Positions 1-64,000 of a DNA stretch of 64,000 bases are shown in pieces. Every line of letters begins with the position of its first letter. The first letter of the stretch is position 1. The position numbers and the translations under genes were made by a program. The notes under the pieces were generated by a model that was given only the letters and a program-made list of their open reading frames with translations, searched no databases and was not told the origin of the DNA. Source of the stretch: Flammeovirga pectinis (GTDB lineage: Bacteria; Bacteroidota; Bacteroidia; Cytophagales; Flammeovirgaceae); assembly GCF_003970675.1 (NCBI RefSeq), contig NZ_CP034562.1, forward strand, positions 1 through 64,000, given 5' to 3'.

Positions 1-18
1 TACCCTGAACTTACACGA

Positions 19-1806
19 ATGAAAGAAGAAGAACTAAGACAGATATTTTTAGCAGAAGCGCAGGATGGTTTTGAAGAACTCAATCGCCTATTTACTCAAT
101 TAGAAAAAAATCACGGAGATAGAGAAGCAACTGAGGCCATTTTTCGAATTATTCATACTCTGAAAGGAAATGCAGCAGCAATGGGATTCGATGATGTTGC
201 GTCTATAGGACATCTCTTAGAAGATATTTTCAGTGAAATTCGTAAAGGAAAGATTCTTCTAACTGCAATGGTCTTTGACGACCTCTTTAAAGCAATTGAT
301 AAGCTTGGAGAGATGATTGAAGGCATTAAAGAAGATAAAAAAGTATCGTATAAAGGACTAAGAGCTAAACTAAAAGTAATTCTTAGAAATTTAAAAGGTG
401 AAATTGAGTTTCAGGCTACACAAGGAGGGGAGTCTTCAGAAGATAAAGATAAAGCATTAGAAAATGAAGTGAAGGAAGAGTTGACTGAAAGTCAGAAGGA
501 AATCTTAGCTTCGGAACAACCTGTACCACTTGGTGTAAATTTAGCAGATGAATTTGCAGATGAGGAGGAAAAGAAATCAAAAATCACTTTCTCTGATTTT
601 GTTCAAGTTCCTGTAAGTAAGTTAGATGATCTTCTAAATTTAGTAGGAGAACTTGCTATAGAAAAAGATAGAATTATAGCTCAAGGAGCAAGTTTTGGAG
701 CAACAAATGAATATACTCGTTTATACAGAATAACATCAGATTTACAGTATTCTGTAATGGGTGTACGTTTGGTACAAGTTGGAGCGTTATTTCATAAATT
801 TCACCGAATAATACGTGATGTAGCTACAATTGAAGGTAAAAAGGTAAACCTTGAACTAGAAGGTACTGAAATTGAAATAGACAGAAATGTATTACAAATT
901 ATAAGTGATTCAATGATTCACTTAGTTAGAAATGCAGTAAGTCATGGAATTGAAAGTCCTGAAGAAAGAAGAAAAAAAGGAAAGCCAGAAGCAGGAAAAA
1001 TATTACTTCGAGCATCTTCTGATAAGGAATATGTTATCATAGAAATTATAGATGATGGTAACGGTGTAGATGCAACTAAAATCCGTAAGAAAGTCTTAGA
1101 AAAAGGCCTTGCAACTCCAGATACTCTTTCTGCATTGTCTGATGATGATGTAGTTAAATTTATTTTCGAACCTGGTTTTTCTAGTGTAGAAAATGTAACT
1201 GCTGTAAGTGGTAGAGGGGTAGGAATGGATGTTGTGAAAAGAGCTGTAGATGCTGTTGGAGGTAAAATAAACACATATACCGAACTAGGTAAAGGAACTA
1301 CTTTTAGTTTAAGTTTGCCTTCTTCAATGGCTGTTAAATCAGCGTTGTTATTTGTAGTTAAAGATACTGAGTATGCAATTCCATTATCATTTACAGAAGC
1401 AGTGATTTCTGTAAAAAGATCAGCAATTCATAAAGTAGGAGGTGGATTAGTAACAACTCATTTAGACGATACAATAACTGTAATGTTTTTAAGAGATTTG
1501 TTCGATTGTACCGATTACGATGAATTACAAGATGCTCAGCTGTTACATAGGTCTTTTGATCAGATTCAAGATGAAGAAACTAAAATAAATATTGTTGTAG
1601 TTTCTGTGGATAACAGAATGATTGGTTTTGTAGTAGATAGGTTACTACAGCAAAAAGAAATTATTGAAAAGCCATTAGGAAAACCTGTAGAAAATGCACG
1701 TTTTATTAGTGGAGCGACTATTTTAGGAAATGGAAATGTTTGTCTTGTATTAGATGCAAATGACATTTCAGAATTTCTATTCAAACCTGCATTTGTTGCT
1801 GTTTAA
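19..1806 (+). CDS. cheA: CheA-type chemotaxis histidine kinase
   Basis: A two-component kinase of 595 aa that would pass phosphate to a response regulator in a chemotaxis-like pathway. Seen in order: an N-terminal Hpt domain with the phosphorylatable His at residue 46 (IIHTLKGNAAAMGF), a charged linker at about 125-190, a P3 dimerisation helix pair (VSKLDDLLNLVGELAIEKD), an HATPase domain with N box (HLVRNAVSHGIES), G1 box (DDGNGVD) and G2 box (GRGVGMDVVKRAV), and a C-terminal CheW-like domain. I see no clear P2 (CheY/CheB docking) domain between Hpt and P3, so it is a short CheA. The gene begins 18 bp into the window, so its promoter is outside. A CheC-like gene follows 36 nt downstream and is probably co-transcribed. 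Confidence 0.93.
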   Translation: MKEEELRQIFLAEAQDGFEELNRLFTQLEKNHGDREATEAIFRIIHTLKGNAAAMGFDDVASIGHLLEDIFSEIRKGKILLTAMVFDDLFKAIDKLGEMIEGIKEDKKVSYKGLRAKLKVILRNLKGEIEFQATQGGESSEDKDKALENEVKEELTESQKEILASEQPVPLGVNLADEFADEEEKKSKITFSDFVQVPVSKLDDLLNLVGELAIEKDRIIAQGASFGATNEYTRLYRITSDLQYSVMGVRLVQVGALFHKFHRIIRDVATIEGKKVNLELEGTEIEIDRNVLQIISDSMIHLVRNAVSHGIESPEERRKKGKPEAGKILLRASSDKEYVIIEIIDDGNGVDATKIRKKVLEKGLATPDTLSALSDDDVVKFIFEPGFSSVENVTAVSGRGVGMDVVKRAVDAVGGKINTYTELGKGTTFSLSLPSSMAVKSALLFVVKDTEYAIPLSFTEAVISVKRSAIHKVGGGLVTTHLDDTITVMFLRDLFDCTDYDELQDAQLLHRSFDQIQDEETKINIVVVSVDNRMIGFVVDRLLQQKEIIEKPLGKPVENARFISGATILGNGNVCLVLDANDISEFLFKPAFVAV

Positions 1807-1842
1807 TTAAAAATGAAGAAAAGAACTAGAGTATAGATTGTC

Positions 1843-2514
1843 ATGATTCAATCCCAATTTACAGTAGAGAACGCTTACCTAATTAATGATATCACTAACA
1901 TTGCATTAGGCAATGTGGCAAATTCTCTTTCAACAGTATTGAAAGACGAAATTATTGTTAGAAATGTTTTAGAGGTAAAAGACTTAAATAATCAATTGCT
2001 CAGAAAAGACTACGATGGTAATGTATTTGTATTAACAACAAATATTATCGGTGATATGAAAGCTGAAACAATGCTGATTATTCATAATGAAGATGAACAA
2101 GGGATTATAGAGAAGATTTTACCTCGGACAGAGTGGGGAAAAAAACAAATGAGAGAGGCAATGCTTCTCGAATTAGATAATATATTAATTGCTGCTTTTG
2201 TAACTAAGTTTGCCAACCTTTTTAATACTTCAATTTATGGTCATGTTCCAGGAATAAAGGAAATGACAAAAGAAGATTTTAATGGATACATTAAAGAAAG
2301 GGAAGAAAGTATGAATGTGTCTTATGCTTTAAAAGCTGAATTAGGAGCCTTTAAATCTAGAGTTAATATGGAACTAATCTGTATGTTTGATGAAACATTA
2401 GTGCCCTTTGTCAATAACTTTGATATGGAAAAAGCATTTGTTGGACATCAAGAAGAAGGTAATAAAGAAAACAAGGAAGATAAAAAAGGGTTCTTCAAGA
2501 ATATCTTTGGCTAA
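1843..2514 (+). CDS. CheC-like chemotaxis phosphatase
   Basis: Protein of 223 aa that looks like a CheC/CheX-family CheY-P phosphatase. Two helices resemble the duplicated CheC active-site helices: residues near 15-30 (INDITNIALGNVANSL) and near 108-122 (MLLELDNILIAAF). Each keeps an acidic residue followed by Asn, as in the ExxN signature, although the first has Asp instead of Glu. The C-terminus is a Lys/Glu-rich tail ending in KKGFFKNIFG, which might bind a membrane or partner. It lies 36 nt after the CheA gene in the same direction, which supports a joint role in ending the phosphorelay signal. Its last 4 bases overlap the 3' end of the convergent ogt gene. CheC membership is inferred from motif and context. 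Confidence 0.7.
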   Translation: MIQSQFTVENAYLINDITNIALGNVANSLSTVLKDEIIVRNVLEVKDLNNQLLRKDYDGNVFVLTTNIIGDMKAETMLIIHNEDEQGIIEKILPRTEWGKKQMREAMLLELDNILIAAFVTKFANLFNTSIYGHVPGIKEMTKEDFNGYIKEREESMNVSYALKAELGAFKSRVNMELICMFDETLVPFVNNFDMEKAFVGHQEEGNKENKEDKKGFFKNIFG

Positions 2515-3011
2515 AACATGCTCAATTGTTCATGTCCATATTTAATATATCCTTCGTGCTGAAGTAGCCATTTCTTTCTACCAATTCCTCCTGCATAACC
2601 AGTTAGAGAACCATCACTACCAATCACTCTGTGGCAGGGGATTGCAAGTGCTATAGGGTTTTGCCCATTTGCAGCACCAACAGCTCTTATTGCTTTTGGA
2701 TTTCCAATGCGTTCAGAAATATCTAAATATGAAGCTACTGTACCGTACCTTACTTTACAGAGTTCTTTCCAAACCGTTTTCTGAAAGGTTGTGCCTTTTA
2801 TATCAATAGCAAAAGAGAATCCTAATTTACTATTTCCTTGAAAGTAGTTATCTAACCACTCAATAGCATCTATAGTATGAGGATTAGGAAGATCATTTAA
2901 AATTTCTTCGTCCTCTTCTAAAAAACGAATTTTTGAAACACCTCTAGGCGATGCTTCTACAAGCATTAAACCTAGAGGTGTTTCTATATAGTCTCTAAAA
3001 GTTGTTTCCAT
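2511..3011 (-). CDS. ogt: Methylated-DNA--protein-cysteine methyltransferase
   Basis: DNA repair protein of 166 aa that removes the alkyl group from O6-alkylguanine by a suicide transfer to its own cysteine. The active-site motif PCHRV is at residues 125-129 with acceptor Cys126. The preceding helix-turn-helix (RAVGAANGQNPIALAIPCHR) and following GYAGGIGRKKWLLQHE segment are typical of Ogt/MGMT. The length is normal for the single-domain form without an Ada regulatory half. It directly follows lnt (stop-to-start contact at 3011/3012) and is the last gene of the rsmI-lnt-ogt run. Its 3' end overlaps the convergent CheC-like gene by 4 bases. Confidence 0.95.
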   Translation of the reverse strand: METTFRDYIETPLGLMLVEASPRGVSKIRFLEEDEEILNDLPNPHTIDAIEWLDNYFQGNSKLGFSFAIDIKGTTFQKTVWKELCKVRYGTVASYLDISERIGNPKAIRAVGAANGQNPIALAIPCHRVIGSDGSLTGYAGGIGRKKWLLQHEGYIKYGHEQLSMF

Positions 3012-4634
3012 TTAGATTTGTAACGCTTTTTTACGAGTAATACCCACAGCAAGCATAGTGAAAGCAAGTACTGCTGCTACACGAGCAATATAGTCACCGT
3101 ATAAAGTATAAAATGTTTTTTCTTTATTGATATATACATTTCCAACTTCAGCACCCATTGTTCCATAAGCAATAGGTTGAAGAATATCACCTCTTTGATT
3201 AATAAAACAAGAAATACCTGTATTTGCAGAACGAGCCACACTTTTTCGTGTTTCAATTGCTCTGAGTGATGAAAAAGCTAAATGTTGTGTATGTCCAGGA
3301 CTATCATTCCACCAACCATCATTGGTAATTACAGTTAAGAAATCAGCACCTTTTTTTACATAATCAGTTACATATTCTCCGTACACAGATTCGTAACAAA
3401 TAATTGGAGCTACTGCAACTGTATCATTATAAAAAATAGCTCTTTCTTCTTGTCTACCTAAACCTCCAGAACTACCACCAAAGTTTAAAATTATTGGTTT
3501 CAAGATTACAGGAAAAGGAATAGCTTCTACACCAATTACTAATTGAGATTTATTGTAAAAGGTAATAGGATCGTTGTTATGTACCCTCAATGCAGTATTA
3601 AAAACATCGTAGTATCCAATGTTTTTAGAACTCCTAGCAGTTGTAGATAAAGCAGAATCGCCATATATTTTGTAAGTGTCAGCTCCAGAAATTAATGTTG
3701 CATACGGATATTTTTGCATGAATTTCCTAGCTTTAGAAACTTCACTATTTCTATCAGGATATTTTTCATCAATACTTTTACTAATTGATGTTTCTGGCCA
3801 GAATATAAATTTGGTAGAAGGAGTGATTGTTTTTTTAGAAAGTGCAATCATTCTTTTAACCTGTTCCTCTGGTGTCATATAAGTCTGTATATTTTGCTCA
3901 CCAGTTCTAGCATTAAACTTAAACTTTTCAGAGTAGCAATCAATATTTGGCTGTACAACCATAACTTCTGTTGGAGTACCTACTTCTTCATAATTGTAAT
4001 ACATAAACAGAGATATGCATACAGGTAGAGTAGCTAAGAAAAATATAGAAACTATTTTCCTACCACTAACCATAAAACTAAAGAAATAGATATTTAATAA
4101 TAATATCCATAAAGTACCTCCAAATGTACCAGTATATTCATACCATTGAGCTAATGAAGGAGTAAAACTCAATACATTACCTAGGTTTAACCAAGGCCAA
4201 GAAAAATCCCAATACAAATGTAAATATTCAAAGGCAATCCACCAGCAGACAAAATCTAGATGAAAATACTTACCGTTAGAAATTCTTCTTGTGTGATGGA
4301 AAGCAAGAAATGGTAAAGCCATTAAAGCAGCATTTGCTCCCCAAGCACTAAAAGTAGTCCAAGAAGAGGCATACCATAACCACCAATAACCAATTGTATT
4401 AAAAGTAAAAAGAGCTAGAAAAGCAAAACCATAAACTCTCCATCCTTTAAAACGGGTATCACTCTTTGCTATTACTCTTTCAATTTCTAATAGAGGAACA
4501 AACCCTATAAAAACCAAAGGAAACAGACCATGCCAAGATACTCCTAATAGCACTCCGCTTAATAATGCTAAGACCCAAGGGTACCATTTCTTTTCACTAT
4601 TGGCGACAATAAAATCATATAAAAATTTTCTCAT
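3012..4634 (-). CDS. lnt: Apolipoprotein N-acyltransferase
   Basis: Inner-membrane enzyme of 540 aa that adds the third acyl chain to the N-terminal cysteine of lipoproteins. The N-terminal 215 residues hold about six hydrophobic membrane spans, followed by a nitrilase-fold domain on the periplasmic side. The catalytic triad is visible as Glu281 (FWPETSI), Lys362 (YNKSQLV) and Cys413 (IICYESVYGE). A last hydrophobic segment lies near the C-terminus (VAAVLAFTMLAVGI). The start codon overlaps the rsmI stop by one base (TAATG), so the two are translationally coupled. The window encodes several predicted lipoproteins (for example the efflux channel and the SusD-like protein) that could be its substrates. 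Confidence 0.96.
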   Translation of the reverse strand: MRKFLYDFIVANSEKKWYPWVLALLSGVLLGVSWHGLFPLVFIGFVPLLEIERVIAKSDTRFKGWRVYGFAFLALFTFNTIGYWWLWYASSWTTFSAWGANAALMALPFLAFHHTRRISNGKYFHLDFVCWWIAFEYLHLYWDFSWPWLNLGNVLSFTPSLAQWYEYTGTFGGTLWILLLNIYFFSFMVSGRKIVSIFFLATLPVCISLFMYYNYEEVGTPTEVMVVQPNIDCYSEKFKFNARTGEQNIQTYMTPEEQVKRMIALSKKTITPSTKFIFWPETSISKSIDEKYPDRNSEVSKARKFMQKYPYATLISGADTYKIYGDSALSTTARSSKNIGYYDVFNTALRVHNNDPITFYNKSQLVIGVEAIPFPVILKPIILNFGGSSGGLGRQEERAIFYNDTVAVAPIICYESVYGEYVTDYVKKGADFLTVITNDGWWNDSPGHTQHLAFSSLRAIETRKSVARSANTGISCFINQRGDILQPIAYGTMGAEVGNVYINKEKTFYTLYGDYIARVAAVLAFTMLAVGITRKKALQI

Positions 4635-5362
4635 TACTGATCTTGATCTTTGTATTTATATTTGTTGCCTTTAGGCTTTTTCTCAATTTTTTTTCCTTCA
4701 ACAACAACAACAATTTCACCTTTAGGAGGTTTTTCTGTATAATATGCTGCTAATTCTTCTAAAGTACCCCGTTGTGTTTCTTCATGAAATTTAGAAATTT
4801 CTCTAGATACGCTGGCTCTACGGTCAGTTTCCCAAGCTTCTGCAAGTTGCTCTAAAAACTTAACCAAACGATGTGGCGATTCATAAAAGACAATTGTACG
4901 TTGTTCTTCTGCCAATTCTTGAATTTTTGTTTGCCTTCCTTTTTTATGAGGAAGAAAACCTTCAAAGATAAAACGGTCGGAAGGTAAGCCAGAGTTTACA
5001 AGAGCAGGAACAAAAGCGGTAGCTCCTGGTAAAGTTTCTACTTTAATACCTGCTTCTCCACAAGCACGAACCAATATATATCCAGGGTCAGAGATAACAG
5101 GAGTACCTGCATCAGATACTAAAGCGATCTTTTCTCCTTTTTGTAATCTATTTAATAAGCCTTCAACTGTCTTATGTTCATTAAATGCATGATGACTTTG
5201 AAGGTTACTTTTAATCTCAAAATGTTTTAATAATTTTCCCGTATTACGAGTGTCTTCTGCTAAAATAGTATCTACTTCTTTAAGTATTCTTAAAGCACGC
5301 GCTGTAATATCTTCTAGGTTACCAATCGGAGTTGGTACTATATATAATGATGTCTCTTCCAT
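4634..5362 (-). CDS. rsmI: 16S rRNA (cytidine-1402-2'-O)-methyltransferase
   Basis: SAM-dependent methyltransferase of 242 aa that modifies C1402 in the decoding centre of 16S rRNA. The N-terminal IVPTPIGNLEDITARAL and AEDTRNTGKLLKHF, then LVSDAGTPVISDPG, are the hallmark segments of the RsmI/tetrapyrrole-methylase fold. The length is slightly short compared with proteobacterial forms (about 280 aa), and it ends in a Lys-rich tail. It is the first gene of a minus-strand run with lnt (1-base overlap) and ogt. A good -7 element lies just upstream on the minus strand. Confidence 0.95.
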   Translation of the reverse strand: MEETSLYIVPTPIGNLEDITARALRILKEVDTILAEDTRNTGKLLKHFEIKSNLQSHHAFNEHKTVEGLLNRLQKGEKIALVSDAGTPVISDPGYILVRACGEAGIKVETLPGATAFVPALVNSGLPSDRFIFEGFLPHKKGRQTKIQELAEEQRTIVFYESPHRLVKFLEQLAEAWETDRRASVSREISKFHEETQRGTLEELAAYYTEKPPKGEIVVVVEGKKIEKKPKGNKYKYKDQDQ

Positions 5363-5380
5363 AATTTATCTCTTAGTGAA

Positions 5381-5388
5381 CAAAGATA
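5381..5388 (-). promoter_or_regulatory. Bacteroidota -7 element before rsmI
   Basis: On the minus strand this reads TATCTTTG, a perfect match to TAnnTTTG, placed about 19 nt before the rsmI start. No good TTTG was found 19 nt further upstream, so only the -7 half is supported. It would drive rsmI-lnt-ogt with a very short leader. Confidence 0.45.
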
Positions 5389-5461
5389 AGCATCTGTTTG
5401 ATTGATTTGTAGTTAATGCTTTGAATACTTAATAATAAATTAGAACTATTTGTAAAACAAA

Positions 5462-5490
5462 AGAGCCATCATTTCTGATGGCTCTCTTTT
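5462..5490 (-). terminator. Terminator after moxR
   Basis: A 9-bp perfect stem (AGAGCCATC with GATGGCTCT, 6-nt loop) flanked by A/T runs on both sides. Lying 20 nt beyond the moxR stop on the minus strand, it fits a Rho-independent terminator separating moxR from rsmI. Confidence 0.8.
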
Positions 5491-5509
5491 ATAAATTTGC
5501 GTAGGATGA

Positions 5510-6490
5510 TTACTTACTAATCTTCACTTTATTCAATATTGCTTCAATAATTTCACGAGTAGTGATTTCATCTGCTTCCGCTTCATAATTTAATATAATA
5601 CGGTGATTAAATACGTCATAAGCAATTTCCTTAATATCTTCTGGTAAAACATAATCTCTACCTTCAAAGAATGCAATTGCCTTTGCAGCTCTATGTAAAT
5701 TGATACTCGCACGAGGAGAAACACCAAATTGTATATATTGAGCTTCTTCGTCTAAACCGTAATCTTTAGGAAAACGAGTGGCAAACACCAAGTCAATGAT
5801 ATATTTTTCTAAAGAATCGTTCACTTTCACAGCGTCAATAGCATCGCGAATAGCAAAGATATCTTCTTTAGAAAGAATAGGACGAACCTTATCATCAAAA
5901 CCTTGGTTAGACATGCGGCGCATGACTTCCAGTTCATCCTCTTTCTTAGGATATTGGATGTAAACCTTTAACATAAAACGGTCAACCTGTGCTTCTGGTA
6001 GAGGGTAAGTACCTTCTTGTTCTACTGGGTTTTGCGTTGCAAGTACTAAGAACGGTCTATCTAATTTAAAAGTAGTTTCGCCAATAGTTACTTGTTTCTC
6101 TTGCATGGCCTCTAGTAAAGCAGCTTGTACTTTAGCTGGAGAACGGTTAACCTCATCCGCTAACACTAGGTTAGAGAAAACAGGTCCTTTTTTAACTTCA
6201 AATTTACCTTCACGCTGATTGTAGATCATTGTACCTACTAAATCCGATGGAAGTAAATCTGGAGTAAATTGAATACGTTGGAAATCTAAAGCTAACACAT
6301 TAGATAATGTATTTACTGTTAGTGTTTTTGCCAAACCAGGTACACCTTCTAAAAGAACGTGACCATTTGTAAAAAGTCCAATTAATAATCTATTTACCAT
6401 GTAGTCTTGTCCAACGACTACCTTACCTACTTCTGAAATTACTTCATGAATTTTATCATGCAGTACTTTATGATCTCCTGTATTTTCCAT
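5510..6490 (-). CDS. MoxR-family AAA+ ATPase
   Basis: A chaperone-like AAA+ ATPase of 326 aa. The Walker A motif GVPGLAKT is at residues 49-56 and Walker B with the following asparagine reads LADEVNRSP. The segment LLEAMQEKQVTIG and the sensor TQNPVEQEGTYPLPEAQ(V)DRF are diagnostic for the MoxR branch. MoxR proteins usually act with von Willebrand A domain partners and DUF58 proteins, often encoded next to them. None is adjacent here, because the downstream gene is rsmI beyond a terminator. The substrate cannot be told from the sequence. Confidence 0.93.
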   Translation of the reverse strand: MENTGDHKVLHDKIHEVISEVGKVVVGQDYMVNRLLIGLFTNGHVLLEGVPGLAKTLTVNTLSNVLALDFQRIQFTPDLLPSDLVGTMIYNQREGKFEVKKGPVFSNLVLADEVNRSPAKVQAALLEAMQEKQVTIGETTFKLDRPFLVLATQNPVEQEGTYPLPEAQVDRFMLKVYIQYPKKEDELEVMRRMSNQGFDDKVRPILSKEDIFAIRDAIDAVKVNDSLEKYIIDLVFATRFPKDYGLDEEAQYIQFGVSPRASINLHRAAKAIAFFEGRDYVLPEDIKEIAYDVFNHRIILNYEAEADEITTREIIEAILNKVKISK

Positions 6491-6630
6491 GTAAAATCGA
6501 AAATTTAATATTTACCACGTAAAAGCTAAAAAAGATAAAGGTTATGTAACCCAAAAAAACTTTAGCATTAACTATGTTCTAATATGCAATTTACACGATG
6601 AAAATAATTATTGATGATATTCATTTATTG

Positions 6631-6652
6631 GTAAACGATTTTTAACGTTTAC
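6631..6652. repeat. Small inverted repeat upstream of moxR
   Basis: GTAAACG and CGTTTAC form a perfect 7-bp inverted repeat with an 8-nt AT-rich centre, about 140 bp upstream of the moxR start. There is no T-run after it, so it is more like an operator or chance palindrome than a terminator. No function can be assigned. Confidence 0.3.
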
Positions 6653-6782
6653 TAACATAAGAAATGATTTCCTTCACACTCAATTTACCCTTTTTGCCTA
6701 ATACGGTAATGTAATAAGGCTAATTTACGTCTCTACTTTTCAATTTTGTATTTGATTATTCGATGAATTAAGTTTTCATCAC

Positions 6783-6814
6783 AAAAAAATGCCAAGAAAA
6801 TTTCCTTGGCATTT
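6783..6814 (-). terminator. Rho-independent terminator of a minus-strand transcript
   Basis: A 10-bp perfect stem (AAATGCCAAG with CTTGGCATTT) with an 8-nt loop. On the minus strand it ends in a run of seven T. It ends a transcript coming from the 6919-7071 side, so it supports real transcription of that otherwise empty region. Confidence 0.8.
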
Positions 6815-6821
6815 CATACTA

Positions 6822-6890
6822 CTCAGGTTTGAGTTTGTTAGCAGTGCTGATGACAGAATTCCATGTTATTCCTAGAATAATCAACCTGAG
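6822..6890 (-). ncRNA. Possible structured RNA or 3' UTR
   Basis: On the minus strand CTCAGGTT (6883-6890) pairs perfectly with AACCTGAG (6822-6829) and encloses about 53 nt. Inside is a second small hairpin, TTATTC/GAATAA. The terminator at 6783-6814 follows directly. This fits either a small structured RNA or the structured 3' UTR of the 50-aa peptide gene at 6919-7071. I do not recognise a known RNA family. Confidence 0.35.
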
Positions 6891-6918
6891 CTCATTCAAA
6901 ATATATAGTCGTATATAA

Positions 6919-7071
6919 TCAATTCATTTCAGTTCTTTCAATATTATTTTGTACCGTTTTGGTAGTAGTATTTTCTTCTGTATCTAAAGAATTACTAGTT
7001 AAATTTGATAACCCTAAAAGAGTTATTACAATTAGTAACACGAAAAACGCATATAATTTGTGAGATTTCAT
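6919..7071 (-). CDS. Predicted 50-aa membrane or exported peptide
   Basis: A short reading frame starting MKSHKLYAFF, with a basic N-terminus, a hydrophobic stretch at residues 7-22 (YAFFVLLIVITLLGLS) and a polar Thr/Asn/Glu-rich tail. That is the layout of a single-pass membrane peptide or an uncleaved signal sequence. It is the only sizeable feature in the 900-bp gap between moxR and mksF. A clear terminator lies about 105 nt after its stop on the same strand. No homologous family is recognised, and no ideal promoter was found upstream. Confidence 0.5.
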   Translation of the reverse strand: MKSHKLYAFFVLLIVITLLGLSNLTSNSLDTEENTTTKTVQNNIERTEMN

Positions 7072-7385
7072 GACATTATTTTTATTGGTGGCTGTTAATA
7101 TATTTCAAATATGCGTAAATAATACACTAATTAAATTGATTTTAATTTCTATCAAAAGGTGATTTTTATCATATCTTTAATTTGTTAGTGAGTAATTATT
7201 CATTTATTACGTTTGAAAATAATTGATTGTTTAGTAGGGAATTACTTTTTCCTTTAAAAAGAAAAACAATAAAATATTGGATACGTCTGCATAAAAATTA
7301 CCTTCCTTCTTGCAATAGTAGATTCATATTTATTTATTGAGAATTGCAATGAATTTATCTAAATAAGACTAGATTTTATTAGCCT

Positions 7386-8606
7386 GTGGCAGATATACAA
7401 ACAGCAGAAGAATTAATAAAAGAACTTTATAGGCACAGAAAAGTGATACAACATCTCTTTAAGAGAAAAAATGCATCCTTTGATGAGTTGATAGAAGTTT
7501 CTGATGGAAAAGAAAAAGAAATACTTCAGGCAAATGCTAGAGGAATTATTTCTGTGCAAGAGGGAGAACCTGCAAGACTTGACGAAAGATTATTAAATTT
7601 TGTAGAAGATTTTCTTGAAATTAATGAGGATATCAGAAATTTTGAGGTAGACGAAAGTATTCGGATTCTTAAAAAGACAATTTACTTGTATGAAATAGAT
7701 GAAGATGCTAGAGAAAGAGAACGTTATTTACACCGAGTTAAACGCTATTTAAATAGTATTGGTAGAGTTATTCGTAAAAATGCAACAACATTAAGTGCTT
7801 TAGTAAAACAAGAGTATAAAACAGCGTCTTCTATTGAACTCAAGAGAATTAAAATTGAAGATCATAATGAACAAGCTGAAAAATTACTTGAACTAATTCA
7901 AAATGCAGAAGAGCTATTAGATAACCCATTTTTTAGAGTAGTTCAAGATGAAGGATTACGCGCAATTGTAAATGATTTAAGAGTAAATCATTTAACAATG
8001 GCAAGACATAATTTAATTGCTTTACGACAAGAAATTGTTCGTTTTATCAATCAAATTGCAGAGTTAGACCGTCAGCACAAAAAAATAATCCAACTTAAAA
8101 AATTCCGTGATTTATACGAATTGGAAATATGTACGAACGTAGAAGAAGTGTTCACTCATGAAGACTCTTTATTTTTCGATACTCAACTTCGTTTCCAAAC
8201 TCATTTAGACCTAGATTATCTAAGAGGAGATGAAGGTCTAGATATAATAGAAAGAGTAGCCATTCGTCGTCAGCATAAGATGAGAATGCAGTTACAGGCT
8301 GAATTAGATATTGATGATGCATTGCTAGATCCACAGCAACAGACAATGTTGCATATTGATTTTAGTAAGTTAAAGAGAGCATTCTTCCTACAATCTAATG
8401 ATCTTTTATCTTTTGTGAAATCATATGATTTTGGGAAAGAGATGAGTGAAAAACAATTCATAAAAGTGTACTGTCAGGTAGCACTAATTTTTGAAGATGA
8501 GATGGATTTTGGTTTAGCTGAAAATCCATTTGATGAAGCAAAGCACCTTGAATATGAAGGTAAACAGTTTGCTTATATCACACCAAAAAGAAAAGAAAAG
8601 AAATAA
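7386..8606 (+). CDS. mksF: MksF-like condensin subunit (JetA-like kleisin)
   Basis: Protein of 406 aa, first gene of a three-gene SMC-like operon. It is mostly helical and charged, with no catalytic motif. The N-terminus resembles a winged-helix domain (LIKELYRHRKVIQHLFKRKN), the middle (about 130-250) is coiled coil, and the C-terminus ends in a further compact domain and a basic tail (TPKRKEKK). This matches the kleisin-type subunit that bridges the SMC heads in MksBEF and Wadjet (JetA) complexes. Start is GTG at 7386; no ATG fits better. It ends 8 nt before the mksE-like gene. The assignment rests mainly on gene order and size, with weak sequence similarity. Confidence 0.75.
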   Translation: MADIQTAEELIKELYRHRKVIQHLFKRKNASFDELIEVSDGKEKEILQANARGIISVQEGEPARLDERLLNFVEDFLEINEDIRNFEVDESIRILKKTIYLYEIDEDARERERYLHRVKRYLNSIGRVIRKNATTLSALVKQEYKTASSIELKRIKIEDHNEQAEKLLELIQNAEELLDNPFFRVVQDEGLRAIVNDLRVNHLTMARHNLIALRQEIVRFINQIAELDRQHKKIIQLKKFRDLYELEICTNVEEVFTHEDSLFFDTQLRFQTHLDLDYLRGDEGLDIIERVAIRRQHKMRMQLQAELDIDDALLDPQQQTMLHIDFSKLKRAFFLQSNDLLSFVKSYDFGKEMSEKQFIKVYCQVALIFEDEMDFGLAENPFDEAKHLEYEGKQFAYITPKRKEKK

Positions 8607-8614
8607 CATTCAAC

Positions 8615-9166
8615 ATGAATATTGACCATACAAGTACAAGAAGAGTATTCGAACTGCTTAGCCGTGGACAGTTTTTAAGTGCTAATGCTATCAAATCAGA
8701 AATTAGAAAACTCTACGATGAAGTAGATGAGTTTTTTACAGGATTTGAAAGTATGTATGCACCGTTAGGCTTCCATCTAAAAAAAGGAAATAACTATTAT
8801 TACTTTTCTAGAGAAGGGGGGAAACAAACAATTGAAGAAAAAATTGAACGTTTTTACCGTTACATAGATCGTTTAGCTTTCTTTGCCACATTTGCCCCAG
8901 GATTTGGCGAAGGATTGCGCTTTTTTATAAAAGATATTGTACATAAATGTAATGTAGAGACAGATTTAAATGAGCAGTTGTCAAGGCTAGCATCAGATAA
9001 AAATATTTCTACACACGATAAAGTACGTGATTTAGTAGACGAAATGAGACGTCATGGTTTTATGGATTGTGAAGACGAAGAAAATGAAGGATTCATTGTA
9101 TTATCGTCTTATAACTACTTAAAAGATATTGTTGATTTAATAGATATTGATCCGAACAACGAATGA
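8615..9166 (+). CDS. mksE: MksE-like condensin subunit (JetB-like)
   Basis: Small 183-aa protein between the MksF-like and SMC-like genes. In MksBEF, MukBEF and Wadjet operons this slot is held by the tandem winged-helix KITE subunit. The sequence fits: an N-terminal helical domain (RRVFELLSRGQFLSANAIKSEI... region), a second helical part, and an acidic C-terminus. The motif FELLSRGQFLSAN is typical of MksE-like proteins. It overlaps the mksB-like start by 4 bases (ATGA), which implies translational coupling and fixed stoichiometry. No enzyme motif is present. Confidence 0.78.
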   Translation: MNIDHTSTRRVFELLSRGQFLSANAIKSEIRKLYDEVDEFFTGFESMYAPLGFHLKKGNNYYYFSREGGKQTIEEKIERFYRYIDRLAFFATFAPGFGEGLRFFIKDIVHKCNVETDLNEQLSRLASDKNISTHDKVRDLVDEMRRHGFMDCEDEENEGFIVLSSYNYLKDIVDLIDIDPNNE

Positions 9167-12100
9167 ATGCACCACAAACTCCAAAGAGATTCTTAAATAA
9201 ACTTGTTCTAATAAAGAGTGCTGGATTTGATTACGCTGAAGTAGATTTAAGCGGTAATGTTCACTTTGTTGGATCAAATGGATTTGGTAAAACAACTGTA
9301 CTCAGAGCAGTTTTATTCTTTTATCATGCTACTTCAGAAAAGAGAGAATTAGGGATAAAAGAGCAACAAATGTCTTTCTCGGAATATTATTTCCAAGATT
9401 TGAATGCTCGTTTAATTTATGAAATTCAAACCCCACGAGGAAAACATTGTTTAACTGTATATAAATCTGGCGGAAGATTAAAGTTTCGCTTTATAGATAC
9501 AGCTTACAATAAAAACTTTTTTATAAAAGATAGAAAAGCATGTAACCATGAAGAAGTACTTGATTTACTTTCAAAAGGAGAGGTTACTTTTTCAGATGAG
9601 ATTCGTCGTTTTGCCGATCTTAGAAAAGTAATTTATGGCGTAAGCAAGAATAATACACAGTTTAGCCTATTGCAACCATCTTTAGGAGTTAAAACTCATC
9701 AGGTTGATGGAATTCCTAAAGCGATAACAAACATCTTTAGAAGTTCTGGTTTAAAGTCAGATTATATTAAAAGAGCTATTGGAGAGGCTGCTTCTACTGA
9801 CCATGAAATGCAACCAATTTCTCTAGAAACGATAGCTAATTTTATACATGAATTTGACGATCAACTTACAGATTTTGAAGATTTTGAAAAAAATAAATCA
9901 AATGCTGAAGAAATTGTAGGTCTCGAAACAGAAATTACACAACAACTTTCTTATCAACAACGCCTTGCCAAACAAATTGGTGGAGGAGTAGCTTTAGCTG
10001 AAAAACATTTAGCCGATAGTGAAAAACTATTAGCTCGAATGCAGGTGGAAGAAAACGAGATGAAAAAGAAATATGAGTCTGCTGAAGAGGTTTATCAATC
10101 AAAAACTGCTGTTGTTAATCAAGAATTAGGTGAAGTAAAGGCTACTCTTAAAGAAATTGAGCGTAGAGAAAAAGAATATTCATCTATAACGATTTCGGGA
10201 AAAGCCTATTCAATAGAAAAATTAATTGAATTATGTGCAGAAGAACCTCGAATTAAAGATCAATTAATTTATCAACAAGAGGTAAAGCAAATGCTTGTGG
10301 CACAAACAGCTCAAGTAGAACATCTTATTGATGATCAAAAGAAATCTTTAGAACAAAAATTTACAGCTAGAAAAAGTGAATTTAACGAGGGTAAACAACT
10401 TTTAAGAGAGCAGCTTCATTCCCAAAAAGAAAAACTTAGTGGAGAGAAACAAACTGCTCTAGAGGAATTAAGAAATAAATATTTTGTTAGAGAAGGTGAA
10501 TTTAGAGTACAGCTAGATCAAGCAAAAGAATTAAAGACACGTGCTGAAGTAGCTCTAGAGATAGAAAAAGAAAAAGATTTCTCTAAAAGTTTACTTTCGG
10601 AAAGTAATACAATGAGAGTAAAGCTTTCTACAGAAATAAAAGAGCACAAACAGGCTATTCTAGAAACTGAAAATACAATAAAAAACACCAAAGAAAGACG
10701 TCGTTTAGAAGAGCAAATAATCAGAAATGAAGCAAGAAATCAACAAGCTGAATTAGAGAGACAATTAAAATTGGTTTCTGATGAAGTAGATGAATGGAAA
10801 CTTCGTCAAGAAGATTATGAGGGTACATTTAGGTCGTTTTTGGATCAAAATAAATCAGATTGGTCAGAATCAATTGGTAAAGTATGTGATGAAGAGTTAC
10901 TATCTCGTAAAGATTTAGACCCGTCTATAGTACCTGGAAATTCATTTTATGGTATTAATTTAGAAGTTGGTGCTTTAACATCAAAAGTGACTTCAACAGA
11001 TAATATTGCCACTATTTTAGAGCAAAAAGAAGCAGCTTTGGTTTCTGCTCAAATCAATTTATCGGAATTAGATAGTATAATTGATAAAAAAGTTGAAGCT
11101 CTTGTAGGTAATTATAGTAAGAAACTAGGGCAGTTGGAGCAAAAACTATCCGACCTATCTTCCAAAGTAATTCATCTAGAAACTGAACTAAAGGAAGCAA
11201 GAGAACAAGAAGCATCGATTATAGAAAAAGCGACTGTTCTAAAAGAAGCTGCTTTAGTGGAATTGAGAAGAAAATTCCGTATTACTCAAGAGGCTTGTGA
11301 TAGTATAGAAGGGAAGCTATCTGATCTTAAAGATGATCGTTGGTCGCAAGAGAACGAAACATCAGAATTATACACAAACAAGCTCAATGTATCATCTTCT
11401 GAGATTGAAACGAAAGTAGCTAAACTAGAACAAGAATGGGCTGCTTATGAAGGAGATCATGCTAAACGTATCAAAGAGCTAGAAGAAGAACGAAAAGGGC
11501 TTCTAGAAGAAAAAGGGATTGATACAGAGAAATTAGAAGAAGTTGAAATAGAGATTCAAGCTTTATTATCAAAAATAAAAGATGTTGAACAAGCACAGAT
11601 CATAAAGAGAGATTATGAAAAGGATAAAATCTATTATCTAGATGCTGCAGATGAAACACGAAATAAGAAAAAACATCAAGAAAAAGAATTAGAAAATCTT
11701 AAAGGAGATTACGATAAAGCTGTAGAAGAATACGAAGAGCAGTTAAATTACCTTGACGATAAACGAGATACTTACCGCCGTACTAAAGATCATAGCAATC
11801 ACCTTTTAAAACAGTTTAAAGCAGCTAAAGAAGAGGATGAACAAGCTTATATTAAGTTACAAAAATATTTAGATGAGGGTGCAGGTAACGTAAATGAAGC
11901 TGAAATTAATGATGGAGATTTATCATTTTTATTAACTGAATTACGTAAATCTTTAAAGGAACGTAATAGATTATCGGGTGTTTTTAAATCTAAAGGACAA
12001 ATCTTTACAGGTGTTTTCAGAAAAGAAAATCATTTAAAAATACCTACTTTATATGCTCAATCTTCTTTACAAGAATTTATTTATTTAGCTAAAAATATTC

Positions 12101-12882
12101 TTCCAAGTCTATTGGATGGAGAACGCTTAGCGCATATGAAAGACCAGTTAGAGAAGCAACATCGAGAAATTATTAGTTCAGTAGCCCGTCAAGTAAAAGA
12201 CCTTTCGGATACTTCTGATTTGATAAAAAAGATTGTAAAAGACATTAATAATGGTTTTGCAAGAAGTAACTTTGTTGGTGTTGTCAAGTCTATTGAATTA
12301 GAGTATAATGAGAACAATACACCATTATTAACTACTCTAAAAAAGATTTACCGTTTAAATCAAGATGTAGCATTTACGGATCAAGGAGATTTTTTTAAAG
12401 TGAATATTAATGCGAGTTCAAAGGATTCTCGACAGTCTGTACAGCTATTAAAAGATTTACGAAGGGTAATTAAAGACAATAATCAGAAGCAAATCACTTT
12501 AGAAGATACTTTCATGTTGCGTTTTCGAGTAATCGAAAATAATAATGATACTGGTTGGGTAGAAAAGCTATCTAATGTTGGTTCTGAAGGTACAGATGTT
12601 CTTGTAAAATCTATGATTTACATTACGCTCCTTACAGTATTCCAAGAGAATGCTTATAGAGATCAGCACGACTACTATGTTCATTGTGTAATAGACGAAG
12701 TAGGTAAATTATCAGATCGTTACTTACGTGATTTAATTCACTATACAAATTCTAAAAATATTAGATTAATTTTTGGATCTCCCAACGAGAATGATCCCTC
12801 TATATACGATCATGTTTTAAAATTAGAACGTAACTCTAAGAGTAATAAAGCAAGTATTGTCAAACTAGTAAGTGAGATGTAA
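9163..12882 (+). CDS. mksB: MksB/JetC-like SMC ATPase
   Basis: SMC-family ATPase of 1239 aa that would form the arms and heads of a DNA-loop-extruding complex. Walker A is GSNGFGKT at residues 37-44, followed by long coiled coils at about 230-560 and 650-960, with a globular hinge near 560-640. The C-terminal head has an ABC signature-like LSNVGSEGTD (about 1136-1145) and Walker B CVIDEVGK at 1175-1182, with Asp1178 and Glu1179. The degenerate signature and DEVGKL form fit MksB/JetC better than classical Smc. The family acts in chromosome organisation or, with a JetD nuclease, in plasmid restriction. No JetD gene follows; an IS4 element begins 22 nt after the stop. Confidence 0.85.
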   Translation: MNAPQTPKRFLNKLVLIKSAGFDYAEVDLSGNVHFVGSNGFGKTTVLRAVLFFYHATSEKRELGIKEQQMSFSEYYFQDLNARLIYEIQTPRGKHCLTVYKSGGRLKFRFIDTAYNKNFFIKDRKACNHEEVLDLLSKGEVTFSDEIRRFADLRKVIYGVSKNNTQFSLLQPSLGVKTHQVDGIPKAITNIFRSSGLKSDYIKRAIGEAASTDHEMQPISLETIANFIHEFDDQLTDFEDFEKNKSNAEEIVGLETEITQQLSYQQRLAKQIGGGVALAEKHLADSEKLLARMQVEENEMKKKYESAEEVYQSKTAVVNQELGEVKATLKEIERREKEYSSITISGKAYSIEKLIELCAEEPRIKDQLIYQQEVKQMLVAQTAQVEHLIDDQKKSLEQKFTARKSEFNEGKQLLREQLHSQKEKLSGEKQTALEELRNKYFVREGEFRVQLDQAKELKTRAEVALEIEKEKDFSKSLLSESNTMRVKLSTEIKEHKQAILETENTIKNTKERRRLEEQIIRNEARNQQAELERQLKLVSDEVDEWKLRQEDYEGTFRSFLDQNKSDWSESIGKVCDEELLSRKDLDPSIVPGNSFYGINLEVGALTSKVTSTDNIATILEQKEAALVSAQINLSELDSIIDKKVEALVGNYSKKLGQLEQKLSDLSSKVIHLETELKEAREQEASIIEKATVLKEAALVELRRKFRITQEACDSIEGKLSDLKDDRWSQENETSELYTNKLNVSSSEIETKVAKLEQEWAAYEGDHAKRIKELEEERKGLLEEKGIDTEKLEEVEIEIQALLSKIKDVEQAQIIKRDYEKDKIYYLDAADETRNKKKHQEKELENLKGDYDKAVEEYEEQLNYLDDKRDTYRRTKDHSNHLLKQFKAAKEEDEQAYIKLQKYLDEGAGNVNEAEINDGDLSFLLTELRKSLKERNRLSGVFKSKGQIFTGVFRKENHLKIPTLYAQSSLQEFIYLAKNILPSLLDGERLAHMKDQLEKQHREIISSVARQVKDLSDTSDLIKKIVKDINNGFARSNFVGVVKSIELEYNENNTPLLTTLKKIYRLNQDVAFTDQGDFFKVNINASSKDSRQSVQLLKDLRRVIKDNNQKQITLEDTFMLRFRVIENNNDTGWVEKLSNVGSEGTDVLVKSMIYITLLTVFQENAYRDQHDYYVHCVIDEVGKLSDRYLRDLIHYTNSKNIRLIFGSPNENDPSIYDHVLKLERNSKSNKASIVKLVSEM

Positions 12883-12911
12883 TTGCAATTTATTATAACG
12901 ATAAACATGAG

Positions 12912-14279
12912 TCATCCCTTAAATATTGGATTAAACCTGTAAATGATCTCACAACAGGATTTCCATTGATTTAAAATGACAGAAAAAGCTTTACGAAGTC
13001 TGTAGAAAGGAGATTTACTTTTCTTTGAACCAAAAATGGGGGTATATATGTTGATTAAACGTTCTACATAATGCCTCCTTTTTTGTATTATTTCCATTAA
13101 AAACTCATAAATAAGTAGGGCTATATAGAAGAGTTTTAATCGATTTTCCCATCCTTGAACTCTTATTGATTGTAAGCCAATTTCTGCTTTACAACACCTA
13201 AACATTTCTTCTACTTCCCATCTTTTCATATATGAAAAAAGCATTTCCCATGCAGTCTTTTTTGTATCTATATCAAGGTTGGTAAGTATGTAAATAGGAG
13301 ATCCTGCTCTTTTATATTCTCTGACTACAATTAACGTATACATCTGATCTCCCATTTCAGGATGTTGTACTTTTTTCCATGAAATAAGCCTTCTAGTATA
13401 CTTATTACGTTCTTTGTCATAAGTAAATTTGAAGCTCTTATTCTTCATTCCTTTGGTAATATTGTAGGTTAATCGTTTGCCTTTTTCGTCAATTAAAAAT
13501 CTCTTTCCAATCCAACGAACTAAAAATTGTTGATCAAATTCTTGAGCGAATTCTAAAAGAGTACAATTCGCATATCCTCTGTCAAATACATGTAAAACAG
13601 CTTTTTTAGATTGATTACGGATAGTTTTGAAACCATTCCATATAAAATTAGACAACCATTCTTTAAAAACACCAACCCTAGAATAAATATTAAATTCAAA
13701 AAGAGATGCTCTTTCATTCAAGGCCGTAAGTACTACTCCTTCTACTTTAAACCCAGGGACATTGATAAAACCTTTGACAGGAGAATTATAATAACCAGGT
13801 TTAATTCTTGTAAGTCTTTTGGCTTTACTACTGATAACCGCTGACAACCCTTCCAGGTATGTTGACTCATGTTTTTCCAGAACAGATCCATCCCAAATTA
13901 AAAGTGGTCGAATATTTTTTTCTTCCATCATTTTAATACGATCTAAACTTCTATTTCTAAAAAAATCAGCAATTAAATCAGTACTCCAATTTTTACTTCG
14001 TATTAGGTTACCAATTCTCTTAACTCCAGCTTTACCATGAGTACTACCAGCTAGTAGTGTACCCAATTCTGTCAGTAGAAGTGATTTTGTACTATTCCGA
14101 TTTTCTAGTAAGCAATGAAATAACTCTTGAAAAGTCTTTACCAAACGTAAATCAACAGTCTGATGAAGACTAGAGAGTAGCGATGATAAGAAATAGTCAG
14201 TTTGATGAAGAAGATAGGTTAATGGTGTAGATTTTTTACAATCTAAGATTTTTAGTAAATTAAAGGATGAATAAGCCAT
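12912..14279 (-). CDS. IS4-family transposase
   Basis: DDE transposase of 455 aa that cuts and joins the ends of its element. The first two catalytic aspartates are Asp130 (LLIWDGSVLEKH) and Asp233 (LHVFDRGYAN). The YREK signature of the IS4 group is perfect: Tyr350, Arg353, Glu357, Lys364 in YMKRWEVEEMFRCCK. All key residues are present, so the enzyme is likely active. The coding region spans nearly the whole element. Compared with the copy at 42926-44245 it differs by only a few residues (Gly278/Ala, Ile331/Met, Glu378/Gly), a sign of recent spread. Confidence 0.95.
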   Translation of the reverse strand: MAYSSFNLLKILDCKKSTPLTYLLHQTDYFLSSLLSSLHQTVDLRLVKTFQELFHCLLENRNSTKSLLLTELGTLLAGSTHGKAGVKRIGNLIRSKNWSTDLIADFFRNRSLDRIKMMEEKNIRPLLIWDGSVLEKHESTYLEGLSAVISSKAKRLTRIKPGYYNSPVKGFINVPGFKVEGVVLTALNERASLFEFNIYSRVGVFKEWLSNFIWNGFKTIRNQSKKAVLHVFDRGYANCTLLEFAQEFDQQFLVRWIGKRFLIDEKGKRLTYNITKGMKNKSFKFTYDKERNKYTRRLISWKKVQHPEMGDQMYTLIVVREYKRAGSPIYILTNLDIDTKKTAWEMLFSYMKRWEVEEMFRCCKAEIGLQSIRVQGWENRLKLFYIALLIYEFLMEIIQKRRHYVERLINIYTPIFGSKKSKSPFYRLRKAFSVILNQWKSCCEIIYRFNPIFKG

Positions 14280-14340
14280 TGGAATAATAGTTATAGTTGT
14301 TTAGTATTTACAATAACTATTTTTTGGCTTATAAATAAAA

Positions 14341-14388
14341 ATGAGTCACCCCTTATTATTAAAATTATATAATTAAGGGATGACTCAT
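14341..14388. repeat. Subterminal palindrome at the IS right end (copy 1)
   Basis: ATGAGTCACCCCTTA at 14341-14355 is the inverse of TAAGGGATGACTCAT at 14374-14388 with one mismatch, giving a 15-bp hairpin with A and T runs outside. The outer arm is the terminal repeat itself, so the right end carries a second inverted copy of the tip. Lying upstream of the transposase start, it could stop transcripts entering from the tRNA operon. Confidence 0.75.
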
Positions 14389-14415
14389 GTTTTTGATTTC
14401 CGAAATCATAAATAT

Positions 14416-14445
14416 AAAAAAAGCTTATCCAAAAAGGATAAGCTT
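14416..14445 (-). terminator. Terminator of the tRNA-Phe array
   Basis: A 10-bp perfect stem (AAGCTTATCC with GGATAAGCTT, 5-nt loop) that on the minus strand runs into a row of seven T. It lies 9 nt past the 3' end of the last tRNA-Phe gene. Confidence 0.88.
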
Positions 14446-14453
14446 AATTTTTG

Positions 14454-14526
14454 TGGTGATGGGCGGATTCGAACCGCCGACACACGGATTTTCAGTCCGA
14501 TGCTCTACCAACTGAGCTACATCACC
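14454..14526 (-). tRNA. tRNA-Phe(GAA), fourth in transcript order
   Basis: A 73-nt cloverleaf on the minus strand with acceptor GGTGATG/CATCACC, D-arm GCTCAGTTGGTAGAGC, anticodon loop CTGAAAA (anticodon GAA) and T-arm GGCGG-TTCGAAT-CCGCC. CCA is not encoded. Base pair 27-43 is a U-U mismatch, shared by all four copies. Confidence 0.97.
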
Positions 14527-14560
14527 GGAAACTATTTATAGTCTGTTATCTTAGACTTTG

Positions 14561-14633
14561 TGGTGATGGGCGGATTCGAACCGCCGACACACGGATTTTC
14601 AGTCCGATGCTCTACCAACTGAGCTACATCACC
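14561..14633 (-). tRNA. tRNA-Phe(GAA), third in transcript order
   Basis: Same sequence as the copy at 14454-14526, exactly 107 bp further along. A 34-bp spacer almost identical between copies separates the genes. Confidence 0.97.
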
Positions 14634-14667
14634 AGAAACTATTTATAGTCTGTTATCTTAGACTTTG

Positions 14668-14740
14668 TGGTGATGAGTGGATTCGAACCACCGACACACG
14701 GATTTTCAGTCCGATGCTCTACCAACTGAGCTACATCACC
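14668..14740 (-). tRNA. tRNA-Phe(GAA), variant T-arm
   Basis: As its neighbours, but the T stem reads GGTGG/CCACT instead of GGCGG/CCGCC. The middle C-G pair has become T-A by two matching changes, and the first pair has become a G-U wobble. The cloverleaf is therefore intact and the gene is probably functional. Anticodon GAA is unchanged. Confidence 0.96.
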
Positions 14741-14774
14741 AGAAACTATTTATAGTCTGTTATCTTAGACTTTG

Positions 14775-14847
14775 TGGTGATGGGCGGATTCGAACCGCCG
14801 ACACACGGATTTTCAGTCCGATGCTCTACCAACTGAGCTACATCACC
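14775..14847 (-). tRNA. tRNA-Phe(GAA), first in transcript order
   Basis: The promoter-proximal copy of the array, identical to the first and second listed copies. It lies about 40 nt downstream of a strong promoter match on the minus strand. Confidence 0.97.
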
Positions 14848-14886
14848 AGGAAACTTTAAAAGTTACCTTTTTTGCTTAACGCGGTG

Positions 14887-14917
14887 CAAAAGTGGGGAAA
14901 AACTTTGTTTAATCAAA
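14887..14917 (-). promoter_or_regulatory. Promoter of the tRNA-Phe array
   Basis: On the minus strand TTTG (14914-14917) is followed after exactly 19 nt by CACTTTTG (14887-14894), one mismatch from TAnnTTTG. Spacing and position fit the Bacteroidota primary sigma factor. No such match is seen in the 34-bp spacers, so the four tRNAs are likely one transcript. Confidence 0.65.
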
Positions 14918-14957
14918 CATTCTGCCAAATAAAATTTTAAAATAAATCAAACAGTCG

Positions 14958-15638
14958 TTAACAAGCTTTTTCATGTTTAGTAGGATAATGAATATTTACT
15001 TTCGCTAAAGAATTGATTCTAAATTGTTTGCCGCTTTCTTTTTCAGTACATAAAAAATATTTTCTCAATTTCTTGTTACGAATAAAAACACGTCCATCTT
15101 CCATAGAAAATTCATCTCCATCAATTAAATCTTCTAAAAAAGGCAATTCATCTTGATGTTCATCATAATTTGAAAGTGCTTTTTTTAATGCAATATCATT
15201 ACCACTCGATGCAGATGGATTTTGTTGGTGATCTTTTAAAACTTTAAGTAAATCTTCAGGGAAAGTATTATTAGAAATTAAAACCCCTAGTAATTCACCA
15301 AATTTTGCTTTCCATTCTTTACCATGCGGCATAACTTTTTGTTGATATTCGGACCATGTTATTAGATGTGCAACTTCGTGTGCAAATGTAATAGCAAATT
15401 GATAAGGATTTAGCGTAGCATTGATGCTAATTCTATGGCCATATCCTTTTTGCGGAGGCCTGTAGTCACCATTAATACTTTTTCTTCCGCCTTTTATAGA
15501 TACATAAATTTGATAATCAAGAATCCATTCAGCAAAAGTTGTTGCAGCACTAATAGGTGTATATTTTGATAATCGTTCAGAGATCTCAGTATGGGTCATT
15601 GATAATGGGGATGTATTGGGGCTACTTTTCTTTTTCAT
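14958..15638 (-). CDS. SprT-like zinc metalloprotease-domain protein
   Basis: Protein of 226 aa with a SprT-like domain. The zinc motif HExxH is at residues 87-91 (FAHEVAHLITW), followed by the characteristic HGKEWKAKFGELLG with the third metal-ligand histidine. In the SprT/Spartan family this fold is a zinc metallopeptidase-like domain; the function of bacterial members is poorly known. The C-terminal part (about 165-226) looks like a small beta domain (RVFIRNKKLRKYFLC, FRINSLAKVNIHYP) rather than the usual four-cysteine zinc ribbon. It stands alone, divergent from mazG. Confidence 0.8.
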   Translation of the reverse strand: MKKKSSPNTSPLSMTHTEISERLSKYTPISAATTFAEWILDYQIYVSIKGGRKSINGDYRPPQKGYGHRISINATLNPYQFAITFAHEVAHLITWSEYQQKVMPHGKEWKAKFGELLGVLISNNTFPEDLLKVLKDHQQNPSASSGNDIALKKALSNYDEHQDELPFLEDLIDGDEFSMEDGRVFIRNKKLRKYFLCTEKESGKQFRINSLAKVNIHYPTKHEKAC

Positions 15639-15752
15639 ATAGAATTTATCGATTTCTGAGTTCTTAATTTAACTTTTACTTGATTAGTGCAATATTGTGT
15701 TTCTAATTGACAATATAAATTGAATTATAAGACAAAATTAAACCTTTATTTT

Positions 15753-16571
15753 ATGCAAGGCGATAAAAATATTGAAGATCCGAGGTTAAGAGCATTTAAA
15801 AGATTACTTGATATCATGGATGATTTGAGAGAAAAATGCCCATGGGATCAAAAACAGACAATGGAAACACTTCGTCATTTAACAATAGAAGAAGTGTATG
15901 AACTTTCTGATGCTATTTTGGAAAATGATACCCAAGAAATAAAAAAAGAATTAGGTGATGTTATGCTGCACCTAGTTTTTTATGCAAAAATTGGATCAGA
16001 AACAAAAGACTTTTCAATAGATGATGTATTAAACAGTATTTGTGAGAAACTAATTGTACGTCATCCTCATATTTATGGAGATGTAGAAGTAAAAGATGCT
16101 GAAGAGGTAAGCAGAAATTGGGAGTTGATCAAGCTGAAAGAGAAAGAAAATAAAAATAAAACCGTTTTAGGGGGAGTTCCCAAGTCGCTACCTGCTGTTT
16201 TAAAGGCATTACGTATTCAAGATAAATCGGCTGGAGTTGGTTTTGAATGGGACAATAAAGAAGATGTATATAAGAAAGTAGAAGAAGAATTACAGGAACT
16301 TCAAGACGAAATTACAGCAAATGATAATGGAGAAGATAATTTAGATAAAATCGAAGATGAATTTGGAGATGTAATGTTTTCAATGATTAATTATGCTAGA
16401 TTTTTAAAAATAAATCCTTCTGATGCTTTAGAGAGAACAAATAAGAAATTTATCAATAGATTTAATCAAATGGAAGGGTTTATGAAGGATGATGGTGCTG
16501 ATTTTGAATCTTTGTCATTGACCGAAATGGACAAATATTGGGATCGAATAAAAAAAAGTGAAAAAAAATAA
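15753..16571 (+). CDS. mazG: Nucleoside triphosphate pyrophosphohydrolase MazG
   Basis: House-cleaning enzyme of 272 aa that hydrolyses NTPs to NMP and pyrophosphate. There are two MazG domains. The first starts at DIMDDLREKCPWDQKQTMET with metal-binding acids in EEVYELSDAI and KKELGDVMLH; the second holds KVEEELQELQDEI and EDEFGDVMFS. A TTG further upstream (15720) would add 11 residues, but the ATG at 15753 gives the usual MazG N-terminus and is preferred. The gene stands alone on the plus strand. Confidence 0.93.
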   Translation: MQGDKNIEDPRLRAFKRLLDIMDDLREKCPWDQKQTMETLRHLTIEEVYELSDAILENDTQEIKKELGDVMLHLVFYAKIGSETKDFSIDDVLNSICEKLIVRHPHIYGDVEVKDAEEVSRNWELIKLKEKENKNKTVLGGVPKSLPAVLKALRIQDKSAGVGFEWDNKEDVYKKVEEELQELQDEITANDNGEDNLDKIEDEFGDVMFSMINYARFLKINPSDALERTNKKFINRFNQMEGFMKDDGADFESLSLTEMDKYWDRIKKSEKK

Positions 16572-16692
16572 AGTTTTTTTTGTCCACTATTAAAACCTAG
16601 TTGTCATAAGGGTACGAATAGTTATCTCACTTTTTACAAATATTAGATAATTAATTCATTCTCAATTGTTTGTTCGTTAAATTTATGATGTT

Positions 16693-16863
16693 ATGGTAAC
16701 TTTTAGCTTCAAGAAAAAAAATAATGACACTCTTGGTTCGAAATATAAAAACTATGCGAACCAGTTTGAGACGGCATTAAAAAACTTAGAATTATACACA
16801 GCTGAAGAAAAGGAAAGAAACCGTGTTGAATTGAATAAAAAATTTCAAGGCTACGTTCTATAG
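16693..16863 (+). CDS. Small conserved-looking 56-aa protein
   Basis: A reading frame beginning MVTFSFKKKNNDTLG, rich in Lys, Asn and Glu, with a predicted helix over residues 17-50 and no membrane span. It has an ATG start and a strong terminator 20 nt after its stop, which together support a real gene in the gap between mazG and the serine dehydratase. I do not recognise the family. The charged helical character would suit a small nucleic-acid or protein-binding factor, but that is only a guess. Confidence 0.6.
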   Translation: MVTFSFKKKNNDTLGSKYKNYANQFETALKNLELYTAEEKERNRVELNKKFQGYVL

Positions 16864-16883
16864 TAAAATCTACTAAAATAAAG

Positions 16884-16916
16884 GGCTGCTTAATCTAAAA
16901 TTAAGCAGCCTTTTTT
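16884..16916. terminator. Terminator between the 56-aa gene and sdaA
   Basis: An 11-bp perfect stem (GGCTGCTTAAT with ATTAAGCAGCC, 5-nt loop) followed by six T on the plus strand. The upstream side is A-rich, so it may also end the convergent serine dehydratase transcript. Confidence 0.88.
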
Positions 16917-16925
16917 CATTAAAAT

Positions 16926-17828
16926 TTATTCATCAGAAGAATCTATAATATCTATATCAGATATTAATACCCTTTTAGAAATTGCTTTCCCTGTGGGAGT
17001 AGCAGCAAGTCCTCCCATGGCAGTTTCCTTGTAACGGTCTTCCATACTTTGTCCTACTTCTCCCATTGCATCTACACATTCATCAACAGGAATTACTCCA
17101 CTAACATTTGCTAAGGCAATTTGCGAAGAAGAATTTGCAATTGCAGCAGCACTAGCATTTCTTACAACGCATGGAACTTCAACTAAACCTGCAACCGGAT
17201 CGCAAACTAATCCAAGCATACATTGCGTAGTAATAGCAACGGCATTAAAAATAATATCAATAGAACCTCCAAGACAAAATGTAATAGCACCGGCAGCCAT
17301 TGCAGCAGCGGTACCTGTTTCAGCTTGGCATCCACCTACTGCACCTGCAATCCCAGATTTTTTTTCCATAATTAATGCGATGCCTGCAGAAATTAATAAG
17401 GCTTCATGAATTTTTTTATCAGGAATATTATGAATTTCTTGTAAAGTGACGAGAACACCAGGTAAAATACCAGAAGCTCCAGCAGTAGGTGCAGCAACAA
17501 CTCTACCCATACAAGAATTAACTTCTTTTGCTGCTAATGCACGAGCAATAAGTAGCTTAAATTCTTCAGAAAGGACATTAATAGGTGATTTTTTTACTTT
17601 TTTACCACCATTCTCAATCATACCTGATCGGGAAGTCATGTCTTCATTAAGTCCTGTTTTTACGGCATCTCGCATAACGAAATATGCTTTTTCTAGTGCA
17701 TCTTCAATTTCTTCTTGAGTACGCTCTTTTTCTCGTATTTCATAATCTAAAACAGGTTGAAATAGAGGGACTTTTTTCTTGTCACAATACTCTTTCCACT
17801 CTAAAAATGTTTCAAAAAGTACGGCCAT
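16926..17828 (-). CDS. sdaAA: L-serine dehydratase, alpha subunit
   Basis: Iron-sulfur enzyme chain of 300 aa that deaminates L-serine to pyruvate and ammonia. Typical stretches are SRSGMIENGG, APTAGASGILPG, the glycine-rich GIAGAVGGCQAETGTAAA, and CDPVAGLVEVPC, which carry the cysteines that bind the 4Fe-4S cluster. The length matches the separate alpha chain of the Bacillus-type two-subunit enzyme. No beta subunit (sdaAB) is adjacent; the upstream divergent gene is nuoA. A partner must therefore be encoded elsewhere, or the chain acts in another way. Confidence 0.9.
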   Translation of the reverse strand: MAVLFETFLEWKEYCDKKKVPLFQPVLDYEIREKERTQEEIEDALEKAYFVMRDAVKTGLNEDMTSRSGMIENGGKKVKKSPINVLSEEFKLLIARALAAKEVNSCMGRVVAAPTAGASGILPGVLVTLQEIHNIPDKKIHEALLISAGIALIMEKKSGIAGAVGGCQAETGTAAAMAAGAITFCLGGSIDIIFNAVAITTQCMLGLVCDPVAGLVEVPCVVRNASAAAIANSSSQIALANVSGVIPVDECVDAMGEVGQSMEDRYKETAMGGLAATPTGKAISKRVLISDIDIIDSSDE

Positions 17829-17910
17829 GTTATGATAGTGTTTATATGGTTAGTATTTTTATCGAAATTATTCACAAAAGAACTACATAAGTTTCTATTT
17901 TTCTATAAAT

Positions 17911-18396
17911 ATGAGTAATCAATTACTAACAGACTTCGGGAATATCTTTTTATTTATACTTGTTGGCTTAATCTTCGCTCTTGGAGGGTTGTTTACAGCT
18001 ATGATACTGAGACCCAGACGTCCTAGCGAAGAGAAGTTAACTACTTACGAAAGTGGTGAGGATCCTATTGGCTCTGCATGGGGGAGTTTTAATATTAGGT
18101 TTTATATTGTTGCATTAATATTTTTATTATTCGAAGTAGAGATATTATTCTTATTTCCTTGGGCAACTGTTTTTGGGGATCCTGATAAAATTGAAAGTAC
18201 AAATGGTATCTGGGGCTGGTTTGCATTAGTGGAGATATTTTTATTTGTAGGAATACTTATTTTAGGCTTAGCCTATGTATGGCGAAAAGGATTTTTAGAT
18301 TGGGTAAAACCATCAAATGTTCACCAAGCAGTAGAAAAACAAGATTTTGATAAAGCTCCTTACGAGCAATTCAATAAAAAATTCATAAACAAATAA
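17911..18396 (+). CDS. nuoA: NADH-quinone oxidoreductase subunit A
   Basis: Membrane subunit of respiratory complex I, 161 aa. Three membrane spans are visible (about 10-33, 65-85 and 105-127). The conserved loop [24 protein letters not shown] followed by [15 protein letters not shown] is diagnostic for NuoA. A C-terminal extension of about 30 charged residues follows the last span. Unusually, no other nuo gene is next to it: a lipoprotein gene begins 4 bases later in the same direction, so they probably share a transcript. Confidence 0.93.
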
Positions 18397-18400
18397 ACTA

Positions 18401-19798
18401 TTGGAGCTTAAGCATCTTTTTATAACGACACTTTTGGGGTTACTATTTACATTACCTTCATGTGAACCAACAGATGAGGTTTTATCAACAGACCCTAGCA
18501 TCTCTTTGATTTTTTCACAGGATACTGTTTTTTTTGATACGCTTTATACATCTAAAGAAGATGAAAATATAGATATGAGCAGTATTGCGAAAAGGTTTAC
18601 AGTTTATAATCCAAGTGGAAATGCTATAAATATATCTGAGATATCACTAAACGATCCCAATGATGTATATTCATTATTAATAAATGGAGATGCATCTAGT
18701 TCTGTAGAGAATACTTTTTTGAGGGGAGGAGATAGTATGATTATAGTGGCTGAAGCTAATATTCCATATGAAGATGAGAGCACTATACGTGAGTTTAGTG
18801 CGGATGTTAATCTTTTTACTAATGGTAATAAGCAAAATGTTGTTTTAAATGCATTCGGAGAAGATCCTTACTACATAGCTGGAGGTAATGTAGTAATAGG
18901 CGATTTAATTTGGGATCCTGGTAGAACTTACTTATTGATAGATTCTTTATATATAACAGAAGGTTCTTCATTAACTATTAATGCTGGAGCAAGGTTAGTT
19001 TTTGATAATAATGCAAAAATTCAAGTCAGTGGATCTCTTCAATTATTGGGAACCCCTCAAGATACTATTTGCTTAGAAAGTAAGAGGTTAGATGGAAAGT
19101 ATGAAAATTCACCGGGACAATGGGGAGGTGTGATATTTGATTCATTAAGTCATGATAATAAGATATATGGTTCTCATATAAAAAACTCTACTTATGGCCT
19201 TTATATATATCATCCAGATAATGATGATGTTATTGATTTAGATATCCAAAATTCAACAATTCATAATGTATCATTAGTTGGAGTATCCTCTATAAAAGCA
19301 GATGTTAGAATAGTAAATACAATTATTAGTCACACGGTTAGTTATGCATTTGCTCAAGCATCAGGAGGAGTTTGTGAGTTTCTTTATAATACTATTGTAA
19401 ACGAAAATACAGGTTATTATAGAGATGTTCCGTCAGTTGCTTTTGAATCTATATTGGATAACACCCAAGACAATGAAGAAATTAAACTTACACTTACTAA
19501 TAATATTATTTGGGGTAGTTTATCAAATGAATTTAATGTTTCAGACGGGGTGTCATTAGTTTCACTAACGAATAATATAATTAAAACAACCTCTGATGAG
19601 TATTCTGATAATAACATCTTAAATCAAGATCCATATTTTAGATATCCATATTCTTATAATTTTTCTTTGGCAGACGATAGTCCAGCAAGAGGAAAAGCAC
19701 TTAGTATACCTAATATAACAATTGATCAAATTGGAAACCCACGTACTACTACTCCCGATATTGGGGCGTTACAATGGGTAGAAGAATTGAAAGAATAA
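18401..19798 (+). CDS. Lipoprotein with right-handed beta-helix
   Basis: Exported protein of 465 aa. The N-terminus (ELKHLFITTLLGLLFTLPSC) is a lipoprotein signal with the lipobox LPSC at residues 17-20. The middle (about 155-440) carries repeated Ile/Asn-rich strands such as LTINAGARLVFDNNAKIQVSG, WGGVIFDS and TLTNNIIWG, typical of parallel beta-helix proteins. It ends in the DIGALQW motif common in Bacteroidota beta-helix lipoproteins. A TTG start is used because the frame has a stop 13 bases upstream and no ATG. It sits 4 bases after nuoA. The function is unknown. Confidence 0.75.
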   Translation: MELKHLFITTLLGLLFTLPSCEPTDEVLSTDPSISLIFSQDTVFFDTLYTSKEDENIDMSSIAKRFTVYNPSGNAINISEISLNDPNDVYSLLINGDASSSVENTFLRGGDSMIIVAEANIPYEDESTIREFSADVNLFTNGNKQNVVLNAFGEDPYYIAGGNVVIGDLIWDPGRTYLLIDSLYITEGSSLTINAGARLVFDNNAKIQVSGSLQLLGTPQDTICLESKRLDGKYENSPGQWGGVIFDSLSHDNKIYGSHIKNSTYGLYIYHPDNDDVIDLDIQNSTIHNVSLVGVSSIKADVRIVNTIISHTVSYAFAQASGGVCEFLYNTIVNENTGYYRDVPSVAFESILDNTQDNEEIKLTLTNNIIWGSLSNEFNVSDGVSLVSLTNNIIKTTSDEYSDNNILNQDPYFRYPYSYNFSLADDSPARGKALSIPNITIDQIGNPRTTTPDIGALQWVEELKE

Positions 19799-19815
19799 AC
19801 TGAACAATCAAACTC

Positions 19816-20694
19816 GTGAAAAACTTCATTACTTTAACACTTTTAGTTTTTGGGTGCGTATCATCTTATGCCCAAAAAAAGACTGAATTAGAACTAATTA
19901 CATTAAAACAATTATTTGAATATACTTACCGATATGATCTTAGTGGTATATCTCATTATAAAGATTCAATTTTTGTAGTAGCAGATAAAAAGGATAATCC
20001 ATTTATTTATCAAGTGAATTGGGATATTGAAAACTTTACTGTTTCTCCTATTGCTGATATACCAATAAAAGGAAAAATTGATCTTGAAGGAATTGCTATT
20101 GGAGGGGATATAGCTTATTTGATAAATGAATCTAATAATGAAGTCTATACCTTAAACTTACAATCAAGAGTTTTAAATAAACTGTTGATAAATTGGCAGA
20201 CTTTAGAATCACCTAAAAAAGAATGGTTACATAATGCTGGTTTTGAAGGTGTAGCAATTGATGTCGATAAGAATGTATTGTATTTAGCTAAAGAAAGACA
20301 GCCAAAACTAATAATTAAGATTGACCTAAAATCATTAGAAATAATTGAAGTTTTTAAGACATCCAATAAGTGTAGTAATGATTATGCAGATCTATGCTTC
20401 TATGAAGGCTATTTATACGCATTAGAAAGGAATGGAATGTGTATAGTTAAAATAGATCCCAAAAATAATAAAGAAATAGCACATTACAGTTTTAGAAAAT
20501 CAGTTAGTAATAAAGGAGAGCGTTTGTATGAACCAGTTAAATATGGAATGGCTGAAGCTCTAATGGTAAAAAATAATGAAATATGGGTAGGTTTTGATAA
20601 TAACGGAGTATCCGTTTCAGAATTTGGAAAAAGTAAATATGGCCTAACGGGTTCTGCACCTATTTTATTAAAATTTAAACTACCCAGTAAGTAG
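19816..20694 (+). CDS. Exported beta-propeller protein (phytase/SdiA-regulated-like)
   Basis: Protein of 292 aa starting at GTG, with a signal peptide (KNFITLTLLVFGCVSSYAQ). The cysteine at residue 14 could serve as a lipobox, but cleavage after AYAQ-type SSYAQ is as likely. The rest has repeated strands ending in acidic turns: LEGIAIGGDIAYLINE, FEGVAIDVDKNVLYLAKE and DYADLCFYEGYLYALE. This resembles the phytase-like or SdiA-regulated propeller group. No catalytic residues can be fixed. It follows the beta-helix lipoprotein by 17 nt and is likely in the same operon. Confidence 0.55.
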   Translation: MKNFITLTLLVFGCVSSYAQKKTELELITLKQLFEYTYRYDLSGISHYKDSIFVVADKKDNPFIYQVNWDIENFTVSPIADIPIKGKIDLEGIAIGGDIAYLINESNNEVYTLNLQSRVLNKLLINWQTLESPKKEWLHNAGFEGVAIDVDKNVLYLAKERQPKLIIKIDLKSLEIIEVFKTSNKCSNDYADLCFYEGYLYALERNGMCIVKIDPKNNKEIAHYSFRKSVSNKGERLYEPVKYGMAEALMVKNNEIWVGFDNNGVSVSEFGKSKYGLTGSAPILLKFKLPSK

Positions 20695-20824
20695 AGTAAA
20701 TTCAAATGTTTGTCAACAAAACTAACTATTAGTGCTAGAATTCAGTTGATTAATATGAAAGCGTATATAAATAAGTAAGGAATTGTAAAAGATATTTAAT
20801 TAGGTGCTTTTTTTTGCTAACTAC

Positions 20825-20855
20825 TTGTTTTACAAAAAAAAGTGTTATACTTTTG
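20825..20855 (+). promoter_or_regulatory. Promoter of the rplP-led ribosomal operon
   Basis: TTG at 20825-20827 is followed after 20 nt by TACTTTTG at 20848-20855, a perfect TAnnTTTG. It lies 186 bp before rplP and would start transcription near 20862, giving a leader of about 180 nt. Confidence 0.75.
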
Positions 20856-20861
20856 CAGTCC

Positions 20862-21040
20862 AAACCTCGGGAAACTACGTTTATTTATAGACATAAGCGA
20901 AAGTCCTAAACTACTTTGTAATAAGAAATATTAATTCTGTTATATTGGAATTTAGCCATTCGAGCTTAAGTATTCCGAGACGTTTGTGCACTTAGACATC
21001 GCAGGAAGTTCCTGTGTGTGGGTAAATAACAGAATCGACA
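20862..21040 (+). promoter_or_regulatory. Structured 5' leader before rplP
   Basis: Untranslated leader with no open frame of note. ATTCTGTTAT at 20934-20943 pairs perfectly with ATAACAGAAT at 21026-21035, a 10-bp stem whose 3' arm ends 5 nt before the rplP ATG. Inside are GGAAT/ATTCC (20947-20975 region) and CAGGAA/TTCCTG (about 21002-21014). Such a fold could let a ribosomal protein control translation of the operon, as in other r-protein leaders. It does not match one I know. Confidence 0.5.
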
Positions 21041-21466
21041 ATGTTACAGCCAAAAAGAGTCAAGTTCAGAAAGAGACAGAAAGAAAGAAGTAGAAGCCAT
21101 GGTGTTGCTCAACGCGGCCATAGCATCTCTTTTGGTAGCTTCGGTCTAAAGGCACTTGAAGGTAGCTGGATTACTGCTCGTCAAATTGAGGCATCTCGTA
21201 TTGCGATGACTCGTGCGATGAAACGTGAAGGTCAGGTATGGATTAGAATCTTCCCTGATAAACCAGTTACAGCAAAGCCAGCCGAAGTACGTATGGGTAA
21301 GGGTAAAGGTGCCCCTGCTTATTGGGTTGCTCCAGTGAAAGCCGGAACAATCTTGTTCGAATCTGATGGAGTATCAATTGAAAGAGCACAGGAGTCAATG
21401 AGATTGGCTGCCCAAAAGCTCCCAATCAAAGTGAAGTTTGTGGTCAGACCAGACTACGTTGGATAA
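21041..21466 (+). CDS. rplP: 50S ribosomal protein L16
   Basis: L16, 141 aa, binds 23S rRNA near the A site and tRNA acceptor. The start [16 protein letters not shown] and the core [15 protein letters not shown] are unmistakable. Normal length. It is the first gene of the cluster here; rpsC and the other S10 genes that usually precede it are not upstream. Confidence 0.98.
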
Positions 21467-21474
21467 GCTGAGAG

Positions 21475-21807
21475 ATGAAAACAAAAGATCTAAAGGAACA
21501 GGTGAAAGGCATGTCTTCAGAAGAGCTTGCAGAGAATGTTAAAACTTCTCAAAAGCAATTAGAAGATCTTGCTTATGCTCATGCAGTTTCACCATTGGAG
21601 AACCCAATGCAATTAGGAATACTTAGAAAGCAAGTAGCACGTCTTAAGACTGAGTTACATGTTAGAGTAACTATTGAATTGGAGGAAAAGGTTAAAGCGG
21701 AAAACGTTACTCGTGAAACATCGGTAGAGTTCTTGCAAAAGAATACGTTTTTAGCACCTGTAAACAAGAAGATGGTTTTAAGAGCTATCGAGAAAGTTAA
21801 CAACTAA
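21475..21807 (+). CDS. rpmC: 50S ribosomal protein L29, C-terminally extended
   Basis: L29 sits at the peptide exit tunnel. The usual domain is at residues 1-65 ([18 protein letters not shown] to [16 protein letters not shown]). The protein is 110 aa, about 45 longer than most L29: the extra part ([16 protein letters not shown] to IEKVNN) is helical and charged. It follows rplP by 8 nt and precedes rpsQ, the standard order, which confirms the identity despite the extension. Confidence 0.95.
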
Positions 21808-21818
21808 GATACCTGACA

Positions 21819-22073
21819 ATGGAAAGAAATTTCAGAAAGCAACGTACCGGAGTAGTTGTAAGTGACAAAATGGACAAGTCAATCACGGTGGTAGTGGAAA
21901 CACGTCAAAAACACCCGATGTACGGTAAGTATATCAAGAAGACGAAGAAATTTATGGCACACGACGAAGGTAACACTGCCGGTATCGGAGATACCGTAAG
22001 AATCATGGAGACGCGCCCATTGAGCGCGCGTAAACGTTGGAGATTGGTGGAGGTAGTAGAGAAAGCGAAGTAA
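21819..22073 (+). CDS. rpsQ: 30S ribosomal protein S17
   Basis: S17, 84 aa, an early 16S rRNA binder. [19 protein letters not shown] and the [15 protein letters not shown] segment are typical of the OB-fold family. Normal length and place in the spc-type order, 11 nt after rpmC. Confidence 0.98.
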
Positions 22074-22147
22074 TTCAATTTTTCTAACCATCAAAAAAAT
22101 TAAAATTTTACAATCACCAAGTAAAGAATCCTTAATAGGATAGGACA

Positions 22148-22516
22148 ATGATACAACAGGAATCAAGACTGTCAGTAGCAGATAACTCAGGCGCAAAAGA
22201 GGTACTTTGTATCCGCGTATTGGGTGGTACACGTAAGCGTTATGCTAGCGTGGGCGACAAAATTGTCGTTTCTGTGAAATCAGCTATCCCTTCTTCAAAT
22301 GTAAAGAAAGGGACTGTATCTAAAGCGGTTGTTGTAAGAACAAAAAAAGAAGTTCGTAGAAAGGACGGTTCTTACATTCGTTTCGAAGACAATGCAGCAG
22401 TTTTATTAACTGCTACAGATGAGCCGAGAGGCACTCGTATCTTCGGACCAGTCGCAAGAGAGCTTCGTGAGAAGCAATTTATGAAAATCGTTTCGTTAGC
22501 ACCTGAGGTACTCTAA
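22148..22516 (+). CDS. rplN: 50S ribosomal protein L14
   Basis: L14, 122 aa, lies at the subunit interface. [19 protein letters not shown] and the [17 protein letters not shown] core are near-universal. A 74-nt AT-rich gap separates it from rpsQ. Confidence 0.98.
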
Positions 22517-22521
22517 GAGTT

Positions 22522-22845
22522 ATGAATAGAAAATTCCATATCAAACAAGGCGACAAAGTAGCGATCATCTCTGGTAACCATAAAGGTACAGAAGGTGTAG
22601 TACTTACTGTCGATCGTGAGAAGGAGCGTGCCACTGTTGAAGGAGTGAATATGGTAACCAAACACATTAAACCAACTGCTGAAAAGCCAGAAGGTGGAGT
22701 GAAAAAAATGGAAGCGCCAATTCACGTCTCTAACATCATGTTAATCGATCCTGAAACGGGTAAATCAACTCGCGTAGGTCGTAAGCTAGACGAAAACGGT
22801 AAGTTGAAAAGATATTCTAAGAACACTGGAAAATTTATCGACTAA
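22522..22845 (+). CDS. rplX: 50S ribosomal protein L24
   Basis: L24, 107 aa, an assembly-initiating KOW-domain protein near the exit tunnel. The KOW motif is [19 protein letters not shown] at about residues 7-25. Its stop overlaps the rplE start by one base (TAATG). Confidence 0.98.
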
Positions 22846-23396
22846 TGGCTACAGCGACAAGATTAAAGGACAAATACCAGGCAGAAATCGTTCCTACATT
22901 AAAAGAACGTTTCAATTACAAGTCTGTAATGCAAGTTCCAAAATTGGAAAAGATTATCATCAACCGTGGTGTTGGTGAGGCAGTTGCAGATAAAAAGCTC
23001 GTAGATGTTGCAATAGAAGAAATAACTACTATTGCAGGTCAAAAAGCAGTTCCAACGATGTCAAAGAAATCAATCTCGAACTTCAAATTACGTGAGGATA
23101 TGCCAATTGGCGCTCGTGTAACTTTAAGAGGTGACAGAATGTATCAATTCTTAGATCGTTTGATCACAATTGCTATTCCTCGTGAACGTGACTTCCAAGG
23201 TATCAAAGATAAATTGGATGGTCGTGGTAACTACACTTTAGGTGTTAAGGAGCAGATCATTTTCCCTGAGATCAAACTTGATCAAGTGAAAAAAGTAACA
23301 GGTATGGACATTACGTTCACTACTTCTGCTAAATCTGATGAGGAAGCTTACGAGTTACTCAAGTTATTTGGAATGCCTTTTAAGAAAAAGCAGTAA
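22845..23396 (+). CDS. rplE: 50S ribosomal protein L5
   Basis: L5, 183 aa, contacts 5S rRNA and P-site tRNA in the central protuberance. [20 protein letters not shown] and [21 protein letters not shown] are typical. Normal length, translationally coupled to rplX. Confidence 0.98.
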
Positions 23397-23408
23397 ACAC
23401 GAGAAACT

Positions 23409-23678
23409 ATGGCAAGAGAAGCGATAAAAGCGAGAGAGCGTAAGCGTGAAAGACTTGTGGCAAAGTTCGCAGACAAGCGCAAAGCTCTAAAAGAAGCAGG
23501 TGATTGGGAAGGTTTAGATAAACTTCCTAAAAACTCTTCACCAGTACGTTTACACAATCGTTGTAAACTAACTGGACGTCCAAAAGGTTACATGCGTAAA
23601 TTTGGTATCTCACGTGTTACTTTCCGTGAGATGGCATCAGCAGGTAAAATCCCAGGCGTTACAAAATCGAGCTGGTAA
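23409..23678 (+). CDS. rpsN: 30S ribosomal protein S14, zinc-free form
   Basis: S14, 89 aa, in the 30S head. It is the long form with RNRCxLTGRPxG-like [17 protein letters not shown] and [16 protein letters not shown] at the end. Only one cysteine remains, so the zinc ribbon of the short form is absent. Confidence 0.97.
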
Positions 23679-23731
23679 TTAAAATTTAGGAACCTACGGC
23701 ACTATATGTGCTGTAAAAATATTTGCAAGCA

Positions 23732-24136
23732 ATGGCAATGACAGATCCTATAGCAGACTACCTTACGAGGCTTAGAAACGCGATTAGCGCGAATAAGCGA
23801 ATCGTAGAAGTTCCTGCTTCTAAAATTAAGAAGCAAATGACTAAGGTACTGCATGAGAAAGGCTTCGTTCAAGGCTACAAGTTCGAGGATGGTGTAAATA
23901 CTCAAGGTGTGATCAAAATCGCATTAAAGTATCATCCCGTAACTAAGCAACCTGCGGTAGTTGATTTGGAACGTATTTCACGTCCAGGTCTCCGTAAGTA
24001 TGCTAACGCTAAGAGCATGCCGCGTGTACTTAATGGTTTAGGTATCGCAATCCTTTCAACTTCGAAAGGTGTGATGACTGACAAAGAAGCACGTGAATTG
24101 AATGTTGGTGGCGAAGTACTTTGCTACGTTTACTAA
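23732..24136 (+). CDS. rpsH: 30S ribosomal protein S8
   Basis: S8, 134 aa, binds the central domain of 16S rRNA and often represses its own operon. [15 protein letters not shown] and the C-terminal [20 protein letters not shown] are diagnostic. The ATG at 23732 is preferred to a TTG at 23723; another ATG two codons on is equally possible. Confidence 0.97.
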
Positions 24137-24219
24137 GAGTAAAAGAATACTTTTAACAAAATGGCTGACCGCTCTTCAATACATAGTATTTAGAAGACTT
24201 AAGCCTTAATTAGAAAACC

Positions 24220-24777
24220 ATGTCAAGAATTGGTAAAAAACCTGTAACTATTCCTTCAGGTGTCGAAATTTCAGTAACTGATGCTAACGTATTAGTAGTG
24301 AAAGGACAGAAAGGAGAGTTAACACAGGAAATCAAGAAAGACATCAACGTTGAGATTGAAGGTTCTGAAGTGCGTTTTGGACGTTCTTCAGACCATAAAG
24401 ACCACCGCTCTTTGCACGGTCTTTATAGAGCTTTAACTCAAAACATGGTGATTGGTGTATCTGAAGGATACAAAAAATCATTAGAGTTAGTTGGTGTTGG
24501 TTTTAAAGCATCGGTACAAGGTCAATTATTAGACCTTGATCTTGGTTATTCACACCGAATCCTTTTCCAAGTTCCAGCGGAAATTAAGGTGAGTGCTGAA
24601 ACAGCAAAAGGTCAACCGCCTGTAGTTCACATCGAAGGTGTGGACAAGCAATTGGTAGGACAAGTAGCTGCTAAAGTTCGCTCATTCAGAGAGCCAGAAC
24701 CATATAAAGGTAAAGGCGTGAAGTATGTTGGTGAAGAGATTAGAAGAAAAGCAGGTAAAGCTGCTGGTAAAAAATAA
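24220..24777 (+). CDS. rplF: 50S ribosomal protein L6
   Basis: L6, 185 aa, near the factor-binding site. Two repeated domains are visible, with GLYRALTQNMVIGVSEGYKK and the C-terminal EPEPYKGKGVKYVGEEIRRK signature. An 83-nt gap after rpsH holds no gene. Confidence 0.98.
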   Translation: MSRIGKKPVTIPSGVEISVTDANVLVVKGQKGELTQEIKKDINVEIEGSEVRFGRSSDHKDHRSLHGLYRALTQNMVIGVSEGYKKSLELVGVGFKASVQGQLLDLDLGYSHRILFQVPAEIKVSAETAKGQPPVVHIEGVDKQLVGQVAAKVRSFREPEPYKGKGVKYVGEEIRRKAGKAAGKK

Positions 24778-24782
24778 CAAGT

Positions 24783-25136
24783 ATGGCCACTAAGAAAGAT
24801 CTGAGAAGACTGAGAATCAAAAGGGGCATTCGTAAGAAGGTTTCTGGTACGCCAGAACGTCCTAGACTCTCTGTATATAAGAGTAATACTGCAATTTATG
24901 TGCAGTTGATCGACGACCTAAACGGCCGTACTGTTGCTGCTATAAGCTCTCGTGAGATTAATGCTGAAAGCAAATCTACGAACATAGCTTTAGCTTCAGA
25001 AGTAGGCAAAAAGGTTGCTGAAAAAGCTACTGCTGCTGGTATTTCTACGGTTGTTTTTGACCGTAACGGTTACCTTTACCATGGTAAAGTGAAAGCGTTA
25101 GCAGAAGGTGCTAGAGAAGGTGGTTTGAAATTCTAA
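24783..25136 (+). CDS. rplR: 50S ribosomal protein L18
   Basis: L18, 117 aa, carries 5S rRNA to the central protuberance. [20 protein letters not shown] and [24 protein letters not shown]-type C-terminus are typical. Five nt after rplF. Confidence 0.98.
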
Positions 25137-25149
25137 AGAGTTGTCAGAA

Positions 25150-25665
25150 ATGAAACAGAACGTAACAAAAGTAAAATCAGCCGATCTAGAGCTTACAGAA
25201 AAAGTTGTTGCTATCAAGCGTGTAGCTAAGGTAGTTAAAGGCGGTAGACGCTTCAGCTTTTCTGCAATCGTAGTTGTAGGTAACGGTGATGGTGTTGCAG
25301 GTTATGGTTTGGGTAAAGCCAACGAGGTAACTGACGCAATTACTAAAGGCATCGACGACGCTAAAAAGAACTTAATGAAGGTTCCAGTATTGAAAGGTAC
25401 TGTTCCACATCTTCAAAAAGGTAAATTTGGTGGAGGACGTGTTCTTATCAAACCTGCTTCTGCAGGTACTGGTGTTATCGCAGGTGGTGCGATGCGTGCA
25501 GTACTAGAATCAGCAGGTGTTCACGACGTATTGGCAAAGTCACAAGGTTCTTCTAACCCACATAACGTGGTTAAAGCAACTTTTGATGCACTACTTAAAT
25601 TGCGTGATCCACGCATGGTAGCTGACCAACGCGGAGTGAAATTGAGCAAAGTTTTTAACGGCTAA
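25150..25665 (+). CDS. rpsE: 30S ribosomal protein S5
   Basis: S5, 171 aa, shapes the mRNA entry and decoding fidelity. [20 protein letters not shown] and [14 protein letters not shown] are the double-stranded RNA-binding part. The ATG at 25150 is used; a TTG at 25141, three codons earlier, is an alternative start. Confidence 0.97.
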
Positions 25666-25684
25666 TCAATAAATTTAATCTGTT

Positions 25685-25864
25685 ATGGCAAAGATCCGTA
25701 TTACTCAGGTTAGATCGTTGATCGGTCGTCCTGAAAGACAAAAACGCACAATTAAAGCGCTTGGTCTAGGAAAAATCAACAAATCTGTGGAGAAGGAAGC
25801 TAATCCTCAGATCCTTGGCATGGTTAAGGCTGTTGATCACCTAATCAGCGTGGAAGAGTTGTAA
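25685..25864 (+). CDS. rpmD: 50S ribosomal protein L30
   Basis: L30, 59 aa. MAKIRITQVRSLIGRPERQ followed by TIKALGLGKINKSVEKE and the C-terminal VKAVDHLISVEEL match the family fully. It lies in the expected slot between rpsE and rplO, 19 nt after rpsE. Confidence 0.96.
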   Translation: MAKIRITQVRSLIGRPERQKRTIKALGLGKINKSVEKEANPQILGMVKAVDHLISVEEL

Positions 25865-25872
25865 ATTCTTTG

Positions 25873-25880
25873 TACTTTTG
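25873..25880 (+). promoter_or_regulatory. Possible internal promoter before rplO
   Basis: TACTTTTG is a perfect -7 element, 9 nt after the rpmD stop and 44 nt before rplO. No TTTG at the right distance upstream was found, so it may add transcription only weakly. Confidence 0.35.
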
Positions 25881-25923
25881 CACAAGGCATTAGTACTTTA
25901 AAGGTATTAATTGGGAAACAGTC

Positions 25924-26373
25924 ATGAAACTGCATACACTAAGTCCTGCGAAAGGTGGAAAAGTTCGCCAAAATAAGCGCATAGGTCGTGGACAAGGTTC
26001 TGGTCGTGGAGGCACGTCTACACGTGGCCACAATGGAGCTAAGTCTCGTTCTGGTTACAGTCAGAAATTTGGCTTCGAAGGAGGTCAAATGCCATTACAA
26101 CGTCGCGTACCTAAGTTCGGATTCACCTCTCCTTTTAGAGTTGAATACAACGCAATCAATTTGGATCGTATCCAAAAGCTTGTTGAGGAAAAAGGCGTAA
26201 CAACTTTCGCATTTGAGACATTCGTGGAGTTGGGTATTATTTCAAAGAACGATAAAATTAAAGTTCTTGGGAATGGTGCTTTAACTGCAACAGTAGAGAT
26301 TTCGGCGAACGCTTTCTCTGCATCTGCTAAAGAGGCAATCGAAAAAGCAGGCGGAAAAGCGATTACATTGTAA
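25924..26373 (+). CDS. rplO: 50S ribosomal protein L15
   Basis: L15, 149 aa, a late-assembly core protein. The basic GRGQGSGRGGTSTRGHNGAKSR-type N-terminal extension and GFEGGQMPLQRRVPKFGF are hallmark features. Six nt before secY. Confidence 0.98.
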   Translation: MKLHTLSPAKGGKVRQNKRIGRGQGSGRGGTSTRGHNGAKSRSGYSQKFGFEGGQMPLQRRVPKFGFTSPFRVEYNAINLDRIQKLVEEKGVTTFAFETFVELGIISKNDKIKVLGNGALTATVEISANAFSASAKEAIEKAGGKAITL

Positions 26374-26379
26374 GAAGCT

Positions 26380-27702
26380 ATGAATAAGTTTGTCAAGACA
26401 CTGAAGAACATTTTTTCAATCGAGGAGCTCAGAGGTAGAATTTTCTACACTCTGTGTTTCCTAGCGATTTTTAGATTGGGGTCGTATATCGTCCTTCCAG
26501 GAGTAGATCCTAGTGCACTTACTGAATCTTCAGGAGGTATGCTAGGGATGTTAAACCTATTTTTAGGTGGTGCGTTTACGCGTGCATCAATTTTTGCTCT
26601 TGGTATTATGCCTTATATTTCTGCATCCATCGTGATTCAGTTATTAGGGATGGCTGTACCTTACTTTCAGCGTATGCAGAAAGAAGGAGAGTCAGGACGT
26701 AAACGCATTAACCAAATTACGCGTGTTTTGACGATCGTGATTACACTCGCACAAGGATCTGGATATTTATATTCAACTATTCCTAACGAGGCAATCGTAA
26801 TCAACCAGTCACTATTCTACCCAGCAGCCATGATTATCTTGACTGCAGGTACAGTATTCTGTATGTGGCTTGGTGAAAAAATCACGGAGAAAGGAATTGG
26901 AAACGGTATATCAATGCTGATCATGATTGGTATTATATCAAGTTTTCCTACTGCTATTATTCAAGAATTCCAAACACAAGGTTTTAGTATCTTATTGGTT
27001 GTTGAATTAGTAGCTTTATTCTTTATCGTAATGGGAGTTGTTCTATTGAACGCTGCTGTTCGTAAAGTACCAGTGCAATACGCACGTCAGGTTGTTGGAG
27101 CTGGAGGTAAAAAGCGTACGCTTGCTACAGGCCAACGTTCATACATTCCCTTAAAGGTGAATGCTGCGAACGTTATGCCTATTATCTTTGCTCAATCACT
27201 GATGTTCCTTCCTTCATTGATCGCAGGCGTTTGGGCCGATGAAAGCGATACAGCAAGATGGGTAATGCAGAATTTTTCTGATTACACATCTTTTGCATAT
27301 AACGCTACATTTGCAACAATGATTTTACTTTTCACCTACTTCTACACTGCGATCACGATAAATCCTGATCAGATGGCAGAAGATTTGAAAAGAAATAATG
27401 CATTTGTACCAAATGTCAAACCAGGTGAAGAAACTTCAGGTTTTATTAGCTGGATTCTAGACCGTATTACTTTACCTTCTGCAATCTACTTAGCTGTAGT
27501 TGCTATATTACCTGCTTTTGCAAGTATGTTAGGTGTAAGTTCTGCATTCTCTAGGTTCTATGGTGGTACTTCACTAATTATTATGGTGGGTGTTATCTTA
27601 GATACATTACAGCAAATTGAGTCATATTTGCTTATGCAAAATTATGATTCAATGATGAAGTCTGGGAATATCAAAGGGCGCCAAAATGTGGCAACAGTCT
27701 AA
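26380..27702 (+). CDS. secY: Protein translocase channel SecY
   Basis: Central channel of the Sec system, 440 aa with ten predicted membrane spans. The plug and TM2 region (GGMLGMLNLFLGGAFTRASI), GEKITEKGIGNGISMLI, and the cytoplasmic loop VPVQYARQV are typical. It ends in a TAATG overlap with map. All exported proteins of this window, including type IX cargo, pass through it first. Confidence 0.98.
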   Translation: MNKFVKTLKNIFSIEELRGRIFYTLCFLAIFRLGSYIVLPGVDPSALTESSGGMLGMLNLFLGGAFTRASIFALGIMPYISASIVIQLLGMAVPYFQRMQKEGESGRKRINQITRVLTIVITLAQGSGYLYSTIPNEAIVINQSLFYPAAMIILTAGTVFCMWLGEKITEKGIGNGISMLIMIGIISSFPTAIIQEFQTQGFSILLVVELVALFFIVMGVVLLNAAVRKVPVQYARQVVGAGGKKRTLATGQRSYIPLKVNAANVMPIIFAQSLMFLPSLIAGVWADESDTARWVMQNFSDYTSFAYNATFATMILLFTYFYTAITINPDQMAEDLKRNNAFVPNVKPGEETSGFISWILDRITLPSAIYLAVVAILPAFASMLGVSSAFSRFYGGTSLIIMVGVILDTLQQIESYLLMQNYDSMMKSGNIKGRQNVATV

Positions 27703-28475
27703 TGGTATACTACAAGACAGAAGAAGAGATCGAATTAATGCGTATTAGTGCCGATTTACTCGGCCGTGCGCATGGTGAGGTCGCAAAGAATATTAAAGAA
27801 GGGGTTAGCCTTAATACTCTTGATAAAATCGCTCATGATTTTATTAAGGATAATGGGGCTCACCCCTCATTCTTGAATTATAATGGATTTCCTGCAACAT
27901 TATGCATGTCGCTTAACGATGTTATTGTTCATGGTATTCCATCTGATTATGAATTGAAAAGTGGTGATGTTATATCACTAGATTGTGGTGTGTTTTTAAA
28001 TGGATTTCATTCCGATAGTGCTTATACTTATCCAGTAGGAGAAGTTGAAGCAAGTACGATGAAACTTTTAAAGGTAACGCAAGAATCTCTTCAGAAAGGT
28101 GTGGAAGCATGCAAAGTCAATAATAGAATTGGTGATGTAAGTTTTGCTGTTCAGCAACATGCAGAAATGCATGGTTATGGAGTAGTTAGAGAATTGGTAG
28201 GACATGGATTAGGTAAAAACCTTCATGAAAAACCAGAAGTACCTAATTATGGGAAAAGGGGCCGAGGATTGAAAATCAAAGACGGTTTAGTGATTGCAAT
28301 AGAGCCTATGATTAATCTAGGAACTAGAGCAATAACACAAGATGCGGATGGATGGACAATACGCACGAGAGATCGTAAGCCTTCAGCCCATTATGAGCAC
28401 ACAGTAGCTATCGTAGATGGTAAAACTGAAGTGTTGACAACGTTCAAGTACATTGAGGAAGTATATCCATTTTAA
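27702..28475 (+). CDS. map: Methionine aminopeptidase, type I
   Basis: Removes the N-terminal methionine of new proteins; 257 aa. Metal ligands are visible in SLDCGVFLNGFHSDSAYT (two Asp), GHGLGKNLHEKPEVPNYG (His), IAIEPM (Glu) and the C-terminal HYEHTVAIV (His region). Overlaps secY by one base and leads into infA 12 nt later. Confidence 0.97.
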   Translation: MVYYKTEEEIELMRISADLLGRAHGEVAKNIKEGVSLNTLDKIAHDFIKDNGAHPSFLNYNGFPATLCMSLNDVIVHGIPSDYELKSGDVISLDCGVFLNGFHSDSAYTYPVGEVEASTMKLLKVTQESLQKGVEACKVNNRIGDVSFAVQQHAEMHGYGVVRELVGHGLGKNLHEKPEVPNYGKRGRGLKIKDGLVIAIEPMINLGTRAITQDADGWTIRTRDRKPSAHYEHTVAIVDGKTEVLTTFKYIEEVYPF

Positions 28476-28487
28476 AGTTAATATCAA

Positions 28488-28706
28488 ATGCCAAAACAAT
28501 CAAACATTACCCAAGACGGTACGATCGTAGAGGCACTTTCTAACGCGATGTTTCGTGTGGAGTTAAAGAATGGTCACCAGGTTGTAGCACATATATCTGG
28601 TAAAATGCGTATGCATTACATTCGTATTCTCCCAGGTGACAGAGTTCGTTTAGAAATGTCTCCATATGATCTTACTAAAGGAAGAATTGTTTATAGATAT
28701 AAATAA
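28488..28706 (+). CDS. infA: Translation initiation factor IF-1
   Basis: IF-1, 72 aa, an OB-fold protein at the A site during initiation. [18 protein letters not shown] and [19 protein letters not shown] are diagnostic. Last gene of the secY-map-infA part. Confidence 0.98.
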
Positions 28707-28720
28707 TTCAAAAAAATGTC

Positions 28721-28803
28721 TATCTTTGCAGGCCGATGTTTAATTTTATTCATTTAGATTAACAGGCAGTAACAAAATAAAGGAATTAATCCCTCTATTT
28801 TTG
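28721..28803 (+). promoter_or_regulatory. Two -7 elements between infA and rpmJ
   Basis: TATCTTTG (28721-28728) and TATTTTTG (28796-28803) both match TAnnTTTG exactly. Neither has a good TTTG 19-20 nt upstream. They could start a separate alpha-operon transcript with a leader of about 130-200 nt. Confidence 0.4.
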
Positions 28804-28934
28804 CATTAAAGAAGGTAGGTTGAGTGCATGTGATGTTTTACTTCTTATGGGTAGACTGAGCATGGATAGGCGACTTTCGAGTGCCTTGACATTTTAATCA
28901 GGGAATTTCACGTTTTCTTAAAAAAACCGGAGCA
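28804..28934 (+). promoter_or_regulatory. Leader before rpmJ
   Basis: Non-coding leader. GGCGACTTTCGAGTGCC near 28870 folds into a short hairpin with a TTCG loop and one bulge. No known r-protein leader is recognised, but the position suits autoregulation of the alpha operon. Confidence 0.3.
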
Positions 28935-29051
28935 ATGAAAGTCAAAGCTTCTATCAAAAAACGCAGCGCAGATGATAAAATCATCCGCCGCAATGGCAAG
29001 TTGTACATTATTAACAAAAAGAATCCAAGACATAAGCAACGTCAAGGATAA
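28935..29051 (+). CDS. rpmJ: 50S ribosomal protein L36, zinc-free form
   Basis: L36, 38 aa. [38 protein letters not shown]. The three cysteines that, with a histidine, bind zinc in the classical form are replaced (RSADD in place of CxxC, and Asn-Lys where a third Cys stands). The ribosomal RNA-binding C-terminus PRHKQRQG is kept. First gene of the rpmJ-rpsM-rpsK-rpsD-rpoA-rplQ unit. Confidence 0.96.
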
Positions 29052-29111
29052 TTTTTAGTACAATTAGCAAGTTAAAATTAAGTTTTACACAGTAACCGTT
29101 CACAGTAAAAC

Positions 29112-29480
29112 ATGGCACGTATTGCAGGTGTTGACATACCTAATAATAAAAGAGGTGTAATTTCGTTAACTTACATCTTTGGAATTGGTAAATCGTCAGC
29201 GGCAATTATTCTTGCTGAAGCTGGAGTAAGCGAGGATAAAAAAGTCCAAGATTGGACAGACGAAGAATCACAAAAGATTCGTGAACTTATCACAGAAGGT
29301 CACAAAATCGAAGGTGAATTAAAATCTGAAATTCAGTTGAACATCAAGCGATTGATGGACATCGGATGTTACAGAGGATTGCGTCACAGAAGAGGTTTGC
29401 CTGTTCGAGGTCAACATACCAAGAACAACTCACGTACTCGTAAGGGTAAGCGTAAGACAGTTGCAAACAAGAAGAAATAA
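29112..29480 (+). CDS. rpsM: 30S ribosomal protein S13
   Basis: S13, 122 aa, in the 30S head, contacting L5 and the P-site t[23 protein letters not shown] at the N-terminus and the C-terminal [20 protein letters not shown] are typical. 60 nt after rpmJ. Confidence 0.98.
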
Positions 29481-29515
29481 TTTAGTTCCTAGCTAATAGC
29501 TGAACATTAAGAATT

Positions 29516-29911
29516 ATGGCTCAAAGAAGAAAAAACGAAAAAGCGAAGAAAAGAGTAGTTAATGTTACTCAGGAGGGAGAAGTTCATATCAAAGCTTCTT
29601 TTAACAACATTATCATCTCTTTCACCAACAAAGAAGGACAAGTTATTTCTTGGTCTTCAGCTGGTAAGATGGGCTTTAGAGGCTCAAAGAAAAACACTCC
29701 TTACGCTGCGCAACAAGCGTCATCAGATGCTGCGAAAGTAGCATTCGACCTAGGTATGCGTAAAGCTGAGGTTTTTGTAAAAGGTCCAGGATCTGGTCGT
29801 GAGGCTGCTATCCGTACCGTACAAAACTCAGGTATTGAAGTTACAATCATCAAAGATTGTACTCCACTACCTCACAATGGTTGTCGTCCTCCAAAACGTA
29901 GAAGAGTCTAA
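29516..29911 (+). CDS. rpsK: 30S ribosomal protein S11
   Basis: S11, 131 aa, on the platform near the Shine-Dalgarno exit. [20 protein letters not shown] and the C-terminal [18 protein letters not shown] are diagnostic. Confidence 0.98.
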
Positions 29912-29967
29912 GTTTTAGACTCTCTCATTTTGAGAACAAAACCAAAGAGTGTGTTAAGAAACAAGGG

Positions 29968-29991
29968 TCTGTCGTTTTAAGCCACGACAGA
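29968..29991 (+). promoter_or_regulatory. Hairpin in the rpsK-rpsD gap
   Basis: TCTGTCGT and ACGACAGA form a perfect 8-bp stem with an 8-nt loop, 56 nt before the rpsD start. No T-run follows, so it is not a terminator. S4 is a known autoregulator in other bacteria, so a binding site is possible. Confidence 0.35.
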
Positions 29992-30047
29992 GATCATTGG
30001 CACCTCCTGAATTTAATAAATACAGACACTCCTAAAATTCTAGAGAA

Positions 30048-30653
30048 ATGGCTAGATATACAGGGCCTACGTCGAAGATTGCTAGAAAGTTTAATGATCC
30101 AATCTTCGGGGCATGCAAGGAACTCAAAAAGAAGGCATATCCTCCGGGACAGCATGGAAAAAACAGACGCAGAAAGCAGTCTGAATATGCTATCCAGCTT
30201 GCTGCAAAGCAAAAAGCAAAATACACTTACGGTGTATTGGAGCGCCAGTTCCGTAATATTTTTGAAAAATCAGCTATGAAATCTGGTATAACAGGTACTA
30301 ACTTGTTACAGTTTCTTGAAGCTAGATTAGATAACACAGTTTATCGTTTAGGATTTGCTCCTACTCGTCGTGCTGCGCGCCAATTGGTATCGCATAAGCA
30401 CATTACTGTGAACGGTAAAGTAGTAAACATTCCTTCATATACTATGAAGTTTGGTGACGTTGTTGGTGTTCGCGCCAAGTCTCAAACTAACAAAGTAATT
30501 AAGGAAGCTACTTCTGGTAAGCAACGTACAGCTTATTCTTGGTTAGAATACAATGCTGAGAATATGACTGGAAAATTCGTTCAATTCCCAGAAAGAGACG
30601 AGATTCCTGAAAATATTCAAGAGCAACTTATTGTCGAGTTGTACTCTAAGTAA
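30048..30653 (+). CDS. rpsD: 30S ribosomal protein S4
   Basis: S4, 201 aa, nucleates 30S assembly. [21 protein letters not shown] and the S4 domain [34 protein letters not shown] (about 95-128) are clear. A 136-nt gap with a hairpin lies upstream. Confidence 0.98.
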
Positions 30654-30666
30654 TATAGATCTTTGG

Positions 30667-30711
30667 AAAAAGCTTCTAAGTGTGTTATTTTTATCATGCT
30701 TAGGAGCTTTT
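30667..30711 (+). terminator. Hairpin between rpsD and rpoA
   Basis: AAAAGCTTCTAAG pairs with CTTAGGAGCTTTT (13 bp with one G-U) around an 18-nt loop, with further pairing of AGATCT outside. The right arm ends in TTTT but no long T-run follows. It may attenuate rather than end transcription, which would set the rpoA level. Confidence 0.5.
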
Positions 30712-30751
30712 CGTATAGATCTTATTAATTTATTAAAACCACAACTTTTAT

Positions 30752-31747
30752 ATGTCCATTCTTGCTTTCCAAAGACCCGATAAAGTGGTAATAGAAAAGG
30801 CTGATGATTTCACTGGTCTTTTTGAATTTAAACCACTTGAAAAAGGTTACGGTTTAACAATAGGTAACGCTCTCAGACGTATTTTACTTTCGTCGCTAGA
30901 AGGATATGCTATCGTAGGAATTAAATTTCCGAATGTTCTTCATGAATATTCTACAATCGATGGTGTAGTAGAGGACGTAACTGAAATGATTCTGAACTTA
31001 AAACAAGTGCGTTTTAAGACGGATTCTGAGAACCCTTCTCAGAAAGTTAGTGTCAACCTTAGCGGTAAAAGTGAATTTAAAGCAGGCGATATTACTCAGT
31101 TTACTGAGGAATATGAAGTTCTTAACCCGGACTTTGTAATCTGTAATTTGGATGAGAGTGTAAATCTTCAGGTTGAATTGACTATTCAAAACGGCCGTGG
31201 ATATTTATCTGCTGATGAACAAACAGAAAGTGAAGCTGACGATATTGTTGGTTTTATTCCAATTGACGCAATCTTTACACCTATTAAAAATGTTCAATAC
31301 CATATCGAAGGCCACAGAGTTGACGATCGTACTGACTTTGAAAAATTGGTTATAGAAATCCAATCAGATGGATCTATCCATCCTGAGGAAGCGTTGAAAG
31401 GAGCTGCGAACATTTTGATTCAGCACTTCATGTTATTCTCTGATAAGAATATGATCATTGATGACATGGAAGGAGGAGAAGCAGTTGAAATAGATGATGA
31501 ATACTTAAGAATGCGTAAGCTACTTAAAACATCACTTGCAGACCTTGAGCTTTCAGTTCGTGCATATAATTGCTTAAAAGCTGCTGATGTGAAAACATTA
31601 GGAGATTTAGCATCTTTGGAGATTTCTGATATGATGAAATTCAGAAACTTTGGTAAGAAATCTCTTACTGAGTTAGAAACATTAATGTCTGATAGAAATC
31701 TTTCATTCGGAATGGATGTTACAAAATATCGTTTAGACGAAGATTAG
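30752..31747 (+). CDS. rpoA: RNA polymerase alpha subunit
   Basis: Alpha subunit, 331 aa. The N-terminal dimerisation domain carries [26 protein letters not shown], and the C-terminal domain (about 255-320) has [30 protein letters not shown], which binds UP elements and regulators. Normal length and position. Confidence 0.98.
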
Positions 31748-31905
31748 TAACAAACTTCTGATAGGTAGTTGTTCCTTGGGCACGGCAATTACTGAAATCA
31801 CCGGCAAGAAGTAAGCTACGGCTTATTTATTGTTTACAAGTCCACAAAATAATTTTATAAATTGGTAAAGTTCCTAATACGGCTTTATCATTAATTTCAG
31901 GTGAA

Positions 31906-32376
31906 ATGAGACACGGTAAAAAATTCAACCACTTAGGTAGACAAAAGAAGCATAGAGAGCTTATGCTTGCAAATATGGCTTGTTCTATTATTGAGCACAA
32001 GCGTATTTTCACAACTGTTGCTAAAGCTAAAGCTTTAAGAACTTATGTTGAGCCATTAGTAACTAAGGCAAAGAACGATACAATGCACTCTCGTAGAGTT
32101 GTATTCTCTTACCTTCGTGATAAAGAAGCTACAGCAGAAATATTCTCTACTGTACGTGATGCTATCATTGATCGTCCAGGTGGATATACTCGTATTATCA
32201 AGACAGGTCGTCGTTTAGGTGATGGTGCTGAAATGGCAATGATCGAGTTTGTTGACTTCAACGAAGTTTACAATGTGAAAGAAACGAAGACGAAAACTCG
32301 TCGTAGTAAAAAGAAATCTACAGGTTCAGAAGCAGCAGCTACTGAAACTGAAAATAATGAAGAATCAGCTGAATAA
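31906..32376 (+). CDS. rplQ: 50S ribosomal protein L17, extended
   Basis: L17, 156 aa. [18 protein letters not shown] and the [19 protein letters not shown] core are standard. The C-terminus has about 35 extra residues, first Lys/Arg/Thr rich then acidic ([14 protein letters not shown]). Such tails occur in Bacteroidota L17. A 158-nt gap without genes precedes it. Confidence 0.97.
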
Positions 32377-32406
32377 TTATTCTGATGATTTATCATTAAA
32401 ATATAG

Positions 32407-32443
32407 AAAGGGAGATGATTTTTTTAATCATTTCCCTTTTTTT
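32407..32443 (+). terminator. Terminator of the ribosomal alpha operon
   Basis: AAAGGGAGATGATT pairs with AATCATTTCCCTTT (14 bp, one G-U) with a 5-nt loop and seven T at the end. It lies 30 nt after rplQ. Confidence 0.9.
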
Positions 32444-32476
32444 ATGTCTATTTCTTAATAGTTCTGACTATTTTAT

Positions 32477-32484
32477 TAAATTTG
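32477..32484 (+). promoter_or_regulatory. -7 element before carA
   Basis: TAAATTTG matches TAnnTTTG and lies 32 nt before the carA ATG, after the rplQ terminator. The -33 region is poor. Confidence 0.4.
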
Positions 32485-32516
32485 TGCAATCTGAATTAAA
32501 CTAGACGTTAATAGCA

Positions 32517-33608
32517 ATGGAGAAGAAGACGGCAATTTTAATGCTGCAAGACGGTACTACCTATAAAGGAACGGCCATCGGAGCAATTGGTACAACAACA
32601 GGTGAAATTTGTTTCAACACAAGTATGACAGGGTATCAAGAAATTTATACAGACCCTTCTTATTACGGACAAATTATTGTAAACACAGTTTCTCACATAG
32701 GAAACTATGGTACTGTTCACAATGAAAACGAGTCTGCTAAACCTCAAATTAATGGGCTTGTAGTGAAAAGTTTTTCAAGTGTATATTCAAGAAACACTGC
32801 TGAAGGCTCACTTCAAGATTATTTAGAAAATGCTAACCTTGTTGGTATAGCAGATATTGATACTAGAGAATTAGTACGTCATATCCGCCAAAAAGGGGCA
32901 ATGAATGCTATAATTACTTCTGAAATTTCTGATTTAGATGAAATTAAGAAAAAATTAAAAGCAACACCAGATATGGAAGGTTTAGAATTATCTTCTGTAG
33001 TTTGTACAAAAGAACCTTACAGTGTTGGAGATCCTCATGCTGCAGTAAAAGTAGCAGTTTTGGATTTAGGAATTAAGAAATCTATACTAGATAACTTTAC
33101 TTCTAGAGGAATGCTTTGTAAAGTATTTCCATCGAATACCACTTTTGAGCAAATGAAGCAATGGAAACCAGATGGCTATTTCTTGTCAAATGGACCTGGT
33201 GATCCTGCAGTAATGGATTATGCAGTAGAAACTGCGAAACAAATATTAGAGGCGGATAAACCTTTATTTGGAATTTGTTTAGGACATCAAGTTATTTCTA
33301 GAGCAGTAGGTTTATCTACTTACAAAATGCATCATGGACATAGAGGTGCTAACCATCCTGTGAAAAATTTGATCTCAGGAAGATCTGAAATTACTTCACA
33401 GAACCATGGTTTTGCTGTTGACATGGATAGTATTAAGAAGAATGACAACATTGAACTTACACACATCAATTTAAATGATGATACTGTAGAAGGTATAAAA
33501 GTGTTGGATAAGAAAGCATTCTCTATACAATACCACCCAGAAGCTTCGCCAGGACCTCATGATTCTCGATATCTATTCACAAGATTCTTAGAGTTAATAC
33601 AAGACTAA
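32517..33608 (+). CDS. carA: Carbamoyl-phosphate synthase small subunit
   Basis: Glutaminase subunit, 363 aa, which supplies ammonia for carbamoyl phosphate in arginine and pyrimidine synthesis. The class I amidotransferase triad is visible: Cys in LFGICLGHQV, and His with Glu in IQYHPEASPGPHD. The N-terminal domain has NTSMTGYQEIYTDPSYYGQI. It has its own terminator. carB, the large subunit, is not next to it. Confidence 0.97.
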   Translation: MEKKTAILMLQDGTTYKGTAIGAIGTTTGEICFNTSMTGYQEIYTDPSYYGQIIVNTVSHIGNYGTVHNENESAKPQINGLVVKSFSSVYSRNTAEGSLQDYLENANLVGIADIDTRELVRHIRQKGAMNAIITSEISDLDEIKKKLKATPDMEGLELSSVVCTKEPYSVGDPHAAVKVAVLDLGIKKSILDNFTSRGMLCKVFPSNTTFEQMKQWKPDGYFLSNGPGDPAVMDYAVETAKQILEADKPLFGICLGHQVISRAVGLSTYKMHHGHRGANHPVKNLISGRSEITSQNHGFAVDMDSIKKNDNIELTHINLNDDTVEGIKVLDKKAFSIQYHPEASPGPHDSRYLFTRFLELIQD

Positions 33609-33655
33609 TTGTATTTTCACCATGGAATTTTGCTGAATTGATAGCAAAATATATT

Positions 33656-33693
33656 AAAAGCATAATTAAGTTAAATCTTGATTATGCTTTTTT
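33656..33693 (+). terminator. Terminator of carA
   Basis: AAAAGCATAAT pairs with ATTATGCTTTT (11 bp perfect) around a 14-nt loop and runs into T. It separates carA from porU. Confidence 0.85.
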
Positions 33694-33767
33694 GTTGTTA
33701 AACTAAACACCACTTTGTTCTTATTGTATAGTTTTTGATAACTTTAAGTAGAATCAATCTTTCATTC

Positions 33768-36700
33768 ATGAATAACTCCTATAAAACCAACACTTTTTAT
33801 TTAGATATCATTTTATTGATTACTATTTTTTCTATAAATGCTTTTTCTCAAGGGCCTTTATCTGATGGAAGTATTTATAAATTGAAAGTAAATAAAACAG
33901 GTATATATAAAATTGATAATGCTGTATTTACTGAATTAGGAATTGATGTTTCAAATCTATCTCCTGAAGATATTGCTATATATGGTTTTGGATATGGTAT
34001 GTTACCTCAACCAAATAACAAAGCAAGGCCATCTTCTTTAACAGAAATATCTATAAAATTTGTAGGAGAAGACAATAATAAAATTTCATCATCAGATATT
34101 TTTATTTTTTATGGAGAGGGTCCTAATGCTTTGGTTATAGATTCAGTAAATCATTTTATTTCTACGGAATTTAATTTATATGATGAAGCGAATTATTACT
34201 TTTTAAAAATAGGAGGTCAAAACTCTAAGAACAGAGTCGTTATTGAGAATAGAACTCCTTCAACTCCACAATCTTTTTCTAGTTTAATAGAAGTAGTACA
34301 TCATGAAAAAGATTTAATTACAGCTTTAAGTGAGCCGTCTGGAAGATATTGGTTTGGTGAAGATTTAACAACAGAGTCTTCACAAGCAATAGTCATCGAT
34401 TTTAACCCAATCAATACATCAACTGAGATGATGATAAAGTGTGGCGTGATGGCAAAATCAAGAGCAGAAAGTACATTTTCAGTATCTTTATTAGGTACAG
34501 AAAGAGGTGAAGTAGTTGTTCGTGGAGCTAGAGACTTTAATTCATACAGGTATGGAAGACAAGGTTACATGGAAAATAATTTATTTAAACCTTTTACAAT
34601 AAATGATATAGGTGATAATTTAAATTTGGATGTTTCTTATAGTAAACCTCAATCAGATTCAGAAGGGTATATTGATTACTTTACAATTAATACGAAAAGA
34701 AATATTGCTACGTATAAGAATAACTTTGTATATCATGAAATTTTGCCATCAAATGTAGATGGTGCTACAATTTCGATAAATACAGTCTTTGAATATTTGT
34801 GGGACGTTTCAGATCCTTTAAATATCACGTCATTAAATATATCCAATAATAAAATTACTACAATAAGAAAACAGCAACTTACATCTATTGCTGCTTTTAA
34901 TATTGATGATTTAATATCCCCTGAATTAGTAGGTAATTTATCGAATCAAAATATAAGAGATTTACAAACACCGAATTTATTAATTATATCTTATGGAGAA
35001 TATTTAAATCAAGCCAATAAATTAGCTCAACATAGATCTACAACGAACTCTATTGACGTTAGAGTAGTTGATGTAGAGCAAATTTATAATGAATATTCAT
35101 CAGGTAGACAAGATATTTCAGCGATAAGAGACTTTATAAGAACACTATATACTAATAACTCTCAAAAATTAAAGAATGTACTTTTATTTGGACAAGGATC
35201 ATATGATTATAAAGGTATTAAACAAGAAGGTGGAAGTAAAGTAGCCATTTATGAGTCTAGAGACGTATTACAGAGAACTAAAACATATTCGTCTGATGAT
35301 TATATTGGTTTTCTAGATGAAAATGAAGGGTTTTGGGCAGAAGATATTGATGGTAGTGTAGAAAATTATGATTTAGAAATAGGTATAGGTCGCTTACCCG
35401 CCAGAACATTAGAAGATGCGGAAATATTGGTTGATAGAATAATTAATTATGATACACTTTCTACAAATTTAGACTCTTGGAAGAAAAGGGTCCTTTTTGT
35501 TGCAGATGACGGTGATACTAATACTCATCAAGGAGATGCAAATGATTTAGCAACCTATGTCGAAGAAACATTTTCAGATTTTGATTCAAAAAGAGTTTAT
35601 ATTGATAATTACCCAAAAGAATCAACTCCATCAGGAGCTTTATCACCTGAATCTAATGAAAGTATTAATAATTGGGTTAATAATGAGGGTGTTTTAATTG
35701 TTAATTATAGTGGCCATGGCTCTATTACAAATTGGGCTGAAGAAGCAATATTAACCGTTGATATGATTAATAATTTTTCTAATTATACAAAACTACCACT
35801 ATTCTTAACTGCTACATGTGAATTTGGTAGATATGATAATCCTGCAATAATGTCAAGTGCAGAACGATTATTATTTAACCCAAAAGGAGGTGCAATTTCT
35901 TTACTAACAACAACACGACCGGTATATGCATCAAGTAATTTTAAGATCAATAAAGCTTTTTATGATTATGTTTTTTTAAAAGATCAAAATAATAATTATT
36001 CTAGTTTAGGGCAGGTAATGATGAGAACTAAGAATAATAGTCTTTCAGGTGTAAATAATCGAAATTTTGCATTATTGGGTGATCCATCTATGATGTTAGA
36101 TCTTTCAACTAGAGAAATAAACCTAACAACACTTAATCATAATCAATATACTTCTACTGATACTATTAAAGCACTTGACTCTGTTTTATTGGAAGGAGAA
36201 GTGACTATTAATGGAGTAAAAGACAAAAATTTTAATGGTAATATTTATCTAACGTTATATGAAAAAGTAACAGAATCTTCAACTAGAGGTAATGATGGAT
36301 CAGTAACTGTTTTTAATTATTTGGAAAGGAAGTATCAGCTATTTAGAGGGGTTGTGTCTGTTATAGAAGGTGATTTTGCTTTTGATTTTGTAGTACCTAA
36401 AGATATTCGTTACGCATATGGAACTGCAAAATTAAGTTTTTATGCTAATAACACATCTTTTGATGCGATAGGAAGTGATGTCGATATAATAATTGGAGGA
36501 ACATCATCTAATCCTGTTACTGAAACAGTTCCTCCAGAGATAAAGATGTATTTTAATGGAGATTCATCGGCAAGTACAATACCACCAGATAGTTATTTAT
36601 ATGCAGAATTTTTTGACGAAAGTGGTATAAATATATCAGGAATTGGTACAGGGCACGACATAAAATTATCAATGGATAATGGTAGTGAGGAATGGATTTT

Positions 36701-37169
36701 AAATGAATTTTTAATGCCAAAAGAAGGAGTAGAGAATACTTATTCTTTAGTTTTTCCTTTAAATGACCTTGAAGAAGGAGAACATTCATTTACTATAGAA
36801 GTATGGGATGTTTTAAATAATAGAGCAGAAAAAACAATAAATGTAATTGTAAGTCCAATATCAGAATTAGAAATAACAGACTTGGTTGCTTTTCCAAACC
36901 CTATTGATGAAAATATGGACTTACGTTTTTCAAATAATGTTGTTGGGCAAGATATTACTGTTACATCAAATATTATTGCAATGAATGGTAATACAGTATT
37001 ATCTACAGTTAATGAATTTGAGAATGTTGAAGAGATTACAACATTACAATATAAAGGCTTAAGATCTCATTATGGTTTAATAAGTGGCATGTATGTTGTT
37101 CAATTGATAATAGAATGCCACAGCTTGAATTTAAGTACTTTTAAGACAACTAGAATTGTTTTATTTTAA
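33768..37169 (+). CDS. porU: Type IX secretion sortase PorU
   Basis: Outer-membrane C25-family (gingipain-like) protease of 1133 aa that cleaves the C-terminal signal of type IX cargo and links it to the cell surface. A signal peptide (YLDIILLITIFSINAFSQ) precedes a beta-rich domain. The catalytic His is at about 650 (VNYSGHGSITNWAE) and Cys at about 684 (LTATCEFGRYDNP). The region after 800 is Ig-like with a C-terminal sheet. The ATG at 33768 is used; a TTG at 33735 would add 11 residues before a normal signal. It is followed by porV, its known partner. Confidence 0.94.
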   Translation: MNNSYKTNTFYLDIILLITIFSINAFSQGPLSDGSIYKLKVNKTGIYKIDNAVFTELGIDVSNLSPEDIAIYGFGYGMLPQPNNKARPSSLTEISIKFVGEDNNKISSSDIFIFYGEGPNALVIDSVNHFISTEFNLYDEANYYFLKIGGQNSKNRVVIENRTPSTPQSFSSLIEVVHHEKDLITALSEPSGRYWFGEDLTTESSQAIVIDFNPINTSTEMMIKCGVMAKSRAESTFSVSLLGTERGEVVVRGARDFNSYRYGRQGYMENNLFKPFTINDIGDNLNLDVSYSKPQSDSEGYIDYFTINTKRNIATYKNNFVYHEILPSNVDGATISINTVFEYLWDVSDPLNITSLNISNNKITTIRKQQLTSIAAFNIDDLISPELVGNLSNQNIRDLQTPNLLIISYGEYLNQANKLAQHRSTTNSIDVRVVDVEQIYNEYSSGRQDISAIRDFIRTLYTNNSQKLKNVLLFGQGSYDYKGIKQEGGSKVAIYESRDVLQRTKTYSSDDYIGFLDENEGFWAEDIDGSVENYDLEIGIGRLPARTLEDAEILVDRIINYDTLSTNLDSWKKRVLFVADDGDTNTHQGDANDLATYVEETFSDFDSKRVYIDNYPKESTPSGALSPESNESINNWVNNEGVLIVNYSGHGSITNWAEEAILTVDMINNFSNYTKLPLFLTATCEFGRYDNPAIMSSAERLLFNPKGGAISLLTTTRPVYASSNFKINKAFYDYVFLKDQNNNYSSLGQVMMRTKNNSLSGVNNRNFALLGDPSMMLDLSTREINLTTLNHNQYTSTDTIKALDSVLLEGEVTINGVKDKNFNGNIYLTLYEKVTESSTRGNDGSVTVFNYLERKYQLFRGVVSVIEGDFAFDFVVPKDIRYAYGTAKLSFYANNTSFDAIGSDVDIIIGGTSSNPVTETVPPEIKMYFNGDSSASTIPPDSYLYAEFFDESGINISGIGTGHDIKLSMDNGSEEWILNEFLMPKEGVENTYSLVFPLNDLEEGEHSFTIEVWDVLNNRAEKTINVIVSPISELEITDLVAFPNPIDENMDLRFSNNVVGQDITVTSNIIAMNGNTVLSTVNEFENVEEITTLQYKGLRSHYGLISGMYVVQLIIECHSLNLSTFKTTRIVLF

Positions 37170-37321
37170 AGTATTTTTCATTTTTTTTGTTAATCTTTAC
37201 TATATTTAAGGAAACTTAAATTCCTAGCTTATACATAACTATACTCAATTTTATAGAGACCTCTATCAAGAGAGGTAATTTTTTAAAGAAATCTATATAT
37301 TTTATAGTTCAAATCACAGTT

Positions 37322-38542
37322 ATGATCAACTTAAAAGTTAAATCAATATTTATATTGTTATCTGTACTTAGTACAGTAAATGTTTTAGCACAATCTCAAA
37401 TTGTAGGCCAAGACCAAAATAGTAATCCTATAATTACAGCTGTACCATTTCTAACAATTGCACCAGAAGCTAGGGGTGCAGCAATGGGTGATATGGGTGC
37501 TGCAACATCTGCTGATGTAAATTCATCACATTGGAACCCCTCTAAATATGCTCGTATTGATGATGAATATGGTGTCTCATTATCTTATAATCCATGGCTA
37601 CAAAAGATTGTTGGAGATATGGCATTAAGTTATTTATCTGGATACTATAAATTAAATGATCGTCAGACCATTGGTGCTAGTATGCGCTATTTTGATTTAG
37701 GAAGTATAGATTTTACTGATAATCAAGGTAGTGTTACAAGAACTTTTAACCCGAGAGAATATTCTTTTGATGGTCATTTTGCAATGCAACTTTCAAATAG
37801 GTACAGTATGGCTGTATCAGGAAGATATATATATTCAAATTTAGCTGGGTCAATTTCTAGTGGTGCTCAAGATAGTAAGCCTGGGCATGCTTTTGCTGCT
37901 GATATTTCTGGTTATTGGGTTAATCCTGATGTGAATTTAGGGCAGTATAATGCTGTTTTTGCTTGGGGTTGGAATATTTCGAATATTGGTACTAAAATGA
38001 ATTATTCGAATGAAAGTCAAGAAGATTTTTTACCAACTAATTTACGCTTAGGTACTACTTTAACGACAGAGTTAGATCCATATAATAAAATTACTTTTGG
38101 TATTGATATCAATAAATTATTAGTACCTACACCAGATAGTACTTATGATTACAAATCTGTAGGTGTACTTCAAGGAATGTGGTATGGTTTATCTAAGGCT
38201 CCAGGTGGGTTCTCTGAAAAAATGAAAGAGATTATGTGGAGTGTTGGTGCAGAGTATTGGTATAATGATATGTTTGCAGCACGTGTGGGTTATTTCTATG
38301 AGAATCCTGAAAAAGGAGACCGTCAATATATGCAGATGGGTTTAGGTATTAAGTATCAAGTGGTTACTTTAGATTTTTCTTATCTATTATCATTTAAGCG
38401 AAATAATCCTTTAGAAGACACATTAAGATTTACTTTATCGTTTAATTTTGGTGAACAATCTAAAAGTGCTAAAACCAAAAGAAGTGGTGGAAATAAATCA
38501 TCTCAAGGAGGTGGAGGAGCATTAGATGCTGATGATATTTAA
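37322..38542 (+). CDS. porV: Type IX secretion outer-membrane protein PorV
   Basis: FadL-like barrel of 406 aa, also called LptO, that collects cargo from the translocon and brings it to PorU. After the signal peptide (FILLSVLSTVNVLAQ) comes the highly conserved VPFLTIAPEARGAAMGDMGAATSADVNSSHWNPSKYA segment, the PorV hallmark. Alternate strands follow to the end; a Ser/Lys/Gly-rich linker ends the protein. It lies 152 nt after porU, and the pair is conserved in Bacteroidota. Confidence 0.95.
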   Translation: MINLKVKSIFILLSVLSTVNVLAQSQIVGQDQNSNPIITAVPFLTIAPEARGAAMGDMGAATSADVNSSHWNPSKYARIDDEYGVSLSYNPWLQKIVGDMALSYLSGYYKLNDRQTIGASMRYFDLGSIDFTDNQGSVTRTFNPREYSFDGHFAMQLSNRYSMAVSGRYIYSNLAGSISSGAQDSKPGHAFAADISGYWVNPDVNLGQYNAVFAWGWNISNIGTKMNYSNESQEDFLPTNLRLGTTLTTELDPYNKITFGIDINKLLVPTPDSTYDYKSVGVLQGMWYGLSKAPGGFSEKMKEIMWSVGAEYWYNDMFAARVGYFYENPEKGDRQYMQMGLGIKYQVVTLDFSYLLSFKRNNPLEDTLRFTLSFNFGEQSKSAKTKRSGGNKSSQGGGGALDADDI

Positions 38543-38567
38543 TATCATATAAAATATTTTTAAGTAG

Positions 38568-38599
38568 GGTGAGGTAGTATAAATTATCTCACCTTTTTT
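38568..38599 (+). terminator. Terminator of porV
   Basis: GGTGAG pairs with CTCACC around a 14-nt loop, with six T after it, 26 nt beyond the porV stop. Confidence 0.75.
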
Positions 38600-38772
38600 A
38601 TATTTAAGGAATTATCCATAAATCTTAGTATTAATTAAGTAGTTTTTTCTCGGTCAATCAATGTTAATTTTTTAAATTTTATCTTGTTTACCCATTAATA
38701 TTATAACTTAATTATTAACCATCTTTATTTTATGGCTTCTTACTTTAAGAAACAGTACTGAAAAACATCCAT

Positions 38773-40058
38773 ATGAATCAAATTCTAGATAGAAAAATAG
38801 CTCCTAATTCTTATCCTGTTCAGGATTTTTCAGTTTTAAAACCATCAATTTTAGAATTAGAGAATTCAAGTAAGGTTTTCATTTTAAAAAATTCTTCTCA
38901 ACCAATTATTCATTTTACTTTATCTATTAAAGGAGGTAAACTGGTAGAAAAATCTTTAGGTAGTGCCTCTTTAACATCTAAAATGTTAGGAGAAGGTTTA
39001 AAAGGAATGGATAGTGCTCAGATACATCAAAAACTTGAAGCATTTGGAGCAATAATCTCTGTATCAAGTGATATTGATTCTTTTACTATAAATGGACATT
39101 GTTTAACTCGATATTTTGGAGAGGTTGTAGCGATGGTAAAAAGGTATTTAACGGAGTCAGAATTTTCGGAGAAAGAGTTTCAACACATTCTTCAAGTAAT
39201 GATTCAACAGAAAAAGTTAAGTGAAGAGAAAACATCCTTTATAGCTACTAAGTTATTTAGAGAAAACTTTTATGGAACAAGCCATCCTTATGGACAATCT
39301 TTAACTTCTGAAGAGCTGTTAGATTATGACATTGGGGTTGTGGAAAATTATTACCTTAAAAATATCTTACATTCTCCATTTGATTTATTTATAGCTGGAG
39401 ATATAAGTGATAGAGAAATAGATACAATTAAGGAGGTTTTAGGTGCTATTAAGTTTAACCGTTCTAGTGCTATATTAGAATACCCTCCTTTTGTAAATAA
39501 AATAGCAACGTCATCATTAAAAATATATGAGGATAAAGATGATGCTGTTCAAACAAGTATAAGAATTGGTTGTCCTACATTTTCATTACCTAATAGTGAT
39601 TTAGAAGCATTTTCAGTAATGAATGAAACCCTTGGGGATATTTTGGGTCAAGATTAATGAAGAACATTAGAGAAGAAAAAGGTCTTTCTTATGGTATTCA
39701 TTCTTCTTTTAGAAATGAAATAAATCAAGGTTATTTTTTAATAGCTTCTGATGTTAAAAAAGATCTTAAAGATTTAGCATTGGAAGAAATTTATAAGGAA
39801 ATAGATATTCTTGCAAGTCAATTAGTATCAGAAGATGAATTGACTACAGTAAAAAATTACATGACGGGTAATTTTGTAATGTCTATAAATTCTAATTTAT
39901 CTCTTTTAGAAATTACAAAGTCTTTATATAAGAAAGGATTAAGTTTCGATTATTATGATTCTTATGTTAGTAGAATCCAATCGATTTCTTCAGAAGATAT
40001 AAAGAACATGACAAATAAATATCTGAAAGGTGATTTATTAGAAATTGCAGTAGGGTAA
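38773..40058 (+). pseudogene. M16-family peptidase-like gene with a -1 frameshift
   Basis: Two frames, 38773-39657 (294 aa) and 39657-40058 (133 aa), make one M16B-type protein of about 428 aa. The first frame ends in ETLGDILGQD, but the other frame over the same bases reads GYFGSRL then MKNIREEKGLSYG, the family's standard core. Adding one G to the GGGG at 39634-39637 would restore a single frame, so a base has been lost or miscalled. The N-terminal HxxEH zinc site is replaced by SLTSKMLGEG, so even the intact protein would be the non-catalytic partner. The break is real in this sequence; programmed frameshifting or a base-call error cannot be excluded. Confidence 0.82.
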
Positions 40059-40148
40059 AAAAAATAGGTTTAGTAACTAGCTGTTATGCTGCTACTAAAC
40101 CTAATGAAGTGAAGTTTGTGAAGTTCTTGTATCTAAGTAAGTAATTAG

Positions 40149-40181
40149 AGAGTTGTTCAAAATATGAATGACTCTTTTTTT
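40149..40181 (+). terminator. Terminator after the M16 gene
   Basis: AGAGTTGTTCA pairs with TGAATGACTCT (11 bp, two wobbles), 5-nt loop, six T following. It lies 90 nt after the M16 stop. A separate 9-bp hairpin (GGTTTAGTA/TACTAAACC, 40067-40101) precedes it but lacks T on this strand. The remaining 480 nt up to 40662 are AT-rich with no gene seen. Confidence 0.75.
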
Positions 40182-40662
40182 GTTAATTTTGTACTAAAAA
40201 AAGTTGGGTGTAAATTTAGTTTAGTTGAAAGTTTGTCTTTACACTCAGTCTAGTAAAAAATTGTTTGTAATATTAGTTTGTTTCTTTATTAAAGTGTAAC
40301 AAAAAAGAAATAAAATTGTTAATTTCTTACTTCCTTTATTGCTGATACAAGTTTATGGAAATCATTTTTAATAAACAATATTTGTTAACAATTGAGCTCT
40401 ATATTATTCATTTATTACTATATGACATCTTAATAGTTATATGAAATTTACATTTAGTTCTTTTTTTAACAAATCACCCATTGATGATTAATGTTCTGTT
40501 TAAGCTTTGTAAAAGTTGATTAATATCTAAAATATTACATAAGTAATTTATATATTGATAATACTGTTTATTTCTAAATAAATATTAATTTCTTCAGTCT
40601 TTATTTAGGTAACAGCGTTCTAAATAATAGATAATCAAAAAAACACTTAACTACTCAATAAT

Positions 40663-41766
40663 ATGGCATCGTTTGATAACTTAGATATGGCAACTCTATC
40701 AGGGAGTTCATTATCAAATTTCAAAAAAATTGAAAACCAATATAAAATAGAACCTCAATTCAAATCAAAATATAACAAGGCTAAACTTATAAGTACCCTT
40801 TGCTATCCAATTGAAAAGATTAATAGTGATTGGTTATATAATAAAATAGATAAGAACGAAATAGGTAAAGATCCTGTGTTTGTTCTTGGTCATTGGAGAA
40901 GTGGAACTACGCATTTACATAATTTATTAAGTAAAGATCCACAGTTTGGTTTCGTAAATACATTTCAAAGTGTTTTTCCAAATGCATTAATGTTTGGTAG
41001 AAATCTTTTTATTCAATTAATGAGACAGTTGATGCCTAAAGAAAGACCTGCAGATGGTTTGAAATTAGATCCATTATTTCCTCAGGAAGAAGAATTTGCC
41101 TTAGGAAATTTACATGATATGAGTTTCTATTACTTCTGGTACTTTCCTAAGCAGACACAAGAAATATTTGATAGAGTATTATTAGGAAAGGGATTATCTG
41201 AAGAAGATAAAGAATTATGGAGAACTACATATAAACGTTTTGCCAAACTAGCATTATGGCAAACAAAAGGAGAAAGATTTCTATCTAAAAACCCTCCTAA
41301 TACAGCCAGAGTTGATGAATTATTGAAAATTTATCCAAATGCAAAATTCATTTACATATATAGAAATCCATACGAAGTTTTTGGTTCAACGGTAAGGTTC
41401 TTTAAAGGAGTACTACCAAGTCAGCAGTTTCAAGATATTTCAGATGAAGAGTTAGATGAAAATATTTTAAAAGTATTTACAAAAATGTATGATAAATACG
41501 AAACAGATAAAAAGCTAATTCCGAAAGAAAATTTAATTGAAATAAAGTATGAAGAGTTTTCAAAGGATAACTTAGGGTACTTAGATACAATTTATAAGCA
41601 ATTAGATTTAGGAGACTTCTCTAATGTGAAAGGAGTAATGAATGAGTATATAGAAAGCTTAGGAACGCACAAAAAACATCAATACAACTTTCCACAAGAG
41701 ACCATTGATAAAGTTAATGCAAATTGGTCTTATGCCTTTGATAAATGGGGGTATGATAAGTTATAA
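40663..41766 (+). CDS. Sulfotransferase-family protein
   Basis: Protein of 367 aa of the PAPS-dependent sulfotransferase fold. The 5'-phosphosulfate loop is DPVFVLGHWRSGTTHLHNLL (about 66-85), and the 3'-phosphate site is IYRNPYEVFGSTVRFF. Charged residues after it match the family. It has no signal peptide, so it works in the cytoplasm. The acceptor cannot be told; lipids, glycans and small molecules are all used by relatives. It stands alone, between a 600-bp gap and an IS4 copy that begins 15 nt after its stop. Confidence 0.82.
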   Translation: MASFDNLDMATLSGSSLSNFKKIENQYKIEPQFKSKYNKAKLISTLCYPIEKINSDWLYNKIDKNEIGKDPVFVLGHWRSGTTHLHNLLSKDPQFGFVNTFQSVFPNALMFGRNLFIQLMRQLMPKERPADGLKLDPLFPQEEEFALGNLHDMSFYYFWYFPKQTQEIFDRVLLGKGLSEEDKELWRTTYKRFAKLALWQTKGERFLSKNPPNTARVDELLKIYPNAKFIYIYRNPYEVFGSTVRFFKGVLPSQQFQDISDEELDENILKVFTKMYDKYETDKKLIPKENLIEIKYEEFSKDNLGYLDTIYKQLDLGDFSNVKGVMNEYIESLGTHKKHQYNFPQETIDKVNANWSYAFDKWGYDKL

Positions 41767-41844
41767 AATAGTAGAATAAAAACATGAGTCATCCCTTAAA
41801 TATTGGATTAAACCTGTAAATGATCTCACAACAGGATTTCCATT

Positions 41845-42930
41845 CTTGAATTCTAATAACAATTGCAACTTTAGGCTGCATTAATATCAATATTATTTAT
41901 AAGCTCAATAGGACTATAAAATCCATACCTTTTACGAGGTCTATTATTGAGTTTATTTTCAATTTTGGAGATATACTTTAAAAGTACATCTTCCATACTC
42001 TGACCTTTAGGGAAATATTGTCTTAATAACCCATTTGTATTTTCATTTGTACCTCTTTGCCAGCTAGAGTAAGGATCTGCGAAATAGGCTACAGTATTAC
42101 ATAATTCTTCTATTTTCTGATGACAAGCAAACTCTTTTCCATTATCAAAAGTAATAGTATACCAAGGAATTGGCGTTCTTTCATACATTGATAACAATGT
42201 AGCACCTACATCATTTTCAGATTTACTATTTGCCTTTCCTACTAATAGATACCCACTCTTTCTATCTACTAAAGTTACAAGCACAGCAGAACGAGCTTTA
42301 GTACCAATTACCACGTCAGCTTCCCAATGTCCTATTTCAGAACGATTATCAGCTTCTATTGGTCTAGTACGTATATTTTTCCTGTTTGTAAGTTTCCCTC
42401 TAGTTTCCTTAGAGGCTCTTGGTCTTCGTTTCTTTTTGTGATGTCTTAGATGTTCTTTTAAGGAAGGATTCTGACTCATCTGAGAATATATAATTTGATA
42501 TACTGTTTCAACACACGGAAAGGAGCCTCCTTCTAAGCGTTTGCGATTTACAATTTGTTCAGGACTATATTGATTAACCTCTAATGCAGACAGAATTTCA
42601 TCTTTATATTCTATTGTAGAACTATGAAAACCAGTTTGTTTACATTTCTTTTTAAGGTATCGTTTATGAGCATACACAGCATCGTATCCATCAAGGTGAT
42701 CACAACGCTTTAATTCTCTACCTACAGTAGATTTGTGAACGTTGATTTTATCAGATATTAAACTATTTGAATATCCTTCTTCTAAATACGTTTCTATTTT
42801 ATACCTTTGTGATAGGGTAAGATCCATCTTTATTGCAATTTTGTTTTTAAACAATTTTGGTCAGACTTTAAAGATAGTCTTACCTTTTTTATTTGCCTAA
42901 AATGGGTTGCAACTGTTTCTAGAATCTAAG
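41845..42930 (-). mobile_element. IS30-family element nested in IS4 copy 2
   Basis: A 1086-bp element with imperfect inverted repeats of about 25 bp (CTTGAATTCTAATAACAATT at the left, against CTTAGATTCTAGAAACAGTT at the right, read inward). The 3-bp ATT is found on both sides (41842-41844 and 42931-42933), but only once in the uninterrupted copy 1, so it is the target duplication. It carries one transposase gene on the minus strand. Confidence 0.94.
41871..42854 (-). CDS. IS30-family transposase
   Basis: DDE transposase of 327 aa. An N-terminal helix-turn-helix (LTLSQRYKIETYLEEGYSNS, KSTVGRELKRC) recognises the ends. Catalytic acids appear in IGHWEADVVIGTK (Asp), YTITFDNGKEF (Asp) and WQRGTNENTNGLLRQYFPKG (Glu), the IS30 consensus. 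The frame is open and full length, so it is probably active. Confidence 0.95.
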   Translation of the reverse strand: MFKNKIAIKMDLTLSQRYKIETYLEEGYSNSLISDKINVHKSTVGRELKRCDHLDGYDAVYAHKRYLKKKCKQTGFHSSTIEYKDEILSALEVNQYSPEQIVNRKRLEGGSFPCVETVYQIIYSQMSQNPSLKEHLRHHKKKRRPRASKETRGKLTNRKNIRTRPIEADNRSEIGHWEADVVIGTKARSAVLVTLVDRKSGYLLVGKANSKSENDVGATLLSMYERTPIPWYTITFDNGKEFACHQKIEELCNTVAYFADPYSSWQRGTNENTNGLLRQYFPKGQSMEDVLLKYISKIENKLNNRPRKRYGFYSPIELINNIDINAA

Positions 42931-44245
42931 ATTGATTTAAAATGACAGAAAAAGCTTTACGAAGTCTGTAGAAAGGAGATTTACTTTTCTTTGAACCAAA
43001 AATGGGGGTATATATGTTGATTAAACGTTCTACATAATGCCTCCTTTTTTGTATTATTTCCATTAAAAACTCATAAATAAGTAGGGCTATATAGAAGAGT
43101 TTTAATCGATTTCCCCACCCTTGAACTCTTATTGATTGTAAGCCAATTTCTGCTTTACAACACCTAAACATTTCTTCTACTTCCCATCTTTTCATATATG
43201 AAAAAAGCATTTCCCATGCAGTCTTTTTTGTATCTATATCAAGGTTGGTAAGCATGTAAATAGGAGATCCTGCTCTTTTATATTCTCTGACTACAATTAA
43301 CGTATACATCTGATCTCCCATTTCAGGATGTTGTACTTTTTTCCATGAAATAAGCCTTCTAGTATACTTATTACGTTCTTTGTCATAAGTAAATTTGAAG
43401 CTCTTATTCTTCATTGCTTTGGTAATATTGTAGGTTAATCGTTTTCCTTTTTCGTCAATTAAAAATCTCTTTCCAATCCAACGAACTAAAAATTGTTGAT
43501 CAAATTCTTGAGCGAATTCTAAAAGAGTACAATTCGCATATCCTCTGTCAAATACATGTAAAACAGCTTTTTTAGATTGATTACGAATAGTTTTGAAACC
43601 ATTCCATATAAAATTAGATAACCATTCTTTAAAAACACCAACCCTAGAATAAATATTAAATTCAAAAAGAGATGCTCTTTCATTCAAGGCCGTAAGTACT
43701 ACTCCTTCTACTTTAAACCCAGGGACATTGATAAAACCTTTGACAGGAGAATTATAATAACCAGGTTTAATTCTTGTAAGTCTTTTGGCTTTACTACTGA
43801 TAACCGCTGACAACCCTTCCAGGTATGTTGACTCATGTTTTTCCAGAACAGATCCATCCCAAATTAAAAGTGGTCGAATATTTTTTTCTTCCATCATTTT
43901 AATACGGTCTAAACTTCTATTTCTAAAAAAATCAGCAATTAAATCAGTACTCCAATTTTTACTTCGTATTAGGTTACCAATTCTCTTAACTCCAGCTTTA
44001 CCATGAGTACTACCAGCTAGTAGTGTACCCAATTCTGTCAGTAGAAGTGATTTTGTACTATTCCGATTTTCTAGTAAGCAATGAAATAACTCTTGAAAAG
44101 TCTTTACCAAACGTAAATCAACAGTCTGATGAAGACTAGAGAGTAGCGATGATAAGAAATAGTCAGTTTGATGAAGAAGATAGGTTAATGGTGTAGATTT
44201 TTTACAATCTAAGATTTTTAGTAAATTAAAGGATGAATAAGCCAT
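42926..44245 (-). pseudogene. IS4-family transposase, C-terminally truncated by IS30
   Basis: Nearly identical to the transposase at 12912-14279, but the last 16 residues (after AFSVILNQ) are cut off and replaced by one Ser and a stop from the IS30 end. It is 439 aa long instead of 455. All catalytic residues and the YREK motif remain, so partial activity is possible, but its own left end is now 1.09 kb further away. Confidence 0.9.
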
Positions 44246-44306
44246 TGGAATAATAGTTATAGTTGTTTAGTATTTACAATAACTATTTTTTGGCTTATAA
44301 ATAAAA

Positions 44307-44355
44307 ATGAGTCACCCCTTATTATTAATAATTATATAATTAAGGGATGACTCAT
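44307..44355. repeat. Subterminal palindrome at the IS right end (copy 2)
   Basis: The same 15-bp hairpin as in copy 1, with a loop one base longer. On the minus strand it is the first hairpin after the efflux channel gene, so it may serve as the terminator of that operon. Confidence 0.72.
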
Positions 44356-44380
44356 GTTTTATATGATAATAATCTATAGA

Positions 44381-45823
44381 TTATTGATTTTCTGTCTCAT
44401 TACCTTCAGCTTCTTGTTGTTCTTCGCGAGAAACCCAACCTCCGCCTAAAGATTTATAAAGTAATATGTAAGAAGATAGAATTTTACTTCTTACAGATAC
44501 TAAATTTAACTCGGCCTCGAATGCTTGACGTTGTTGTTCAAGATATTCTAAGTAACTGGTAACACCTTTATCATATCTTTGTTTAGATAATCGTTCAGCA
44601 TTTAAAGCTGCTACAGTATGTTTTTGACGAGCTATTAATTCTTCATTATAAAATTGGATAGATGCTAAAGCATCCTCCACTTCTTTAAATGCAACGATAG
44701 TACTTTTTTCATATTGTAGAATTGATGCTTCTAATTTTGCTTTTTCAGCTTCAACACGACGCTTATTTTTTCCCCATTGAAATAAAGGTCCAACAATGCC
44801 AGCACCTATATTCCATGCTCCTGTTGCAGCATTTGCAGAGAATAGGGCATCAGAAGCAATACCTGCAGCACCTGTTAAGCTAATTGTAGGAAATCTATTT
44901 GCTATTGCAGCACCAACTTGTGCATTTTGAGCTACTATTTCTTGTTCAGCTTTTAATAAATCTGGTCTTCTCTTTAATAAATCAGAAGGAATACCAGCAG
45001 GAATTGCATCTGGTAAAACTTGTGTATCAAGAGTTTCATCAGTAATTATTGCTCTAGGATTTTCACCTAAAAGAATACTTAATGAGTTCTCAGATAAAGC
45101 AACACCTCTTTTATAAACAGGAATTGTACTTTCAGCAATTGCTTGTTGAATTTGTGCTTGGTTTAAATCAATTTCAGGAATGATACCTTGTTTATATCGG
45201 GCATCCATTATTATCATAGAGCTATCTCTAGAAGCTAAAGTTTCAATAGAAACTTCTAAGCTAGCTTTATTCTCTAATAATTGAACATATGCTTTAGTAA
45301 CCTGTGAGATAAGCGTAATTTGTAACGCTCTCATCCCATAAACTGACCCAAAATAATTTGCCTGGGCAGCTTCAGTTAATCTTCTGTTCTTACCCCATAA
45401 GTCTATTTCCCAATTAAGTGTTGCACCTCCGAAATAACTACTATTTGCATCAGGGCCCACAAAACCATTATAATTACCATATGTAAAGTTACCTTGATAA
45501 CCTAACATTGGTCTAGCACTTACTTTCTGAATTCTAGCAAGTTTCTCTGCTTCAGTAATTCTTTGCATTGCTACTTTAACATCTTGATTATTAACAAGAG
45601 CTGTAGAAATTAAAGAATCAAGAACAGGGTCTTTAATTAGAGTCCACCAACCAATAGTATCATTATTTGTACTAATAGTAGTATCAGAACCGAAACGATA
45701 CTCTAATGGAGTATCAATTTCTGGAGCTTCATAGTTCTTTCCCATTTTACATCCCCAAATTAATTGAGAAGCGAAGAAAACTAGAAGTATATTTTTATAG
45801 TTTAAATTTAGTTTCTTTTCCAT
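44381..45823 (-). CDS. RND efflux outer-membrane channel lipoprotein
   Basis: TolC/OprM/NodT-type channel of 480 aa, the exit duct of a drug or solvent pump. The lipoprotein signal ends LIWGC with the acylated Cys at residue 25, followed by KMGKNYEAPEID, typical of the family. Two duplicated helical halves follow, with AAQANYFGSVYGMRALQITL and GVTSYLEYLEQQR. The ATG at 45823 is chosen over one 19 codons upstream, which lies inside the pump gene; the chosen start leaves a 4-nt gap to the pump stop. Confidence 0.92.
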   Translation of the reverse strand: MEKKLNLNYKNILLVFFASQLIWGCKMGKNYEAPEIDTPLEYRFGSDTTISTNNDTIGWWTLIKDPVLDSLISTALVNNQDVKVAMQRITEAEKLARIQKVSARPMLGYQGNFTYGNYNGFVGPDANSSYFGGATLNWEIDLWGKNRRLTEAAQANYFGSVYGMRALQITLISQVTKAYVQLLENKASLEVSIETLASRDSSMIIMDARYKQGIIPEIDLNQAQIQQAIAESTIPVYKRGVALSENSLSILLGENPRAIITDETLDTQVLPDAIPAGIPSDLLKRRPDLLKAEQEIVAQNAQVGAAIANRFPTISLTGAAGIASDALFSANAATGAWNIGAGIVGPLFQWGKNKRRVEAEKAKLEASILQYEKSTIVAFKEVEDALASIQFYNEELIARQKHTVAALNAERLSKQRYDKGVTSYLEYLEQQRQAFEAELNLVSVRSKILSSYILLYKSLGGGWVSREEQQEAEGNETENQ

Positions 45824-45827
45824 AATG

Positions 45828-48800
45828 CTACTCTTCATTGTTTTGAGGTGTTGTTTCTCTATCTTTTTCATATCCTGCAAGTTTACCTACAAGAACGAAT
45901 AGCATAGGGTATAAGAATAGACCTAAAACAGTTGCTAGTCCCATACCACCAAGAAGTGCCATACCCATAACTTTTCTTGCTTCTGCACCAGAACCGGTAG
46001 CAATAACAAGAGGTAATACACCAAGAATAAATGAGAATGCAGTCATTAGGATTGGTCTAAATCTTAATTTTGCAGATTCGATAGCTGCGTCAAACAATCC
46101 CATACCTTCATCAAATTTTAATTTAGCAAACTCGACAATTAGGATGGCATTTTTTGCAGCCATAGCAATTAACATTACTAATGAAATCTGTGCAAAAACG
46201 TTATTTTCATAACTTTCACTGAAGAAACGAGCAACCCATAATAGTAAGAATGCCCCAAAGATTGCAAATGGAGTACCCAATAGAATACTAAATGGCATTG
46301 ACCAACTTTCGTATTGAGCAGCAAGGATTAAGAATACAAAGATTAATGAGAATGCAAAAATGATAAATACAGATCCAGAAGCTTTCTTTTCTTGGTATGA
46401 CATACCGTTCCATGCAAACGTCATATTTCTTGGTAATACATCTGCCGCAACTTCTTCTAGAGCAGCCATTGCTTGAGCAGAACTAAATCCTTCAGCAGGA
46501 GAACCTGTTACTTCTACAGAACGTAATAAATTGAATCTGTTTGTAAATTCAGGACCACTAATTTTTTCTACGTTAACTAGAGTAGATAAAGGAACTTTAG
46601 CCCCTTTAGCACTTTTTACATAGAAAAGATCAAGTTGTTTTTCATCGTTTCTATACTCAGGTTCTGCTTGAACATATGCTCTATAAAGACGTCCAAATCT
46701 GTTAAAGTCATTTATATAAGAACCTCCAAGGAATGCTCCAAATGTTGTATAAACATCGTTTAGACTAACGCCTAATTTTAAGATTTTATCTTTATTGATA
46801 TCAATATAACGTTGAGGTACATTTGCTTGAAAAGTAGTAAATGCCATACCAATTTCAGGTCTTGCATTTGCTGCTCTAATAAATTCATTCGTATAATTTG
46901 CAAGATAATCTGGAGTATTACCTCCTTTATCTTGAATCATAATACTAAACCCTGAACCATTACCTAAACCAGGAATGGCAGGAGGCCCAAACGCAAAGAC
47001 TTGTGCTTCTGTTATTTGGGTCATGAATAAATAATTCAGTTTATTTGTAACTTCCTTAGCGGTTAACTCTCTCTGACCCCAATTTGTTAATGTAACAAAG
47101 AAGAATGCTGAGTTAGTAGACATACTACTAGATAAAAGTGAGTAACCTGCTACTGTTGTAACCATATCAATTTCTGGTATTTCATCCATAATACCTTCAA
47201 TCTTTAAAGAAATATCATTAGTTCTTTGTAACGATGCAGCCATTGGTAACTGAACGTTTACATAGAGATATCCTTGGTCTTCTTCTGGAATAAAACCGAC
47301 TGGAACTTCAACGCCTAACCAGCCTGCAGCTATAAGAGTTAAGAATATAAAGATTGCACTTGATTTTAATTTACGAGTAGCAATTTTTGTTACACTGATA
47401 TAAGTGACTGTAGAACGGTCGAAAATATTGTTGAACACTTTGAAAAATGCTCCTAATGGACCACCTACAGGTTCGGATTTTCTTAAGATTAATCCACAAA
47501 GAGCAGGCGATAATGTTAATGCATTCAGAGATGAGAAACATACCGAAACTGCTACAGTAATTGCAAACTGTTGATAAAGCTTACCGGTTATACCAGCCAT
47601 ACCCGCAACAGGAATAAATACAGCAACAAGTACTAAAGTTGTAGCAATAACAGGTGCTGTAACTTCAACCATTGCTTTATTTGTAGCTTCTTTTGGAGTA
47701 AAACCCTCTTCAATATATACTTGAACAGCATCTACAACAACAATAGCATCATCTACTACAATACCAATAGCGAGTACTAAACCTAGTAATGATAGTACGT
47801 TAATTGTAAATCCTAATAGAGGGAATAACATAAATGCGGCAACTAATGAAACCGGAATGGCCATTGTTGGAACTAGTGTTGCTCTCCAATCTTGGATAAA
47901 TACATATACAACTAGAATTACAAGTAATAATGCAATAAATAGAGTTTCTATAATTTCATTAATACCAGCTGTAATAGGTAAAGTAGAATCAAGAGAGACT
48001 TTATAATCTATCCCGTTAGGGAAATCTTTCTTAAGTGCATCCATTTTATCAATAACTTCTTCAGCTAATGCAACTGCATTAGAACCTGGAGCTTGATAAA
48101 TTGCGATTACAGCACAGTTATCTCCATTAAGTCTTGTAAAAGCAGAATATGTTTCTACACCTAACTCAACTCTTGCAACATCACCTAATAATACTTGGCT
48201 ACCATCTTCATCTGTTCTTACAACAATTTTAGAAAATTGATCTTCATCTTGTAAACGATCTGGAAGTCGTACAGTGTATGTAAATTCTGTTCCTTTTGGA
48301 GCTGGTTCTGCACCAAACTTACCACCTGGTACAATTACATTTTGATTAGAAATTGCGTTTGTAATCTCAGGAATAGTTAAATTTAATTTAGCTAAGATAT
48401 CAGGCTTTATCCATATACGCATAGAGTAATCTGATGTACCCAATACGTTAACACGACCAATACCTTTAGTTCTTGCTAAAACATCTTTGATATTAATTAA
48501 TGAATAGTTACCCAAAAAGTTCTGGTCAAAACGACCATCTGGAGAAACTAAAGTAATTAGCATTAAAATGTTTGGTAATGACTTTTCAGTTTTAACACCA
48601 GTTCTTTTTACCTCATTAGGTAATTTAGGTGTTGCTGCAGCTACACGGTTTTGAGTAAAGACCGTATTCATATCTGGGTCAGTACCAATGTCAAATGATG
48701 TTTGGATTGTCATCGTACCATCATTCGAATTTATGGATTTCATGTAAATCATGTTCTCCACACCGTTAATTTCTTGCTCTAAAGGCGTAGCAACAGATTG

Positions 48801-48992
48801 TTCTACGTTTAGTGCACTCGCTCCTGTATAAGTACCTCTTACTTCTACAATTGGAGGAGTTAAGTTAGGATATTGCTCAATAGGTAATCCAATAATTGAG
48901 ACACTACCTACAATAGTCATGATAATTGCAATTACCATGGCAACAATAGGTCTCCTAACGAAAAAGTTGGAATTATTTTGTTCTGTGCTCAT
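45828..48992 (-). CDS. RND multidrug efflux pump (HAE1/AcrB type)
   Basis: Inner-membrane proton antiporter of 1054 aa with 12 spans and two large periplasmic loops. It starts NFFVRRPIVAMVIAIIMTIVG and has the TM4 proton relay GIVVDDAIVVVDAVQVYIEEG, with two Asp, and the matching late Lys region AMAAKNAILIVEFAK. Both mark the hydrophobic/amphiphilic (HAE1) class, not the metal class. It overlaps the adaptor gene by one base (TAATG). Substrates are not evident. Confidence 0.95.
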   Translation of the reverse strand: MSTEQNNSNFFVRRPIVAMVIAIIMTIVGSVSIIGLPIEQYPNLTPPIVEVRGTYTGASALNVEQSVATPLEQEINGVENMIYMKSINSNDGTMTIQTSFDIGTDPDMNTVFTQNRVAAATPKLPNEVKRTGVKTEKSLPNILMLITLVSPDGRFDQNFLGNYSLINIKDVLARTKGIGRVNVLGTSDYSMRIWIKPDILAKLNLTIPEITNAISNQNVIVPGGKFGAEPAPKGTEFTYTVRLPDRLQDEDQFSKIVVRTDEDGSQVLLGDVARVELGVETYSAFTRLNGDNCAVIAIYQAPGSNAVALAEEVIDKMDALKKDFPNGIDYKVSLDSTLPITAGINEIIETLFIALLLVILVVYVFIQDWRATLVPTMAIPVSLVAAFMLFPLLGFTINVLSLLGLVLAIGIVVDDAIVVVDAVQVYIEEGFTPKEATNKAMVEVTAPVIATTLVLVAVFIPVAGMAGITGKLYQQFAITVAVSVCFSSLNALTLSPALCGLILRKSEPVGGPLGAFFKVFNNIFDRSTVTYISVTKIATRKLKSSAIFIFLTLIAAGWLGVEVPVGFIPEEDQGYLYVNVQLPMAASLQRTNDISLKIEGIMDEIPEIDMVTTVAGYSLLSSSMSTNSAFFFVTLTNWGQRELTAKEVTNKLNYLFMTQITEAQVFAFGPPAIPGLGNGSGFSIMIQDKGGNTPDYLANYTNEFIRAANARPEIGMAFTTFQANVPQRYIDINKDKILKLGVSLNDVYTTFGAFLGGSYINDFNRFGRLYRAYVQAEPEYRNDEKQLDLFYVKSAKGAKVPLSTLVNVEKISGPEFTNRFNLLRSVEVTGSPAEGFSSAQAMAALEEVAADVLPRNMTFAWNGMSYQEKKASGSVFIIFAFSLIFVFLILAAQYESWSMPFSILLGTPFAIFGAFLLLWVARFFSESYENNVFAQISLVMLIAMAAKNAILIVEFAKLKFDEGMGLFDAAIESAKLRFRPILMTAFSFILGVLPLVIATGSGAEARKVMGMALLGGMGLATVLGLFLYPMLFVLVGKLAGYEKDRETTPQNNEE

Positions 48993-50179
48993 TATTGTGC
49001 TTCGTACTGTGATTCAAATTTTACTGTCTTGAATTTTACTGTTGCGCCTTCTCTTACTTTTTGTAAGCCTTCAAGAACTATTTTTTCTCCTTTCTTTAAA
49101 CCAGAGCGTACTAACCAATAATCTTTAAAAGTACTTGATAACTCTACTTTTCTTTGAGAAACTAGACCGTTATTGTCTACTACATAAACAGTATGACGAC
49201 CTTGGAATTCCATAACACACCTTTGTGGAACAAGAATACCATCTTTCACGATATCAATAACTGATCTTACTTTAGCAAATTGACCAGGTCTGATAAGACG
49301 GTCATTGTTAGGGAAAGTAGCTTGAATAAGCATTGCCCCAGTATTAGCATCAACATTTCTATCTAAGAAATCAATATGACCCTTTTGAGAGTAGATTGTA
49401 TTGTCAGAAAATATTAATTCTAACTTTTCAGAATCTCTTTCTTCTTTTTCTGTTCTTTTTTGCTCTGATTTCTCTTTCGTAATTGCATATCTAGCAAGAC
49501 GTAAGTAATCATTTTCAGTAATAAAGAAACGAACGTTTACAGAATCGATTCTAGATACCGTATTTAAAATTACAGGGTTTGGTTCACGGCCAACAAATTC
49601 ACCTACTTTGGCTTCAGTTCTACCAATAACTCCAGTAATAGGGGATTCAATAGTAGTATAGCCTAGTTCAATCTGCGACATTCTTAAATTTGCTTTAGCA
49701 GCAGCTACCATTGATTCTGCAGCACCTTTTTCTGCAAGAGCAGCATCAAGGTCTGATTTCGAAACGGCATTTTGCTCAGCTAAAGGTTGAATTCTACCCA
49801 AATCATTAGAAGCTCTAATTAAAGAAACTTTTGCTTCTGCTAACTGACTTTTACGCATTGTAACTTCAGCAGAGTAAGATTGAGGATCTACTGTATAAAG
49901 TAGTTGTCCTTTTTTTACTCTACTACCTTCTCTAAAATGTATACCTTCTAAGAATCCTTCCACTCTTGAACGAATTGGAATATCTTTAGTACCATATACC
50001 TGACCCACAAAAGTTTTTGTTAAAGGAACATTTTGTACCGTTACTTCTGTTACCTGAATCTCAGCTTGTGGAATTGTTTTTTGTTGTTTAGCAGACTCAC
50101 CTCCACATCCAATAAGAACTATTGATGTGATTGCTAGGGTTATAAGCTTAGGAACTGCATTTAAAAAATTAAATGTCAT
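48992..50179 (-). CDS. RND periplasmic adaptor (AcrA type)
   Basis: Membrane fusion protein of 395 aa that links pump and channel. A lipoprotein signal (ITSIVLIGCGGE) is followed by a barrel-sandwich start IPIRSRVEGFLEGIHFREGSRVKKGQLLY, a coiled-coil hairpin (about 100-165), and the second lipoyl half TTIESPITGVIGRTEAKVGEFV. It is the first gene of the adaptor-pump-channel operon. No TetR/AraC regulator is adjacent. Confidence 0.94.
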   Translation of the reverse strand: MTFNFLNAVPKLITLAITSIVLIGCGGESAKQQKTIPQAEIQVTEVTVQNVPLTKTFVGQVYGTKDIPIRSRVEGFLEGIHFREGSRVKKGQLLYTVDPQSYSAEVTMRKSQLAEAKVSLIRASNDLGRIQPLAEQNAVSKSDLDAALAEKGAAESMVAAAKANLRMSQIELGYTTIESPITGVIGRTEAKVGEFVGREPNPVILNTVSRIDSVNVRFFITENDYLRLARYAITKEKSEQKRTEKEERDSEKLELIFSDNTIYSQKGHIDFLDRNVDANTGAMLIQATFPNNDRLIRPGQFAKVRSVIDIVKDGILVPQRCVMEFQGRHTVYVVDNNGLVSQRKVELSSTFKDYWLVRSGLKKGEKIVLEGLQKVREGATVKFKTVKFESQYEAQ

Positions 50180-50295
50180 TATGAATGATATTATGTAGTT
50201 AAATCTGATTGTAAAATTTTTACAAATCTAATGAAATATTTACATTTCTTATTAAAATAGTGAAGTCAATATTGAGTTTTATTTACAGATTAACT

Positions 50296-51795
50296 TTAAT
50301 TTTTATCCCAATTAAAACTTCTCTCAACAGCCTTTCTCCATTTTTTCTTTAGAAAGTCCCTTTTTTCATTTTTAATGTTCGCTTCAAAAGAGGCATCTTC
50401 TTGCCAAATATTTTGAATTTCATCAATATTTTTCCAATAACCGACAGATAAACCAGCAAGAAATGCAGCACCTAAAGCAGTAGTTTCCATTACTTTAGTT
50501 CTTATGACTTTTACATTTGTAATATCACTTTGGATTTGCATTAATAGATTATTTGCGGCAGCTCCGCCATCAACTCTAATTTCTTTAGCTTTGTTACCCG
50601 TATCAGCTAACATAGACTCTATCACATCATAAGATTGCAAGGCTATTGCTTCTAGTGTAGCACGAACAATATGTGCTCTTTTAGTACCTCTAGTAATTCC
50701 GATTAATGTGCCTCTTGCATATTGATCCCAATAAGGTGCTCCTAATCCAGTAAGTGCAGGTACAAAAACAACACCTCCACTATCTTTTACTTCATTAGCA
50801 ATTTTTTCAGAATGCTTTGCCTTCTTTATAATCTGTAAGCCATCTCTAAGCCATTGTATTGCAGCACCTCCTACAAAAACACTTCCTTCTAGGGCATAAT
50901 TAACTTCATCTCCAATTTTCCATGCAATAGTTGTAAGTAGTTTATGTTTTGAACTTACAGCTTCAGTTCCTGTATTCATCATTAAAAAGCATCCTGTACC
51001 ATAGGTATTTTTAATCATACCTTTTTTTATACACATTTGCCCAAAAAGAGCAGCTTGTTGATCACCAGCAATTCCTGATATAGGAATTTTTGTAGCAAAT
51101 AGAGTTGTCGCTGTTTTAGTATATACTGCACTACTTTCTTTAACAGATGGAAGCATACTTTTTGGAATATCAAATATTTTTAGAAGACGTTTGTCCCACT
51201 TTAAAGTATGAATATTAAAAAGCATTGTTCTGCTAGCATTTGTAACATCAGTAATATGTTTTTTACCATTCGTTAATCGCCATATTAACCAACTATCTAC
51301 TGTTCCAAAGCGGAGAAGTCCTTTCTCAGCTTTTTCTCTAGCACCTTCAACATTTTCCAAAATCCAATGTATTTTACTTGCTGAAAAGTAAGCGTCAATG
51401 ATTAACCCAGTTTTATCATGAATTATTTTGGAATATTTTCCTTTAAGACTATCGCAGTATTTAGCAGTTCTTCTGTCTTGCCAGACGATAGCATTATATA
51501 TGGGTTGATTTGTAGAGATATCCCAAACAATAGTTGTTTCTCTTTGATTGGTAATACCTATCGCAGCTATATTTTTACCATTTAAGCCTAATTTAGCTAC
51601 AGACTCGGCAGCAACAGCCGCTTGTGTTGACCATATCTCTTGTGGGTCATGCTCTACCCAACTTGGTTTTGGGTATATCTGCTTAAATTCTTTTTGAGAT
51701 GAGCTAATTATTTCTCCTTTTTTGTTAAATAATATGGCTCTTGAACTAGTCGTTCCTTGATCTAGTGCTAGTATATATTGTTTCTCGTTGTTCAT
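50296..51795 (-). CDS. glpK: Glycerol kinase
   Basis: FGGY-family kinase of 499 aa that makes glycerol 3-phosphate from glycerol and [23 protein letters not shown] at the N-terminus, [36 protein letters not shown] and [19 protein letters not shown] are diagnostic. Full length. No glpF or glpD is adjacent. Confidence 0.97.
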
Positions 51796-51836
51796 GATAA
51801 CATAAGTTTTATGCTATCTAAATTGCAAAAAAATAT

Positions 51837-54041
51837 TTAGACCTTAAAATGAAAGCCAATGATTAATGTATCGTCAGTAGGTTTATATTGGATATCACTT
51901 TGTGGGGCCATCCATTTTGTTCTCACATCTTCCATTCGTTCTTTTTGTATGCTAAATGATTCAGAAGAGTTGTCTATTATTAATTGGCGGAGATTTTTTT
52001 CTAAAAACTTTTTGTTTTTTACACCACCAAACTGATCTTGAAAACCATCTGAATACAAGTAGAACTTAAGCTCAGAAGTTATTGGAATAATATGTTTTTG
52101 ATAGCTATAATGATGATTAGAAAGCTTATCAGAGATAGATCTTTTTGTGCCTTTTATATAATGTTGTCCGCTTTCATCAATATAAAATAAAGGACGTCTA
52201 GCACCTGCAAATTCTAGGTAATTTGTTTTTAAATTAATAGTAACAATAGCTGCATCCATACCAGATGATTCTTGTTTGTCCTCAAGTAAATTATTCATTC
52301 TAATATCAAGCTCTTGTAAGATTTTTTCTGGCGATGAAATTCCAGAATCAATAATACTATTTAATACCTTAACACCTAACGTTGCAAGAAGAGCAGCTGG
52401 AGCACCATGGCCTGTGAAATCCATTAATGATATAAATACAATATCATTCTTAACAGAAACACTAAATACATCCCCACTTACTTCGTGTAGAGGTTTCCAA
52501 AAAATTAAATAATCATTAAATAGATCTTTAGCTTTTGAAGGTATAGCATTTAAAGAGCGTTGTATTTTATGAGCATATTTTAAACTATCGGTCAATTCTT
52601 CATTTATAACAGAAATTTCATCATGTTGCTCTTTGATAATCTTTAAAGATTTTTTTCTTTTCTGAAGTGATATGTAGATAAATATTACAAAGATTAATGC
52701 AAGAAAACTAATGAAAATAAGTGCTGCATTAACTCTGTTTTGATAGACAAGTTTTTCTTGTTGAAGTAATTGTTCTTTATTTAATCTATCAATTTTTAGG
52801 AGTGATTCTTTGTTTAAATATCTTTGATTTAAAACAGCTAATTCTTTTTGTTGAATTGTTGTATTCATTTTTATGTACAACTTAGACCAAAGTTTATGTG
52901 CCTTAAAAGCTTTTTTGTACCTATGAAGTTCGTGATATGTTTCGTAAAGAAGTTTTTGCGTATTAATTCTATCAACAACGTAATGTTCTTGATCATAAAA
53001 TTGTTTTGCTTCTAAAAGGTAAGGTAATGCCTTATTATAAAATTGTTGATTAAAATAATTTTCACCTGATAAATAATTACCTCTAGCTATTAAATTTTCA
53101 ATTTCAAATTCTCTAGATTTTTTATTCGCCTTGTTGATAAATATTTCAGCATCTCTAAATTGTCCTTTTTGAATTAGAATGTTTGAAATATTTAATAATG
53201 TTTCTGTTGTACGGTAAGTCGATTTATGTTTTTCGAATATAGTTAAAGCTATATATAAATTATCTAGTGCTAAATCAGTTTTGTTTTGTTGAGAATAAGC
53301 ACTTGCAATATTATTAATAACTAACGCTAGGCCATGCATATCATTCAGTTTTCTTCTTATTTCTTCAGAACGTTTGAAAAAGGAAATAGCAAGATTGAAA
53401 TTATTTGTAGAATTATGAATTTGACCAATATTATTATAGGCAATAGCCATGTCTCTTTCACTATTATTTTTCCTATTTAAATCAAGATCTTTGATATAAT
53501 ACTCTAATGCTTTTGTGAATTCACCTTTAATTTTATGAATAGAACCTAGGTTATTTAAAACGATAGACTCTCCAATATAATCATCTTTATTCTGGTAGAT
53601 CAATAAGGCTTTTTGATAATTATAAATAGCTGAATCATATACTGTAAGTGCTTTGAAATTTCTAGCTAATTCTGTATAAGAGTCTGCAATTTTAATACTA
53701 TCAACACTTTTGAAAGACCAATAGAGTGCATGTGCAGAAGCTTCTTTTCCATCATTATATTCTCGGAGTTTTCTTTTTGATTTTGCTATTTGCAAATAAA
53801 GAGAAGGTAAGCTTTTATACTCAATATTTTTCTTTAAAAAGGAGATATAGAAATTACTTTTTAAAATACAGCTATCGTACGCTTTTTTTTGATATAGCTG
53901 TTTAACCTCTTTTGTATATAAAGTCACTGAATCTATATGTAGATTTTGACTAGTATAAAAAGAAGCTAGACTTTCTTTGGGAATAAAAAGTAGCAAATTA
54001 GTCCACAGAAAATAGAATAATATGTTTTTGTGTTTTTTCAG
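51837..54041 (-). CDS. TPR-repeat SpoIIE-type phosphatase, membrane-anchored
   Basis: Sensor phosphatase of about 734 aa. Seven or so TPR units fill the first half (for example GESIVLNNLGSIHKIKGEFTKALEYY), then a membrane span near AALIFISFLALIFVIFIYI, a short coiled coil, and a C-terminal PP2C/SpoIIE domain with VSGDVF, DFTGHGAPAALLA, YLYSDGFQDQFGG and DDTLIIGF. A short TTG start (53996) would leave half a signal peptide. In frame upstream, KKHKNILFYFLWTNLLLF gives a full signal, but no ATG, GTG or TTG exists there; CTG at 54041 is the best start. It would dephosphorylate an anti-sigma antagonist or similar. No partner is adjacent. Confidence 0.72.
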   Translation of the reverse strand: MKKHKNILFYFLWTNLLLFIPKESLASFYTSQNLHIDSVTLYTKEVKQLYQKKAYDSCILKSNFYISFLKKNIEYKSLPSLYLQIAKSKRKLREYNDGKEASAHALYWSFKSVDSIKIADSYTELARNFKALTVYDSAIYNYQKALLIYQNKDDYIGESIVLNNLGSIHKIKGEFTKALEYYIKDLDLNRKNNSERDMAIAYNNIGQIHNSTNNFNLAISFFKRSEEIRRKLNDMHGLALVINNIASAYSQQNKTDLALDNLYIALTIFEKHKSTYRTTETLLNISNILIQKGQFRDAEIFINKANKKSREFEIENLIARGNYLSGENYFNQQFYNKALPYLLEAKQFYDQEHYVVDRINTQKLLYETYHELHRYKKAFKAHKLWSKLYIKMNTTIQQKELAVLNQRYLNKESLLKIDRLNKEQLLQQEKLVYQNRVNAALIFISFLALIFVIFIYISLQKRKKSLKIIKEQHDEISVINEELTDSLKYAHKIQRSLNAIPSKAKDLFNDYLIFWKPLHEVSGDVFSVSVKNDIVFISLMDFTGHGAPAALLATLGVKVLNSIIDSGISSPEKILQELDIRMNNLLEDKQESSGMDAAIVTINLKTNYLEFAGARRPLFYIDESGQHYIKGTKRSISDKLSNHHYSYQKHIIPITSELKFYLYSDGFQDQFGGVKNKKFLEKNLRQLIIDNSSESFSIQKERMEDVRTKWMAPQSDIQYKPTDDTLIIGFHFKV

Positions 54042-54082
54042 AGTAATAATTTATATTTATAATTATACTCATAATTTATATT

Positions 54083-54118
54083 ATAAAAAAAAGATTTGAA
54101 GCTAAATAGCCTCAAATC
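54083..54118 (-). terminator. Terminator after ruvB
   Basis: On the minus strand, GATTTGA and TCAAATC pair with an inner GCTA/TAGC extension and are followed by a row of eight T. It lies 31 nt after ruvB and before the TPR phosphatase gene. Confidence 0.85.
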
Positions 54119-54148
54119 CTTCAAAAAAGTATTTTTTACAATTAAATA

Positions 54149-55180
54149 TTAAAATAACTCACTTTGGTTTCCTTTATTTGGAGGGGAAATACCTAAATGT
54201 TCATATGCTCTCATAGTCACTTCTCTACCTCTAGAAGTCCTTTTAATAAACCCTTCTTGTATTAAAAATGGTTCATAAACTTCCTCAATAGTTTCTGCTT
54301 CATCTCCACAAGCAGTTGCAATTGTACTTATGCCTACAGGACCACCTTTAAACTTTTCTATAATTGTAGTTAATATTCGATTATCCATCTCATCTAACCC
54401 ACCTTGATCAACATTTAAAGCACTTAAAGCCATTTTTGCAATGTCCATGGAGATTGTGCCATTTCCTTTAATTTCAGCAAAATCTCTTGTACGCCTTAGT
54501 AAGTTGTTAGAAATACGAGGAGTACCTCTACTTCGTCTTGCAATTTCATAAGAAGCATCATCATCAATTGGCGTGCTTAGAATGTTAGCGGAACGCTGAA
54601 CAATTGTTGTGAGAAGTTTAGAATCATAGTATTGCAATCTAGAGTTGATACCAAAACGAGCCCTTAATGGAGCTGTTAAAAGTCCAGATCTAGTGGTTGC
54701 TCCAATTAATGTAAAAGGATTTAGGTCAATTTGTATTGTACGTGCATTTGGTCCAGAATCTAACATAATGTCAATTCTGAAATCTTCCATTGCAGAATAT
54801 AAATATTCTTCAACTACGGGGTTTAATCTATGAATCTCATCGATAAAAAGAACATCATTGTCTTCTAAGTTTGTCAAAAGACCTGCTAGATCGCTAGGTT
54901 TTTCTAAAACTGGACCAGATGTAATTTTAATTTCAGCATCCATTTCATTTGCTATAATGTTAGAAAGAGTGGTTTTTCCTAAACCTGGAGGTCCATGTAA
55001 TAATACATGATCCAGAGGTTCACCTCTTTTTCTAGCAGCCATAACAAAGACTTTAAGATTTTCTATAATCTTCTCTTGTCCTGTAAAATCTTTAAATGAA
55101 AGGGGCCTTAATGCTTTTTCAACGTCTCGTTCAGCATTAGAGAAACCTTCATTATCTCCTTTTAAATAATCTTCGCGCAT
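54149..55180 (-). CDS. ruvB: Holliday junction branch migration ATPase RuvB
   Basis: AAA+ motor of 343 aa that with RuvA drives branch migration. [21 protein letters not shown], Walker [13 protein letters not shown], Walker [13 protein letters not shown], sensor [18 protein letters not shown] and the C-terminal winged helix ([19 protein letters not shown]) are all typical. Normal length. Neither ruvA nor ruvC is adjacent. Confidence 0.98.
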
Positions 55181-55387
55181 ATACCTTTTGATTAGAAAAT
55201 TGGTATTGTATTTTCTATCACAAACAAAGTTAGTAAAATGTTCGATCTAATTTATACTTTGTAAAGTTGTCGGGGTCTGCTAACTTTAACATACACACTA
55301 GAGGTTATCATGGAGAATTTAGTGTGAGGCTATTGTTTAGCTACTTTTCATTTAGAATTATCCATGATAATCATTATAAAAAAAGGA

Positions 55388-56623
55388 ATGATAAAATACA
55401 GAGAGTTTACTTTAGATAATGGCTTGAAAGTTTTTGTTCATGAAGATCATCATATTGCTTCAGCTGTTGTAAATATAATGTATGATGTAGGTTCTAGAGA
55501 TGAAGACCCCAATAAAACAGGATTTGCCCATTTATTTGAACATTTAATGTTTAGTGGATCTGTAAATATTCCCTCTTATGATGCCCCTCTTCAAAAAGTT
55601 GGAGGTACAAATAATGCTTTTACATCTCCCGATATTACTAATTATTATATCACTCTTCCTTCTCAAAATCTAGAGACTGCTTTTTGGTTAGAATCAGATA
55701 GAATGTTAAGCTTATCCTTTGATTCCAATGCCTTAGAAGTTCAAAGAAAAGTTGTAATAGAAGAATATAAGCAAAGATATATCAATCAACCTTATGGAGA
55801 TACTTGGCATCATCTTAGAAAATTAGCTTATAAAGATCATTCTTACCAATGGCCTACAATAGGTAAACAAATCAGCCATATAGAAGATGCCACAATGGAT
55901 GATGTGAAGGCATTCTTTCATAAATATTATGTTCCTTCTAATGCAGTAATGGTTGTTGCAGGTAATGTAAAACTAGAGGAAGTAAAACAATTGGCTAAAA
56001 AATGGTTTGAGCCTATTCCTAGTGGTGAAAAACCAATAAGAAATATACCCGTTGAACGTATTCAGACTGCTCCAAGAAAGTTAATTATAGAAGAGAAAGT
56101 TCCTATTGATATGTTATATAAAGTATGGCATATGGAGGGAAGAAATAAACCAGGGTACTATTCTACAGATTTATTGAGTGATTTATTAGGTAGAGGAAAA
56201 TCTTCTGTTCTTCATCAGAAATTAGTAAAAGAAGAACAAGTATTCTCTGGGTTATCAGCATATATAACAGGTTCTTTTGATCCTGGTTTATTGTGTATGA
56301 CAGGAAAATTATCTGATGGAGTCACTTTGGAAGAAGCTGATAATAAATTAGGAACACTTTTAAAAGAGTTTTGTGCTACACCAATCTCTGAAGAAGATCT
56401 AGAAAAAGTAAAAAATCAAGCGGAGTTTTCTATGACGTATGGTAAAACAGAAATTTTACCACGAGCAATGTCTATTGCCTATGGAGCAATTTTAGGAAAC
56501 CCCAATTTAATAAATGAAGAAGAGGAAAAATTAAGAAGTGTTTCTGCTTTAGAAATTGGTAATAAAGCAAAGCAAGTTTTAAAAGATGATAATTGCTCAA
56601 CTTTATTTTATAAAGCAAAATAA
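55388..56623 (+). CDS. M16-family zinc peptidase
   Basis: Pitrilysin-type peptidase of 411 aa. Unlike the broken homologue at 38773-40058, the zinc site is intact: HLFEH in GFAHLFEHLMFSGS and a distant Glu in VVIEEYKQRY. It has no signal peptide. An ATG 8 codons upstream (55364) gives an unusual MIIIIKKG start; the ATG at 55388 fits relatives better. It ends 1 nt before the porQ start. Confidence 0.9.
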   Translation: MIKYREFTLDNGLKVFVHEDHHIASAVVNIMYDVGSRDEDPNKTGFAHLFEHLMFSGSVNIPSYDAPLQKVGGTNNAFTSPDITNYYITLPSQNLETAFWLESDRMLSLSFDSNALEVQRKVVIEEYKQRYINQPYGDTWHHLRKLAYKDHSYQWPTIGKQISHIEDATMDDVKAFFHKYYVPSNAVMVVAGNVKLEEVKQLAKKWFEPIPSGEKPIRNIPVERIQTAPRKLIIEEKVPIDMLYKVWHMEGRNKPGYYSTDLLSDLLGRGKSSVLHQKLVKEEQVFSGLSAYITGSFDPGLLCMTGKLSDGVTLEEADNKLGTLLKEFCATPISEEDLEKVKNQAEFSMTYGKTEILPRAMSIAYGAILGNPNLINEEEEKLRSVSALEIGNKAKQVLKDDNCSTLFYKAK

Positions 56624-56624
56624 C

Positions 56625-57686
56625 ATGAAGCAGAACTCTATTCTTCTATTCTCAATAACTTTACTTCTTCTAAGTACATCAACTTTATATGCTCAGTTAG
56701 GTGGTGCAAAAACATATAATTTTTTGACTGTACCAACAAATGCAAGACAAGTAGGACTTGGTGGTTTTTTAACTTCTTCTGGAGTTAATGATGCAAATGC
56801 TATGTTTTATAATTCGTCTCTTTTAGGTGATAACTCTGTAGATAAAGTAATTTTTAATTATTACGATTACCATACAACGGCAGGGCTTACAACATTAGGA
56901 TACGCTAAGAAAGTAGGTAAAGGAGTAGTAGGTTTTGGAATGGGGTATATGGGGTATGGTGATTTCGATGGATTTGATCAGAACGGTAGTTATACTGGAA
57001 CTTATACAGCAAATGATTATTGGTTCCAAGGAAGTTATACTAGAAAAGTAGGTGTATTTTCTTTTGCTGCAAATATGAAATTTGCTGCTTCAACTATAGA
57101 AAGTTATAAATCAAATGCTTTAATGTTTGATATGAATGGTTCTTTTATCCACCCAACAAAAGATTTAGTTGTTGGTTTGGTGATAAAAAATGCAGGTTTT
57201 GTGATGAAAGAATATCAACCTAATGATAAAAGTGAATTACCTTTTGATACACAATTAGGTATTTCCTTTAAACCTCAACAAATGCCTATCCGCTTTTCTG
57301 TTACTTATCATCATATACATGAATTTGATATCACTTATACAGATACTTCTTTAAAGGGTGAAACAGATGCTTTTGGTAATGAATTATATACAGAACCTAG
57401 TTTTACTGACAAATTGTCACGGCATTTTGCCTTTGGAGGTGAATTTGTATTGGGTAAAGTCATTAATCTTAGGGCAGGTTACAATGTGATGCGCCGTAAA
57501 GAAATGGTAACTCAAGGAGTGAAAGGATTAGCAGGGATGTCTTTGGGAGCTGCATTAAAAATCAAAAAACATATTGACTTTAGTTATAGTGTAGCTTGGT
57601 ATCATGTGGCAGGACCTACCAATAGTTTAAGTTTAGCAGTGGCTACTTCAGGTTGGGAAAAAAGAAAGAAAACAGTGATAGAATAG
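56625..57686 (+). CDS. porQ: Type IX secretion protein PorQ
   Basis: Outer-membrane barrel of 353 aa. After a signal peptide (LLLLSTSTLYAQ) comes LGGAKTYNFLTVPTNARQVGLGGFLTSS, the PorQ counterpart of the PorV start. Glycine-rich strands and GGEFVLGKVINLRAGYNVMRR fit the family. The ATG at 56625 is used. It sits 1 nt after the M16 stop and 41 nt before hslU. With porU and porV it shows a type IX system whose genes are spread out. Confidence 0.85.
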   Translation: MKQNSILLFSITLLLLSTSTLYAQLGGAKTYNFLTVPTNARQVGLGGFLTSSGVNDANAMFYNSSLLGDNSVDKVIFNYYDYHTTAGLTTLGYAKKVGKGVVGFGMGYMGYGDFDGFDQNGSYTGTYTANDYWFQGSYTRKVGVFSFAANMKFAASTIESYKSNALMFDMNGSFIHPTKDLVVGLVIKNAGFVMKEYQPNDKSELPFDTQLGISFKPQQMPIRFSVTYHHIHEFDITYTDTSLKGETDAFGNELYTEPSFTDKLSRHFAFGGEFVLGKVINLRAGYNVMRRKEMVTQGVKGLAGMSLGAALKIKKHIDFSYSVAWYHVAGPTNSLSLAVATSGWEKRKKTVIE

Positions 57687-57727
57687 AAATCAAATTATAT
57701 ATAGTTGATCACATTAATAATAAATCA

Positions 57728-59104
57728 ATGTTAGAGAACTCAAAATATTTAACCCCGAGAGAAATTGTATCAGAATTAGATAAATACATTATTGGTCAAG
57801 ATGACGCAAAGAAAAATGTATCTATTGCTTTAAGAAACCGTTGGCGTAGAATGAACGTTAAGGGTGATCTTAAAAAAGAAATTATGCCCAATAATATTTT
57901 AATGATTGGTTCTACAGGAGTTGGTAAGACGGAAATTGCACGTCGATTAGCTAAAGTAGCAAAAGCACCATTTGTTAAAGTAGAGGCCTCTAAATTTACA
58001 GAAGTTGGTTATGTTGGTAGAGATGTAGAAAGCATGGTAAGAGACCTTGTTGAACAATCTGTAGGCATGATTAAAGATTTGAAGAAAGCTTTAGTAGAAG
58101 AAAAAACGGTTCAAGCTGTAGAAGATGTTATTCTTGATGCTTTAATACCACCTTTAAAAAGTTCTCCTACAACAAATGCAACAGGTGAATATATTTCTTC
58201 TGACCACGAATTAAATGAAAAAACGCGTGAACGTTTTAGAGAGAAATTACGTGCAGGTGAATTAGAAGATAGAAAAATAGATGTTACTGTTGATAAAAAT
58301 GGTGGCGGACTTGGTTTTGTAGGTGGAGGAGCTCCAATGGATGAGGGTTCTATGATGAACATCCAAGAGATGATCAACGGAATGCTTCCTAAGAAAACTA
58401 AGAAAAGAAAAATGACGATTGCAGAAGCACGTAAGATCTTGGTTGATCAAGAAAGTGCTAAGCTAATCGACATGGACGAGGTAAAAGATGAAGCTGTGCG
58501 TTTAGCAGAGAACTCTGGTATTATATTTATCGATGAAATTGATAAAGTAGCTAGTGGTGGTAATAAGCAAGGAGCTGATGTATCTAGAGAAGGTGTACAA
58601 AGAGATCTTCTTCCAATTGTAGAAGGAAGTACAGTGAATACAAAACATGGTATGGTTAAAACCGATCATATCCTATTTGTAGCAGCAGGAGCATTCCATG
58701 TTTCTAAACCGTCTGATTTAATACCAGAGCTTCAAGGTCGTTTTCCAATTAGAGTGGAATTACAAAGCCTTACAGACAAAGATTTTAGGACAATTTTACG
58801 TCAGCCAAAGAATGCTTTAACTAAGCAATATGTAGCATTACTAGAGGCAGAAGGTGTGAAATTATCTTTTAATGATGATGCTTTAGATGAAATAGCTACA
58901 ATTGCCTATGAAATTAATATTGAAGTAGAAAACATTGGAGCAAGAAGATTACATACAGTAATGTCTCATTTATTAAATGATTTATTATTTGATGTTCCTG
59001 ATGTAATTGGAGCAAATGCACAAATTGTTGTAACTAAAGAAATGGTTCACGAACGTTTATCAGGTTTAGTTAAAAATAGAGATTTGAGCCAGTACATTCT
59101 TTAA
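57728..59104 (+). CDS. hslU: ATP-dependent protease ATPase HslU
   Basis: Clp/HSP100-class unfoldase of 458 aa that feeds HslV. LTPREIVSELDKYIIGQDDAKK, Walker A GSTGVGKTEIARRLA, Walker B GIIFIDEIDKVA, the I domain with VGGGAPMDEGSMMNIQEMI, and the C-terminal SGLVKNRDLSQYIL docking tail are seen. The ATG at 57728 is chosen over one 25 codons upstream. hslV is not in this window. Confidence 0.96.
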   Translation: MLENSKYLTPREIVSELDKYIIGQDDAKKNVSIALRNRWRRMNVKGDLKKEIMPNNILMIGSTGVGKTEIARRLAKVAKAPFVKVEASKFTEVGYVGRDVESMVRDLVEQSVGMIKDLKKALVEEKTVQAVEDVILDALIPPLKSSPTTNATGEYISSDHELNEKTRERFREKLRAGELEDRKIDVTVDKNGGGLGFVGGGAPMDEGSMMNIQEMINGMLPKKTKKRKMTIAEARKILVDQESAKLIDMDEVKDEAVRLAENSGIIFIDEIDKVASGGNKQGADVSREGVQRDLLPIVEGSTVNTKHGMVKTDHILFVAAGAFHVSKPSDLIPELQGRFPIRVELQSLTDKDFRTILRQPKNALTKQYVALLEAEGVKLSFNDDALDEIATIAYEINIEVENIGARRLHTVMSHLLNDLLFDVPDVIGANAQIVVTKEMVHERLSGLVKNRDLSQYIL

Positions 59105-59134
59105 GTAAAAGAGTGCACTGTGTTACACGTATAT

Positions 59135-59173
59135 AAATCTCGATTTCATTAATTTGAAGTTGGGATTTTTTTT
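59135..59173 (+). terminator. Terminator of hslU
   Basis: AAATCTC pairs with GGGATTT (one wobble), with weaker pairing inside, and runs into eight T, 30 nt after hslU. The following 250 nt up to the SusC gene are AT-rich; no gene or clear promoter is seen. Confidence 0.7.
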
Positions 59174-59426
59174 ATTTTACCCGAATAGTGCAATTTATTC
59201 TTGATTGATTTTAGGTAAAAAAACAATAAAATTATGTAATATTATGTAAAGAAAGTTAATATTTCACTCGTCAATTAAATAAGAAGAGGTGCACTAAATG
59301 CTGACAGAACTATAATGCATAAATAACACAAGCTCACAGAGACTCTTTTTTATTACAATAATCTTCAGTAATACCTGACGAAGAACTTATTAGTAGACTT
59401 CAATCAAAATAACCAATAGTTAACGA

Positions 59427-62400
59427 ATGAGACTAAAAGCAACACTATGTTGGCTACTGTCTGTAATTACGATTTCGATCTCTTTAGCACAAGAGAAAGT
59501 AGTATCGGGAACAGTTACAGATGGAGTAAAGCCACTACCTGGAGTAACTGTTGTTGTCAAAGGAACTCGACGAGGAGCGGTTTCAGACATAGATGGTAAG
59601 TATAAGATACAGTTACAATCCGATGATAATACAATTGTATTTAATTTTATTGGTATGCGATCCAAAGAAGTAACAGTGGGTAACCAATCGGTTATTGATG
59701 TTGCAATGGAAGAAAATACTGAAGAGTTAGATGAAGTTATTGTAACTGCAAACGCCATTGAAAGGGAAAAACGAACCTTAGGGTATTCTGTTACTTCTGT
59801 AAAAGGAGAAGAAGTTGATAGAGTGAAATCTACAAACTTCTTGAATTCACTTTCTGGTAAAGTGCCTGGAGTTCAGATATCTCAAGCAAGTTCAAATCCA
59901 GGAGGATCTACAAGAATTGTGATTAGAGGTACCAATTCATTAAGTGGAGGTAACCAACCTCTAATTGTTGTGGATGGTATACCAGTTTCTAATACCAACA
60001 TATCAACAGGAAGTGGTATTTCTGGAGCATTTGATGCTGGTAATGGAGCCGGAGAAATTAATCCAGCAGATATAGCCTCTGTAACGGTATTAAAAGGTGC
60101 TTCTGCAGCAGCATTGTATGGTTCAAGAGCTGCAAACGGAGCAATTATTATTACCACCAAAAAAGGAAACATTAAAGAAGGACCAACTGTTAGCTTAAGT
60201 TCTAGTTTTAGAGCAGAGAGTCCTAATAGATTACCTTCTTTCCAAAATAGATATGCGCAAGGATATTATGGTAAATACGATAAACGAGCAGAAAATGGAT
60301 GGGGACCAGAGATAAACGGTCAAGTTGTACCTGCATATAGTTATGCAGCAGATACAGCAGATTTACCAGAAAGTCAGTGGCCATTACAAACATTAAAAGC
60401 TTATCCAAGTAATGTAGAAGACTTCTACCAGACGGGTACATTATTTATAAATTCAGTAGATGTTTCTAGTGCTACAGAAAAAGGAGATTATAGATTAGGG
60501 TTTACTTCCATGAATCAAAAAGGTATTGTACCTGGAGCTGGGTTAGATAGATATACATTTGCAGTGAATGCAGGACAACAATTAAATAAAGTAATTAAGT
60601 CTCGTGTTGGTATGAATTATATCAAATCTGAAACACGAGGTTCTGTATCTCAAGGAGGTAATTCACCAAATGTACTAACATCTATTATTAACGGAATTCC
60701 AAGAACAACACCATTAGAACGTTTGTATTTAGTGGATGGGGAACAAAATCCAATAGGTAGATTTTCTAATAGCCCTTATTGGGTAGCAGAAAAAAATGGT
60801 AATAATGTAAACGTTAATCGTTTCTTTGGTTTCGGGATGTTAGAAGCAAAAGCTACAGATTGGTTAACATTTAGAGCTAGAGCAGGTCTTGATTATAGAG
60901 TAGATAAACGTTTTTCAAAATCTGCAAAAGGAACATTGGGTGCAATTAATGGATCTTTTGTGAATGATGATATGGAAAGAACTGAATTGACAACATCTTT
61001 AATGGCTACAATTCAGAAAGAATTTGGAGAGAAGTTTAAATTAACGGCTATAGTTGGACATGAATATAATAGTAGAGTGTTTAAAAGAAGTACCTTATCT
61101 GCTTCAGAGCTTTCTGTAACTGATTTGTATACTCCAGCAAATGCTAAAAATACTACTTCTACTACCGACTTTGTTGAACAACGTTTATTAGGTGCTTATG
61201 GTGATATATCACTTACATACAATAACTACCTAACTTTAAACTTAACAATGAGAAATGATTGGTCATCAACTTTACCGAAAGATAATAGATCCTATTTCTA
61301 TCCTTCAGGAAGTTTATCATTTGTATTCTCAGAAGCATTAAACTTACATAATGACGTGTTCTCTTATGGTAAATTAAGATTAAGTGCAGCACAGGTAGGC
61401 AATGATACAAACCCATATCAATTAGATTATAATTACTATCCAAGATCAACTTATTTTGGACAATATAGTACCTCTAACAATTATCCTTTTAATGGGCAAA
61501 CGGCTTATACAGCAACAAATGTAATCCCACCAGAGGGATTGGTACCAGAAAGACAAAATTCTTGGGAGGTAGGAACAGAGTTAAGTTTCTTTAATGGTCG
61601 AATTGGAATAGATTTAACGTATTATCAAATAGAAACAAAGAACCAAATCTTAGCAGTACCGACACCAGAATCTACAGGTTATAGATCTAAGAGAGTAAAT
61701 GCAGGAGCTGTACAAAATGAAGGAATCGAATTATTACTTTCATTTGTACCAATTAAGACGGGTTCTTTTGAGTGGAATTCTCAGGTGAATTTTACTAGAA
61801 ATAGAAATAAAGTTACCGAACTGACTGAAGGCTTAGAAAAACTTCAAATTGCATCAGGGTTTAATGGAGTGTCAGTTCAAGCAGTACCTGGTAAATCTCT
61901 AGAATTGCAAGGAGTAGGTTTTAAAAGATCTGATACTGGAGAAATTTTAGTTGATCCAAAAACGGGTTTAAGAATGCAAGGTGATGAGCAAACTTTTGGA
62001 GAAATTCAACCTGATTTCTTATTGGGTTTCCAAAATAGCTTTACCTACAAAGGAGTTACTTTAAACTTTTTGATTGATTGGAATCAAGGTGGTAAGATGA
62101 TTTCTAGAACTGTTGGTGATTTAAGATACGATGGTTTTGCAGAAGAGACCGCTTTAAATAGAGAGCAAGCATTTATAGATAGAAATGCTTATGTAGAAAA
62201 CGGTGATGGAACATTAAGACAAAATGATATTGCTGTTACGCATCAGGATTATTGGCAGAGCTATTCTACAAGTGGAATTGCAGAAGGAGCCGTGTTTAAT
62301 AAAACATATATAAAACTGAGAGAAGTAAGCTTGGCTTATACATTACCACCATCAATTATAAAAAAGACAAACTTCTTAAAGTCAGTTTCAATTGGGTTTG

Positions 62401-62555
62401 AGGCAAGAAACTTATGGTTAATCTATAGTGAAATTCCTCATATTGACCCAGAGACAAGTTTATTCCAAGCAGCTAGTGATGCGTCTGGAGCTGTAGAAAT
62501 GGGTAGTTTACCCTCAACAAGAAGTTTTGGAGGAAACCTAAAAATTATTTTTTAA
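59427..62555 (+). CDS. SusC/RagA TonB-dependent outer-membrane transporter
   Basis: Barrel transporter of 1042 aa. A signal peptide (LLSVITISISLAQ) is followed by a carboxypeptidase-regulatory-like domain (VSGTVTDGVKPLPGVTVVVKGTRRG), a TonB-box-like stretch (EELDEVIVTANAIEREKRT), and a plug with GVQISQASSNPGGSTRIVIRGT and AAALYGSRAANGAIIITTKKG. The last residues (GGNLKIIF) end in Phe as barrels do. With the SusD-like gene 1 nt away it forms a glycan- or peptide-uptake pair. No degradative enzymes are in view to tell the substrate. Confidence 0.95.
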   Translation: MRLKATLCWLLSVITISISLAQEKVVSGTVTDGVKPLPGVTVVVKGTRRGAVSDIDGKYKIQLQSDDNTIVFNFIGMRSKEVTVGNQSVIDVAMEENTEELDEVIVTANAIEREKRTLGYSVTSVKGEEVDRVKSTNFLNSLSGKVPGVQISQASSNPGGSTRIVIRGTNSLSGGNQPLIVVDGIPVSNTNISTGSGISGAFDAGNGAGEINPADIASVTVLKGASAAALYGSRAANGAIIITTKKGNIKEGPTVSLSSSFRAESPNRLPSFQNRYAQGYYGKYDKRAENGWGPEINGQVVPAYSYAADTADLPESQWPLQTLKAYPSNVEDFYQTGTLFINSVDVSSATEKGDYRLGFTSMNQKGIVPGAGLDRYTFAVNAGQQLNKVIKSRVGMNYIKSETRGSVSQGGNSPNVLTSIINGIPRTTPLERLYLVDGEQNPIGRFSNSPYWVAEKNGNNVNVNRFFGFGMLEAKATDWLTFRARAGLDYRVDKRFSKSAKGTLGAINGSFVNDDMERTELTTSLMATIQKEFGEKFKLTAIVGHEYNSRVFKRSTLSASELSVTDLYTPANAKNTTSTTDFVEQRLLGAYGDISLTYNNYLTLNLTMRNDWSSTLPKDNRSYFYPSGSLSFVFSEALNLHNDVFSYGKLRLSAAQVGNDTNPYQLDYNYYPRSTYFGQYSTSNNYPFNGQTAYTATNVIPPEGLVPERQNSWEVGTELSFFNGRIGIDLTYYQIETKNQILAVPTPESTGYRSKRVNAGAVQNEGIELLLSFVPIKTGSFEWNSQVNFTRNRNKVTELTEGLEKLQIASGFNGVSVQAVPGKSLELQGVGFKRSDTGEILVDPKTGLRMQGDEQTFGEIQPDFLLGFQNSFTYKGVTLNFLIDWNQGGKMISRTVGDLRYDGFAEETALNREQAFIDRNAYVENGDGTLRQNDIAVTHQDYWQSYSTSGIAEGAVFNKTYIKLREVSLAYTLPPSIIKKTNFLKSVSIGFEARNLWLIYSEIPHIDPETSLFQAASDASGAVEMGSLPSTRSFGGNLKIIF

Positions 62556-62556
62556 G

Positions 62557-64000
62557 ATGATTATGGATAAAAAAATTATAACCCTACTTCAAAGAGGATG
62601 TTTGGCGTTGACTTTTCTCCTAACATTTTCTTGTGATAGTATTCTAGATATCAACACAGATCCGTTTGCCGCTGGAGACGATCAGATAGCAGAACAACCA
62701 GGCTTATTGATGACAACAGTAATTACAAGTATATCATCTGATAAGGTGATGGAAACTAATTTATTTAATCGTTGGTCTCAGCATTATGTAGGTGCAGGGG
62801 CATCTGTTTTTTCAGAAGCTGATAATTATTCAATACCAGCTTATCCTCAAACAAATACGTGGTCAACATATTATGTTTCAGCATTAAAAAATGCGAGTAG
62901 AGGTGAGCAGTTAGCACTAAGCGTAGGAGAACAAAATACAGCAGCTCAATTTAAAATTATTCAAGCTTTTGCATTTTATCATCTTACATTAATGTTTGAA
63001 GATATTCCATTTTCAGAATCTTTAAATACAGATGTACTATTTCCAAAAGGAGATACTCAAGAGAATGTATTGAAAGGGATTGTTCAAATGATAGATCAAG
63101 CAATAGCTGATATAGACATAACTAATAATGAGAAAATAAGTGGAGAAGATTTGCTTTTTAAAGGTGATCTAACAAGATGGATAAAGTTTGCTAATTCAAT
63201 TAAAATTAAAACATTAATGGTTTTAGCACAGAAAGATCCTACATATGCTAAATCGAGATTAGAAAAAGCATTTAATGATGATCACGTTGATGAGCTAGCT
63301 GAACAAGTTCAATTAGATTATTATGATGATCTAACAAATGCGAACCAGTTTTATAAACTTCATTACCAATATGCAGGTGGGCAAAGTTTATTCTTCTATG
63401 CATCAAATCCATTTATAGATTTATTAAGGGGGTCTAATGATCCACGTATTGATATATTTTATGATCGTCCAGAGGGAACTTCAGAAGCAGTACCTCATAG
63501 AGGTGTAGACCCAGGTTCTCGTTCATCTTTTACAGTTACCTCTTCATTAAGCCTTCATTTTATTTCTGCAACTTCTCCAGATTTTTGGGTCACTGCCGCA
63601 GAAATGAGGTTTTTAAGAGCTGAAGCAATCCTTAAAGGTTGGATATCGGGAGATGCATCAGATGCAGACCAATATTACAAGGAAGGAATAATTCTCAATA
63701 TTATTCATTTAAATAATTTGGCAACAGTGTTGGATTCAGGAAGAGGAATTACACAAGGTGAGTTTGATATCTATATTGGAGGATTACCTGATTTGGATAA
63801 TCTTTCTGATGCAAATGCCATTAAAGCAGTTTACCAACAAGGGTATATTGAAACTTTTAATAGAGGAATGGATGCTTGGACTTATGTGAGACGAACGGGT
63901 TATCCAGAAAATAAGCCTTTACCAGTAGATGCTGTTTTGAGTAGCCATATTACAAGATTACCTTACTCTCCAAGTGAAGTAAGTGCTAATCCTAATATCC
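62557..64000 (+). CDS. SusD/RagB-like lipoprotein, partial
   Basis: Surface ligand-binding partner of the SusC-like protein; the frame is open to the window edge (about 481 codons seen). A lipoprotein signal (LALTFLLTFSC) puts the acylated cysteine about 26 residues in, followed by DSILDINTDPFAAG, typical of the SusD-like family. Helical TPR-like stretches follow (AAQFKIIQAFAFYHLTLMFEDIPFSES), and the RNPxxW-like region is near YVRRTGYPENKPLP. Two ATGs (62557, 62563) are possible. Its start is 1 nt after the SusC stop, so the two are coupled. Confidence 0.9.
   Translation, partial: MIMDKKIITLLQRGCLALTFLLTFSCDSILDINTDPFAAGDDQIAEQPGLLMTTVITSISSDKVMETNLFNRWSQHYVGAGASVFSEADNYSIPAYPQTNTWSTYYVSALKNASRGEQLALSVGEQNTAAQFKIIQAFAFYHLTLMFEDIPFSESLNTDVLFPKGDTQENVLKGIVQMIDQAIADIDITNNEKISGEDLLFKGDLTRWIKFANSIKIKTLMVLAQKDPTYAKSRLEKAFNDDHVDELAEQVQLDYYDDLTNANQFYKLHYQYAGGQSLFFYASNPFIDLLRGSNDPRIDIFYDRPEGTSEAVPHRGVDPGSRSSFTVTSSLSLHFISATSPDFWVTAAEMRFLRAEAILKGWISGDASDADQYYKEGIILNIIHLNNLATVLDSGRGITQGEFDIYIGGLPDLDNLSDANAIKAVYQQGYIETFNRGMDAWTYVRRTGYPENKPLPVDAVLSSHITRLPYSPSEVSANPNI

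What the first reader, a model, noticed from the sequence alone, without database searches (positions are those of the whole stretch)
7386..12882. Mks/Wadjet-like SMC operon without the JetD nuclease gene
Three tightly coupled genes (8-nt gap, then 4-nt overlap) encode a kleisin-like, a MksE-like and an SMC-like protein with intact Walker A (residues 37-44) and Walker B (1176-1179). In Wadjet plasmid-defence systems a fourth gene, jetD, supplies the nuclease that cuts circular plasmids. Here the next unit is a tRNA array on the opposite strand. Without the IS4 element only about 50 bp would separate mksB from the tRNA terminator, so there is no room for a lost jetD unless a larger deletion occurred. 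The operon is thus either a chromosome-organising MksBEF complex or a defence module relying on an unlinked nuclease. The SMC protein is long (1239 aa).
Basis: partly seen in the sequence, partly recalled or inferred. Interest (0 to 1): 0.72.

Follow-up and report, generated by a model that had tools for sequence, protein, structure and literature searches.

The report
Nuclease-free Mks condensin operon, Flammeovirga
This is an intact three-gene DNA-handling machine of a kind that, in most of its relatives, carries a nuclease and destroys plasmids; here the operon has no nuclease gene in any of the nine Flammeovirga genomes examined, so it most likely helps organise the bacterium's own DNA, as a similar one does in Pseudomonas.

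Summary
In detail: mksF-mksE-mksB at 7386-12882, gaps +8 and -4, Walker motifs intact, no fourth gene. MksE and MksB match their Pfam families; the MksF model's best PDB hits are from MukF/MukBEF entries. All 9 Flammeovirga genomes searched keep the operon (77-97% MksB identity), none with a nuclease gene after mksB. G005 lacks the IS and shows no lost jetD. No JetD/MksG-like gene was found elsewhere in the window's genome. Smc and ScpA are present. Selection is purifying (dN/dS 0.015-0.041 against G005). Of 90 MksB rows, 63 have a fourth gene, a short topoisomerase-VI-A-like MksG; Flammeovirga, two other family genera and a Persicobacter form a clade without it. Three Flammeovirga also carry a separate four-gene MksBEFG. 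Best reading: a second, nuclease-free condensin acting on the cell's own DNA, like P. aeruginosa MksBEF. It is a new member of a known kind; function is inferred, not shown.

The parts
7386..8606 (+). mksF, kleisin subunit, 406 aa, GTG start
   Evidence: No Pfam family above cut-off, no PADLOC or NCBIfam match. AlphaFold model from 57 sequences (pLDDT 81.5): the five best PDB matches are chains of MukBEF, MukE-MukF or MukF entries, E 2.2e-4 to 1.4e-2. The frame opens with GTG in 9 of 9 genomes.
8615..9166 (+). mksE, KITE subunit, 183 aa
   Evidence: PF21980 MksE, 120.3 bits against cut-off 27.
9163..12882 (+). mksB, SMC ATPase, 1239 aa
   Evidence: PF12128 DUF3584, 193 bits over residues 25-1210; 77-97% identical orthologs in the 8 other Flammeovirga genomes.
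9271..9294 (+). Walker A of MksB (residues 37-44, GSNGFGKT)
   Evidence: Alignment A1; regex match in 89 of 90 MksB rows.
12688..12699 (+). Walker B of MksB (residues 1176-1179, VIDE)
   Evidence: D1178 and E1179 invariant in the 8 rows of A1.
12906..14389 (.). IS element between mksB and the tRNA-Phe array; transposase 12912-14279 (-)
   Evidence: 17-bp inverted repeat read by eye; G005 lacks the element; PF01609 24.2 bits.
14453..14847 (-). four tRNA-Phe genes, the next unit downstream
   Evidence: ARAGORN; a tRNA-Phe array lies downstream of mksB in 5 of 9 genomes: window, G003, G005, G006, G010.

Best explanation
The operon encodes an MksBEF complex: an SMC motor (MksB) whose heads are bridged by the kleisin MksF, with MksE subunits on the kleisin. 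By analogy with MukBEF and Wadjet it would hydrolyse ATP to load on DNA and extrude loops. Without MksG/JetD it would not cut what it extrudes. Its most likely substrate is the cell's own DNA (Flammeovirga has two chromosomes, some strains also plasmids), and its most likely job is a second layer of compaction or segregation beside Smc, as for P. aeruginosa MksBEF. Shown: genes, motifs, families, absence of a recognisable nuclease, conservation in the genus, purifying selection, co-presence of Smc and ScpA (ScpB was not searched). Inferred: complex assembly, loop extrusion, chromosomal role.
For: Families and fold. Vertical inheritance: present in 9 of 9 Flammeovirga genomes; the upstream moxR-like gene is near in 8 of 9 loci. 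The unit seems to end after mksB: the scan finds a terminator-like site in the mksB direction just after it in 4 of the 8 other genomes; see evidence against. dN/dS against G005: F 0.041, E 0.015, B 0.034. No nuclease in the window's genome. Smc and ScpA over their cut-offs in 18 of 18 family genomes. Clade without MksG: support 98 for Flammeovirga+G017+G016 and 99-100 for the wider clade in two trees. No MksG remnant in a six-frame scan of the 24 no-MksG loci (best E 0.93); the two partial genes scanned beside them scored. Precedent: PMC10586767 (passages) says P. [quoted passage not shown]
Against: No functional data. In G017 no mksF was found beside mksEB, odd for an obligate complex. A match occurs in only 4 of 8 genera of the family, one of them (G014) a doubtful SMC-like relative, so it is not essential family-wide. 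The scan finds no terminator in the mksB direction in 4 of the 8 other genomes; there I see only looser inverted repeats by eye. The root of the tree is unknown, so 'lost' against 'never had' mksG is open. A nuclease of an unrelated family would be missed.
Confidence: 0.72

Rival explanations
1. Nuclease-free defence: the complex extrudes or compacts small foreign circles and silences or mis-segregates them without cutting, in the manner of eukaryotic Smc5/6.
For: Most MksB relatives in the tree are MksG-linked (63 of 90 rows). Patchy presence among genera of the family (4 of 8).
Against: Present in all 9 Flammeovirga genomes and strongly constrained. The same genus separately carries a typical four-gene system in 3 of 9 genomes.
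Confidence: 0.13
2. Wadjet-type defence served by an unlinked nuclease.
For: G006, G008 and G009 carry an MksG in a second operon that could in principle be shared.
Against: No JetD_C and no MksG homolog in the window's genome, and no MksG in 5 of the 8 other Flammeovirga genomes. The two MksB kinds are only 25-28% identical.
Confidence: 0.07
3. A decaying Wadjet operon that lost jetD and is on its way out, with the IS as a sign of decay.
For: IS next to mksB, hairpin after mksB gone. One diverged relative lacks mksF.
Against: All three frames intact, dN/dS 0.015-0.041 against G005; MksB without internal stops in all 9 Flammeovirga genomes.
Confidence: 0.03

Closest known systems
Pseudomonas aeruginosa MksBEF (nuclease-free, chromosomal)
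   Same: A MksBEF without JetD that is held to act on the chromosome (PMC10586767 passages), in a bacterium that also has SMC (PMC7485682, start of abstract in the listing and passages).
   Different: Its sequence was not fetched or compared here. P. aeruginosa PA14 is also shown with a four-gene mksFEBG operon (PMC10123090 passages). The Flammeovirga set belongs to a mainly Bacteroidota group whose members mostly carry a short MksG.
MksBEFG / Wadjet (JetABCD)
   Same: Gene order F-E-B, PF21980 and PF12128 matches, intact ATPase motifs.
   Different: No JetD/MksG in the operon or found elsewhere in the genome; PADLOC JetB and JetC models match only at 19 and 15.4 bits and JetA not at all.
Four-gene MksBEF with short DUF7281-type MksG (e.g. 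the second operons of G006, G008, G009)
   Same: 25-28% identical MksB, same gene order.
   Different: Carries a ~285-aa fourth gene with invariant E153, D203 and D205 (62 of 62); modelled fold closest to topoisomerase VI A.
E. coli MukBEF
   Same: The MksF model is closest to MukF in the PDB.
   Different: MukBEF is said to have replaced Smc-ScpAB in its hosts (PMC10586767 passages); here Smc and ScpA are present.

Membership tests
MksBEF / MukBEF-type condensin | Adjacent kleisin, KITE and SMC genes | tested here: met
MksBEF / MukBEF-type condensin | KITE subunit of the MksE family | tested here: met
   PF21980 120.3 bits against 27.
MksBEF / MukBEF-type condensin | SMC ATPase of the MksB kind with intact Walker A/B | tested here: met
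   PF12128 193 bits; motifs.
MksBEF / MukBEF-type condensin | Kleisin of MukF fold | tested here: met
   Five best Foldseek PDB hits come from MukBEF, MukE-MukF or MukF entries, two below E 1e-3; global TM only about 0.3. No sequence-profile match.
MksBEF / MukBEF-type condensin | Acts on the chromosome | not testable with these tools
   Needs Hi-C or segregation assays.
Wadjet / MksBEFG | JetD/MksG nuclease in the operon | tested here: not met
   Absent in 9 of 9 Flammeovirga orthologous loci.
Wadjet / MksBEFG | JetD/MksG nuclease elsewhere in the window's genome | tested here: not met
   Searches found the three known operons in G006, G008 and G009; the PF23947 model missed the one in G006.
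Wadjet / MksBEFG | Match to PADLOC JetA/B/C models | tested here: inconclusive
   JetB 19 bits, JetC 15.4 bits, JetA none. The four-gene paralogs tested are also weak: JetB 24.3, JetC 13 bits, JetA none, so the models do not discriminate here.
Smc-ScpAB | TIGR02168 over cut-off | tested here: not met
   MksB 21.5 bits against 567.35; the genome's Smc scores 976 bits.

The most novel reading that the evidence does not exclude
A MksBEF lineage has been fixed, without a nuclease, as a second condensin in a Bacteroidota clade, independently of P. aeruginosa, and in Flammeovirga, a genus with two chromosomes, it helps organise or co-segregate both. Some species hold both the nuclease-free complex and a mobile nuclease-bearing cousin, a natural side-by-side test of how a plasmid-cutting SMC becomes a chromosome-keeping one (or the reverse).
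Probability: 0.35. Interest if true: 0.6.

Novelty: new member of a known kind. Interest (0 to 1): 0.42.

Why it matters
Whether chromosomal Muk/Mks condensins descend from plasmid-defence complexes is not resolved (PMC10586767, passages). Flammeovirga offers nuclease-free and nuclease-bearing versions in one genus, both together in 3 of the 9 genomes searched, with a phylogeny around them. That makes the question testable outside the few model organisms. It also warns that an MksBEF-like operon should not be counted as Wadjet without its nuclease.

Tried and rejected
IS-mediated loss of jetD: rejected, since G005 has no IS, no jetD, and a terminator-like site just after mksB. Linked nuclease downstream in other genomes: the 1397-1417-aa gene after mksB in four genomes is, in the one tested (L026), a Reg_prop/SpoIIE sensor protein. 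RecN/SbcC/Smc assignment of the large protein: rejected. Sequence-profile searches of the PDB with the MksF, MksB, MksE and MksG alignments gave no useful match (apolipoprotein, ribosomal and other chance hits). The PF23947 phylum scan rang nowhere, and one search showed that this model misses the G006 MksG, so it is not used as evidence of absence. The Bacteroidaceae survey failed: one search covered 86 genomes of another family, found nothing and shows nothing. The comparison of columns conserved in MksG-bearing sets but changed in no-MksG sets gave no clear docking-like patch: many head positions differ in the Flammeovirga clade while the Bacteroides/Phocaeicola clade keeps most of them, so no docking site is claimed. 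The signature-motif regex was too narrow and is not used. My first reading of a hairpin with T run after mksB in all 8 other genomes (by eye) was only half borne out: the scan found a site in the mksB direction in 4 of 8 (found; not found: 97, 98, 100, 103). L033 (G014) was kept in the trees but is not counted in the nuclease-free clade, because it has a long branch, no regular Walker A, and no mksE or mksF match beside it.

Full report
What is there. Three + strand genes lie at 7386-8606, 8615-9166 and 9163-12882, spaced +8 and -4 nt. The second is MksE (PF21980, 120.3 bits, cut-off 27), and the third is a DUF3584/MksB-type SMC (PF12128, 193 bits over nearly its whole length) with intact Walker A and B. 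The first matches no sequence family above a cut-off. Its AlphaFold model (57 sequences, mean pLDDT 81.5, pTM 0.44) has as its best five PDB hits chains from MukBEF, MukE-MukF and MukF entries (E 2.2e-4 to 1.4e-2, global TM about 0.3). The two MukBEF chains are 431-440 residues long, which I take to be MukF. Kleisin is thus well supported, though not by global superposition.

Where it is. Contig names returned for relatives are Flammeovirga. Contig lengths let me equate G004 with F. aprica JL-4, G006 with F. pacifica WPAGA1, G007 with strain OC4 and G009 with strain EKP202. The window's genome (6,680,108 bases, 3 contigs, the first 5,207,776) fits the replicon sizes printed for strain L12M1 (5.21, 1.41 and 0.06 Mb) in PMC8653839 (passages); this is an inference from sizes. 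That paper reports a second chromosome in all complete Flammeovirga genomes it analysed.

No nuclease here. In all 9 Flammeovirga genomes searched the operon is present, with full-length MksB of 77-97% identity in the 8 others. The moxR-like gene upstream in the window is near the operon in 8 of 9 loci; in L024 (G008) no window neighbour was found in the 19-kb stretch held. Downstream is a tRNA-Phe array in 5 of 9 (window, G003, G005, G006, G010) and a 1397-1417-aa gene in the other 4, which in L026 is a Reg_prop/SpoIIE sensor. The scan finds a terminator-like site in the mksB direction just after mksB in 4 of the 8 other genomes: G005, G007, G009 and G010. In G003, G004, G006 and G008 it finds none in that direction; I see inverted repeats there by eye that do not meet its rules. 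G005, the closest (97%), shows the site without the IS, and no fourth gene is there. The window has no such site beside its IS, so the IS did not insert cleanly. Genome-wide, JetD_C gives no hit in the window's genome (the control Corynebacterium glutamicum rang). Among the 18 family genomes JetD_C hits only G006, as a 91-aa open frame at an unrelated place. A single MksG protein and a 25-sequence MksG profile find only the three second operons of G006, G008 and G009 among the 18.

The cousin with a nuclease. G006, G008 and G009 carry a second operon, mksF-E-B plus a 282-285-aa gene overlapping mksB by 1 nt. That gene matches PF23947 DUF7281 at 27.6-37.4 bits (cut-off 27); JetD_C is below its cut-off in two of them and absent in the third, and PADLOC JetD models give at most 25.5 bits in the two tested. 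Its model (pLDDT 88.3) is closest to topoisomerase VI A and Spo11 (the nine best hits are topoisomerase VI, Spo11 or an entry titled intact type II topoisomerase, E 6.6e-6 to 2.1e-3), the fold reported for MksG (PMC10123090, passages). In 62 of 62 such fourth genes E153, D203 and D205 are invariant; calling these the Toprim residues is my reading of the motif. For the two genome pairs that involve G006, synonymous difference (pS) of mksB is 0.79-0.81 in the three-gene operon but 0.36-0.46 in the four-gene one, which points to horizontal movement of the four-gene set. For the third pair (G008-G009) it is 0.36 against 0.43, so that pair does not show it.

Relatives. The genome-contig scan kept the best 80 loci of a capped list. 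With the loci from whole genomes I screened 105 sequences; 95 yielded an MksB by profile. The 10 that did not were the phylum-sample loci L079-L088. After removal of 5 duplicate Flammeovirga loci, 90 rows, the window included, entered the tree: 63 with MksG (two of them partial genes), 24 without, and 3 cut by a contig end. Because the scan keeps the best matches only, these proportions are of this set, not of nature. Flammeovirga (9), G017, G016 and a Persicobacter, with a Microscilla row that is cut, form one clade without MksG: 100 in FastTree (inner nodes 98 and 92) and 99 in a mixture-model tree of 38 chosen rows (inner nodes 98 and 95). The doubtful L033 joins this clade in both trees (98 and 96). 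A second clade without MksG is Bacteroides/Phocaeicola (6 rows plus 1 cut), and five other rows without it are scattered. The two labels need 7 and 8 changes on each tree; these cannot tell gain from loss, because the root is not known. A six-frame search of the no-MksG loci found no MksG remnant. Caveat: G017 has no mksF beside mksEB.

Phylum sample. MksE was found in 42 of 296 genomes and JetD_C in 39 of 296. Of the 42, 25 have JetD_C within 20 kb on the same contig, 9 have it on another contig or further away, and 8 have none. Of those 8, G000 is the window's genome. G019, G029 and G203 carry a 263-317-aa gene in the same gene string: G203's hits DUF7281 and G029's hits JetD_C, both below cut-off, and G019's hits nothing in Pfam. 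G270 has an SbcC-like SMC followed by an outer-membrane protein gene and no fourth gene in line. G174's contig ends soon after mksE, and G246 and G250 were not looked at. So a nuclease-free MksBEF looks like the exception in this sample.

Function. dN/dS of the window against G005 is 0.041 (F), 0.015 (E) and 0.034 (B): the genes are kept under selection without a nuclease. Smc and ScpA over their cut-offs occur in 18 of 18 family genomes; ScpB was not searched. The nearest described parallel is P. aeruginosa MksBEF, which a review calls a likely product of JetD loss with a role in chromosome organisation (PMC10586767, passages), whereas C. glutamicum MksBEFG acts on plasmids and not on the chromosome (PMC7083940, passages). 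P. aeruginosa PA14 is also shown with a four-gene operon (PMC10123090, passages). I therefore commit to a second, nuclease-free condensin acting on the cell's own replicons, at 0.72. Loop extrusion, assembly and the chromosomal role are inferred.

Novelty. Searches for Flammeovirga with condensin (3 papers; I read passages only of PMC13342612, where Flammeovirga is named for its multipartite genome and the term Mks had 0 hits), MksBEF with Bacteroid (2 papers, one read in passages), Wadjet with JetD and Bacteroid (2 papers, listing only) and DUF7281 (none) showed me no description of this complex. The library is open-access papers only. The kind is known, so I file it as a new member of a known kind.

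Noticed in passing
L105, L119, L121, L127, L139, L150 (Bacteroides/Phocaeicola), also L104 (B. fragilis S82): MksBEF operons without MksG in Bacteroides/Phocaeicola. PMC10197239 (passages) reports that no known condensin was found in Bacteroides caecimuris although its Hi-C map shows a secondary diagonal; the control genome Bacteroides ihuae did not ring for ScpA. How common the operon is in the group was not established (one search failed).
   Followed up: partly
L034:7850-8698, L035:6697-7554, L036:7782-8633: In the four-gene operon mksG differs more than mksB for the two pairs with G006 (pS 0.75-0.76 against 0.36-0.46), as if the nuclease gene had been exchanged or diversified apart from the rest.
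   Followed up: no
L037 about 9059-9295 (G006 C1:385058-385294): A 91-aa open frame matching the end of JetD_C (54 bits), possibly a remnant of another Wadjet system in F. pacifica.
   Followed up: partly
G004 C27:3-257 and C103:3-257 (L016, L017): Two contig-end fragments with the same score and coordinates, of a further mksB-like gene (47% identity, query residues 7-93) in F. aprica.
   Followed up: no
window 12906-14389: IS element between mksB and tRNA-Phe; the terminator-like site seen after mksB in G005 is missing, so mksB transcripts may run into the IS.
   Followed up: partly
L031 (G017): mksE and mksB without a recognisable mksF beside them.
   Followed up: no
L034:14130-15167: A YhcG-type PDDEXK nuclease gene (PF06250) directly upstream of the four-gene mks operon in G009, suggesting a defence island.
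   Followed up: no
L079:8779-13954 (G203): Different layout on one strand: 887-aa gene, 263-aa gene with a weak DUF7281 match, 398-aa gene, then MksE.
   Followed up: no
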